Position numbers and translations under genes: made by a program. 37,403 nt of DNA from a bacterium (GTDB lineage: Bacteria; Bdellovibrionota_C; UBA2361; OMII01), in assembly GCA_017853605.1 (NCBI GenBank), contig JAFMJG010000010.1, forward strand, positions 1 to 37,403, written 5' to 3'. Below, one piece after another: positions 1-37,403 of this stretch. The stretch's first letter is position 1. The number at the start of each line of letters is the position of its first letter. The notes below the pieces were generated by a model. The model was given only the letters and a program-made list of their open reading frames with translations. It was not told where the DNA came from and did not search any database.

Positions 1-1
1 G

Positions 2-130
2 CGGCTCGGGGAGTGCGGTGTCGTATGCGACGGGCGGGGGCGCCCCATTCGGGGAGATCTCCTGACCCCACACCGCCAGCAGCGCGTATTCTCGGCGCTC
101 GGGCTGGCGCAGGAGGAAGAGCATGGGTAG
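2..130 (+). CDS. C-terminal end of a probable MutL-family (glutamate mutase L-like) protein, partial
   Basis: The reading frame is open from the left edge to a TAG and gives about 42 residues, including a CDGRGRPIRGDLL stretch and a polar end (QEEEHG). The stop overlaps the ATG of the next gene (ATGGGTAG), as in a coupled operon. From memory of the family, MutL-type ASKHA-fold proteins end with a 'IDARGRPL' segment followed by a short helix, and the next gene here belongs to a family usually encoded beside MutL, so I infer the C-terminus of such a protein. Only the tail is visible, so the assignment leans on context. Another protein with a similar tail cannot be excluded. Confidence 0.5.
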   Translation, partial: RLGECGVVCDGRGRPIRGDLLTPHRQQRVFSALGLAQEEEHG

Positions 131-1235
131 CCACTTCTCGCCGGGGCTGCAGGCCTCACCGCGCCACCTCGTCCGCAAGCGGCGCGAGCTCCCGATCCGG
201 GGAGAGATCCTCGTTAAGGTTGGCGATGCTGTTGCGGCTACACAGGTTGTCGGGAGGGCAGAGCTTGAAGGGGAGCTGCGAATCGTGCGCGCCGCCGAGC
301 AGCTCGGCATCACCCCAGAGGAGCTGCCGGGAGCGCTGCGCGTCTCGCAGGGCCAGCGAGTTTCTGAGGGCGACCTGCTCGCTGAGGCGCGCGGACTGTG
401 GGGGCTCTTTCGGGCCGCTGTCGCCGCCCCGATACAGGGAACAGTTGAGCTCATCTCGGCCTCAACAGGGCATGTTGGGCTCCGCGCCCCTCCCCGCGAG
501 CTTGAGCTTCGGGCCTACATCAGCGGCACCGTAGTGGCGATAGACGAGGCGCGAGCAGTCACCATCGAGGCGCCCGCGACCTTCGTGCAGGGGATCTTCG
601 GTGTTGGCGGGGAGCGCGTTGGAACGCTTGAGGCGCTTAGGATAGAGGCGAGCACTCAGGTTGAAGAGGGTCATATCCCTGTTGAGGCGCGCGGCAAGGT
701 GCTCTTCGGCGGGCACTCGCCCACTGCGGCAGCGCTGGCGCGCGCGGCGCGGGCAGGGGCAGTGGGCTTCGTAACCGGCTCAGTGAGCGGAGAGGTGCTG
801 CGCGAGTACCTCGGATACGACATCGGAATAGCGCTCACCGGCGATGAGCAGGTTCCGATGACGCTTATCGTGACGGAGGGGTTCGGCCGGATGGCGATGG
901 GTGATCGGGCGCTTCGCACGCTGCGCGCCGTGAATGGGCAGGGTGTCTCGATACATGGGGCGACGCAGGTTAGGGCAGGAGCGCTCCGTCCGGAGGTCAT
1001 TGCCCCGCCCTCTGCAGTGATAGATGTCACACCAGGGGCCCCGCGGGGGCTTGAGGTGGGCGCTCCCGTGCGAATTATCCGGGTGCCGTTCTTTGGGGCA
1101 GAGGGAAGGGTTTCGGCGCTCCCCGCCAGGCCGCAACGGCTTGACACCGGCGCCGAGAGCCGGGTCGTCGAGGTAATCCTGGAGAGCGGTGAGGCCATAA
1201 CTGTTGCACGGGCTAACGTTGAGCTGCTCAGCTAG
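123..1235 (+). CDS. MutL-partner protein with lipoyl-like and KOW-like segments, function unknown
   Basis: A 370-residue cytoplasmic protein without signal or membrane segments. An AGGAGG box six bases before the ATG supports this start, and the ATG overlaps the stop of the upstream gene. Early residues (GEILVKVGDAV, then EGDLLAEARGLWGLF and APIQGTVELIS) look like barrel-sandwich (lipoyl/biotinyl-like) strands. A middle block around residues 220-260 (REYLGYDIGIALTG, LIVTEGFGRMAM) is the hallmark I recall from proteins encoded next to glutamate mutase L in Firmicutes and Chloroflexi. The end (VGAPVRIIRVPFFGAEGRV) resembles a KOW/SH3-like loop. No catalytic motif is evident. Role is unknown; a scaffold or swinging-arm-like function for the MutL neighbour is speculation. 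Confidence 0.75.
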   Translation: MGSHFSPGLQASPRHLVRKRRELPIRGEILVKVGDAVAATQVVGRAELEGELRIVRAAEQLGITPEELPGALRVSQGQRVSEGDLLAEARGLWGLFRAAVAAPIQGTVELISASTGHVGLRAPPRELELRAYISGTVVAIDEARAVTIEAPATFVQGIFGVGGERVGTLEALRIEASTQVEEGHIPVEARGKVLFGGHSPTAAALARAARAGAVGFVTGSVSGEVLREYLGYDIGIALTGDEQVPMTLIVTEGFGRMAMGDRALRTLRAVNGQGVSIHGATQVRAGALRPEVIAPPSAVIDVTPGAPRGLEVGAPVRIIRVPFFGAEGRVSALPARPQRLDTGAESRVVEVILESGEAITVARANVELLS

Positions 1236-1275
1236 GCCGCTCGCGCGGCATTGAACCGTATAGTAGGCATTTCGT

Positions 1276-2181
1276 ATGGCCAGAAAGCACATCATCCGGA
1301 TCCTCATCGTGACAGCCGTTGCCGCCGGCGCCGTCCTGCTTTGGCTGCGTGGATGGAGAGAGCCCGAGCTTGGGCAGATCATTCGCCTTACTCCCCCTCG
1401 GGAGGGACAGGCAGGGGTCCTGCAGGTTCCGATAGTGCGGTATGCGCGCGGCTCCGTGCTGGGCGGGCGCGAGACGGTTGATTTTGTGGGCGCAGTTCAC
1501 CTCGGCGAGCCGCAGTACTACGCAGCGCTCAACCGCCGCTTCGCCGGGTACGACGCCGTGCTCTTTGAGCTTGTGGGAGACCCAGGGCAGTTTGCCGCTC
1601 GGCTTGACTCAGAGAACCGCTCGGTTGTGGGGATGATTCAGGTTGCGATGGCGTCGCTGCTCGGGCTTCAGTTCCAGCTCAACGGCATCGACTATCGCGC
1701 GCCGAACTTTGTGCATGCTGACCTCACGCCGGGGCAGCTGAGTGACGCGATGACAGCGCGTGGCGAGACGCTGCCGTCGCTGCTCCTGAGGCTGCTGAGG
1801 CTCTCGTTTAACCCTGAGCTGAAAGAGAAGATGCGCCAGGCAGGCTTCGAGGAGCAGCGCCTGGATGGCATCAACCCGATCATGATCGCGCTGCGCGGCC
1901 CCACCGAAGCCGAACGGCAGAAGATAAAGCTCGTGTTTGCGCAGGGCCTGGCGTCATCAGACGTGTTCATGAAAGCGCTGCAAGGTGAGCAGGGAGTAGC
2001 GCTGATTAACGACCGAAACGCCGCTGCCGTGCGAGTGACAGAGGAGCAGCTCCGGCTCGGCAAGAAGCACCTGGCGATCTTTTACGGAGTGGGGCACCTC
2101 CCCGACCTGCACGAGCGCCTGACAAAGGGGCTCGGGTTCGAGGTAGTCGATATCGAGTGGGTTGATGCGTGGAGCCTGTAG
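1276..2181 (+). CDS. TraB/GumN-family protein (TIKI-like putative membrane-anchored metalloprotease)
   Basis: A 301-residue protein with one N-terminal membrane segment (about residues 5-24, IIRILIVTAVAAGAVLLW), so the bulk probably faces the periplasm. The TraB/GumN family signatures are present: GAVHLGEPQYY near residue 72, DAVLFELVG near 93, and a second histidine block YGVGHLPDL near the C-terminus. In animal TIKI relatives these two GxxH-type motifs bind the metal of a protease. No strong ribosome site precedes the ATG. It follows the MutL-partner gene by 40 bp and may be co-transcribed. Its last codons lie in a 28-bp segment that is repeated near 4.8 kb (see repeat entries). Substrate unknown. 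Confidence 0.85.
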   Translation: MARKHIIRILIVTAVAAGAVLLWLRGWREPELGQIIRLTPPREGQAGVLQVPIVRYARGSVLGGRETVDFVGAVHLGEPQYYAALNRRFAGYDAVLFELVGDPGQFAARLDSENRSVVGMIQVAMASLLGLQFQLNGIDYRAPNFVHADLTPGQLSDAMTARGETLPSLLLRLLRLSFNPELKEKMRQAGFEEQRLDGINPIMIALRGPTEAERQKIKLVFAQGLASSDVFMKALQGEQGVALINDRNAAAVRVTEEQLRLGKKHLAIFYGVGHLPDLHERLTKGLGFEVVDIEWVDAWSL

Positions 2182-2189
2182 CGGGCGAG
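2162..2189 (+). repeat. 28-bp direct repeat, copy 1 (over the 3' end of the TraB-like gene)
   Basis: This stretch spans the last codons and stop of the TraB-like gene and matches positions 4793-4820 at 26 of 28 bases (differences at 2169 and 2179). The two copies bracket the Pro/Thr-rich gene. Confidence 0.85.
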
Positions 2190-2244
2190 TCAGGCGGAAG
2201 CCGGAGGTGATCACTGGAGCGGCGCCAGGAGGGCCCGCTGCTCG

Positions 2245-4548
2245 CTAGCGCGTCCGCGTTGCGGCCCACGAGTACGTGAAGGTTCCCTCTCCCTGCTCGG
2301 TTTGCGCTCTCTCCTTGGTTGTGCCGGTTAGGATGCCGTCTCGGCTCAGGCGAGCGTTGGTGGTGGCCGATGCAGCCGCCTTGTTGCCGGATGCCTCACC
2401 GTCGAGCGACGAGAAAGAGATCTCAATGCTGCCGTCAGGCAGTGCCCGGGCACTGCCGCCCATAACCTTAAAGCTGCCCAGCGCCCGGACGGTCCCGGAA
2501 GGGTGCTCGATCGGGGCCTCAGCCACTGATACGACCTCAAGCCAGCCATCGGCGTGCTCGCGCATAATGAGGGCTCCGCGGTCTCGCAGGCTGTCAGGCT
2601 CCCCGTCGGCCCGCCACGTCCAGATGCCGGTGAGCTTCGAGCCCGGCACGCTAAGAGGGAGGGAATCTTCTTCGCCGTTTTGGGCGAGTGGCACCAGATC
2701 CCTTGGGGAGGGCAGGAGGGAGTCCAGGCTCGAAGCCCCCTGCTCGCCGAGCGACTGCTGCTGAATCACAAGCTCCTGAAGGGAGGCAGCACCGTTGCCG
2801 AACCAGTCAACGGTGCCCCCGCGAATCTCACGCCCCTCAACGAGGCGGGTGAAGCCGCTCTGGACGCTTACGTTGCGGGTTCGCGGATCAACTGAGGTTG
2901 GGCCGAGGCTGAGAGCGGTCACCCCAGCTTCAGTGAGCCCGACCACCTCACCAGGCTGGGTTTTAGCGTCTTGGTTGCGGTCAAACCAGAGAGCCAAGGG
3001 CGCAAGCTCATCGTGTGCGATGTCGCCGCTTCCGTCAGCGTCGAGGGTCGCCAGCGCCTCATATCCATCCCGCCACGGAGTGCCTGCCGGGCCGCCCGGC
3101 GCAAGAGCCGATGGCGGCGCGATGCTGGCGGTTGCCTTGCCGCCGAAGGTCCAGTTGCCGAAAAGCTGCTTGGCTGATGAGACGGTGCGCGTGCGCTCCG
3201 GATCGTAGACCAGGAGTGGCGTGTCAGCCGAGCCGTACCACATAAACCAGGACGACCTCGACGCCAGGTCAAGCTTGAACTGCACGATCGACGCCTCCCT
3301 GCCAATAGAGGCCCCAGGGCTCCAAAGGAGCGAGATGGGCGAAGATGGATCGAAGGTCATGTCAAACCCTGTACGGCAGCGGCGCCCCCCCTGCGCTACC
3401 GGGATGAGGTTGCAGCTCGCATCCATAAAAAACTGCCCTCTTACGCAGTGGTTTTGGTAGTGATTGCATTGGCCGGCGCCGCACCAGGTCGTGCACGTGA
3501 GGTTCCTGGCGTTCGGGGGCCTCGACCAGTCTATCCCGAAAGAGCGCAAAACAGATGTCACGGCGTTGTCATCACCGTACTGGTTCTCTCCGATGCATGG
3601 GTCGGAGGCTTCATTGCACAGGTGGGTCTGCTTGTCTCCTCGGAAGGAGAACCGAACCTGCTTCGTCTCGCAACGGGCCTTGCACCTGTCGAGATCGGTG
3701 CTGCAGCCATTATTGTTCCTGCATGCTGCATTCGTAGAAACCAGGGTGCCGGGGGGCTTGTTGTAGTCTTTGTTAAGGCGCAGCCCCGGGTAAGCGCCAC
3801 TGCTTATCAGGTCACAGGCATGCTTGCACCCCTCCACCCACTTCTGCTTGTCGCCAGCGGAGAGACTCGAGGGGTCGTAAAAGCGCGTGTATGTCCGGAA
3901 GCCCTCTGCCGTGTCCTTCAGGCCCTGGAGGCAGCTTGGATAGCTGGCCGGAACCGCGGGGAAGGGATTGTGGGTTGTAGAGGTGCCAGAGAAGGTTGTG
4001 TTTGATGCCAGGTTCGCAAACGAGATCTTGTAGCACTCGGGAGTGGCTGTGGGGGTGTTGGTCGGGGTCCTCGTGGGTGTTCTTGTTGACGTCGGAGTTG
4101 GTGTGTGGGTCGGTGTCGAGGTTTTAGAGGGGCTCGGTGTCGCTGTTGGTGAGCTCGTCTCAGAGGGAGAAGGACTCGCCGTTGGCGTCGGCGTTTCAGC
4201 TGGTGTTTGAGTCGGCGTTGAGGTTTCAGTCGGTGTTTGAGTTGGTGTTGCGGTTTCAGGTGGAGGCGGCGTTGCTGTTGGCGTGTTAGGGGGCTGGGGA
4301 GTCGGGGTGAAGGTGGGCAGGCAGTCAGTGTTGTCGTTGCAGCGGTCACAAATAAACGACTGCGATGGCGCCGGCCTGCCGCAGCCGCATCCCGCGTCGA
4401 CTTCTCCCGGATTCGGGCAGTTGCCAGAGATCGCGTCCTCCGGGCTGCCAACATCCTGCGCCTCTCCGCGAATTACGGCTAATGGGCCAATGACGGCACA
4501 GATGAGCGCCAATGAGGTGCTGATGAGGGTGAATCGATGGAGCACCAT
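2245..4548 (-). CDS. Secreted Pro/Thr-rich linker protein with paired EF-hand calcium-binding loops
   Basis: About 767 residues. The ATG at 4548 (or the GTG just after it) is preferred because AAGGAGG lies immediately before it and it yields a clean signal peptide (hydrophobic residues 7-26, possible cleavage after GEA at 28-30). Order of parts: a short Cys-rich segment (residues 44-77), a Pro/Thr/Ser linker of TPT-type repeats (about 79-170), a second Cys-rich domain (172-395), a beta-rich stretch, and two EF-hand-like loops, DADGSGDIAHDE (503-514) and DRNQDAKTQPGE (523-534), in the arrangement seen in bacterial calcium-binding surface proteins. I see no catalytic motif or sorting signal. 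Probably an extracellular or surface protein stabilised by calcium and disulfides. It is bracketed by a 28-bp direct repeat, which suggests insertion or local rearrangement. Confidence 0.8.
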   Translation of the reverse strand: MVLHRFTLISTSLALICAVIGPLAVIRGEAQDVGSPEDAISGNCPNPGEVDAGCGCGRPAPSQSFICDRCNDNTDCLPTFTPTPQPPNTPTATPPPPETATPTQTPTETSTPTQTPAETPTPTASPSPSETSSPTATPSPSKTSTPTHTPTPTSTRTPTRTPTNTPTATPECYKISFANLASNTTFSGTSTTHNPFPAVPASYPSCLQGLKDTAEGFRTYTRFYDPSSLSAGDKQKWVEGCKHACDLISSGAYPGLRLNKDYNKPPGTLVSTNAACRNNNGCSTDLDRCKARCETKQVRFSFRGDKQTHLCNEASDPCIGENQYGDDNAVTSVLRSFGIDWSRPPNARNLTCTTWCGAGQCNHYQNHCVRGQFFMDASCNLIPVAQGGRRCRTGFDMTFDPSSPISLLWSPGASIGREASIVQFKLDLASRSSWFMWYGSADTPLLVYDPERTRTVSSAKQLFGNWTFGGKATASIAPPSALAPGGPAGTPWRDGYEALATLDADGSGDIAHDELAPLALWFDRNQDAKTQPGEVVGLTEAGVTALSLGPTSVDPRTRNVSVQSGFTRLVEGREIRGGTVDWFGNGAASLQELVIQQQSLGEQGASSLDSLLPSPRDLVPLAQNGEEDSLPLSVPGSKLTGIWTWRADGEPDSLRDRGALIMREHADGWLEVVSVAEAPIEHPSGTVRALGSFKVMGGSARALPDGSIEISFSSLDGEASGNKAAASATTNARLSRDGILTGTTKERAQTEQGEGTFTYSWAATRTR
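4039..4314 (-). repeat. In-frame low-complexity Pro/Thr repeat tract
   Basis: Imperfect tandem codons encode TPTxTPT/SPS-type repeats across about 92 residues of the secreted protein. Such tracts form extended, often O-glycosylated or protease-resistant linkers and tend to vary in length between strains. Confidence 0.85.
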
Positions 4549-4792
4549 CCCTCCTTCTTGGGTTGGGGCCAAAAGCCTACATATCGAACGGCCTTCGGTT
4601 AGGGAGGCTTGAGCCCACGGCGCTCTCCTGCGCAGTCAAACAGGCCGCCTCTGGGGAGGGTGGTAGTTTCTCGGACTGCTGGCTAGGGGGATTGGGTAGC
4701 GTGGCGCTCTAGGGCTTGGCCGCTCTCTTTTTTGCATGCGCCAGCCCGCTCACAGAGCGGCCTGGGGTTGCTGTGATCGAATGCCAAGCAGA

Positions 4793-4820
4793 TTGATGCC
4801 TGGAGCCTGAAGCGGGCGAG
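4793..4820 (+). repeat. 28-bp direct repeat, copy 2 (between the Pro/Thr-rich gene and the glycosylase gene)
   Basis: Matches 2162-2189 at 26 of 28 bases. Read in the TraB frame it still encodes DAWSL, but the stop codon has become AAG. It sits seven bases beyond the stop codon of the DNA glycosylase gene. The rest of the 4549-4827 gap holds no credible gene. Confidence 0.85.
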
Positions 4821-4827
4821 AATGCGG

Positions 4828-5457
4828 CTAGTACTCAACAGGAAATGGGTCGAGGCTTCGCCACAGGTACCAGGTGGCAACCGTTCTCCAGGGGCGCCAC
4901 TGCTCGCCAATGGCGATGATTTCGTCCTTTGGCATCGGCGCGCCACCGCCGTAGCTCCTCTCTATGCCCCGGATGAGCCCGATGTCCTGGAGCGGGTACA
5001 CGTCTGGGCGGTTGAGGTGAAATATCAGGAACATCTCAGCCGTCCACCGGCCGATGCCGCGCACATCGCACAGCAGCGCGATCAGCTCGTCATCCCCCTT
5101 GGCGCGAAAGCCCCGCGGCTGGAGCTTGCCCGAAGAGAAGTGGTTGGCGAGATCCCGGATGTACATCGCTTTTTGCCGGGAGAGGCCGCACGAGCGCAGC
5201 GCCTCGGAGCGCATTTCGAGCACCCGCCCTGGCGACACCTCGCCCGCCTTCGCAGCGAAGCGAGCCCACACTGCCTGCGCAGCCTTGACCGATATCTGCT
5301 GCCCAACGATGGCACGAAGCAGGGTCTCGAATGCGGAGCCACGGGATCCAAACCGCGCGTCCGGGTACTCGCTGATGAGGCGGCGCATGATGGGGTCTGA
5401 GCGCCCCAGCTCGCGGCAGGCCTGGCGCCAGTAGGGTGGAACAGCGGGTGAGCCCAT
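4828..5457 (-). CDS. DNA-3-methyladenine glycosylase II (AlkA-type HhH-GPD superfamily)
   Basis: A 209-residue base-excision repair enzyme that should remove alkylated purines such as 3-methyladenine from DNA. The HhH-GPD fold is clear: RAIVGQQISVKAA near residue 48, GLSRQKAMYIRDLA near 91, the helix-hairpin-helix LLCDVRGIGRWTAEMFLIF at about 128-146, and the catalytic aspartate in YPLQDIGL (D158). The protein lacks the N-terminal AlkA domain found in Escherichia coli AlkA, so it resembles the shorter MAG-type proteins. The start at 5457 has no obvious ribosome site. It lies upstream of, and on the same strand as, the Pro/Thr-rich gene, but the 279-bp gap argues against an operon. Confidence 0.88.
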   Translation of the reverse strand: MGSPAVPPYWRQACRELGRSDPIMRRLISEYPDARFGSRGSAFETLLRAIVGQQISVKAAQAVWARFAAKAGEVSPGRVLEMRSEALRSCGLSRQKAMYIRDLANHFSSGKLQPRGFRAKGDDELIALLCDVRGIGRWTAEMFLIFHLNRPDVYPLQDIGLIRGIERSYGGGAPMPKDEIIAIGEQWRPWRTVATWYLWRSLDPFPVEY

Positions 5458-5579
5458 AAGCTACCGTGTACCACCCCGAGGGAGCTGGGGCAAATATGGT
5501 CGCCACAGCGGTGATCGTGAGCCGCCCCCATGAACGGGGGAGGTTGCCGCCCCCTTTGCTCCCAAGCTACTCTCAAGGG

Positions 5580-6017
5580 ATGCTTCCCTACCTCGCTGCA
5601 CTGTTGGCCGTGATCTGTTACGCCGCCGTCGGCCCAGTGATCAAAAAGACGGGGATCGACCTTCCTAACCTGCTCTTCATCGGGATCTCTTCAGGCATGC
5701 TTGCCATCGGCGCGTTTCTCCTGCTGTTCATCACCGAGGGGCGGGGGGGCTTTTTCATCCCGGATCGCGGAAAGATTTTTGGGTTTCTCGCATTTGCGGC
5801 GATCAATCTCGCCGGATGGATCCTTTACATGTACTCGATCAAGCTCATCCCGGTCGCGCAGTACGACATGATCGCCGGCTTGGGGATCCTGTTCGCGGCC
5901 GCCGCAGCAGCGCTGCTTCTTAATGAGCCGATGCACCTGCGCTACATTCCAGCGGCTCTCTTCATCATCATTGGGCTCTACATCGCAATCGGGCCAGATC
6001 TGTCGGGGCTCCGGTAG
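5580..6017 (+). CDS. Small EamA/EmrE-like (DMT superfamily) membrane protein
   Basis: About 145 residues and almost entirely hydrophobic, with four to five predicted membrane segments (LPYLAALLAVICYAAVGPV, FIGISSGMLAIGAFLLLF, IFGFLAFAAINLAGWILY, MIAGLGILFAAAAAALLL, IPAALFIIIGLYIAIG). The LNEPMHLRYIPAALFIIIGLY end is typical of a single EamA half-domain, so it would need to dimerise. I chose ATG 5580 because it begins the first membrane helix; an upstream in-frame ATG at 5466 adds a polar, unlikely extension. The substrate cannot be read from the sequence. Confidence 0.75.
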   Translation: MLPYLAALLAVICYAAVGPVIKKTGIDLPNLLFIGISSGMLAIGAFLLLFITEGRGGFFIPDRGKIFGFLAFAAINLAGWILYMYSIKLIPVAQYDMIAGLGILFAAAAAALLLNEPMHLRYIPAALFIIIGLYIAIGPDLSGLR

Positions 6018-6277
6018 CGGCGCTTGGCCACAATCTATCAGGCGCCTCTCTCCCGCTCTCTCTCGTCGTGACACGTCCCGCCCCCGGGGGGGGATACCTG
6101 GGAGGGGTGACGGGGACTGTGAGCGGAGCCCATCTTCCTGTTCGGTATCAGGCTGGTCGCGGCTGGCTAGCTTTTCGCCTTGACGCGTGAGATGCAACGG
6201 GATACCCAGCGCTGGCTGTGGCGGGACCGTGGCTCTCTTGGCCAGGCGCGAGGGCACAGTGCGGGGGTTTCGTGGAT
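6018..6277. other. Intergenic stretch with short inverted and direct repeats
   Basis: This 260-bp gap has no convincing gene. It contains a C-run/G-run (GCCCCCGGGGGGGG near 6082), two copies of GGGATACC (near 6091 and 6199) and one intervening GGTATC near 6144 that could pair with either copy. This could form alternative RNA hairpins, but there is no match I would call a known riboswitch. Confidence 0.3.
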
Positions 6278-6817
6278 ATGCATCGCGGGGATCTTCAGTG
6301 GAGAGGCGTAATTCAGGTTGAGCCGATCAACCTCAAGCTTCATGCAGACGAGTGCCTCCGTTTCAGGGGCGAGTCATTCATCGAAAGCTACGGGAACTCA
6401 AGCAGGTTTTGGGGCGCAGATCACCAGGGTGGGCTGCGGTACCTGCAGTGGCTCGAGCGCAAGATGAGCGCGCTGCCGGGCTCGTGCTGCCATGCATGGA
6501 TCGATGGGCGCATCGTTGGCCAGTTCGAAGCTGGAAGCGCTTCGTCTGGCCCAAGCAGGGGGTGGATCTACCTCATATACGTGGTCACCGAGTGGCGCAG
6601 GCGGGGTATCGGCGGGTTCCTGTTGGGCAAAGCAGAGGACCTCTTGAGTGGGCAGGGCCTAAGCCCCGCCCGGCTGCGGGTCAGCCCCTCGAACGGAGCG
6701 GCAGCGCAGCTGTATAGCTCACGGGGCTGGACCCCCGTTGGCCAGCCGCCTGATGACGAGGGGCTGCTGGTGATGGAGAAGGAGCTTCGAGTGAGCCAGG
6801 CCTCGCCCCAATACTGA
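6278..6817 (+). CDS. GNAT-family N-acetyltransferase
   Basis: About 179 residues. The acetyl-CoA binding motif A is present as VVTEWRRRGIGGFLLGKAE (about residues 102-120, matching the R/Q-x-x-G-x-G/A pattern), followed by the motif B region PSNGAAAQLYSSRGW typical of GNAT folds. The acetylated substrate is unknown. Start choice is uncertain: ATG 6278 follows a G-run and gives a normal-length protein, whereas the open frame extends to 6218 with an Ala/Gly-rich extension. It stands alone between a membrane protein and a convergent gene. Confidence 0.8.
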   Translation: MHRGDLQWRGVIQVEPINLKLHADECLRFRGESFIESYGNSSRFWGADHQGGLRYLQWLERKMSALPGSCCHAWIDGRIVGQFEAGSASSGPSRGWIYLIYVVTEWRRRGIGGFLLGKAEDLLSGQGLSPARLRVSPSNGAAAQLYSSRGWTPVGQPPDDEGLLVMEKELRVSQASPQY

Positions 6818-6975
6818 GGCCCGAGACGGGCTGGAACCGGGCAAAAGAAACGCCCGTGCCTGCGGCAGGAAGGGGCCTGCTCTCGTGCCTTGAGCGGCTG
6901 GTGCAGCCGCTGGCGCTGCACTCCACGGCCGGGATGAAGCGCCAGCGGCATTCGGCCCTCGCGCGGCAAGCGCGC

Positions 6976-7500
6976 CTAAGCGGGCAGATCGCCTCTGGAG
7001 CTTGGGATCCCTTGCGGGGCGCTCAGGAACGCCTTGCGCAGCGTCCCCTTGCCGAAGACGCGATCAAGCTCAACGTACGAATTAAAGAGCACGAGCGAAA
7101 CCGCAAGCCAGATTGCGTTGGCGCACATGTGCGCTGCCGAGATGTGCTCCGATGCGATCGTCTCGGCGGGGGTCTTGCCGTGCAGCGCTCCGGACACGAA
7201 GTGCTCAGTCGTAAGGAAGAGCGCACAGAACGCCCCGTACACCACCGAGCGCCACAGCACGCACAGGATGAGCGGCCTGGCGCGGAAGAAGTGAGTGATC
7301 GGCAGCCTGTTAGCGACCAGGATCGCCTTTCCCCCGACGAGCGCCCCGATAGTGGCAAACATCGAGCGGGCAGGGGTAATCCTGTACGACTCAAGGAGGA
7401 GCGAGTTCGTGAAGGCGATGAGGTGAAATGTGACGAAGAGAAAGAGGACAGCGGGAAGAACTTCCCTGACCTCATCGCGCAGCTTTTTCAGAAAGGACAT
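6976..7500 (-). CDS. Conserved four-TM membrane protein of unknown function
   Basis: A 174-residue protein whose start is supported by AAGGGAG seven bases before the ATG. After a short amphipathic head (SFLKKLRDEVREVLP) come about four membrane segments: VLFLFVTFHLIAFTNSLLL, FATIGALVGGKAILVANRLP, SVVYGAFCALFLTTEHFV and NAIWLAVSLVLFNSYVELDRVFG. I recognise this layout from a widespread proteobacterial hypothetical family beginning 'MSFLxKLRDE', but no function is known to me. It lies downstream of the protease-kinase fusion gene on the same strand, with 138 bp between them. Confidence 0.8.
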   Translation of the reverse strand: MSFLKKLRDEVREVLPAVLFLFVTFHLIAFTNSLLLESYRITPARSMFATIGALVGGKAILVANRLPITHFFRARPLILCVLWRSVVYGAFCALFLTTEHFVSGALHGKTPAETIASEHISAAHMCANAIWLAVSLVLFNSYVELDRVFGKGTLRKAFLSAPQGIPSSRGDLPA

Positions 7501-7638
7501 GTCTCGCTCCCTTACAGGTGAGCCTGCACCCTAGCATAGGTGCCCCCGGGGGGCGAATAGGTTGAGGCTAAGACAGCCTTGCATCCCGAGTGTGGCGGGG
7601 GCGGGCATAGGAGGGGAAGAGCCCTGCCCGGCAGGCCC

Positions 7639-10600
7639 TTAGAGACCGAGCCACTTCGAAACCGAGTGCGCGATGGTGTCGGTGATGGAGAGCATCTTGT
7701 GGCGCTTGAGGGCGTCGATGACGACGGGCATGATCTCCTCACTCGACACCCCTTCGAGAAGGGGGGCCGCCATGCTGAGGGTGTTCGCCAGCACGAGCCA
7801 ACGCTCCTCTATCTCAAGCCCCTGTGCGCTGACGAGGTCAAAAAAGGAGTTCACGGTGTCCCGCACGCCCTCGAGCGTGAGCGCTGCCGGGCTCGCTGCG
7901 AGACGCTCCTGGAAGGCACGGCAGGCCTGCTCGGCACGCCCTGCCGTGCCTGGCCCCGCCTTAAGCATCGTCGCCAGGAGCTGCGGAACGCGCGCTGGCT
8001 CAAGGAAGGCGGCCCTGATGGCCTGCAGGAGGAGCTTCTGGTCAGCCTTGGAGATCGGTTCAACCGCGCCCGCGTCGTACCATACGACCGTCGGCATGCC
8101 GCGTTGGAGCGCCGGACGGCCCGTTGCGGGATCGTAGAGCACCCCGAAGTTCCCAAGGTTGACGTCTGACTGGTACGCCTCCTCGACGAGCATCATGCGC
8201 AGCACTTCGAGCCCCACGGATCTCCTGATCGCGCCGCTGTCGAGCCCGTGCTTGGCTATCTCTGGGCTGTCGAGCTCGTAGCCCGGAAGGAGCGGCGTCA
8301 CGATAGCCCCCGGGCGGGTCAAGGCGTGTGTAACTTCGGGAACCCTAAAGAGCACTCCGCCACGCCCGGAAGAGAGAACTGAGCGCAGCAGGGCGGTGTT
8401 CGCCACCTCGCGATCGGTGTCGGTCTGGCCGCGCAGCTGCTGGCGGATGACATCTGCCGTGTTCGGCGGAAGGGCGAGCTGCCCGAAGGGGCGCGCCGTG
8501 TTGATGTGCCGGACGAGCGTCGCGACGAACGCGCAATCTGTCTCGATCTCGTCATGAATGAAGGGATGAATGAGCTTTACAACCGAGGCCGCGGCGGCAC
8601 CCGGGACACGGCACTCGAACGTTGCGGCCATCGATCCTTCCGCGATCTTGCGGCCGCTGCAGCTGTTGTCAAAGGCGTGCGAGCCGTAGATAGAGCGGAT
8701 CGTGTGGTAGAAGAGGGTCGAGTCGCACTCGCGGTTCTCGCTCGAGAGGGAGCGGAAAGCCCGCTTGTACTCGGGGGGCACGTTAAGCGTCGCAAGCTTC
8801 TGCCCAAACTTGACGAAGGCCGGCCCCATGGAGGCCAGGATGCTCGCCGTGAGGGTCGGCACGTCCGAAGAGGAGCCACGGGATGCCTCCCACACCTTGA
8901 GGAGCACCATCGGCAAGCGGCGCTCGGGGCACGCGGCGAAAGCCGTCGCAACGAAGGCCGAGAGCTCGGCAAGCTTCGTCTTGGGCAGACGGGAGGCGCC
9001 AAACGCGTTCTGCACGATCGCGGCGCCGGCGGCCTTAAAGAACGCATCCCTGGCCCGCTCGTCGCTGTAGATGCCCTTTTCGCCAGAGAGCGCCTCTGCA
9101 AAGAAGTCCGTGATCGTGCGCTCGTTGAGGAGGCCGCTCTGGAGCCCCTCTACTGTGGAGATGGCGATGCCGAAGCGCTTCTGGGCGCGGATGAGGCAGT
9201 CGGGGGTGGAAACCGGAGACTTGGAGGTAATGAGGCGTGAGGGATTGCAGTAGTCGCTAATGTTGTCCGCCTGGCTGCCATTGAACCACGCCTTGGCGGG
9301 CGAGGAGAAACGCTCTTCGCCCATGAAGTAGAGCAGCGCTTGCGCCTTGTCATACGGGGTGTAGAGCCTTACGAGCTGGAACACGGAGTCGAGCTTTACG
9401 CGGGACTCAAACTCCACGTCGCCCCGGACCTGCGATGCCGAAGGATCGGCGAGAAGGGCGCCGAGCGCCTCCTTGAGGGCGATTGAGTTCGCGCCGTCAA
9501 CGAAGGGCCGAAGGTGGCGGTCTCGCTCCCGTGAGGCGGCCGAGAAGGAGCCGAGGATGGCCCTCAGCTGCGGCTCTTGCGCCGCGAGGCGCTGCAGCTC
9601 CTCGGGCTGGGGCTTGAGCGCGCGAAGCAGCGTCCGCGCGATGTCGGGGTGGGCCATAAGGGCGCTTTCGGCAGCCCCGTGCAGCTGAAAGAGGCGGGCC
9701 TCAGCCGTCTGTGCGAGCCCCTCATTCATGAAGGCATCCCTGATGAGCGTTAGCACGTCGGTGCTCTCCTCGCGCATGATGCGCGGCTGGAGGTGCCGTA
9801 TGTCGTCGAGGTACGAGAGCTTTCCGAGCGAGAGAGCCTCACACAGCATCAGGTCGCGCGCCGCGCTCTTGAACGGCCGGAGCTTGAGGAGCTCCTGCGC
9901 CTTCTCCAGGCCCTCGGGAAGGCTCGCGTAGCTGGCAGCGTGAAGGTCGTTCCAGAGGAGCTGCGCGAGCACGTGCGGGAGGGAGAGCGCCTCAAGATGG
10001 AGGCACCGGCTGCTCTCGTACGACTCTCGGCCCTGCCCGACGAACTCTCTCCGCGCCGCATCTTCTCCTCGGCACTTGATCGCATCAGAGAGCATGTCCG
10101 AGAGGGGAAGGTATATTGCGTTGCGGCTCCACAGGAGGCTCCTGCCGCCGTCGAGGAGCTGGTCAGTGTCGTTAAGGTCGTGCTGCGACCACAGGGCTGG
10201 GAGCTGCTCCTGAAAGAATCGCCGCGTGACGGCCTCAGTGGGCGCTGGGTGCTCAAGGAGCGCCTCAGAGAGGCTCACAGCTTCCTGCAGCAGCTTCTCC
10301 ATCCGCTCATGGTCAACCGGCGGGGTGTCTGCCGGGTTGAGGCTAAAACGGGCCACAACCTTGCGGTTTTCCCGCTCAACGAGCTGCGTAAGCCGCTGCC
10401 GGATGAGCGCCTGGTCATCGGCGGACAGCGGCTGATCGCCGAAGGAAATGAGGATGAATGGCGCCTCGCCAGAAAAAGGGGAGGTCTCCATCACTGCAAC
10501 GGAGCCGCCAGGAATCCTGCGGATGAGGACGGGCGCGAGCAGGTCTGACGCCTTCTGCTCCAGGGCGCGAGCGAGCGCGTGGTGCTGCAGCTCGCGGAGG

Positions 10601-12264
10601 AGCGTCGACTCTCTCCGTGGGCCAGCGGGCGCCTGCGAGAGCCTGTCGATAGCTGCGCGCACTGGGGACGGAGAGTAGGAAGATGGGCTGGGGTTCTCGG
10701 CGAGAGCCGCCCCGTCGGTGAGCCCGAGGCGAAGGGAGGGGAGAGAGTCAACGAGCGAGACGAGCAGCTGGTGCTCGCTCTCGTCAGGGCTCGTCGCCAA
10801 AGCGTGTGCGAGGCTCGACAGCTCGCTCGTCAGGAAGATCGGGCTGCCGCCGAACGAGAGCTCCGTCTCCCGTGCCATGCCTACGAGCTCCGAGAAGATC
10901 GCGGCAGGGGAGGCGCTCTCTGCGAGGCGCAGTGCGATGTAGTGGTTGACGATCGCCCCAGTCGTGAAGAGGTAGAGGGGCTCCTGCATCAGCTCGTCAG
11001 TGGCTGGCAGCCTGTGCTCTGGAAGGTAGCGGCCCGGATCCATTCCGCGCAGCAGCGCAGCCGACTCTTCGAGTGAGCAGCCCGAGATCTCGTCGAGCCA
11101 CTCCTGCAGGAACTCCTCTTCGTGGAAGCCAAAGTACAGGGCGCTGGCGGCATGCCAGTCGGCGATCTGCTCTGAGGAGGGATTCCCGTCGAGAAGGTCG
11201 CGGATGGCGAGGGGCGGCGCCAGGTCTTCGTCTGGCTCAGAAAGCCCTGGAGCAAAGGCAGTAGCGTAGTGGCCGAGGATCTCTTCCCTCTGTCGGGGAA
11301 GGGCGCCTGGCGCCATGAGCTTGAGGTCCTTCTGCACTATGAGGGGCTCCAGATCCTCGGGAAACGAGCGCGGAAGCAGCAGGTCAGCAGGCTGTGGGGC
11401 CGGCAGCGCTGGCGCCGGGCTCGCTGCAGAGCGAGGCAGCTTGTTGGTGAGCACCTCGTTCGCGCGGCAGCGCCGCAGCGTCGAGGGGTGCGTGCTCAGC
11501 AGCGGCACATCCCTGAGGTCGCTGAGGATCCCGGCGCGCTCCTCATCCCTGTAATCGGAGCGCCCAATGACCAGGTCCTCATACTCCATGAGTTTGCGGA
11601 GGGCGTTGCCCATACCTTGTGGGGGCTCGCCGAATAGTGATGACAGGAGCGTTGCAACCCGATCGCAGTGATACTCAATCTCGTATGACTGCAGCCGGTC
11701 ACCGAAGGGGTTGTTAACCCAAGAGGCGATGCGCTGCTTCGTGGAGCCGGCAAAGATCAGGTGGGCGAGCTCGTGGTAGAGCACTGGGTGAATGAGCTCT
11801 GGCTTGTGGTCAAGGGCCTCAAGGAGCTGGGTGTTGACGTAGATACGCCGCGTGACCGGATTGATGAAAGCCTGAGGAAGGTAGGGCTCGAGGTCGAGGG
11901 AGGTGGCCTCGTCGAGATCGATACGGGGATAGCTTTCGAAGATCGTCAGCGAGATGGGGCTGCCTTTTAGCCCGAGCTCTTCGGCTGCACGATTCACGGC
12001 TGCCGAGAGCGCGACGTGGCATGGGTGGCTGGAGGGCAGGATCTTGTTGCCGCGCTCCATCTGGGCGTCGAAGACTTTGGCCTGGTGCTGATGAGCCGCA
12101 GCCCGAATGTCGATGCTCGCGCTCGATGCGGCCGGCCGGGCGTTGCGGGCGCCCCTAGGCTGCGTGGCGTGCGGCAGGGAGAGAGACCCAGTGGCGTGCT
12201 GGCGCCGCCCAGTGGCGTGGCAGACGGGTCGCGTGGGGCTTTGGCTTGACGGGAGGCGGCGCAT
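7639..12264 (-). CDS. M48-like metalloprotease fused to a UbiB/COQ8-like (ABC1) atypical-kinase domain
   Basis: A 1541-residue single frame. The ATG at 12264 is preferred over a TTG nine bases upstream; neither has a clear ribosome site. Near the N-terminus a metalloprotease motif HELAH (residues 164-168) is followed by EYHCD (197-201), matching the HExxH plus ExxxD pattern of M48 peptidases. Residues about 210-1130 are leucine-rich and probably helical, with no family I recognise. The C-terminal 400 residues carry ABC1/UbiB features: KFGQ near 1150, a glycine/alanine loop GSMAATFECRV near 1209, VVKLIHP near 1228, QSDVNLGNFGVLYDP near 1363 (compare COQ8 QTDPNWSNFFYDP) and YDAG in place of DFG near 1396. 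There is no obvious signal peptide or membrane anchor, so it is probably cytoplasmic. It is divergent from a sigma-like gene. I know of no such fusion. Confidence 0.85.
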   Translation of the reverse strand: MRRLPSSQSPTRPVCHATGRRQHATGSLSLPHATQPRGARNARPAASSASIDIRAAAHQHQAKVFDAQMERGNKILPSSHPCHVALSAAVNRAAEELGLKGSPISLTIFESYPRIDLDEATSLDLEPYLPQAFINPVTRRIYVNTQLLEALDHKPELIHPVLYHELAHLIFAGSTKQRIASWVNNPFGDRLQSYEIEYHCDRVATLLSSLFGEPPQGMGNALRKLMEYEDLVIGRSDYRDEERAGILSDLRDVPLLSTHPSTLRRCRANEVLTNKLPRSAASPAPALPAPQPADLLLPRSFPEDLEPLIVQKDLKLMAPGALPRQREEILGHYATAFAPGLSEPDEDLAPPLAIRDLLDGNPSSEQIADWHAASALYFGFHEEEFLQEWLDEISGCSLEESAALLRGMDPGRYLPEHRLPATDELMQEPLYLFTTGAIVNHYIALRLAESASPAAIFSELVGMARETELSFGGSPIFLTSELSSLAHALATSPDESEHQLLVSLVDSLPSLRLGLTDGAALAENPSPSSYSPSPVRAAIDRLSQAPAGPRRESTLLRELQHHALARALEQKASDLLAPVLIRRIPGGSVAVMETSPFSGEAPFILISFGDQPLSADDQALIRQRLTQLVERENRKVVARFSLNPADTPPVDHERMEKLLQEAVSLSEALLEHPAPTEAVTRRFFQEQLPALWSQHDLNDTDQLLDGGRSLLWSRNAIYLPLSDMLSDAIKCRGEDAARREFVGQGRESYESSRCLHLEALSLPHVLAQLLWNDLHAASYASLPEGLEKAQELLKLRPFKSAARDLMLCEALSLGKLSYLDDIRHLQPRIMREESTDVLTLIRDAFMNEGLAQTAEARLFQLHGAAESALMAHPDIARTLLRALKPQPEELQRLAAQEPQLRAILGSFSAASRERDRHLRPFVDGANSIALKEALGALLADPSASQVRGDVEFESRVKLDSVFQLVRLYTPYDKAQALLYFMGEERFSSPAKAWFNGSQADNISDYCNPSRLITSKSPVSTPDCLIRAQKRFGIAISTVEGLQSGLLNERTITDFFAEALSGEKGIYSDERARDAFFKAAGAAIVQNAFGASRLPKTKLAELSAFVATAFAACPERRLPMVLLKVWEASRGSSSDVPTLTASILASMGPAFVKFGQKLATLNVPPEYKRAFRSLSSENRECDSTLFYHTIRSIYGSHAFDNSCSGRKIAEGSMAATFECRVPGAAAASVVKLIHPFIHDEIETDCAFVATLVRHINTARPFGQLALPPNTADVIRQQLRGQTDTDREVANTALLRSVLSSGRGGVLFRVPEVTHALTRPGAIVTPLLPGYELDSPEIAKHGLDSGAIRRSVGLEVLRMMLVEEAYQSDVNLGNFGVLYDPATGRPALQRGMPTVVWYDAGAVEPISKADQKLLLQAIRAAFLEPARVPQLLATMLKAGPGTAGRAEQACRAFQERLAASPAALTLEGVRDTVNSFFDLVSAQGLEIEERWLVLANTLSMAAPLLEGVSSEEIMPVVIDALKRHKMLSITDTIAHSVSKWLGL

Positions 12265-12473
12265 AGAAGCCAAAAAGGTATTACGAATCAGGGCACTAAG
12301 CTCGCGCTGCGGCCAAAAAAATGGCGAGAGCGGATAACCATGCGTAGGGGCTTGGATTTTTTTTGCGGTCTGGGATGGCTATGGGGACCGCATTTCGCCT
12401 CGAAGAACCGGCCCACCACGTTGCATTTTCCGTGTTGGTTGGTAGCCTCCCTGACCCTGAATTTTAAGGACCT
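12265..12473. promoter_or_regulatory. Divergent promoter region between the protease-kinase and sigma-like genes
   Basis: A 209-bp gap more A/T-rich than its surroundings, with an A7 and a T8 run. It holds a perfect 7-bp inverted repeat TGCGGTC/GACCGCA (12364-12370 and 12386-12392) that could be an operator or RNA hairpin, and a second pair CTCGC/GCGAG (12301-12305 and 12324-12328). A TAATAC that could be a -10 for the leftward gene lies at about 12278-12283, which would give a nearly leaderless transcript. AAGGA at 12466-12470 precedes the rightward ATG. Confidence 0.4.
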
Positions 12474-14069
12474 ATGAGCCCCAGGACACCTCAGCACACG
12501 ACCAAAAGGCAGCAGCGCCCCGCCACCCCCTCAGCCGCAGAGGTCATGGAGTCGCATGAGGCTGCGGTGGAGATCGCCCGGCGATCAGTCAAAAGCCTGC
12601 CGGCGCTGAGCGCCATAATTATCTCCAGGACGCCCGAAGCCCGAGCCTCGTTGCGCTGCCAGGTTGCCAGTGCCGAGAGGTGGGCCTCTTCGATCGCTGC
12701 CGAGCTTGCGCGGGGAGACCTCAAAAAGGCCCCACGCTCTGCGCAGCTCCGATGCAGGGAGCTCGCCGGCGAGCTTGAGGGCCTGATGGAAACGATCCGA
12801 TCCTGCAGCGAGCGGATGCAACAGATCTGGGCTGCGCCCAGCGGCTCGCCAGACGTTGCTCCCCGGCTGCCGAAACAGGAGCTGTGTGAGCTCTTCAATG
12901 TCTTAGCGGAGCGTCGCCACGAGTTTTGGGCCCGCCTGCACTCCTTTCCGTTCGTCGCGGCCCGTCGGACCGCCGAGCTTAAGCGGTGCCTGGAGGGAGA
13001 GCTTAAGATCCCATCAGCCGTCTTCAGAAAGCCGACCGATGCGAGGTCGGGGCAGGATATCGTGGGGGAGATTCGCGCGGCGGTGTCATTCCTTGAGGAG
13101 AAGCTGCAAGCCCCAGGCGTGAGCAGCTCAGGGGCATGGCCAGCGTGGCAGAGGCTCGGCAGGCTGCTGAGCAGCTTGCCGCCACTGCCAGAGGAGGCGA
13201 TCGAGCTTTCGTCTGAGGTCCAAGAGAGGGGAAGATGCCTCATCGAGGCAAGCCGCAGCCACGATGACGGGCTTAGGGCGGGGCTTGAGAGCGAGCTTGG
13301 GGGCACAGCCTCAGAGACTAGCGCCCGCATCGGGGAGATGCTCGCGGTGCGGGATGAGTACATCGCGCTCAAGAGCTACATCTATGCGGCCAACGCCGCG
13401 CTCGGGTTCGTGTTAGGGAGCTCAAAGCGGGATGCCTGGCACGTTCGCGACGACGTGCTGCAGGCCGCCCGCCTCGCGCTACTCAAGGCGATCGAGCGGT
13501 TTGATCCCGGCCTGAAGCGGGCCTTTTCCACCTATGCTGGCTATTGCGCCGAACAGCTCACGACTGAGGAGCGCAATCGGATCTTTTCCAGCGTTAGGGT
13601 GCCCTTGTACGCTCGGGCAAGCTACGCAGCTCTCATACGGCTGCCCGAAGAGGAGCTTCGTGCCCTTGATGCCGCTGCTATCGCAGAGCGCCACCAGCTA
13701 AGCCTCGCTACTGCCCGGGCGCTGCTGCGGATGGCGACCGGAATTAAGAGGATAGGGGACGTTCCCGGCCCTTCCGGCACGGCCCTCAATCTTGCGGCCC
13801 AGCTCAGGGACAGGGGCGAAAGCGAGGCTCAGCAGATCTTTGAGTCGGCAGAAAACAGGGAGCTCGCTGACAAGCTCTTGGCATGCCTGAGCGAGCGAGA
13901 GCGCCACTTCGTGAGGCTCCGGTTCGGAATCGGGCACGAAACTCAGATGACGCTTGAGGAGCTAGGGAACCAGGCTGGGATAACGCGTGAGCGGGCCCGG
14001 CAGGTGCTAGCCGGCGCGCTCAAGACGATGCGTTGGCATTGGGAGAGAGGCAGCGGGGATAGGAGATAG
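12474..14069 (+). CDS. Sigma-70-family RNA polymerase sigma factor-like protein with a long unique N-terminal half
   Basis: A 531-residue protein; AAGGA lies four bases before the ATG. About residues 294-375 form a sigma region 2: DDVLQAARLALLKAIERFDP and AFSTYAGYCAEQL align with the canonical DLIQEGNIGLMRAVEKFD and FSTYATWWIRQ. Residues about 472-520 form region 4 with a helix-turn-helix: LSERERHFVRLRFGIG, then MTLEELGNQAGITRERARQVL. The -10 recognition helix is altered (YCAEQLTTEE instead of WIRQAITR), and region 3 is weak. Residues 1-290 are helical and charged and match nothing I know. It should direct polymerase to a private promoter set, perhaps including the divergent protease-kinase gene. 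That target is inference. Confidence 0.82.
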   Translation: MSPRTPQHTTKRQQRPATPSAAEVMESHEAAVEIARRSVKSLPALSAIIISRTPEARASLRCQVASAERWASSIAAELARGDLKKAPRSAQLRCRELAGELEGLMETIRSCSERMQQIWAAPSGSPDVAPRLPKQELCELFNVLAERRHEFWARLHSFPFVAARRTAELKRCLEGELKIPSAVFRKPTDARSGQDIVGEIRAAVSFLEEKLQAPGVSSSGAWPAWQRLGRLLSSLPPLPEEAIELSSEVQERGRCLIEASRSHDDGLRAGLESELGGTASETSARIGEMLAVRDEYIALKSYIYAANAALGFVLGSSKRDAWHVRDDVLQAARLALLKAIERFDPGLKRAFSTYAGYCAEQLTTEERNRIFSSVRVPLYARASYAALIRLPEEELRALDAAAIAERHQLSLATARALLRMATGIKRIGDVPGPSGTALNLAAQLRDRGESEAQQIFESAENRELADKLLACLSERERHFVRLRFGIGHETQMTLEELGNQAGITRERARQVLAGALKTMRWHWERGSGDRR

Positions 14070-14111
14070 GCGCCCGGTCCCTGGCGTCGGCACAAGGCGT
14101 AAGTGCATGAA

Positions 14112-14127
14112 CGCCCTTTGTTGGGCG
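14112..14127 (+). terminator. Hairpin between the sigma-like gene and murI, no U-tract
   Basis: CGCCC-TTTGTT-GGGCG forms a perfect 5-bp stem just after the sigma-like gene. There is no run of T after it, so it may be a weak terminator or only an RNA structure. Confidence 0.3.
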
Positions 14128-14186
14128 GCCCTGCAAGGAGCGCCCGCAAGCTTGTCTACTCCGCCTGCTCTCGATACACTTCGGCG

Positions 14187-14993
14187 ATGCTTTTGTCTGG
14201 CGGAACATCGATTGGGCTGTTTGACAGCGGGCTTGGCGGCCTGACGGTTTTGCGCGAGCTTCACCGCGCGTGCCCAGGGCAGCGTTACGCCTACTTGGGC
14301 GACAACGCCCGGTTTCCCTACGGCACGAAGAGCGCGGACACGATCGTGCGCTACTCGCGCGAGTGTGCCGGCTTCCTTCTCAAGCAGGAGGTCGGGCTCA
14401 TAGTCGTGGCCTGCAACACCGCCTCGTCTATCGCGATTGCTGCCCTCGAGGCCGAGCTCTCAGTGCCAGTTATCGGCACCGTTGTGCCGGCAGTGCGCGA
14501 GGCGCTGGCAGCAACCCGCTCAGGCGTGGTCGGGGTGCTCGGAACCAATGCGACGGTGGCTAGCGGGGTCTACGAGGCCGCGCTGCGGGAGCGGGAGGCG
14601 GGCGTCAAGGTGACCTCCCAGGCGTGCCCGCTCTTTGTGCCGCTCGTTGAGGCGGGGATGCTCGATGGGGAGATCGTAGAGAAGGTTGCTGAGCTCTACC
14701 TCGCCCCGCTCAAGGCGCAGGGTGTCGACACCGTGATCCTGGGCTGTACGCACTACCCGCTGCTGATCGGCCCAATCAGGCGGTTCCTTGGCGATGGCGT
14801 TGCCGTTGTCGAGTGCTCTAAGGCGATTGCGCGCGACGTGCAGGATCTTCTTGGGCTGCCGGGCGCGCCTGCCCAGGGCCGGGGTGCCACACAGTACTTC
14901 GTCACTGATGAGGTTGGCCAATTCAACAAGCTGGCGGGCCTCTTCCTCGGCGGCCAGCATGTAGAGGCCGTAAGGATAGAGAGCCTGCTCTAG
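14187..14993 (+). CDS. murI: Glutamate racemase
   Basis: About 268 residues. The enzyme interconverts L- and D-glutamate for peptidoglycan precursors. Both catalytic cysteines are visible in their usual settings, VVACNTAS (C76) and ILGCTHYPLL (C187), as are the N-terminal IGLFDSGLGGLTVLREL and the YLGDNARFPYG segment of the aspartate/glutamate racemase family. Length is normal. I chose ATG 14187 because it starts just before the conserved IGLFDSG strand; an upstream ATG at 14103 gives an atypical extension. It follows the sigma-like gene by 117 bp and ends seven bases from the stop of the convergent hypothetical gene. Confidence 0.95.
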   Translation: MLLSGGTSIGLFDSGLGGLTVLRELHRACPGQRYAYLGDNARFPYGTKSADTIVRYSRECAGFLLKQEVGLIVVACNTASSIAIAALEAELSVPVIGTVVPAVREALAATRSGVVGVLGTNATVASGVYEAALREREAGVKVTSQACPLFVPLVEAGMLDGEIVEKVAELYLAPLKAQGVDTVILGCTHYPLLIGPIRRFLGDGVAVVECSKAIARDVQDLLGLPGAPAQGRGATQYFVTDEVGQFNKLAGLFLGGQHVEAVRIESLL

Positions 14994-14999
14994 CAGCCG

Positions 15000-15650
15000 T
15001 CAGCCCTCTGGCGGGAATGGCTCGTCCTCAAGGAGCTTCTTCTTGAGGTCCGCCAAGGTAACGATCGTCGGCTGCCTGCGCCTCGACACCGGCGACGCAG
15101 CGATGCGCTCTGCAGAGCTCGTTGCCGTCTCTAAATTCGATATCACGCGGCGCAGCATAGAGTGCACTACCTGCTCCCAGTTCACGAGCTCCGCCATCTC
15201 CTCAAGCCCCTCAGCCACTTGTTCCATCGACGGGCTGCGGCGCGAGTCGCAGATGTAGTTCAGCAGGCTAAGCGCGTCATCGCGCTTGCCGCAGGCGAGC
15301 AGGCGCTGAATCTGGTGGTCAACGGTCTCAAGCTGCTGGAGCATCTTCATGAGCGATGCCCAATGGTCGTCGTTGAACACCGCCACATACTCGTTTGAGT
15401 GCTGGTCGAGCGTTGTCGCCTGCTCCCGGAAGCCGGTCACGCGCTCATGGAACCACTGCGCCCTGGCGCGCACCGACCTGTCTGCCGAGCGGCGGCGCAG
15501 CAACGGCCACCCGATACGAAAAACTGCTAGGGTCGCAATGCCGGCTATGAAGGCCAGGGCCAAAGGAATCCAGGGCGTGCTGAGGAGCTGCATAAAGGAG
15601 TCTTCGCCCGATAGCCGGAATCGCTTTATGGTCCGGGCCTCTTTCGCCAT
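15000..15650 (-). CDS. Membrane-anchored hypothetical protein
   Basis: A 216-residue protein with one membrane segment near the N-terminus (about residues 26-45, WIPLALAFIAGIATLAVFRIG). A charged, helical cytoplasmic domain follows with repeated Gln/Glu/Leu heptad-like patterns (KMLQQLETVDHQIQRLLACGKRDDALSLL and a later MEQVAEGLEEMAEL), compatible with a coiled coil. No family recognised. An alternative start at 15593 would shorten the head to seven residues before the membrane helix. It lies downstream of moxR on the same strand with 94 bp between, so it may be the last member of that transcript or independent. Confidence 0.7.
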   Translation of the reverse strand: MAKEARTIKRFRLSGEDSFMQLLSTPWIPLALAFIAGIATLAVFRIGWPLLRRRSADRSVRARAQWFHERVTGFREQATTLDQHSNEYVAVFNDDHWASLMKMLQQLETVDHQIQRLLACGKRDDALSLLNYICDSRRSPSMEQVAEGLEEMAELVNWEQVVHSMLRRVISNLETATSSAERIAASPVSRRRQPTIVTLADLKKKLLEDEPFPPEG

Positions 15651-15729
15651 TGGGGACGCAACTTTTTGGCAGGGTGCCCGGCGCTTCGCGCAAAATCAGG
15701 CGTTTTTTGGGTGTTTTTCGTAGTGTGGC

Positions 15730-15744
15730 GGGGATCCTGTCCCC
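15730..15744 (-). terminator. Short G/C hairpin directly after the moxR stop
   Basis: GGGGA and TCCCC pair around a five-base loop immediately downstream of the MoxR gene. A-rich rather than T-rich sequence follows on the minus strand, so intrinsic termination is doubtful. Confidence 0.25.
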
Positions 15745-16755
15745 CTAGGCCGCACGGACAAGCCGCTCAACTACCGGCGCCATCAGGGCCCGCAGCGCAT
15801 CCCTGGCGTCGCCAGCGCCTGCGTGGAAGCGCAGCCGGTGCAGCAGGACGAACGGGGCGATGTAGTTGAGGTCATCCTCAGTCGCGTAATCACGGCCGTT
15901 AATGAGCGCCCAGGCGCGCACCGCGCTCTGGAGCATGAGGGCAGCCCGGGTGGAGGCGCCGAACTGAATCATGGGGTTGTTGCGGGTGGCCTGGACGATG
16001 GCAACTATCGCCTCGCGCAGCGACGGCTGCACGTGCACGGCCTCGCAGGCGATGCGGGCGTCGAGGATGTCGCTCCTCGTGCATGCCGGCTCGATTGAGA
16101 GGGAGCCCTCCCGGATCGCCGAGTGGGACTCGAGGATGGAGCCTTCGGTTTGGGCGTCCACGTAGCCCATCGGGACCTTGAACAGGAAGCGGTCAAGCTG
16201 CACCTGGGGCAGCGGGTAGGTGCCAGCGATGTCGAGGGGGTTCTGCGTGCCGAGCACAAAGAAGAGCTGGTCGAGGGGGCGCGTTACGTTGTCGAGCGTC
16301 ACCTGCTTCTCGGCCATGCACTCTAGGAATGCGGCCTGCACCTTGGGGCCGGTGCGGTTAATCTCGTCGGCGAGGACGATGTGCGCAAATACCGGCCCGT
16401 GCATGAAGTGAAACTGGCCGGTCTTCGGGTCAAACACGTTGACGCCGAGGACATCGCCCGGGAGCATGTCAGGGGTAAACTGGATGCGCCGAAACGGGAG
16501 GACAGGATCGCGCGCAGCTGATGGGTGGCGCGACTGCCCGGCAGGATCCTCGCTAATGAGCCGCCCGAGGGTCTTTGAGAGGGTGGTCTTGCCGGAGCCT
16601 GGGTAGTCCTCAAGAAGCACGTGGCCATCGGCGACGAGCGCAGCCACGACGAGCCTGATAGTGTCGCTGCGGCCCTTGATGACCCGCTCAAGCGAGGAGC
16701 AGATCCCCGAAACTGTCCGGTGGGCCGCGCCGTGCTGTTCAGCTGTTACCGCCAT
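15745..16755 (-). CDS. MoxR-family AAA+ ATPase
   Basis: About 336 residues. MoxR ATPases act as chaperone-like remodelers that usually work with DUF58 or VWA proteins. The start is fixed by GGAGGAG about eight bases before ATG 16755. Walker A is EDYPGSGKTT (residues 49-58), Walker B is HIVLADEINR (125-134), and FVLGTQNP carries the sensor 1 asparagine. MoxR-typical GDVLGVNVFDP, GPVFAHIVLADEINR and QVQLDRFLFKV are all present. A 15-20-residue polar insert (PAGQSRHPSAARDPV, about 71-85) sits between the first helix and the IQFTPDMLPGD strand where MoxR is usually shorter. It overlaps the upstream TPR gene by 17 bp and is the last gene of the DUF58-transglutaminase-TPR-MoxR operon. Confidence 0.93.
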   Translation of the reverse strand: MAVTAEQHGAAHRTVSGICSSLERVIKGRSDTIRLVVAALVADGHVLLEDYPGSGKTTLSKTLGRLISEDPAGQSRHPSAARDPVLPFRRIQFTPDMLPGDVLGVNVFDPKTGQFHFMHGPVFAHIVLADEINRTGPKVQAAFLECMAEKQVTLDNVTRPLDQLFFVLGTQNPLDIAGTYPLPQVQLDRFLFKVPMGYVDAQTEGSILESHSAIREGSLSIEPACTRSDILDARIACEAVHVQPSLREAIVAIVQATRNNPMIQFGASTRAALMLQSAVRAWALINGRDYATEDDLNYIAPFVLLHRLRFHAGAGDARDALRALMAPVVERLVRAA

Positions 16756-18727
16756 TTTGAATCTCCTCCCTAAACAGGGCATCCGATAGTTTATTCACAA
16801 CTGCTGCCGGATCAACATCCCCCACAACGCGATTTTTGCTTGTGTTGCCAGGGCACGAGAACGAGGCCCTAATCTCTGCCCCGCCGGCCGGGGACGGCGC
16901 CCCCGTTATTGAGCACAGCACGCCGCTCTCCCCGCCGTCCACGAAGGGGCCATCCTCAATGAGCCCCGACACCCGAGGATCGAGAGAAGCGCGGTCAATC
17001 CGCACAGGCAGCCGAAGGGCGCGGTTCCGAAGCTCGGGAGCCGCGGTGTAGAACACCCGGTACGCGAGGTCGCGGTAGCGCTCCGAGGATTCGCGCAGCC
17101 CCTCCATGCGGAGGCACATCACCTGGATCTTCAGCAGCTCATCAAGCCCCGGCCGGGCAGCAAGCATCACCTCATCGAGAATGCGGCCCGACTCGCTGCG
17201 AGAGAAGACTCCGCGATTCGCCTGCGCTGCGTATGCCCGGTAAAAAAGCTGCGCCGCCGACCGCTTGTCGATAGCGAGCTGCTGCGACATCCTTGAGCCG
17301 AAGGCGGCCCCTGAAAGCCCGGCAAGCACGTCTCCCAGGGTCGGGTACTCAAGGAGGCTGTCGGTGTTCCTGATAGTGAGATCCTCGATCCGCTTGAGCT
17401 CGCCGATCAGCATCTGCCGCGCGCGGCGCATGAGCCACCATGCCCGCAGGGAGTTTGCGGCGATGCGCTTCTCGCTCTCGGCCCAGGCAGCCCACGAGGG
17501 CGGCACAGTGGCGCGCAAGATGTTCGCTTCGGCGCGCAGCGCCTGGGCGAGAGAGATGGTGCTGGCAACGAGGAGGTCGTTCTGGTTGGTGCCTATTTTG
17601 CCGAACCACTGGGTGCCGTCGAGCGCTGTCTCAAAACGCCGAATGGCGCGGGCGACGTTGCCGGTGTGGAGGTCCACGCGGCCCCGGGCGAGGCTCTCGA
17701 GTGCCACGTGCTCCTCGTTGTTTCTGAGGGGGTACTGTGCGATGCACCGGTCGAAGGCATCCATTGCGGAGGCTGCGCCCTCAAGCTTCAGCTGGTCCAC
17801 GTACAGCAGCGCGAGGTTGAGGCTGGGGAGGATGTGCTCGCAGCCGTCCCTAAACGTCGTGGCGCGCAGGAAGCTCGACTCGGCCTTTTCGTCGTCGAAC
17901 ATCTCCTTGTACACCTCGCCCGAGTTGTTGAGGGGAGTGCCGGGCTGGCCATCGATGCCGAGGCTCATCTCGTGGGCGATCGCCTTGCGGAAGACCTCGA
18001 GGGCCTCTTGGGGCTGGTCGTTCATCGACAGCAGAATGCCGAGCATGTTGAGCGTGCGCGCGCCGTCATCGCCAGCGAGCACGCCGAGGCGGGCGACCTT
18101 TATCGCCTCCTGAATGTCCCCGAGCTTCATGAGGACCCACGCGCGCGAGCCTGGGTACCAGCTCGCCCGCGAGCCGATGAGGCTTCGGTACCCGAGGGAC
18201 TCAAACTCGTCGAGCGTCCCGAGGGCGCCCTCATAGTTGTCAAGGTTTAGCCGGATCTGGCTGATGTAGTAGAGGAGATCGCTGTGCTCGCTGCGCAGCT
18301 CCCTCGATGTGTATGGAGGCTCGCCGTACTTCTCTGTAAAGAGCTGCTCTGCCCGCTTGATGTACTTGAGCGCCAGGCGGTAGTGCCCCACGTAGTTGAG
18401 GTAGTACGCGGCGAGAAGCGAGTAGGCGCGGAAGTTTTCAGGATCCTTCTTGAGCGCCTTGATGAGCTTCGTCCGGGCATCAAGGGGCCGGTCGAGCTGC
18501 AGCAGCAGCACGCCGTCCCGCAGAAGCTCTTCAGCCGACTTTGAGTCATCGTCCTTCGAGGAGACGATCTCCTCTGTCCCAAGGATGTCAAATGGGTCGA
18601 GGGGATCAACCACTGCCTCTCCTGGCTCCTCAAGCGCAGCGTCCTGAGCTCGCGCACCACGGGCGGGATGGAGCGCGATTGCAAGTGCCAGCGGAGCGGC
18701 CACGAGAAAGCGGCGGAGAGCGATCAT
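16739..18727 (-). CDS. Secreted or periplasmic TPR-repeat protein of the MoxR/DUF58 operon
   Basis: About 662 residues. The ATG at 18727 is chosen because AGGAGGAGG lies six bases before it and because its A overlaps the last base of the upstream stop (TGATG). An N-terminal signal peptide (FLVAAPLALAIALHPARGARA) predicts export. TPR-like helical pairs follow: LLQLDRPLDARTKLIKALKKDPENFRAYSLL, then NYEGALGTLDEF, DIQEAIKVARLGV and QPQEALEVFRKAI. The second half is helical with no family I recognise. In related MoxR-type operons (Bat/Tgp) TPR proteins serve as assembly partners; here the same role is inferred from the operon alone. Confidence 0.85.
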   Translation of the reverse strand: MIALRRFLVAAPLALAIALHPARGARAQDAALEEPGEAVVDPLDPFDILGTEEIVSSKDDDSKSAEELLRDGVLLLQLDRPLDARTKLIKALKKDPENFRAYSLLAAYYLNYVGHYRLALKYIKRAEQLFTEKYGEPPYTSRELRSEHSDLLYYISQIRLNLDNYEGALGTLDEFESLGYRSLIGSRASWYPGSRAWVLMKLGDIQEAIKVARLGVLAGDDGARTLNMLGILLSMNDQPQEALEVFRKAIAHEMSLGIDGQPGTPLNNSGEVYKEMFDDEKAESSFLRATTFRDGCEHILPSLNLALLYVDQLKLEGAASAMDAFDRCIAQYPLRNNEEHVALESLARGRVDLHTGNVARAIRRFETALDGTQWFGKIGTNQNDLLVASTISLAQALRAEANILRATVPPSWAAWAESEKRIAANSLRAWWLMRRARQMLIGELKRIEDLTIRNTDSLLEYPTLGDVLAGLSGAAFGSRMSQQLAIDKRSAAQLFYRAYAAQANRGVFSRSESGRILDEVMLAARPGLDELLKIQVMCLRMEGLRESSERYRDLAYRVFYTAAPELRNRALRLPVRIDRASLDPRVSGLIEDGPFVDGGESGVLCSITGAPSPAGGAEIRASFSCPGNTSKNRVVGDVDPAAVVNKLSDALFREEIQNGGNS

Positions 18728-20898
18728 CACCATCCTCCTCCTGAAGCTGCCTTAACCACCGACGCTGGGCTGAGCGCCGCAAGGGCCCGCCTCCAGAGGG
18801 GCAGCCTTGCGAGCGGGGCGCCCAGCGCAGCCATCGCATCCTGCACCTGGCGCGAGGCGAGGCGCGAGGAGGGCGCAAAAGCCTCCTCTACCGCAAGCCG
18901 GGCGAGGGGAGTGAGGTCAGCAAGGGCAACGCGCGCAGCGAAATCGAGGCGCGTTTCGCCAAGCTCGCGGGAGACCCCAGCATCGCACAGGGCAGATGCT
19001 GCAGAGATGTAGGCGAGCCGGAGCTTCAGGCGGGGCGTGGGGGCCACGCGCCAGCCGAAGCGCAAGAAGAGCTTCGCTGCAACAAAGGCTGCCAGCAGCA
19101 GGTACGCAACGGGGATTGCGCGGCGCGGGTTTGGCAGCCAGTCGCCGCCCTCGTCGCTGAAGCCCTTCTCGTCTTTGACGAGCTCCTGAGGAAGGAGCTC
19201 CTCATCGGGCTGAAGGATGCCCATGAGCTCCTCAAGCAGCTTTGGGTCGACCTGCGTCTCCGCGTGGTTCTCAACCTGCTCGGGCTGCACGTCGAACGGC
19301 ACCCAGCCGACGCCTGTGACGAACACCTCTGGCCAGGCGTGACGGTCGCTCATGCGGAGCAGGATGTGGCCATCCTTCGACTGGCTGAGGTCGGTGAAGT
19401 ATCCCGTCCCGATGCGTGCCGGGATGCCGAGCGAACGCATCAGGTACACCATGGCGTGCGCAAAGTGAACGCAGTAGCCGCGGTGATCGCCGAAGAGGAA
19501 CGGCGCGACCTGGTCGTCGCCCGCCTTTACCTCGTGGCGGGGAGTGAGGGTGTATATGGAGGTCTTTGAAAGGTAGCGTGCGAGCGCCTCGGCCTGCTCA
19601 ACGGGCTGGGTGAGGCCGCTGGTTACCTTGAGGGCCAGGTCCTTGTAGCGCGGATCGGGATGGGGGGTGAGGTAGTGCTGCCGGACCTCCTCTGTCCACC
19701 GTGGGTCGCCCACCCCGTGCTGGGCGAGGGACTCCAGCTCAAATGCGGGGGCGATTGAGTACGCGCGATACGCGCCCTTAAAGCGGGTGGGCTTCGGGTT
19801 CTTGAGCTGCACGATTGAGACCGGATAGTCCACCGCAAAGGGATTGTCGTGGTTGGCGATCAGGTAGACCGACTGCACGAGGGGCTTCCTTCCCCCAAGC
19901 TCTGGATCCTCCTTGCCGGTGTAGGGCTCGTTGGGTCGGCTGACAGCGATATCGGTGTCGAAGGCCCTGCCTGCAAACACCAGCTCGTGGCCGTTGAAGG
20001 AAGAGAGCGCAGTCTCGCGCAGGTAGAGCACGGGGCTAAACGGGTTGTTGGTGTAGTCACCCTCAAGGCGCACCAGCGCGGTTGGCTGGCTTGAGGCGCC
20101 AAGCGCCGACTGGAAGGTGAGGGGGCTTACGCCCTCTTTTGCCCCTGAGCCCACGCCGTTCGATACTCGCCCGAGGAGCAGCGCGCTGAAGTGCGCGTAC
20201 AGGCCGCGCTCAATCCCGATGACGAGCGTCACCACGCCGGCGAGCATCAGCCCCGTCAGGACGAGCTGCCTTCGGCCGGGCGCCTGCCGGACCGAGATTT
20301 CGTCAGCTCGCGGCCGGGCGGCGAGCGAGGCGAGGTAGAGGTAGGCGAGCGTGGCTGCCACCAGGATGGTGCCAACGATGATGAGCATCGCAAGCGGATC
20401 GACCTCAAGCCGCCACGCCAGCGAGTTCATCACCTTCGGCCGGTCAAAGTTGAGGTCACGGTGCCCAGCAAAGAGAAGGACCGAGATCGCGAGCATCACG
20501 ATCGCCTCTGCCGTCACCGCAGCCCGGACACGCCAGAACATCCAGGTTGTCATCGCCGCCGCGAACAGGGCAACGCCACAGGTCCCGAGGTGCATCCCGA
20601 GATCTTCAAGCAGCAGCGATGAGAGGCCGAAGATCGACAGGAGCCAGTTCAGCAGGATGGCGCCCATCGGAGGGCCAAGGGAGAGCGCCAGGCATGAGGC
20701 GACGAAAGCGAGCGACGTGAGGCGCGAGCGCGACACGAGGGAGGCGCCAACAATTCCGGCCATGCCGAAGAGGCAGATGACCGGAACGGGGGTTCCTAGA
20801 GGCACTAGCGAGTTGACGAAGAGCGCAGCGATGGCCGCCCCTAGGCAGCGGAAAGCGACCACGCCCCAAAAGAGCCCTAGCCCAGTGCGAGCGCTCAT
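18727..20898 (-). CDS. TgpA-like membrane transglutaminase-fold protein
   Basis: About 723 residues. GGGAGGTG precedes ATG 20898, which overlaps the stop of the DUF58 gene (ATGA). The N-terminal 200 residues hold several membrane segments, followed by a periplasmic region with the transglutaminase/cysteine-protease core: the nucleophile in RGYCVHFAHAMVYLMRSLG (Cys near 475), His in DRHAWPEVFV (near 518) and Asp in WVPFDVQPE (near 536), the complete C-H-D triad. One more membrane segment (VAYLLLAAFVAAKLFLRF) precedes a DUF4129-like cytoplasmic tail. Pseudomonas TgpA is the nearest well-known analogue and is essential there. Substrates are unknown. Encoded between DUF58 and the TPR gene. Confidence 0.9.
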   Translation of the reverse strand: MSARTGLGLFWGVVAFRCLGAAIAALFVNSLVPLGTPVPVICLFGMAGIVGASLVSRSRLTSLAFVASCLALSLGPPMGAILLNWLLSIFGLSSLLLEDLGMHLGTCGVALFAAAMTTWMFWRVRAAVTAEAIVMLAISVLLFAGHRDLNFDRPKVMNSLAWRLEVDPLAMLIIVGTILVAATLAYLYLASLAARPRADEISVRQAPGRRQLVLTGLMLAGVVTLVIGIERGLYAHFSALLLGRVSNGVGSGAKEGVSPLTFQSALGASSQPTALVRLEGDYTNNPFSPVLYLRETALSSFNGHELVFAGRAFDTDIAVSRPNEPYTGKEDPELGGRKPLVQSVYLIANHDNPFAVDYPVSIVQLKNPKPTRFKGAYRAYSIAPAFELESLAQHGVGDPRWTEEVRQHYLTPHPDPRYKDLALKVTSGLTQPVEQAEALARYLSKTSIYTLTPRHEVKAGDDQVAPFLFGDHRGYCVHFAHAMVYLMRSLGIPARIGTGYFTDLSQSKDGHILLRMSDRHAWPEVFVTGVGWVPFDVQPEQVENHAETQVDPKLLEELMGILQPDEELLPQELVKDEKGFSDEGGDWLPNPRRAIPVAYLLLAAFVAAKLFLRFGWRVAPTPRLKLRLAYISAASALCDAGVSRELGETRLDFAARVALADLTPLARLAVEEAFAPSSRLASRQVQDAMAALGAPLARLPLWRRALAALSPASVVKAASGGGW

Positions 20899-22229
20899 AC
20901 GAACACCTCCCACTGCTTTGAGAGGCACTGGGCGAGGAAGCTTCGGTACTGGGAGGCCGACACGCCCTGCGGCTCAGCTGGGTCAGGCTCAAAAACCAGG
21001 GGAGCTATGCGGCCGATCGCTCCCCGTGGGGCTGCGCTGAGCAGTCGCTCCGGCGCGGTGACGCAAAAGGCCGGCTCGATCCCTTGCAGCGTAAGCCAGC
21101 CGGCCAGCTTCAGGATTCGCGCCGACTCGGCAGGCTCGGCAACGCGGCTCCCCGCGCAAAAAATAAGGAGCTTTTTCACCTGCACCCGAAGCGCCTGGTT
21201 GGCGCAGAAGTCGAGAAGCGAGACGGTGTCCTCCTGAAGCGCTTCGCCAGCTTGGCGCCGGGCATCCCAGACGGCGTCTATGAGGAGCTCCCTCATGAGC
21301 GCAGGAGATGTGGCGGGAGCGCGCCCGCCCAGCCCCTCGCACCCCGCAACGACATCGAGCTTAAGCTCGCTGACGGCTTGGGCATACGCCAGGGCAGATG
21401 AGCACACTACGTCATCCTCCGGCCGCGCCAGCACCATCATGACGACGTAGCCCTCGGGCGTCATCGACGCTTCTGGATGGCGCGAAAGGAGCTCACCGCT
21501 CTTTGCGTACGCCTTCCACACGATCTTCTTGATGCCGTCAGATGGATGGTAGGCCTTGATGTCGAACGGATCACCCTGACGATTGAAGACGTCGACAGCG
21601 AGATCTCCGGGCCGCTGGGTGGAGCTGATTAGCGGCAGCCGGGTCTCTCCGGCCTCAGGGGGCCCGACCTCTATGGAAGAGGCCAGGGGCTGCAGCCACG
21701 ATACGCATGCGAGTCCCGCCGCATCCTTCACCTCGCAGCGAAGCGCTGTTAGGGGCCATGCGCCGCGGTGCGGCAGCGTAAGGTCGAGCGTGAAGCTTCG
21801 ATCGCCCGAGCTGAAGCCCGTCACGCGCAGCGCTGCCTTTGGGAAGTCGGCTGCCGAGCTTTCGAGGCGCAGGTCGAGCGAAAGTAGCGGGAGCAGCCGC
21901 AGCCGAGGAACGGTGATTGCAACTCGAACTGCCTCGCCGGATATCCCCTCGTCGCTGGGCGGCACCACGGCGACCGCCAGGTGGCGCCGCAGGAAGAGCC
22001 CCTGAGCGGCAACTGTGACCGCAAGGGTGAGGATAGTGCCAAGAAGCCCGTAGGCGAGAGCGGCAGAGACGATGTCGGTGTGCCGTGCGACCGGGCTAAC
22101 GAGGAGGTAGAGGCCCAACGCCACCAGCAGCAGGCAGCGCACTGAAAGGGGCCCGAGAGAGCGTACCTGTGCAACCCTGTGGAAAGCCTCGGTGAGGTAT
22201 ATCCAGAGGGGTTGGAGGACACGCTTCAT
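20895..22229 (-). CDS. DUF58-domain membrane protein
   Basis: A 444-residue protein and the first gene of the operon. Two membrane segments lie near the N-terminus (VRCLLLVALGLYLLVSPVA and ALAYGLLGTILTLAVTVAAQG). The DUF58 signature occurs at about residues 227-247 as YHPSDGIKKIVWKAYAKSGEL, matching the usual 'YxxGDxxRxIxWKxxAxxxEL'. A VWA-like C-terminal domain follows. DUF58 proteins pair with MoxR ATPases, and the MoxR gene is present three genes downstream. No clear ribosome site precedes the ATG. Its stop overlaps the next start by ATGA. Probably transcribed from the A/T-rich region 22230-22260. Confidence 0.92.
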   Translation of the reverse strand: MKRVLQPLWIYLTEAFHRVAQVRSLGPLSVRCLLLVALGLYLLVSPVARHTDIVSAALAYGLLGTILTLAVTVAAQGLFLRRHLAVAVVPPSDEGISGEAVRVAITVPRLRLLPLLSLDLRLESSAADFPKAALRVTGFSSGDRSFTLDLTLPHRGAWPLTALRCEVKDAAGLACVSWLQPLASSIEVGPPEAGETRLPLISSTQRPGDLAVDVFNRQGDPFDIKAYHPSDGIKKIVWKAYAKSGELLSRHPEASMTPEGYVVMMVLARPEDDVVCSSALAYAQAVSELKLDVVAGCEGLGGRAPATSPALMRELLIDAVWDARRQAGEALQEDTVSLLDFCANQALRVQVKKLLIFCAGSRVAEPAESARILKLAGWLTLQGIEPAFCVTAPERLLSAAPRGAIGRIAPLVFEPDPAEPQGVSASQYRSFLAQCLSKQWEVFV

Positions 22230-22492
22230 TATGTATGTATATCAGCTATTTGAAATACTTTCCCACAGATCGATGCGAGCTGTGGAAAGATGTGGAAAAA
22301 CGACTCGCGCTGCACTGTATGGCGACCCGCACCAGGAGGCTGGCTCGCACTGCCACCACCCGTTGGCCCCAACATAACGCACGGGTCCGGCTTCGGGAAT
22401 AGAGAGCTGAGAGTTTAGCTCGCTAGTATCCGCCAAGGCAGGTGCTGTTGGCAGTGGACGCCCTCTCTCTCTCAGGGGAAGGTAAGGGGGGT
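22230..22492. promoter_or_regulatory. Divergent intergenic region with three DnaA-box-like nonamers
   Basis: An A/T-rich patch (22229-22260) is followed by TTTCCCACA (22259-22267, reverse orientation), TGTGGAAAG (22281-22289) and TGTGGAAAA (22291-22299). The last differs from the E. coli-type box TGTGGATAA at one base, the other two at two bases; the last two are spaced exactly 10 bp. CGCTAGTATC (22421-22430), also found before pgi, contains a plausible -10 (TAGTAT) for the rightward gene. Confidence 0.4.
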
Positions 22493-24544
22493 ATGTCGAC
22501 AAGCAAAGAGGAGAGTGCGCCGGCAAGCGGTGGAACGGGGAGGCGCCGCCTCCCTGACGCGGAGTACCTCGCGCTCGGCCTAGGGGATGCGGATCGGGGG
22601 GGCGAGATCTTCGTCGCCCCTCAGCTACAGGCGCCAGCAGTTGGCACAAGGCGACAGACCCCCTTCGGCGTTCTTGCGCCGTCGCTGCTCGAGGCTTTTG
22701 CGCTTGATAGCGCGCTTCTCGATGCGGCCATTCCGCTCTTGGCTCCCCGCTGTCGCCGGTGTGGCACGTTGGCGCAGGCGCCGGGAGACATCCACTCCTT
22801 TGATCTCCCGCCGGACGGGTTCCTGGCGGCTGTGCTGGCAGACGAGCGAGCCGAGATCTCGCTCCGCGAGCGGTGTGAGCTGCTCGGTGCAGAGCGCGTG
22901 CTCGTTGCGGGAAAGATCCTTCGCCTGGAGGATGCGCACTGTGAGGATGGCGAGCCGGTGGTATGCCTCGTTTCCGCCAGCCACCCCGACGAGCTTCGGG
23001 CCGGTGTCTCGCTCTGGATGGGGCGGGGCAGCGTGCATGTTCGCGTGCTGCACCTCGCGGGGCGCGCTGATACTGCGACGGAGCTAGGGCGGTTTCGGCC
23101 AGCATGGGAGTGCTTGCAGTGCGGGGAATCCTATCCGGTTGCCACAAAGCTCGCCCTCTCCACGCTGGAGGCCTGCACGCGGTGCAAGGGGGGCGGCTGG
23201 TTGGAAGTCGAGGGGGGGCGCCTCAACGCGTGCCCAGACTGCGATGGATTTGGGTCGTGCTCCCCGCTTCGTGAGTATGAATGGCACGGCACCCAGCTTC
23301 GGGGCATGCCCGCGATCTCGTTTGGCCAGCTCGCTGGGCGGCTTGACCGCGGGAGCTGGCTTGCGCGCGCATGCCGCACCGTTTGCGAGCATGGGTTTAG
23401 CGCCTATCCCGTAGGCGCCCCGGTCCGCGCGCTGGCTGCGGGTGAGCGGCTGCGGGCGGCACTTGCCGTGGTTGCGCTCTCGCAGGTGACAGGAGCCTCG
23501 TTTGTCGCCGACGGGGCTGCCATCTTCAGCGACACCGAAGAGGCCGCTTCGGTGGCCCTGTGCCTTCCTGAGCCTTTTTTGCCGCCACCGCGGCGCCCCG
23601 GGGGATCATCCCACAGCATCATCGTGCGGGACATCGAGAGGGGGCCGATCTCGATCGCTGAGCTCAGTATCCCGCTCGGCTCACTTGCCGCAGTTCAGGG
23701 CGACAGCGGCACCGGAAAGCGGCTGCTCCTGCACGAGATCGCCGGCGCATTCTCGAAGAGAAAGAAGCTCGCGCACAGGTGCGCTTTCCCCGGAATATCG
23801 GCGTGCCACGTGGCAGACCTGTCGCTTCCCCCGCCCGAGCTCATTGGGAACCTTATTGGGCTTCTCGGCCCCATCTCTGGAGATCTCGCCCGAAGCCGGC
23901 TGGCGCGTGAGCGTGGCCTCTCTGCCGAGCAGCTCTCGCCCGCTACAACCGTCCACCGGTGCCCATCATGTCTCGATGATGCTTGCGGCGATCCCTGTTT
24001 GGAGTGCGGCGGATCGGGGGTCAGCGCTTCTGTGGCGACCTTGGCGTTTGGCAGCATGTCGTACGGCGAGATCCTGCGGGCGCCTTTGCGGGAGATCGCG
24101 CCGTTGCTGTGGAGCTCAGATGCCGTTGCTGGAGTGATTAACGGGCTGCCGGAAGAGCTCTCGGCCCGCATTTCCCTCACTACCCGCACGGCTGACCTCT
24201 CGGCGCCGCAGCGCCGAGCGCTTGCAGTGCTCGCGGCCGTTTCGCGGGTGCTCGCGCTTCGAAAGGGGGCGCGGCCAGCTCCCCTTAACTCGCAGCTCCT
24301 GCTCCTGTGCTCCCCGATGAGCCTGGGGCGCGCGCACCAGGAGGCTGCCTGGGGGGCCATATGCGAGGCGAATGATCGAGGCGCTACGGTGATTTGCACA
24401 AACGTGCCACAAGCTCTCGAAACGAGCTTCGCCTCTGTGGTACGGTTACGCCCTTCAGGGGAGGCAGGGCCGGAGCGGATGAGCCACGTTATGTACGACG
24501 TGCGGTACTCAAGGGCAGCCCGGGCACACACAACGGCGGCATGA
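22493..24544 (+). CDS. Degenerate UvrA-like protein, probable pseudo-ATPase
   Basis: About 683 residues against roughly 940 for UvrA. Start 22493 follows a G-rich run; a GTG at 22442 is an alternative. Regions match UvrA in order: RRQTPFGVLAPSLLEAFALD (55-72) for the IRQKT segment, RCRRCGT zinc knuckle (87-92), CLQCGES and CTRCKGGGW with CPDCDGFG (207-254) for the first insert, SIIVRDIE then SIPLGSLAAVQGDSGTGKRLLL (375-413) for the second nucleotide-binding half, CPSCLDDACGDPCLECGGSG (490-509), and LSAPQRRALAVLAAVSR (569-585) for LSGGEAQRxKLA. The first Walker A is absent, the signature is LSAPQ, and LLLLCSPMS (602-610) replaces the acidic LDEPT Walker B, so hydrolysis is doubtful. Its stop overlaps the pssA start. 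Confidence 0.8.
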   Translation: MSTSKEESAPASGGTGRRRLPDAEYLALGLGDADRGGEIFVAPQLQAPAVGTRRQTPFGVLAPSLLEAFALDSALLDAAIPLLAPRCRRCGTLAQAPGDIHSFDLPPDGFLAAVLADERAEISLRERCELLGAERVLVAGKILRLEDAHCEDGEPVVCLVSASHPDELRAGVSLWMGRGSVHVRVLHLAGRADTATELGRFRPAWECLQCGESYPVATKLALSTLEACTRCKGGGWLEVEGGRLNACPDCDGFGSCSPLREYEWHGTQLRGMPAISFGQLAGRLDRGSWLARACRTVCEHGFSAYPVGAPVRALAAGERLRAALAVVALSQVTGASFVADGAAIFSDTEEAASVALCLPEPFLPPPRRPGGSSHSIIVRDIERGPISIAELSIPLGSLAAVQGDSGTGKRLLLHEIAGAFSKRKKLAHRCAFPGISACHVADLSLPPPELIGNLIGLLGPISGDLARSRLARERGLSAEQLSPATTVHRCPSCLDDACGDPCLECGGSGVSASVATLAFGSMSYGEILRAPLREIAPLLWSSDAVAGVINGLPEELSARISLTTRTADLSAPQRRALAVLAAVSRVLALRKGARPAPLNSQLLLLCSPMSLGRAHQEAAWGAICEANDRGATVICTNVPQALETSFASVVRLRPSGEAGPERMSHVMYDVRYSRAARAHTTAA

Positions 24545-25362
24545 TGAAACTGGGGCTTTCGGACAAGAGGATCTCAAGGGAGGAGCTCAAGGAGCTCCTG
24601 TACCGCAGGCGGTATGCGATTCCTAATGCCGTCACGGTTGGCAACATGTTCTGCGGCTTCTTGGCGATCATGTACTCGTCCACGGGGCGCTTTGAGAAGG
24701 CCGTCATCGCGATCCTGATTGCGATCCTGCTCGATGGCCTCGACGGGCGAGTCGCCCGCCGGCTCAATGCAACCTCGAAGTTTGGCATCGAGTTCGACTC
24801 GCTGTCCGATCTCGTCTCATTCGGCGTGGCTCCGGCGGTCATGACCTACCACTGGGCGTTCCACCGGCTTGCTGACGAGTTTGGCGTTGCAATAACGTTC
24901 TTTTACGCGCTCTGCGCGGCGAGCAGGCTTGCGCGCTTTAATATCTCGGCCGACAACCTCAAGAGCTTCACCGGGCTGCCAACCCCGGGGGCTGCCGTGT
25001 TCGTGGTTGCGGTGATCAATGCAGTGCCGGCTGAGCAGAACTCCTACGTGATGGTCGGGGTGGGGGCTCTCGTGATGCTCGCAATCGGCTACTTGATGGT
25101 CTCCACAATAGAGTTCTTTAGCATCAAGCAGTTTAAGCTCTCTGGCGTGAAGGTGCGTTGGCAGCTGGCGCTCGGGCTCCTCATCGCCCTGACCTGGTAC
25201 GATTCCAGGCTGGGCCTGCTTGCGCTTGCGAGCTGCTACGCCGGGAGCGGGCCCTTCTTGCGGGTTCGCGCCGGCCTTCCCCCTTGGCTCGGGGGAACGC
25301 GGTCCCATGCGGCGATGGGGCGCCCAAAGGTTGTGCCGTTTTCGTCTGACAGCGCCTCCTGA
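24541..25362 (+). CDS. pssA: CDP-diacylglycerol--serine O-phosphatidyltransferase (phosphatidylserine synthase)
   Basis: About 273 residues. It joins serine to CDP-diacylglycerol to make phosphatidylserine, the precursor of phosphatidylethanolamine. The CDP-alcohol phosphotransferase motif is complete: D65-G66, D68-G69, A72-R73, G82, D86 and D90. Multiple membrane segments follow, and AASRLARFNI and TGLPTPGAAVFV are typical of type II PssA. The start ATGATG at 24541 overlaps the stop of the UvrA-like gene by four bases, so the two are translationally coupled. It converges on the PmtA-like methyltransferase gene. Confidence 0.94.
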   Translation: MMKLGLSDKRISREELKELLYRRRYAIPNAVTVGNMFCGFLAIMYSSTGRFEKAVIAILIAILLDGLDGRVARRLNATSKFGIEFDSLSDLVSFGVAPAVMTYHWAFHRLADEFGVAITFFYALCAASRLARFNISADNLKSFTGLPTPGAAVFVVAVINAVPAEQNSYVMVGVGALVMLAIGYLMVSTIEFFSIKQFKLSGVKVRWQLALGLLIALTWYDSRLGLLALASCYAGSGPFLRVRAGLPPWLGGTRSHAAMGRPKVVPFSSDSAS

Positions 25363-25382
25363 CACCGCATGATTTCGCTGCT

Positions 25383-25395
25383 CGGCCTTGGGCCG
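25383..25395. terminator. Small hairpin between convergent pssA and the methyltransferase gene
   Basis: CGGCC-TTG-GGCCG forms a 5-bp stem in the 49-bp gap between two convergent stops. Its position suits a bidirectional terminator, but there is no T-tract. Confidence 0.3.
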
Positions 25396-25411
25396 TCACC
25401 TGTGAAGGCCG

Positions 25412-26101
25412 CTACGCCGCAGAGGGCTTAATGGTGTAGATGTTTACCGGAAGGAGGTTGAGCCAGACCCGCTCCTTGCCGAGGTAATTAAAGGATCCTG
25501 AAGACTTAAGGTAGTCATTCACCTCCCTGATTCGCTCGGCGCGATCCGACGGCGCTAGCGCGTCATTGAAGGTCCGCATCCCGATGTACTCGTAGTAGGT
25601 CATCAGCGTTTCGGGCGAGCTAACCTGCCGCAAGCGGTGAAAGATCGCCTGGACGGTCTCTAGGTCAAAATTCACGAAGGGGAGGGCGCACACGATCATG
25701 TCGTACCGAGTGTGGGTTGGGATCTCTTGGGCAGCGCCCTCAAAGAAGGTGACCCTCTCCCGGTTGCGCAGGAAGTGCTCATTGCAGGCAAGCTTGTCCT
25801 TGAGCGCTTTCATAAACCGCGGGTTGATTTCGCAGATCGTGAGGGAGTCGCCATCGCGCATCTCGCGCAGCATCGGCAGCGTGACCGAGCCTGTGCCGGG
25901 GCCAAGCTCAAGGATCTTCTTCGGGGCCCGCTCCTCTTCGCGCAGTGGGGCTATGAGGGCTTGGGCTGCCCAGCGCGAGGTAGGAAAGCACGCGCCCGTG
26001 GTCTTGAACTCAAGCAGGAACTCACGCAAAAAGACGAGATTCTCTTTGATCATATCAACGATCGGGTCCCTGTTTTCAGGTTCCGCATCTCCGTGCCTCA
26101 T
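25412..26101 (-). CDS. PmtA-like phospholipid N-methyltransferase (class I SAM-dependent)
   Basis: About 229 residues. Start 26101 is favoured by a GGAGGG box five bases upstream; a GTG at 26116 is an alternative. FLREFLLEFKTTGACFPTSR (24-43) is the conserved head of PmtA-type enzymes, followed by SAM motif I ILELGPGTGSVTLP (63-76), the acidic ribose-binding end ICEINPRF, and a GAAQEIPTHTRYDMIVCALPF stretch typical of the family. It would methylate phosphatidylethanolamine stepwise toward phosphatidylcholine. Location beside pssA agrees with a phospholipid role. An rRNA-adenine or other small-molecule methyltransferase is less likely because of the PmtA head motif. Confidence 0.82.
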   Translation of the reverse strand: MRHGDAEPENRDPIVDMIKENLVFLREFLLEFKTTGACFPTSRWAAQALIAPLREEERAPKKILELGPGTGSVTLPMLREMRDGDSLTICEINPRFMKALKDKLACNEHFLRNRERVTFFEGAAQEIPTHTRYDMIVCALPFVNFDLETVQAIFHRLRQVSSPETLMTYYEYIGMRTFNDALAPSDRAERIREVNDYLKSSGSFNYLGKERVWLNLLPVNIYTIKPSAA

Positions 26102-26391
26102 GGAACCCTCCCACACGGCGCTGCCGGGCGATTGAAGGGGTTATGAGCGCTCCAGTTCGGCGCGTAGCGCGAGCTGGGCCAACCATGATCGCTGTTGGCG
26201 GCGGCACGTCCTGCGAAGCCCCATAATGTAATGATCTGGATGGCTTCGGTCCAGCCCGCTATGTGAAGATTTTTTTCCTTGCTGCCGCACATGCCCGCCG
26301 CCTCGCCCCTCAAGGTGCCGTGACCAGAGCTAGTAGCAGCTCCAAAACATCCGTCCATGTGACCCATCAGGTAGTTGCGGGGTTTCAACAT
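26098..26391 (-). CDS. Possible 97-residue small protein coupled to the methyltransferase gene
   Basis: The frame has AGGAG four bases before the ATG, and its TGA overlaps the methyltransferase start (ATGA), the arrangement of a translated, coupled gene. The peptide begins MLKPRNYLMGHMDGCFG and is rich in Gly, Ala, Ser, His and Trp. It matches no family I know, and its codon use is less GC-skewed than that of neighbouring genes. It could instead be a leader region with a fortuitous frame. An internal hairpin GAGCT-GCTACT-AGCTC lies in its first third. Confidence 0.35.
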   Translation of the reverse strand: MLKPRNYLMGHMDGCFGAATSSGHGTLRGEAAGMCGSKEKNLHIAGWTEAIQIITLWGFAGRAAANSDHGWPSSRYAPNWSAHNPFNRPAAPCGRVP

Positions 26392-26401
26392 ACCGCTCCT
26401 T

Positions 26402-26521
26402 GCCGCTAGTATCGACTAACGCCCTAAGGCGCTTCATAGATTAGCGCTAAAACGGTACAACGCTTGGGCGCCCTAGGAGAAAGGCGTACCTTGGGCGCCT
26501 GCGAGTTAAGGAGCAAGTGTC
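26402..26521 (+). promoter_or_regulatory. Candidate promoter and leader of pgi
   Basis: CGCTAGTATC (26404-26413) repeats the decamer seen before the UvrA-like gene and contains the possible -10 TAGTAT. The leader carries a pair CTTGGGCGCC (26463-26472 and 26490-26499), and inverted repeats CGCC-CTAA-GGCG (26420-26431), GCGCT/AGCGC (26429-26433, 26443-26447) and AGGCG/CGCCT (26482-26486, 26496-26500), so the 5' RNA may fold strongly. AAGGAG lies eight bases before the pgi ATG. Confidence 0.35.
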
Positions 26522-28138
26522 ATGTCGAGCGAAAGTCTCTGGTCCCGCTTCAAGGAGCGCCTCATTTTTGACGCGTCTTCCGGCTTCTCGCTCGACACGA
26601 GCCGGCTCAACTACGACGACGGCTACCTGTCGAAGATGGAGCCTGCGATGCAGTCGGCGTTCGAGGCGATGGCCAAGCTTGAGGGGGGCGGAATTGCGAA
26701 CCCCGACGAGAGGCGCATGGTTGGCCACTACTGGCTGCGCGCACCGCAGCTCGCCCCCACCGCAGAGATCTCGTCAGCGATCACCAGCAACCTCGCGCGC
26801 ATCAAGGATTTTGCGGCCAAGGTTCATTCCGGAGAGATCTCGCCCGCGCCCGGCGCGAAGTTCTCTCACATCCTGCTGGTCGGCATCGGAGGATCGGCGC
26901 TTGGCCCCCAGTTCGCAAGCCAGGCGCTCGGAACCCCCAGAGATCCGCTGCGCATCTCCTTTTTCGACAACACCGACCCCGACGGCATGGCGAAGGTCAT
27001 CTTCTCTCTTCCGAGCCTCGGCGAGGCTATGGTCATCGTTATTTCGAAGTCGGGAGGCACGAAGGAGACCCGCAATGGGCAGCTCGTGGCGAAGGCGGCC
27101 TTTGAGGCGGCAGGACTCGACTTCCGAAAGCACTTCGTGGCGGTCACTGGCGAGGGGAGCGAGCTCGACAAGACGGCCAAGGCGGAGGACTGGCTGGCCC
27201 GCTTCCCGATGTGGGACTGGGTTGGCGGCAGGACGAGCGAGTTCAGCGCGGTAGGGCTGCTCGCGCTGGCGCTGCAGGGCGCCAACATCGACTCAGTGCT
27301 CGCTGGAGCGTCACACATGGATGTGCTAACGCGCTCCCGAACAATTCGCCACAACCCAGCAGCGATGCTCGCGCTCGGATGGCACCACTGCGGCTGCGGC
27401 AAGGGGCTTAAGGACATGGTGGTGCTTCCCTACAAGGATCGGCTTGAGCTCTTCAGCCGCTACCTGCAGCAGCTCGTCATGGAGAGCCTCGGCAAGGAGC
27501 TGGACCTCTCTGGCAAGGTCGTGAACCAGGGAATCGCGGTGTATGGCAACAAGGGATCCACTGACCAGCACGCGTACGTCCAGCAGCTCCGTGAGGGGCT
27601 CAACAACTTTTTCGTCGTGTTCATAGAGGTGCTCAAGGATCGCTCCAGCCGCACCAGCGGAGCCCCTGGCCTGCAGCGGTTCGCCCCAGAGTCGCTCGAG
27701 GTTGAGCCAGGAATAACCAGCGGTGACTTCCTGACCGGATTTTACCTGGGCACACGCGGTGCGCTCTACGAGAAGGGGCGCGAAAGCATGACCGTCACCG
27801 TTGTGGAGGTGAACGAGTTCTCGGTAGGGATGCTCATCGCCCTCTTTGAGCGCGCCGTGGGGCTGTACGCATCGCTCATTAGCGTCAATGCCTACCACCA
27901 GCCCGGTGTTGAGGCGGGCAAGAAGGCTGCTGCAGCGGTGCTGGACCTGCAGGGGCGCGTTGAGGCTTTTCTCAAGGCCGCACGCGGCCCCCAGACAGCA
28001 GAGGCGATCGCCTCAGGCATCGGGGAGCCCGGCGCGGCAGAGGCGGTCTTCATTATCGCGCGGCACCTCGCTGCCAACGGCCGTCTTGAGGTTGAGCACG
28101 CCAGCAGCCCGTTCGGGGATCGCTACTCGGCCGCATAG
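26522..28138 (+). CDS. pgi: Glucose-6-phosphate isomerase
   Basis: A 538-residue cytoplasmic enzyme interconverting glucose 6-phosphate and fructose 6-phosphate. SIS-fold landmarks are visible: [12 protein letters not shown] (near 120), [10 protein letters not shown] phosphate-binding loop (near 174), [20 protein letters not shown] (near 229) and the [12 protein letters not shown] histidine region (near 345). The sequence style ([21 protein letters not shown] head, DWVGGRTSE rather than NFVGGRYS) resembles the plant/cyanobacterial-type branch rather than the E. coli type. The ribosome site AAGGAG is well placed. Next gene follows after 54 bp. Confidence 0.96.
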
Positions 28139-28192
28139 GGAGGCTCATGGGATGTTGAGGGGATCGGGGAAAAGCTTGGGGAGCCCGGAAGC

Positions 28193-30589
28193 ATGAGCGC
28201 AGAGCTGTTGGGCAGCGCCCTCTACTCTTGGGGGCTGGCACTCGTGGTGCTCGTGATGGTGGTGCTCTTCGTTACCGAGCGACTCCCGGTGGACATCACC
28301 GCCATGGCGGTGCTCGCGGTTCTCCTGATTGGCGGCTACGTCTCGCCGCAGCAGGCCTTCAGCGGCTTCTCCTCGCCGGTTGTGGTGGTCATGGTGTCAA
28401 CGCTCTTTGTGGCGGGCGCGCTGCGAGTGACCGGGGTAAGCGACGCGATGGCCCGCTGGATCCGCCGCTATGCGGGCTCGAATGAGCGGGTCGCCATCGG
28501 CATCGTCATGTTGGTCTCGGGGCTGCTGTCGGCCTTCATGAACAACGTGTCGGCAGCGGCCCTTTTGATGCCGGCTGTCGCCATGCTCTCTCACGAGAGC
28601 GACATACCCCCATCTCGGCTCTTCATTCCGCTCGCTTTCGCCGTGACCCTGGGAGGGATGCTGACGCTGATCGGAACGCCCCCCAACATCCTCGCCGCTG
28701 ACCTGATGGCGACCCACGAAATGAAGCCCCTGCAGTTCTTCGCCTTCTTCCCGTACGGACTCATCGCGCTCCTGTCAGGAACGGCTTTCATGATGGCGTA
28801 TGGCTGGAAGCTCCTGCCGGTCCGCAAGACGCACGGCGTCACGCGGCGCATCACTGACCTGCGGGTGCTCTACCGCCTGCAGGACCGGATCTTCTCAGTG
28901 AGGGTGCCAGAGGGATCCCCTGTGCTGGGAAGGTCGCTCGCGGAGCTGCGGTTTGGCTCCCTCGTTTCGGGGGTCGTCGTGACTATCATTCGCGGAGGCA
29001 AGAAGCTCCTCTCACCCAAGCCGGCCGAGCGTCTTCAGGAGCGGGACGTGCTGCTCGTGCGCGGAAATCCGGAGAGCTTTTCTGAGCTCCAGGCCCTCCA
29101 GGGCCTAGGGCTTGGCGACACCTCGCCAGAGATCCTGTCGTCGCTCATCTCAAGCGCCGACATCCTGCGCTTCTCCCTGCGGGAGGTGCACACTGAGAGC
29201 CGGGTCATGCTGCTGCGGGAGCTCCTCAAGAGCACGGGCGTTGTGCCGCTCCTCGTTGAGCGGGCCGCCCGCGAGCACGCATGGGAGTCCCGTCCGCCGT
29301 CCTGGTTTCTTGACTCGAGTGTGCACGATGGGGACGTGATCGTGGGCTGCATCACGGGGAGGTTTCGGGAGGACTCTCCGATGGTGGACATGGAGCTGCT
29401 GGAAGTTGAGGATCCGAAGGACCTGCTTGGCGGCTCAACGTTTACCATCACCATTGAGGCTGGCCCGTGGGCTGGCGCGCCGCTGCACCGCCTGGCGCAC
29501 GAGACGAAGCTCCCAATCCTCGGGAGGCTTGGGACGGGCGGCACGGTTGAGTGGCTCGATGTGCCGGTGATATCCGCCGCTGGCGAGCTCGGGCCCTCGC
29601 GCCTCTCTGCTGAGCACGTGCTTCGCGAGGGAGAGATGTTCCTGGTAAGCGGCAAGGTGGAGGAATCGCGCCGCCGCGCCTCGCTCGGCACGCTCGTGTT
29701 TGAGGCGGAGGCGGCGTCCTCCGAGATAGAGTCGCCCGATGTCGGCATCATCGAGCTCATCCTCACTCCCCGCTCAGAGCTGATCGGAAAGACGATTGCG
29801 GACCTGCACTTCCGCGAAAAGTACGACGCCCAGGTGCTCGCCCTGTGGCGCGACGGCAAGCCGTTGCTCTCGCTCTCGTCGGCTCTCCCCCTCGTCTACG
29901 GGGACGCAATCTTGGTGCAGGGGCCACGCCAGGCGTTTCCCCTCATGGCGAAGGATCCCGACTTCCTGCTGCTCTCAGAGCACCGCATGTCCCCAAAGCT
30001 CGGCCGCAAGTCCCTGGTTGCGATTTTCGCGCTTGCGATGCTGATCCTGCTGCCGATAGTTGCCGGCACTCCGGTTAGCGAGGCTGCCTTCTTCTCGGCG
30101 TGCGTCGTCGTCTTCAGCGGGGCTATCACGATGGAGCAGGCATATCGGGAGATCGACTGGCGGGTCGTCTTCCTGCTCGCCCTCATGATCCCGCTGGGCC
30201 ACGCTGTTGATCGGGTCGCGGACCTTGAGCACGCCTCGCGCGGCATGGAGCAGGTGGCAGCGGCGCTCCCTCCCATGGCGCTGGCGGCGATCTTCCTGGC
30301 GCTCGGCAGCCTCATCAGCCAGGCTATAGACAGCTCGGTTTCGGTCATCTTTTTGGGGCCGCTCGCGCTCTCCCTCGGGGAGTTTCCCGGGAGCTCTCCG
30401 GAGGGGTTGCTCCTTGCCGTTACCCTCGGCAGCTCCCTCTCGTTTATGCTCCCCACCAGCTGTCGCTCAAACCTTCTCGTGTCAGGCGCAGGAGGCTACC
30501 GGGCGAGGGACTTTATGCGGGTTGGGGCGCCGATGACGGTAGTTGTGGGGCTCGCCCTTCTCGTGCTGCTCTACGCCCTAAAGTTTTAG
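28193..30589 (+). CDS. SLC13/DASS-type transporter with four cytoplasmic RCK_C-like domains
   Basis: A 798-residue ion-coupled transporter. The N-terminal half (about 10-215) has five or more membrane segments, with the conserved NNVSAAALLMPAV and LIGTPPNILAA loops. The C-terminal half (about 605-798) has the matching DSSVSVIFLGPLAL and MLPTSCRSNLL loops. Between them lie four consecutive RCK_C-like (TrkA_C) units, starting near 228 (FSVRVPEGSPVLGRSLAEL), 322, 417 and 517 (ELILTPRSELIGKTIADL). Most relatives such as E. coli YfbS carry two, so this doubling is unusual. Substrate (sulfate, dicarboxylate or phosphate) cannot be read. Start ATG 28193 follows GGAG. Confidence 0.88.
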   Translation: MSAELLGSALYSWGLALVVLVMVVLFVTERLPVDITAMAVLAVLLIGGYVSPQQAFSGFSSPVVVVMVSTLFVAGALRVTGVSDAMARWIRRYAGSNERVAIGIVMLVSGLLSAFMNNVSAAALLMPAVAMLSHESDIPPSRLFIPLAFAVTLGGMLTLIGTPPNILAADLMATHEMKPLQFFAFFPYGLIALLSGTAFMMAYGWKLLPVRKTHGVTRRITDLRVLYRLQDRIFSVRVPEGSPVLGRSLAELRFGSLVSGVVVTIIRGGKKLLSPKPAERLQERDVLLVRGNPESFSELQALQGLGLGDTSPEILSSLISSADILRFSLREVHTESRVMLLRELLKSTGVVPLLVERAAREHAWESRPPSWFLDSSVHDGDVIVGCITGRFREDSPMVDMELLEVEDPKDLLGGSTFTITIEAGPWAGAPLHRLAHETKLPILGRLGTGGTVEWLDVPVISAAGELGPSRLSAEHVLREGEMFLVSGKVEESRRRASLGTLVFEAEAASSEIESPDVGIIELILTPRSELIGKTIADLHFREKYDAQVLALWRDGKPLLSLSSALPLVYGDAILVQGPRQAFPLMAKDPDFLLLSEHRMSPKLGRKSLVAIFALAMLILLPIVAGTPVSEAAFFSACVVVFSGAITMEQAYREIDWRVVFLLALMIPLGHAVDRVADLEHASRGMEQVAAALPPMALAAIFLALGSLISQAIDSSVSVIFLGPLALSLGEFPGSSPEGLLLAVTLGSSLSFMLPTSCRSNLLVSGAGGYRARDFMRVGAPMTVVVGLALLVLLYALKF

Positions 30590-30600
30590 GCGCAGAGCCT

Positions 30601-30631
30601 GCCTCTTCTGGGGTTTAGGGCGCCCAGAGGC
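30601..30631 (+). terminator. Hairpin downstream of the transporter gene
   Basis: GCCTCT...CTGGG can pair with CCCAGAGGC through a three-base bulge. The stem is about 9 bp and lies 11 bp after the transporter stop, with only a moderately T-rich tail. A second hairpin TCGCC-ATC-GGCGA lies at 30649-30661, before the tRNA. Confidence 0.4.
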
Positions 30632-30680
30632 GCACCATTTGATTCCTTTCGCCATCGGCGATACCATCCCGGGCGTTTGC

Positions 30681-30758
30681 GTGCCCGTAGCTCAGTTTGG
30701 ATAGAGCGCCAGCCTCCGAAGCTGGAGGTCGTAGGTTCGAACCCTATCGGGCACGCCA
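30681..30758 (+). tRNA. tRNA-Arg (anticodon CCG)
   Basis: A complete cloverleaf of 78 bases including an encoded CCA. The acceptor stem GTGCCCG pairs with CGGGCAC, the D arm contains AGTTTGGATA, and the anticodon stem CCAGC/GCTGG encloses the loop CTCCGAA with anticodon CCG (30716-30718), reading CGG. The T arm is GTAGG-TTCGAAC-CCTAT. The stop codon of the neighbouring minus-strand gene begins at the base after the CCA. No second copy of its 3' end is visible in the window, so there is no sign of an integrated element here. Confidence 0.97.
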
Positions 30759-31100
30759 CTAAACGCCGCCCCCGCCCTTCCCTCGCGGAGGCCCGCGGAA
30801 CGTCTCAAGCCGAGTTACCGTCAGGCTGCCCTGTATCGCCTCAATAACCTCGTCTGTAAGGAGCCCGTCGCTTAGCTTGATGAGGTCCTGAATGGCCGCG
30901 AGGCACACCTTGGCGTGCTCGAGCGAGGGGCAGCGCTCTGAGCCGACATCGATCTGGATCACGACCCGGCGCCACGCTGCTCCCGAGAAGGGGCGCAGGC
31001 GGAGCAGGCTGCGGGAGGTGTCACGAGAGGCTGGGCCGACGAGCGTCACCGAGTATGGCGTGGTGCCCAGGTTGGGGCCTTCTGCCTCAGGACCGGTCAT
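30759..31100 (-). CDS. Small hypothetical protein, second gene of an overlapping pair
   Basis: A 113-residue protein starting at ATG 31100, with AAAGGTG six bases before and an ATGA overlap with the upstream stop; the open frame extends upstream but into the neighbour. No signal peptide or membrane segment. The middle (WRRVVIQIDVGSERC, then a helical HAKVCLAAIQDLIKLSDGLLTDEVIEAIQGSL) looks folded; the tail is Gly-rich. I recognise no family. The stop abuts the tRNA-Arg CCA end. Confidence 0.65.
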   Translation of the reverse strand: MTGPEAEGPNLGTTPYSVTLVGPASRDTSRSLLRLRPFSGAAWRRVVIQIDVGSERCPSLEHAKVCLAAIQDLIKLSDGLLTDEVIEAIQGSLTVTRLETFRGPPRGKGGGGV

Positions 31101-31348
31101 GCGGCACCTTTTCGGACATGCATCGAGACATCCCCGATCGTGCCTTGGCACCTCAGGAGGTCGTTCTCGGTGCAGCGCCTCTCGGGCAGGACCCCAAGCA
31201 TGTAGTCGACAGCGACCGTTGTTTCCGACAGGAGGTTCGGCGCAGAGAGCGCAGAGAGCGCGGGCTCCTGCTGTGCGGAGCTTGTGGGCGAGCTAGACCG
31301 CTCTGTGCCCTGACCTTGCCGTGGGCCGTCCTGCACTTTGATAGCCAT
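31097..31348 (-). CDS. Small hypothetical protein, first gene of an overlapping pair
   Basis: An 83-residue protein that starts at ATG 31348 behind an AGGGG-type site and overlaps the next gene by ATGA. The first 40 residues are polar and Ser/Gln-rich; the second half (TVAVDYMLGVLPERRCTENDLLRCQGTIGDV) may form a small domain. No family recognised. Conserved coupling with the next gene is the main reason to believe it. Confidence 0.55.
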   Translation of the reverse strand: MAIKVQDGPRQGQGTERSSSPTSSAQQEPALSALSAPNLLSETTVAVDYMLGVLPERRCTENDLLRCQGTIGDVSMHVRKGAA

Positions 31349-31496
31349 GCCGAAATCCCCTGGGTAACGCGCGCTTACGAAGGTGGCCCTTCCGGTTCCC
31401 CTCCCCTAAAGAGTCGGGAAGTTCGTGAGATACTTAAGGTTTGATGCCGCAAAAGGCCGCTACGGCGTGCGGCGCATACAAGACAGCCGCAAAGAT

Positions 31497-31528
31497 TTGA
31501 CTATCAGGCTGATCCGATTGTGTTTTAA
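31497..31528 (+). promoter_or_regulatory. Candidate promoter for the pterin dehydratase gene
   Basis: TTGACT (31497-31502) matches five of six -35 consensus bases. The best -10 (TTTTAA at 31523-31528) sits 20 bases away, longer than ideal, and only about 11 bases before the ATG, so any transcript would have a very short leader. Confidence 0.3.
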
Positions 31529-31539
31529 GATGCTGCGGC

Positions 31540-31908
31540 ATGGATAGAGAGCTTCGTACTGATCTGGCGGGAAGGCGCTGCGCAAACCTGCCCAAGGGCA
31601 GCCCTTCGCTGGCTGACCCCGAAGTGGCCCGGCTCCTGCAGGCTGTTCCCGAGTGGAAGCGGTCCGGCAAGGGGATTGAGCGTGAGTACAAGCTCTCGAG
31701 CTACATGAGCGGCGTTCGGCTGTTTGCGCTGTTGGCCGCCATTGCAGAGCAGGAGGATCACCACCCGGATGCGCTGGTGCGCTGGAGAAAGGTCAAGCTC
31801 ACGTTGTGGACTCACACGGTGGATGGCCTATCTGAGAACGACTTCATTCTGGCATCGAAGCTTGATGCTGCGTTCGAGGAGTTTCAGCGCAGTGAGGGGG
31901 GTGCTTGA
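31540..31908 (+). CDS. phhB: Pterin-4a-carbinolamine dehydratase
   Basis: A 122-residue small cytoplasmic enzyme that dehydrates 4a-hydroxytetrahydrobiopterin during pterin recycling, usually for aromatic amino acid hydroxylases. The family motif EDHHPD (residues 72-77) and the TLWTHTVDGLSENDFILA segment (88-105, with the third histidine H92) are intact. The N-terminal 30 residues are slightly longer than in the shortest family members. No aromatic hydroxylase gene is visible nearby. The next gene, tpx, follows after 53 bp with its own ribosome site. Confidence 0.93.
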   Translation: MDRELRTDLAGRRCANLPKGSPSLADPEVARLLQAVPEWKRSGKGIEREYKLSSYMSGVRLFALLAAIAEQEDHHPDALVRWRKVKLTLWTHTVDGLSENDFILASKLDAAFEEFQRSEGGA

Positions 31909-31961
31909 GCAGCACGCATCGAATCAGCATAGAGTAAGCAGCAAACCGTAGAGGAGCATGT

Positions 31962-32477
31962 ATGGCAAAGAGCAATGAGAAGATCACAATGAAGGGCAAT
32001 CCGCTAAGGGTCGAGGGGCGCTGTCTCGAGGAGGGGTGCCAGCTGCCGCAGTTTAGGCTCGTTGGCACCGACATGGCTGAGGCGACTAACGCGGCCTTCG
32101 CCGGCAAGGTGGTTGTTGTCATGACTATCCCGAGCATCGACACCCCGGTGTGCGCGACAGAGGCCAGGCGGTTCAACCAGGAGGCATCTTCCCTCTCCGG
32201 CGATGTTGTTGTGCTGGGAGTCAGCCGCGACCTGCCGTTCGCGCTCAAGCGCTGGTGCGGCGCTGAGGGGGTGTCGCGTGTTGTGCCGCTCAGCGACCAC
32301 AAGCATCGGGCCTTTGGGCGTGACTTCGGGGTGGAGCTCCCAGATCTTGGGCTGCTTGCCCGCGCGGTTTTTGTCGCCGACAGGGCCGGCAAGGTCGTGC
32401 ACGTAGACTACGTGCCGGAGATCGCCGAGGAGCCCGACTACGGCGCCGCCATCAAGGCGGTTCGGGCCTGTCTCTAG
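31962..32477 (+). CDS. tpx: Thiol peroxidase (Tpx-type peroxiredoxin)
   Basis: A 171-residue, soluble or periplasmic peroxidase that reduces hydrogen and alkyl hydroperoxides at the expense of thioredoxin. The Tpx signature PSIDTPVCATEARRFN is present with peroxidatic Cys at position 64; the resolving Cys is C99 in KRWCGAEG. Length is usual. GAGGAG lies before the ATG. No signal peptide. It precedes the efflux genes with only 28 bp between, so co-transcription with a stress-response efflux set is possible. Confidence 0.95.
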   Translation: MAKSNEKITMKGNPLRVEGRCLEEGCQLPQFRLVGTDMAEATNAAFAGKVVVVMTIPSIDTPVCATEARRFNQEASSLSGDVVVLGVSRDLPFALKRWCGAEGVSRVVPLSDHKHRAFGRDFGVELPDLGLLARAVFVADRAGKVVHVDYVPEIAEEPDYGAAIKAVRACL

Positions 32478-32505
32478 CTGGCCCCGGAGCCGAGGAGTGT
32501 TTTGC

Positions 32506-33513
32506 ATGGCTCGAGCCGCTCGGCTAGCTTTCATAGCCGCGCTCTTGGCAGTTGGGGCAGTGGCGCCGGCGCTCATTGGCTGTGGCAAGCGGCCCGAGGC
32601 AGTGGTGGTCACCGCAAGCCGAGGCCCGATTGAGGCCACCGTGTCGAGCGTCAACTCCGGAACAACCCGCAGCGAGCAGGTGGCGGAGCTTGCGTTTGGC
32701 TCTGTCGGCCGGGTGAGCGAGGTTCGCTGCCGGCTGGGCCAAGTGGTGCGCGAGGGCGACGTTCTCGCGCAGGTGGAGAACGCCGACCTGGAGTCGCGCA
32801 TGAGGGTTGCGGCAGAGGAGCTCGAGCGCGCAAAGCGACTGAGCCAGAGCCAGGCCGCATCGCGGAGCAACGTTATTCAGGCCCAGGGGAACTACGATTC
32901 CGCGGTGACTGCGTACCAAAAGAGCCTGATCGTCGCCCCCTTTGACGGCATCGTCGTCGAGCAAAATATCGAGGAGGGGCAGCTCTCGCAGATCACCGCC
33001 CTCAACCCGATTGCGATGATCCGGCTTGTCGACATGCAGCCCCGGTACGTGAGGGCTGAGATCGACGAGGTTGACCTTCCGAAGGTGCGGGAGGGCCTGC
33101 CGGCACGAGTGAAGATCCTTGCAATCCGTCGGGAGCCCTTCAAGGCGACGGTGCGCAAGGTTGTCCCGTTTGTCAGCAGCGTTCGGGAGCAGGACAGGAC
33201 CTCTGAGGTGGAGCTCACCGTTGACAACGAGCGCGTGCTCCTGCCGCCAGGCGCGTCTGCGGACGTAGAGATCGTCACGGAGAGGAAAGAGGGGGCGCTC
33301 GTGGTCAACTCCAAGGCCGTGCTTGGCCGCGGCGGAGACCGCTACGTGTACAAGCTCGATGGCGCCAGGGTCCGGCGCACACCGGTGCAGATAGGGATCT
33401 CGAGCTATACTGTGACTGAGATCCTTGGCGGCCTGTCAGAAGGCGATAGGGTCGTCCTCCCGTCCGAGAAGATTGAGCTAAAGGACGGCCTTGCGGTGCG
33501 CCCAGTTGAGTAG
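32506..33513 (+). CDS. MacA-like periplasmic membrane-fusion lipoprotein
   Basis: About 335 residues. ATG 32506 follows GAGGAG; a GTG three codons upstream is less likely. The signal ends in a lipobox LIGC with lipidation Cys at residue 26. It has the adaptor layout: a barrel-sandwich strand GRVSEVRCRLGQVVREGDVLAQVEN, a short helical hairpin (about 95-145), a second sandwich half APFDGIVVEQNIEEGQ, and beta-barrel parts. The hairpin is shorter than in MacA that reaches TolC directly. It would link the inner-membrane MacB-type pair to an outer-membrane channel. No TolC-like gene is in the window. Confidence 0.9.
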   Translation: MARAARLAFIAALLAVGAVAPALIGCGKRPEAVVVTASRGPIEATVSSVNSGTTRSEQVAELAFGSVGRVSEVRCRLGQVVREGDVLAQVENADLESRMRVAAEELERAKRLSQSQAASRSNVIQAQGNYDSAVTAYQKSLIVAPFDGIVVEQNIEEGQLSQITALNPIAMIRLVDMQPRYVRAEIDEVDLPKVREGLPARVKILAIRREPFKATVRKVVPFVSSVREQDRTSEVELTVDNERVLLPPGASADVEIVTERKEGALVVNSKAVLGRGGDRYVYKLDGARVRRTPVQIGISSYTVTEILGGLSEGDRVVLPSEKIELKDGLAVRPVE

Positions 33514-33521
33514 GGAGAGCG

Positions 33522-34220
33522 ATGCCGCTGCTTCACCTTGAGGGAATAACGAAGCTCTTTAGGAGGGGCGATGAGGAGATTCGGGCGATCGACTCCCTTT
33601 CGCTGTCGATTGAGGGCGGGGAGCTCGTTGCGATTACGGGAGCCTCTGGCAGCGGCAAGTCAACGCTGCTCTACATCTTGGGGCTCCTCGACGTGCCGAC
33701 ATCGGGAGAGTACCTCCTTGAGGGGAGCCCGACAGCAGCGCTCAACGACGACTCGCGCGCGGAGCTGCGCAACCGCTTCATGGGATTTGTGTTCCAGGGC
33801 TTTCACCTCCTGCCGCGCGCATCAGCGCTCAGGAACGTGATGATGCCGCTGGTGTACGCCGCCGGCTACGGCCGTGCGGTCCCGGAGCCGGAGCAGCGGG
33901 CCCGCGCCGAGGGGGCTCTCGCCACGGTTGGGCTCTCAGACCGGATGCAGCACCGCCCGAATGAGCTCTCTGGCGGGCAGCGGCAGCGGGTGGCGATAGC
34001 GCGGGCGCTGGTGAACAGGCCGAGAGTGCTCTTTGCAGACGAGCCAACCGGCAACCTCGACTCCCGAAGCGGAAAGGAGATACTTGCGCTCTTCGAGCAG
34101 CTCAACAGCAGCGGCGTCACGGTCATCATGGTGACCCACGATCCCTCGATAGCGCAGCGCGCGCGGCGCCGGCTCGTGCTCGGAGACGGCAAGCTTCTGG
34201 AGGACACCCATGCAGCTTAG
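33522..34220 (+). CDS. MacB/LolD-type ABC transporter ATPase
   Basis: A 232-residue ATPase with GASGSGKST Walker A (40-48), LSGGQRQRV signature (near 149), VLFADEPTGNLD Walker B and D loop (near 170), and the switch histidine in VTHD. The sequence FQGFHLLPRASALRNVMMPL is typical of the MacB/LolD branch. GGGAG precedes the ATG, which lies eight bases after the adaptor stop. It overlaps the permease gene by 11 bp. Powers the permease for export of a lipid, peptide or drug. Confidence 0.95.
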   Translation: MPLLHLEGITKLFRRGDEEIRAIDSLSLSIEGGELVAITGASGSGKSTLLYILGLLDVPTSGEYLLEGSPTAALNDDSRAELRNRFMGFVFQGFHLLPRASALRNVMMPLVYAAGYGRAVPEPEQRARAEGALATVGLSDRMQHRPNELSGGQRQRVAIARALVNRPRVLFADEPTGNLDSRSGKEILALFEQLNSSGVTVIMVTHDPSIAQRARRRLVLGDGKLLEDTHAA

Positions 34221-35418
34221 GGAGATTGCCCGGCTGTCGCTTGAGTCACTGCGGGCGCAGCGCCTTCGTACGGCCCTGACAGTGCTTGGGATGGTGATTG
34301 GCGTGGCGGCCGTCGTGCTGCTGGTGTCGGTGGGGCACGGCGCGAAGAACTACGTGTCGCGCGAGTTTGAGGAGCTCGGCTCCAACCTCATTATTGTGCA
34401 GCCTGGCAAGTCAGACAAGAAGACCCACATGGGGCCCCCGATCGGCGCGGCGCAGCGCAAGATGACGACCGCCGATGTCCACGCGATCGAGCGCCGCGCG
34501 CTCAACCTCGAGGCAGTTTCTGGGCTGGTCTTGGGCACCGCATCGGCGCGCTTTGAGGATTCCATCAGCAACATAACGGTCTTTGGGACGAACGAGCAGT
34601 TTCCCGAGATCCTGACGATCAAGATCGCTCTTGGAGAGTACTTCACGCGCGAGGAGGACGAGTATCGGCGGCGAGTTGTTGTGCTCGGGCACAACGTCGC
34701 ACATGAGCTCTTCGGCGACGAGAACCCGCTAGGGCGAGGCGTCAAGCTCAACGAGAGCGAGTTCAAGGTTGTGGGCGTCATGGCGCCGATGGGCGACAAG
34801 CTGGGGCTCAGCTTTGATGAGCTGGGCTTTATACCAACTGAGGCGGCACTGAAGCTCTTCAACGACGACAAGCTGTTCGGCATCCGGGCCAAAGCGTCCT
34901 CGCGCGTCGGAGTTGATGACGCGGTTGCCGAGATCACCGACATCCTCAGGGAGCGCCGGGATGGAGAGGAAGACTTTACCGTCCTGACCCAGGTTTCGAT
35001 GATGGAGAGCCTCAACACCATCCTCGACATGCTGACCTACGTGCTGGCGGCGATCGCGGCGATCTCGATGCTCGTTGGCGGGATTGGAATCATGAACATC
35101 ATGTGGGTTTCGGTCGTTGAGCGCACGCAGGAGATCGGCATTCGGCGGGCTGTAGGGGCGCGCAAGCGCGACATCCTGCAGCAGTTTCTGGCTGAGGCGA
35201 TGGGCCTTTCGCTCCTCGGCGGATCGGCTGGGGTTGGCGGGGCTGTGCTGCTGACCTACGCGCTGTACCTCGTGTTTCCCTCGTTTGACATGAGGGCCCC
35301 GGGCTGGATACTCGCTCCCGCATTCTTTCTCGCCATGGTGGTTGGGATCACGTTCGGCGTCATCCCAGCATGGCGAGCCTCGCGTATCGAGACGCTGGAC
35401 GCCCTGCGCTACGAGTAG
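34210..35418 (+). CDS. MacB/FtsX-type ABC transporter permease
   Basis: A 402-residue permease with one N-terminal membrane segment (about 20-42, LTVLGMVIGVAAVVLLVSVG), a large periplasmic MacB-PCD domain (KNYVSREFEELGSNLIIVQPG to about 250), and three C-terminal segments with the family motif NIMWVSVVERTQEIGIRRAVGARKRDILQQFL. It works with the ATPase and adaptor encoded immediately upstream. The ATG lies inside the ATPase gene, so translation is coupled. Confidence 0.95.
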   Translation: MQLREIARLSLESLRAQRLRTALTVLGMVIGVAAVVLLVSVGHGAKNYVSREFEELGSNLIIVQPGKSDKKTHMGPPIGAAQRKMTTADVHAIERRALNLEAVSGLVLGTASARFEDSISNITVFGTNEQFPEILTIKIALGEYFTREEDEYRRRVVVLGHNVAHELFGDENPLGRGVKLNESEFKVVGVMAPMGDKLGLSFDELGFIPTEAALKLFNDDKLFGIRAKASSRVGVDDAVAEITDILRERRDGEEDFTVLTQVSMMESLNTILDMLTYVLAAIAAISMLVGGIGIMNIMWVSVVERTQEIGIRRAVGARKRDILQQFLAEAMGLSLLGGSAGVGGAVLLTYALYLVFPSFDMRAPGWILAPAFFLAMVVGITFGVIPAWRASRIETLDALRYE

Positions 35419-35468
35419 CTGGCGGCGGGCATGCGCTGAAGAGGGGCGGGCAGCGCACGCTGGCATCC

Positions 35469-35780
35469 ATGATTCCCATACGCGGAACGTGGCCTTTCGG
35501 AATCTTCCTCGTTGGCGATGCTGCTCTCGCAGCCCTTGTGTCTGGGTGCGTACCACAAACCCCGATCATCGCCCACCAGCTGGCGCCGTGGGAGGAGGAG
35601 TACGCGCGCGCCACGGCACAGCCCGAGCCGCTACTGCCGGACCCAGGGCCGCCGACGAGCGCACACATGCGCCGGCACCAGCTTGGGGAGGGGAGCGATC
35701 ACGATCCATCCAGGGAGGCTGCAGAGCTCATGAGCCTGCCCTTTCGCGGCGTCGGGTGGCTGCTGCGCGCGGCCTTCTAG
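35469..35780 (+). CDS. Small putative lipoprotein downstream of the efflux genes
   Basis: About 103 residues. The signal-like head IFLVGDAALAALVSGC ends in a lipobox (LVSGC), followed by a Pro/Glu/Ala-rich polar body and a short hydrophobic tail. It follows the permease by 50 bp on the same strand; the open frame starts earlier (35370) but would overlap the permease and remove the signal. No family recognised. It could be an accessory lipoprotein of the efflux system. Confidence 0.6.
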   Translation: MIPIRGTWPFGIFLVGDAALAALVSGCVPQTPIIAHQLAPWEEEYARATAQPEPLLPDPGPPTSAHMRRHQLGEGSDHDPSREAAELMSLPFRGVGWLLRAAF

Positions 35781-35851
35781 CGGAGGCTCTTCTTTCGGGG
35801 AATTGTTGGGGAGAGGGGGCTATAACCTTGCTTAACGATCTCTCTCACGCC

Positions 35852-35876
35852 AGAAAAAGAGGGGGATTCCTTCCCC
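35852..35876 (-). terminator. Rho-independent terminator for the minus-strand hypothetical gene
   Basis: On the minus strand GGGGA and TCCCC form a stem around a five-base loop, followed by a T-rich tail (CTCTTTTTC). It lies 25 bp after the stop of the two-TM gene and between convergent transcripts, so it may also help end the efflux operon. Confidence 0.5.
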
Positions 35877-35901
35877 TTGCCCTTTTCCCAAGTGCCTGCT
35901 G

Positions 35902-36549
35902 TCACACCGAGCGCAAGAGATCCTTGCGAACGAGCGACAGCCGTGCAGACACGCCGCTCTCGATGAGCGCCGCCATGACGGGCTCAAGCGAGTACTGGAC
36001 GTACCCTTCGCCGCCGGTGGGATTGGTTGGCAGCCTCTCCCGGACCTTTGCCTGAAGCCAAGAGGCGAACGGGTCGTCCCTGTGCCTCCAGCTGAGGTCC
36101 ACGCCCGCCGAGCTAAGGAAGTGCTCCTTGCCCAGCGCAGCTCGGGAGCTGAGCAGCTCTTCGTAGAGCGGCTTAAGCTTCGCCGGATCCTTGATCCGGT
36201 ACTCCACGAGAACCATGACCCGGTCGTTCGGGTACGGAACCAGAAACGACCCAGCCCTGTTTATGGACACAAAGCGCTCTGGCGGCCAGAGGTAGGTGCC
36301 TACCTCGTACGTCGCCTTTGCGCCGATGCCCACGTCGTTTGCGCTCACCGTCCAAGGAACGGCGAGCAGTCCGAGCCCTGTTGCCGTAACAGCAGCTGTG
36401 AGCACCCAGGTGCCCCAGCGCTGCATTGGCGGGCTCAGCTTGGCCGCGCGCGCCTTGCGCGCCATCACGGCCCCAGCAAGCAACAGCACCCCCAAAACGC
36501 CCCAGACAAGGTGCGTGTTTAAGGGATCCAAAGCAGAGAGAAACCTCAT
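35902..36549 (-). CDS. Hypothetical protein with two membrane segments
   Basis: About 215 residues from ATG 36549, fixed by AAAGGAGG six bases upstream; the open frame extends further but with a basic, low-quality head. Two membrane segments (WGVLGVLLLAGAVMA and VLTAAVTATGLGLLAVPW) are followed by a beta-strand-rich domain (VMVLVEYRIKDPAKLKPLYEELL, then helical) with a loose resemblance to stomatin/prohibitin-like domains, which I do not consider proven. No neighbour gives a function. Confidence 0.7.
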   Translation of the reverse strand: MRFLSALDPLNTHLVWGVLGVLLLAGAVMARKARAAKLSPPMQRWGTWVLTAAVTATGLGLLAVPWTVSANDVGIGAKATYEVGTYLWPPERFVSINRAGSFLVPYPNDRVMVLVEYRIKDPAKLKPLYEELLSSRAALGKEHFLSSAGVDLSWRHRDDPFASWLQAKVRERLPTNPTGGEGYVQYSLEPVMAALIESGVSARLSLVRKDLLRSV

Positions 36550-36860
36550 AAAGAACCTCCTTTCCCCTCTACCCAGCGCGAAGGCTCTCACACCACCAAT
36601 AGTTAAGGAACGATTCCGGCGCCTCTCGGGAGTCGATCGCAGGCGGTTCTTGCGTGCTCCTGTCGGTTCTGCAGGGCAGATCGAGGCTCGGGGATCATGG
36701 TCGGAGGTACGAAAATTTCGCACCCCTGCATGCGCAGGTTTCGCACGGCGTAATGGGCGCGCTTTTGGTATAAGTGCCGGGCGAGCCGCGCTTTTTTCGT
36801 TGGGCAAAAAGTTCCTCCCTTTGCCGGAAGCATGAATCCTAAGAGACCGGATTAGCTGTT
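36550..36860. promoter_or_regulatory. 311-bp divergent intergenic region with a repeat-palindrome-repeat element
   Basis: No gene is seen. TTTCGCAC occurs at 36716-36723 and 36739-36746 (23 bp apart), flanking the inverted repeat CCTGC-ATGC-GCAGG (36725-36738). A possible -10 (TATAAG, 36769-36774) lies 23 bp after the second copy. This looks like an operator or activator site for the rightward secreted-protein gene. Confidence 0.4.
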
Positions 36861-37403
36861 ATGAAGTTGCTCAAGGCGCTCGCTGTCATTCTCCTCTTTT
36901 GCGGCACTGGATTTGCGCAGGGCAAGTCTCTGTACAGCACCACTGTTGAGGCTCCTGCCAAGAAGCTCAAGTCAGCCCGCGCCAACAGCAAGCGCAAGAG
37001 CAGCTACGAAAAGATCAGCGCAGTCACGGTGTCTGGCCAAGCGTACGGCCTCGGGAAGTTCAGCGCCCGATTCGGAACTCGCAAGAACGTAACGTGGACT
37101 GCAACTGTCTCGCGCAGCGGCACCGATTCGGCTGACGCCACCCTGCCCACCCTGCTCCAAGGAGAGGTCTCGGTGAAGGGCGGCTGGCAGCGTGACCGCA
37201 ACATGTACCCGGCAGCAGCGTCGATTATCGGCAACACGGCGACGGTTGAGTTCCCGGGCAGGGCGCACGGCTCGCGCGCATCGCGCCAGCGCATGTACCG
37301 CATCAGGTTTGTGGTTGCCAATGGCGACACAGTTCAGGCGCGAGTTTCCGCCATACCGTCCTCCGCTTTCGGCAAGAAGAGCTGTGAGTCGCTCGGCCAC
37401 CGA
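36861..37403 (+). CDS. Secreted hypothetical protein, 3' end beyond the window
   Basis: The frame is open from ATG 36861 to the edge (181 codons). The head KLLKALAVILLFCGTGFAQG is a clear signal peptide with likely cleavage after FAQ. The mature part starts with a basic, Ser/Lys-rich stretch (KKLKSARANSKRKSS) and continues with a beta-rich, Gly-rich region (GKFSARFGTRKNVTWTATV, GEVSVKGGWQRDR, TATVEFPGRAHG). No family recognised and no catalytic motif visible; an exported structural or binding protein is possible. Confidence 0.75.
   Translation, partial: MKLLKALAVILLFCGTGFAQGKSLYSTTVEAPAKKLKSARANSKRKSSYEKISAVTVSGQAYGLGKFSARFGTRKNVTWTATVSRSGTDSADATLPTLLQGEVSVKGGWQRDRNMYPAAASIIGNTATVEFPGRAHGSRASRQRMYRIRFVVANGDTVQARVSAIPSSAFGKKSCESLGHR

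Follow-up and report, generated by a model that had tools for sequence, protein, structure and literature searches.

We found that a lineage of lake bacteria keeps a UvrA-derived protein with a degenerate ATPase, here called paralogue A. In the window (the whole stretch of DNA analyzed, 37,403 nucleotides), its gene occupies 22493..24544 on the plus strand and encodes 683 aa, as supported by ORF calls, a conserved open frame, hhalign, AlphaFold, and Foldseek. An in-frame GTG lies upstream of this start, at 22442. Computation establishes homology, fold, motif loss, conserved zinc residues, graded intermediates, and shared descent with a second paralogue, B, of the same genome. We see about an even chance that paralogue A is a UvrA-family pseudo-ATPase acting as a nonhydrolyzing adaptor or regulator, perhaps in partnership with B or with nucleotide excision repair proteins.

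Paralogue A Has a UvrA-Type Fold

As a single protein, paralogue A showed faint similarity to the UvrA model TIGR00630 (22.4 bits, E = 3e-5), far from the 729.8 bits that the curated cut-off sets for a functional UvrA, yet the similarity is very strong by family profile and by fold. In hhalign, the profile of the A family matched the C-halves of UvrA (99.8%, E = 2e-30) as well as the N-halves together with single-copy UvrA (99.8%, E = 2e-28), and the latter alignment begins at zinc module 1 and runs almost to the end of the protein. An AlphaFold model of paralogue A (pLDDT 81, pTM 0.72) was compared with the PDB using Foldseek. The first 38 matches were all of the UvrA type (UvrA, UvrA2, Ecm16), with an E-value of 3.6e-23 for the best match and of 6.6e-8 for the first non-UvrA match. 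Based on Foldseek and hhalign, paralogue A has the fold and the domain order of UvrA. An earlier note, made from the sequence alone, had recognized UvrA landmarks in this gene and had named profile comparison and structure prediction as checks. Both bear out the proposed descent, the profile comparison strongly for the family and weakly for the single protein, and the UvrA core fold, whose absence would have spoken against the claim, was recovered. We conclude that paralogue A is UvrA-derived.

The Proximal ATP Site and Both Catalytic Glutamates Are Lost

Motifs were tabulated from 61 aligned sequences, including nine paralogue A copies of the genus. In UvrA, the proximal ATP site is composed of ATP-binding domain I and signature II, and the distal site of ATP-binding domain II and signature I (PMC10192343). 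None of the nine genus copies retains the proximal site (Walker A I, signature II) or the catalytic Glu of Walker B II. The copy in the window lacks both catalytic glutamates. Its remnant of ATP-binding domain I (22493..22744; plus strand, as for all motifs and modules below) is without Walker A I in the motif alignment, and four of 67 columns are invariant (residues 17-85). The Walker B I remnant FVADG (23501..23515) holds the invariant Asp340, with the catalytic Glu replaced. In the alignment, LSAPQ (residues 569-573; 24197..24211) takes the place of ABC signature II and LLLCSPMS (residues 603-610; 24299..24322) that of Walker B II (LDEPT). The missing first Walker A and these two substitutions had all been claimed beforehand and are confirmed by alignment, and the loss of the proximal site and of both catalytic glutamates supports the accompanying claim of a degenerate ATPase.

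Two remnants at the distal site can be added to those already listed. The ABC signature I remnant LAAGERLR (23432..23455; LAAGER, residues 314-319) aligns with LSxGE in relatives. The pattern xSxGE is found in eight of the nine genus copies, the window copy reading LAAGE. The Walker A II remnant GDSGTGKR (residues 403-410; 23699..23722) has Arg in place of Ser/Thr, where relatives mostly read GxxGxGKS, and a strict Walker A II is present in six of the nine. In one member of the genus (G003), the P-loop is missing altogether. Judging by these motifs, relatives keep Walker A II and signature I, the elements for nucleotide binding at the distal site. The window copy ranks among the weaker genus copies there, and its nucleotide binding at this site is probably weak. 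Two intact ATP sites, with Walker A and B motifs and signatures I and II, are not present in paralogue A.

Zinc Modules Persist without DNA-Contact Elements

Twelve zinc-type cysteines are invariant across the nine genus copies and make up three modules with predicted zinc binding. Module 1 (C87, C90 ... C207, C210; 22745..23125) surrounds a UvrB-binding-type domain at about residues 91-206, which aligns with UvrA in hhalign and shows conservation at the level of the segment, so that UvrB binding is at most predicted. Between the Cys pairs of module 2 (C228, C231, C247, C250; 23171..23254), an hhalign gap marks the absence of the UvrA insertion domain. Module 3 (C490, C493, C502, C505; 23954..24013) has a spacer of 8 residues versus about 19 in UvrA, and the UvrA beta-hairpin is therefore missing. 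The insertion domain and the hairpin of zinc module 3 contact DNA in UvrA (PMC7835731, PMC10192343). Paralogue A has lost the DNA-reading parts, and three zinc modules and a UvrB-binding-type domain persist.

Paralogue A resembles UvrA (TIGR00630/NF001503) in core fold, domain order, the three zinc modules, the UvrB-binding-type domain, and the layout with two nucleotide-binding domains. It is unlike UvrA in lacking Walker A I, the catalytic Glu, signature II, the insertion domain, and the zinc-3 hairpin, and in scoring far under the cut-off. With UvrA2, or class II UvrA (Deinococcus UvrA2, Ecm16, DrrC), it shares the core fold and the status of a paralogue outside the main repair role. However, UvrA2 and Ecm16 are without the UvrB-binding domain and zinc module 1 and keep the insertion domain and the ATPase (PMC10192343). 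Paralogue A is the reverse, with the UvrB-binding-type domain and zinc module 1 kept and the insertion domain and ATPase lost, and does not fall into class II.

The Genome Encodes an Intact UvrA and a Second Degenerate Paralogue

The genome's own UvrA is an intact tandem protein of 1829 aa (G000:C82, locus L087), and UvrB and UvrC are present with scores above their cut-offs. The C-half of the tandem UvrA is without an insertion domain, a layout common across the class. The search for a true uvrA elsewhere in the genome, suggested by the earlier note, was thereby successful, which removes its reservation that the genome might hold no other uvrA and that correction of a sequencing error might restore the active residues. 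Two proteins of related genomes (G027:C229 and G028:C598) were considered as intact ancestors of paralogue A and rejected, as each genome has the complementary tandem-UvrA half at another contig end. We also observed that G022 encodes an 840-aa UvrA2-like protein besides its tandem UvrA (G022:C187, L127).

Paralogue B (G000:C62:3-1916, L114; 638 aa, cut by the contig start) is a second degenerate UvrA paralogue. It has no P-loop in the motif table, and the fold of its family is that of UvrA. Its neighbors in relatives are a phosphohexomutase gene on one side and pcnB on the other. Paralogues A and B and intact free-standing UvrA-like genes form one clade (support 100/99) of free-standing copies without the insertion domain, and neither half of the tandem UvrA belongs to it. 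In the rooted tree, the C-half is closer to this clade than the N-half is and likewise is without the insertion domain, but its ATPase motifs are intact, and the A/B clade is separate and not nested inside the C-halves. Within the genus, the A and B subtrees match in topology, and their branches are several times longer than the UvrA branches. For distant A and B members, whose long branches meet, the tree gives no order, and orthology of the class-level "A-type" genes with the window gene is not implied.

In family f17 (G041, 892 aa; G042, 901 aa) and in f7 (G017, 830 aa), an intact free-standing UvrA-like gene adjoins the phosphohexomutase gene. A further intact copy is present in G033 of f17 (861 aa). 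These B-type genes (G041B, G042B, G033B, G017B) reach UvrA scores of 514 to 570 bits where scored. Like paralogue A, they belong to the clade, are without the insertion domain, and have the UvrB-binding-type region, but their ATPase motifs are intact at lengths of 830 to 901 aa. Intermediate scores were obtained for G030 (296 bits) and G012B (148 bits), and families f15 and f17 have A-type genes that are degenerate as well. The loci L165, L168, L120, and L177 of related families hold intact UvrA-like genes without the insertion domain and are part of a natural series that leads from intact to degenerate copies. In f17 and f15, degenerate UvrA-like genes (L180, L181) lie near an apparent antisense 16S rRNA stretch, which we recognized by eye only. 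A and B are both present in f1, f2, f6, f7, f9, and f11 and both seemingly absent at their loci in f3, f4, f5, and f13; the function is therefore dispensable.

Paralogue A Is Conserved within the Genus

Of the 11 other genomes in the genus, 10 carry a homologue of paralogue A with an open frame; eight of these homologues are full length and two are broken by contig ends. The full-length homologues have 33 to 48% identity, and the same degenerate form is carried by independent metagenome-assembled genomes (MAGs) from several waters. An alignment of the nine complete copies, that of the window among them, has 647 ungapped columns, of which 79 are invariant. Of the 24 Cys columns, 15 show no variation in the nine full-length copies, compared to about 3 expected (hypergeometric P = 3e-9). 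Divergence among the genus copies is lowest at second codon positions, higher at first, and highest at third (0.42/0.32/0.59 at positions 1/2/3 between G000 and G007), in a sample that consists of MAGs with contig breaks and in which synonymous sites are highly diverged. Judged from this codon pattern, paralogue A is a real gene under purifying selection on the protein.

A scan of a contig collection yielded no matches with the single protein as a query, and nine loci, all from members of the same genus, with the alignment of the A family. A plasmid search was negative, and comparison with a defence-system library returned P-loop noise and nothing more.

Adjacency to pssA Extends to Several Families but Not to the Class

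The stop codon of paralogue A (TGA, 24542-24544) overlaps by 4 nt with pssA (24541..25362, plus strand; CDP-alcohol phosphatidyltransferase, Pfam PF01066, E = 3.6e-21), whose ATG starts at 24541, in line with the stop/start overlap stated in the earlier note. The other border of the locus is a divergent DUF58-like gene (20895..22229, minus strand), a neighbor that is conserved throughout the genus and also in families f2, f6, f7, f9, and f11. The minus-strand cluster at 15745-22229 of the window comprises MoxR ATPase, TPR, transglutaminase, and DUF58-like genes, of which the DUF58 and transglutaminase genes adjoin paralogue A in related genomes. Further away, at 7642-12273 on the minus strand, a 1544-aa frame has an ABC1 atypical-kinase domain only close to its end (Pfam, E = 5.5e-17).

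The 4-nt overlap is found in five of the nine full-length genus copies. In the remaining ones, the spacing lies between -1 and about +67 nt, and it reaches about +150 nt in a copy at a contig end. Where the contig continues, pssA follows directly downstream throughout the genus. An A-type gene lies between the DUF58 gene and pssA in families f1, f2, f6, f7, and f9. In f11, it lies between DUF58 and PGI, with pssA on another contig. In f4, f5, and f13, pssA occurs without A, and a response-regulator-like ORF stands between DUF58 and pssA. The class-level A-type genes are located at other places and do not adjoin a detected pssA. Adjacency to pssA holds for the genus and for a number of families, but not at the class level.

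Discussion

What we infer for paralogue A concerns its partners, its nucleotide binding, and its effect on repair. Its ancestor is a free-standing UvrA-like copy without the insertion domain, intact forms of which survive in related families. Paralogue A retains the UvrA core fold, the three zinc modules, and the UvrB-binding-type domain. Relatives could bind ATP at the distal site, with Walker A II and signature I, and such binding could lock a conformation. The UvrB-binding-type domain and the zinc surfaces may hold protein partners, for example B, UvrB, Mfd, or the tandem UvrA. The G003 copy without a P-loop may indicate that nucleotide binding is irrelevant to the function.

The strongest alternative is that A and B form a heterodimeric, noncanonical UvrA-like complex dedicated to some DNA-related task that is not part of standard excision repair, which we regard as possible but less likely than not. 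UvrA proteins act as dimers (PMC7835731), and the two paralogues belong to one clade, are coinherited with matching topology in the genus, and occur together or are seemingly missing together in the families listed above. However, G022 (f12) has a B fragment and no A was found there, and paralogue A is without the DNA-contact elements. Somewhat less likely still is the more specific proposal that A and B are a dedicated UvrA-derived pseudo-ATPase heterodimer with a nonrepair role, a repurposing of the UvrA scaffold undescribed in the literature searched. A tie to phosphatidylserine synthesis, by translational coupling to pssA and control of pssA or of membrane lipid balance, would fit the overlap here and in four other genus copies, and it would fit pssA being the next gene after A in the genus as well as in families f2, f6, f7, and f9. 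We consider it improbable, as the spacing varies up to about 150 nt, the A-type gene of f11 stays by DUF58 and PGI with pssA elsewhere, pssA does without such a neighbor in f4, f5, and f13, class-level A-type genes are not beside a detected pssA, and the sister B adjoins a phosphohexomutase gene. The partner gene is thus inconsistent across families, and the functional pairing with lipid synthesis claimed earlier is not supported as stated; the link to PssA is weak.

It also seems unlikely, to a similar degree, that paralogue A is a functionless, decaying relic whose frame is kept mainly because its translation feeds pssA. Fast evolution, progressive motif loss, and the absence of both genes in several families are consistent with decay, but the frames are open over their full length in nine species with highly diverged third and most conserved second positions, the invariant cysteines and a confident fold from the protein's own alignment argue against it, and selection for pssA translation would not keep zinc ligands. 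The very low single-sequence score of 22 bits is the one point in favor of a chance resemblance or of a true uvrA altered by errors in sequencing or assembly. The probability of this is negligible, and both a frameshifted uvrA and chance are ruled out by conservation in independent MAGs, by profile and fold, and by the separate tandem UvrA.

We therefore return to the UvrA-family pseudo-ATPase as the preferred reading. UvrA is among the best conserved bacterial repair ATPases, and to our knowledge, the characterized paralogues UvrA2 and Ecm16 are ATPases. In the open-access subset of the literature that we searched, no paper on UvrA as a pseudoenzyme or degenerate form was found. That the disabled A is kept together with its disabled sister B suggests that the present role of A differs from ordinary DNA repair. 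The lineage keeps two ATPase-dead UvrA derivatives in addition to all of the UvrABC genes, and living intermediates connect the intact with the fully degenerate forms, which provides a natural series for the role of the UvrA scaffold without ATP hydrolysis and for the path from repair enzyme to pseudoenzyme.
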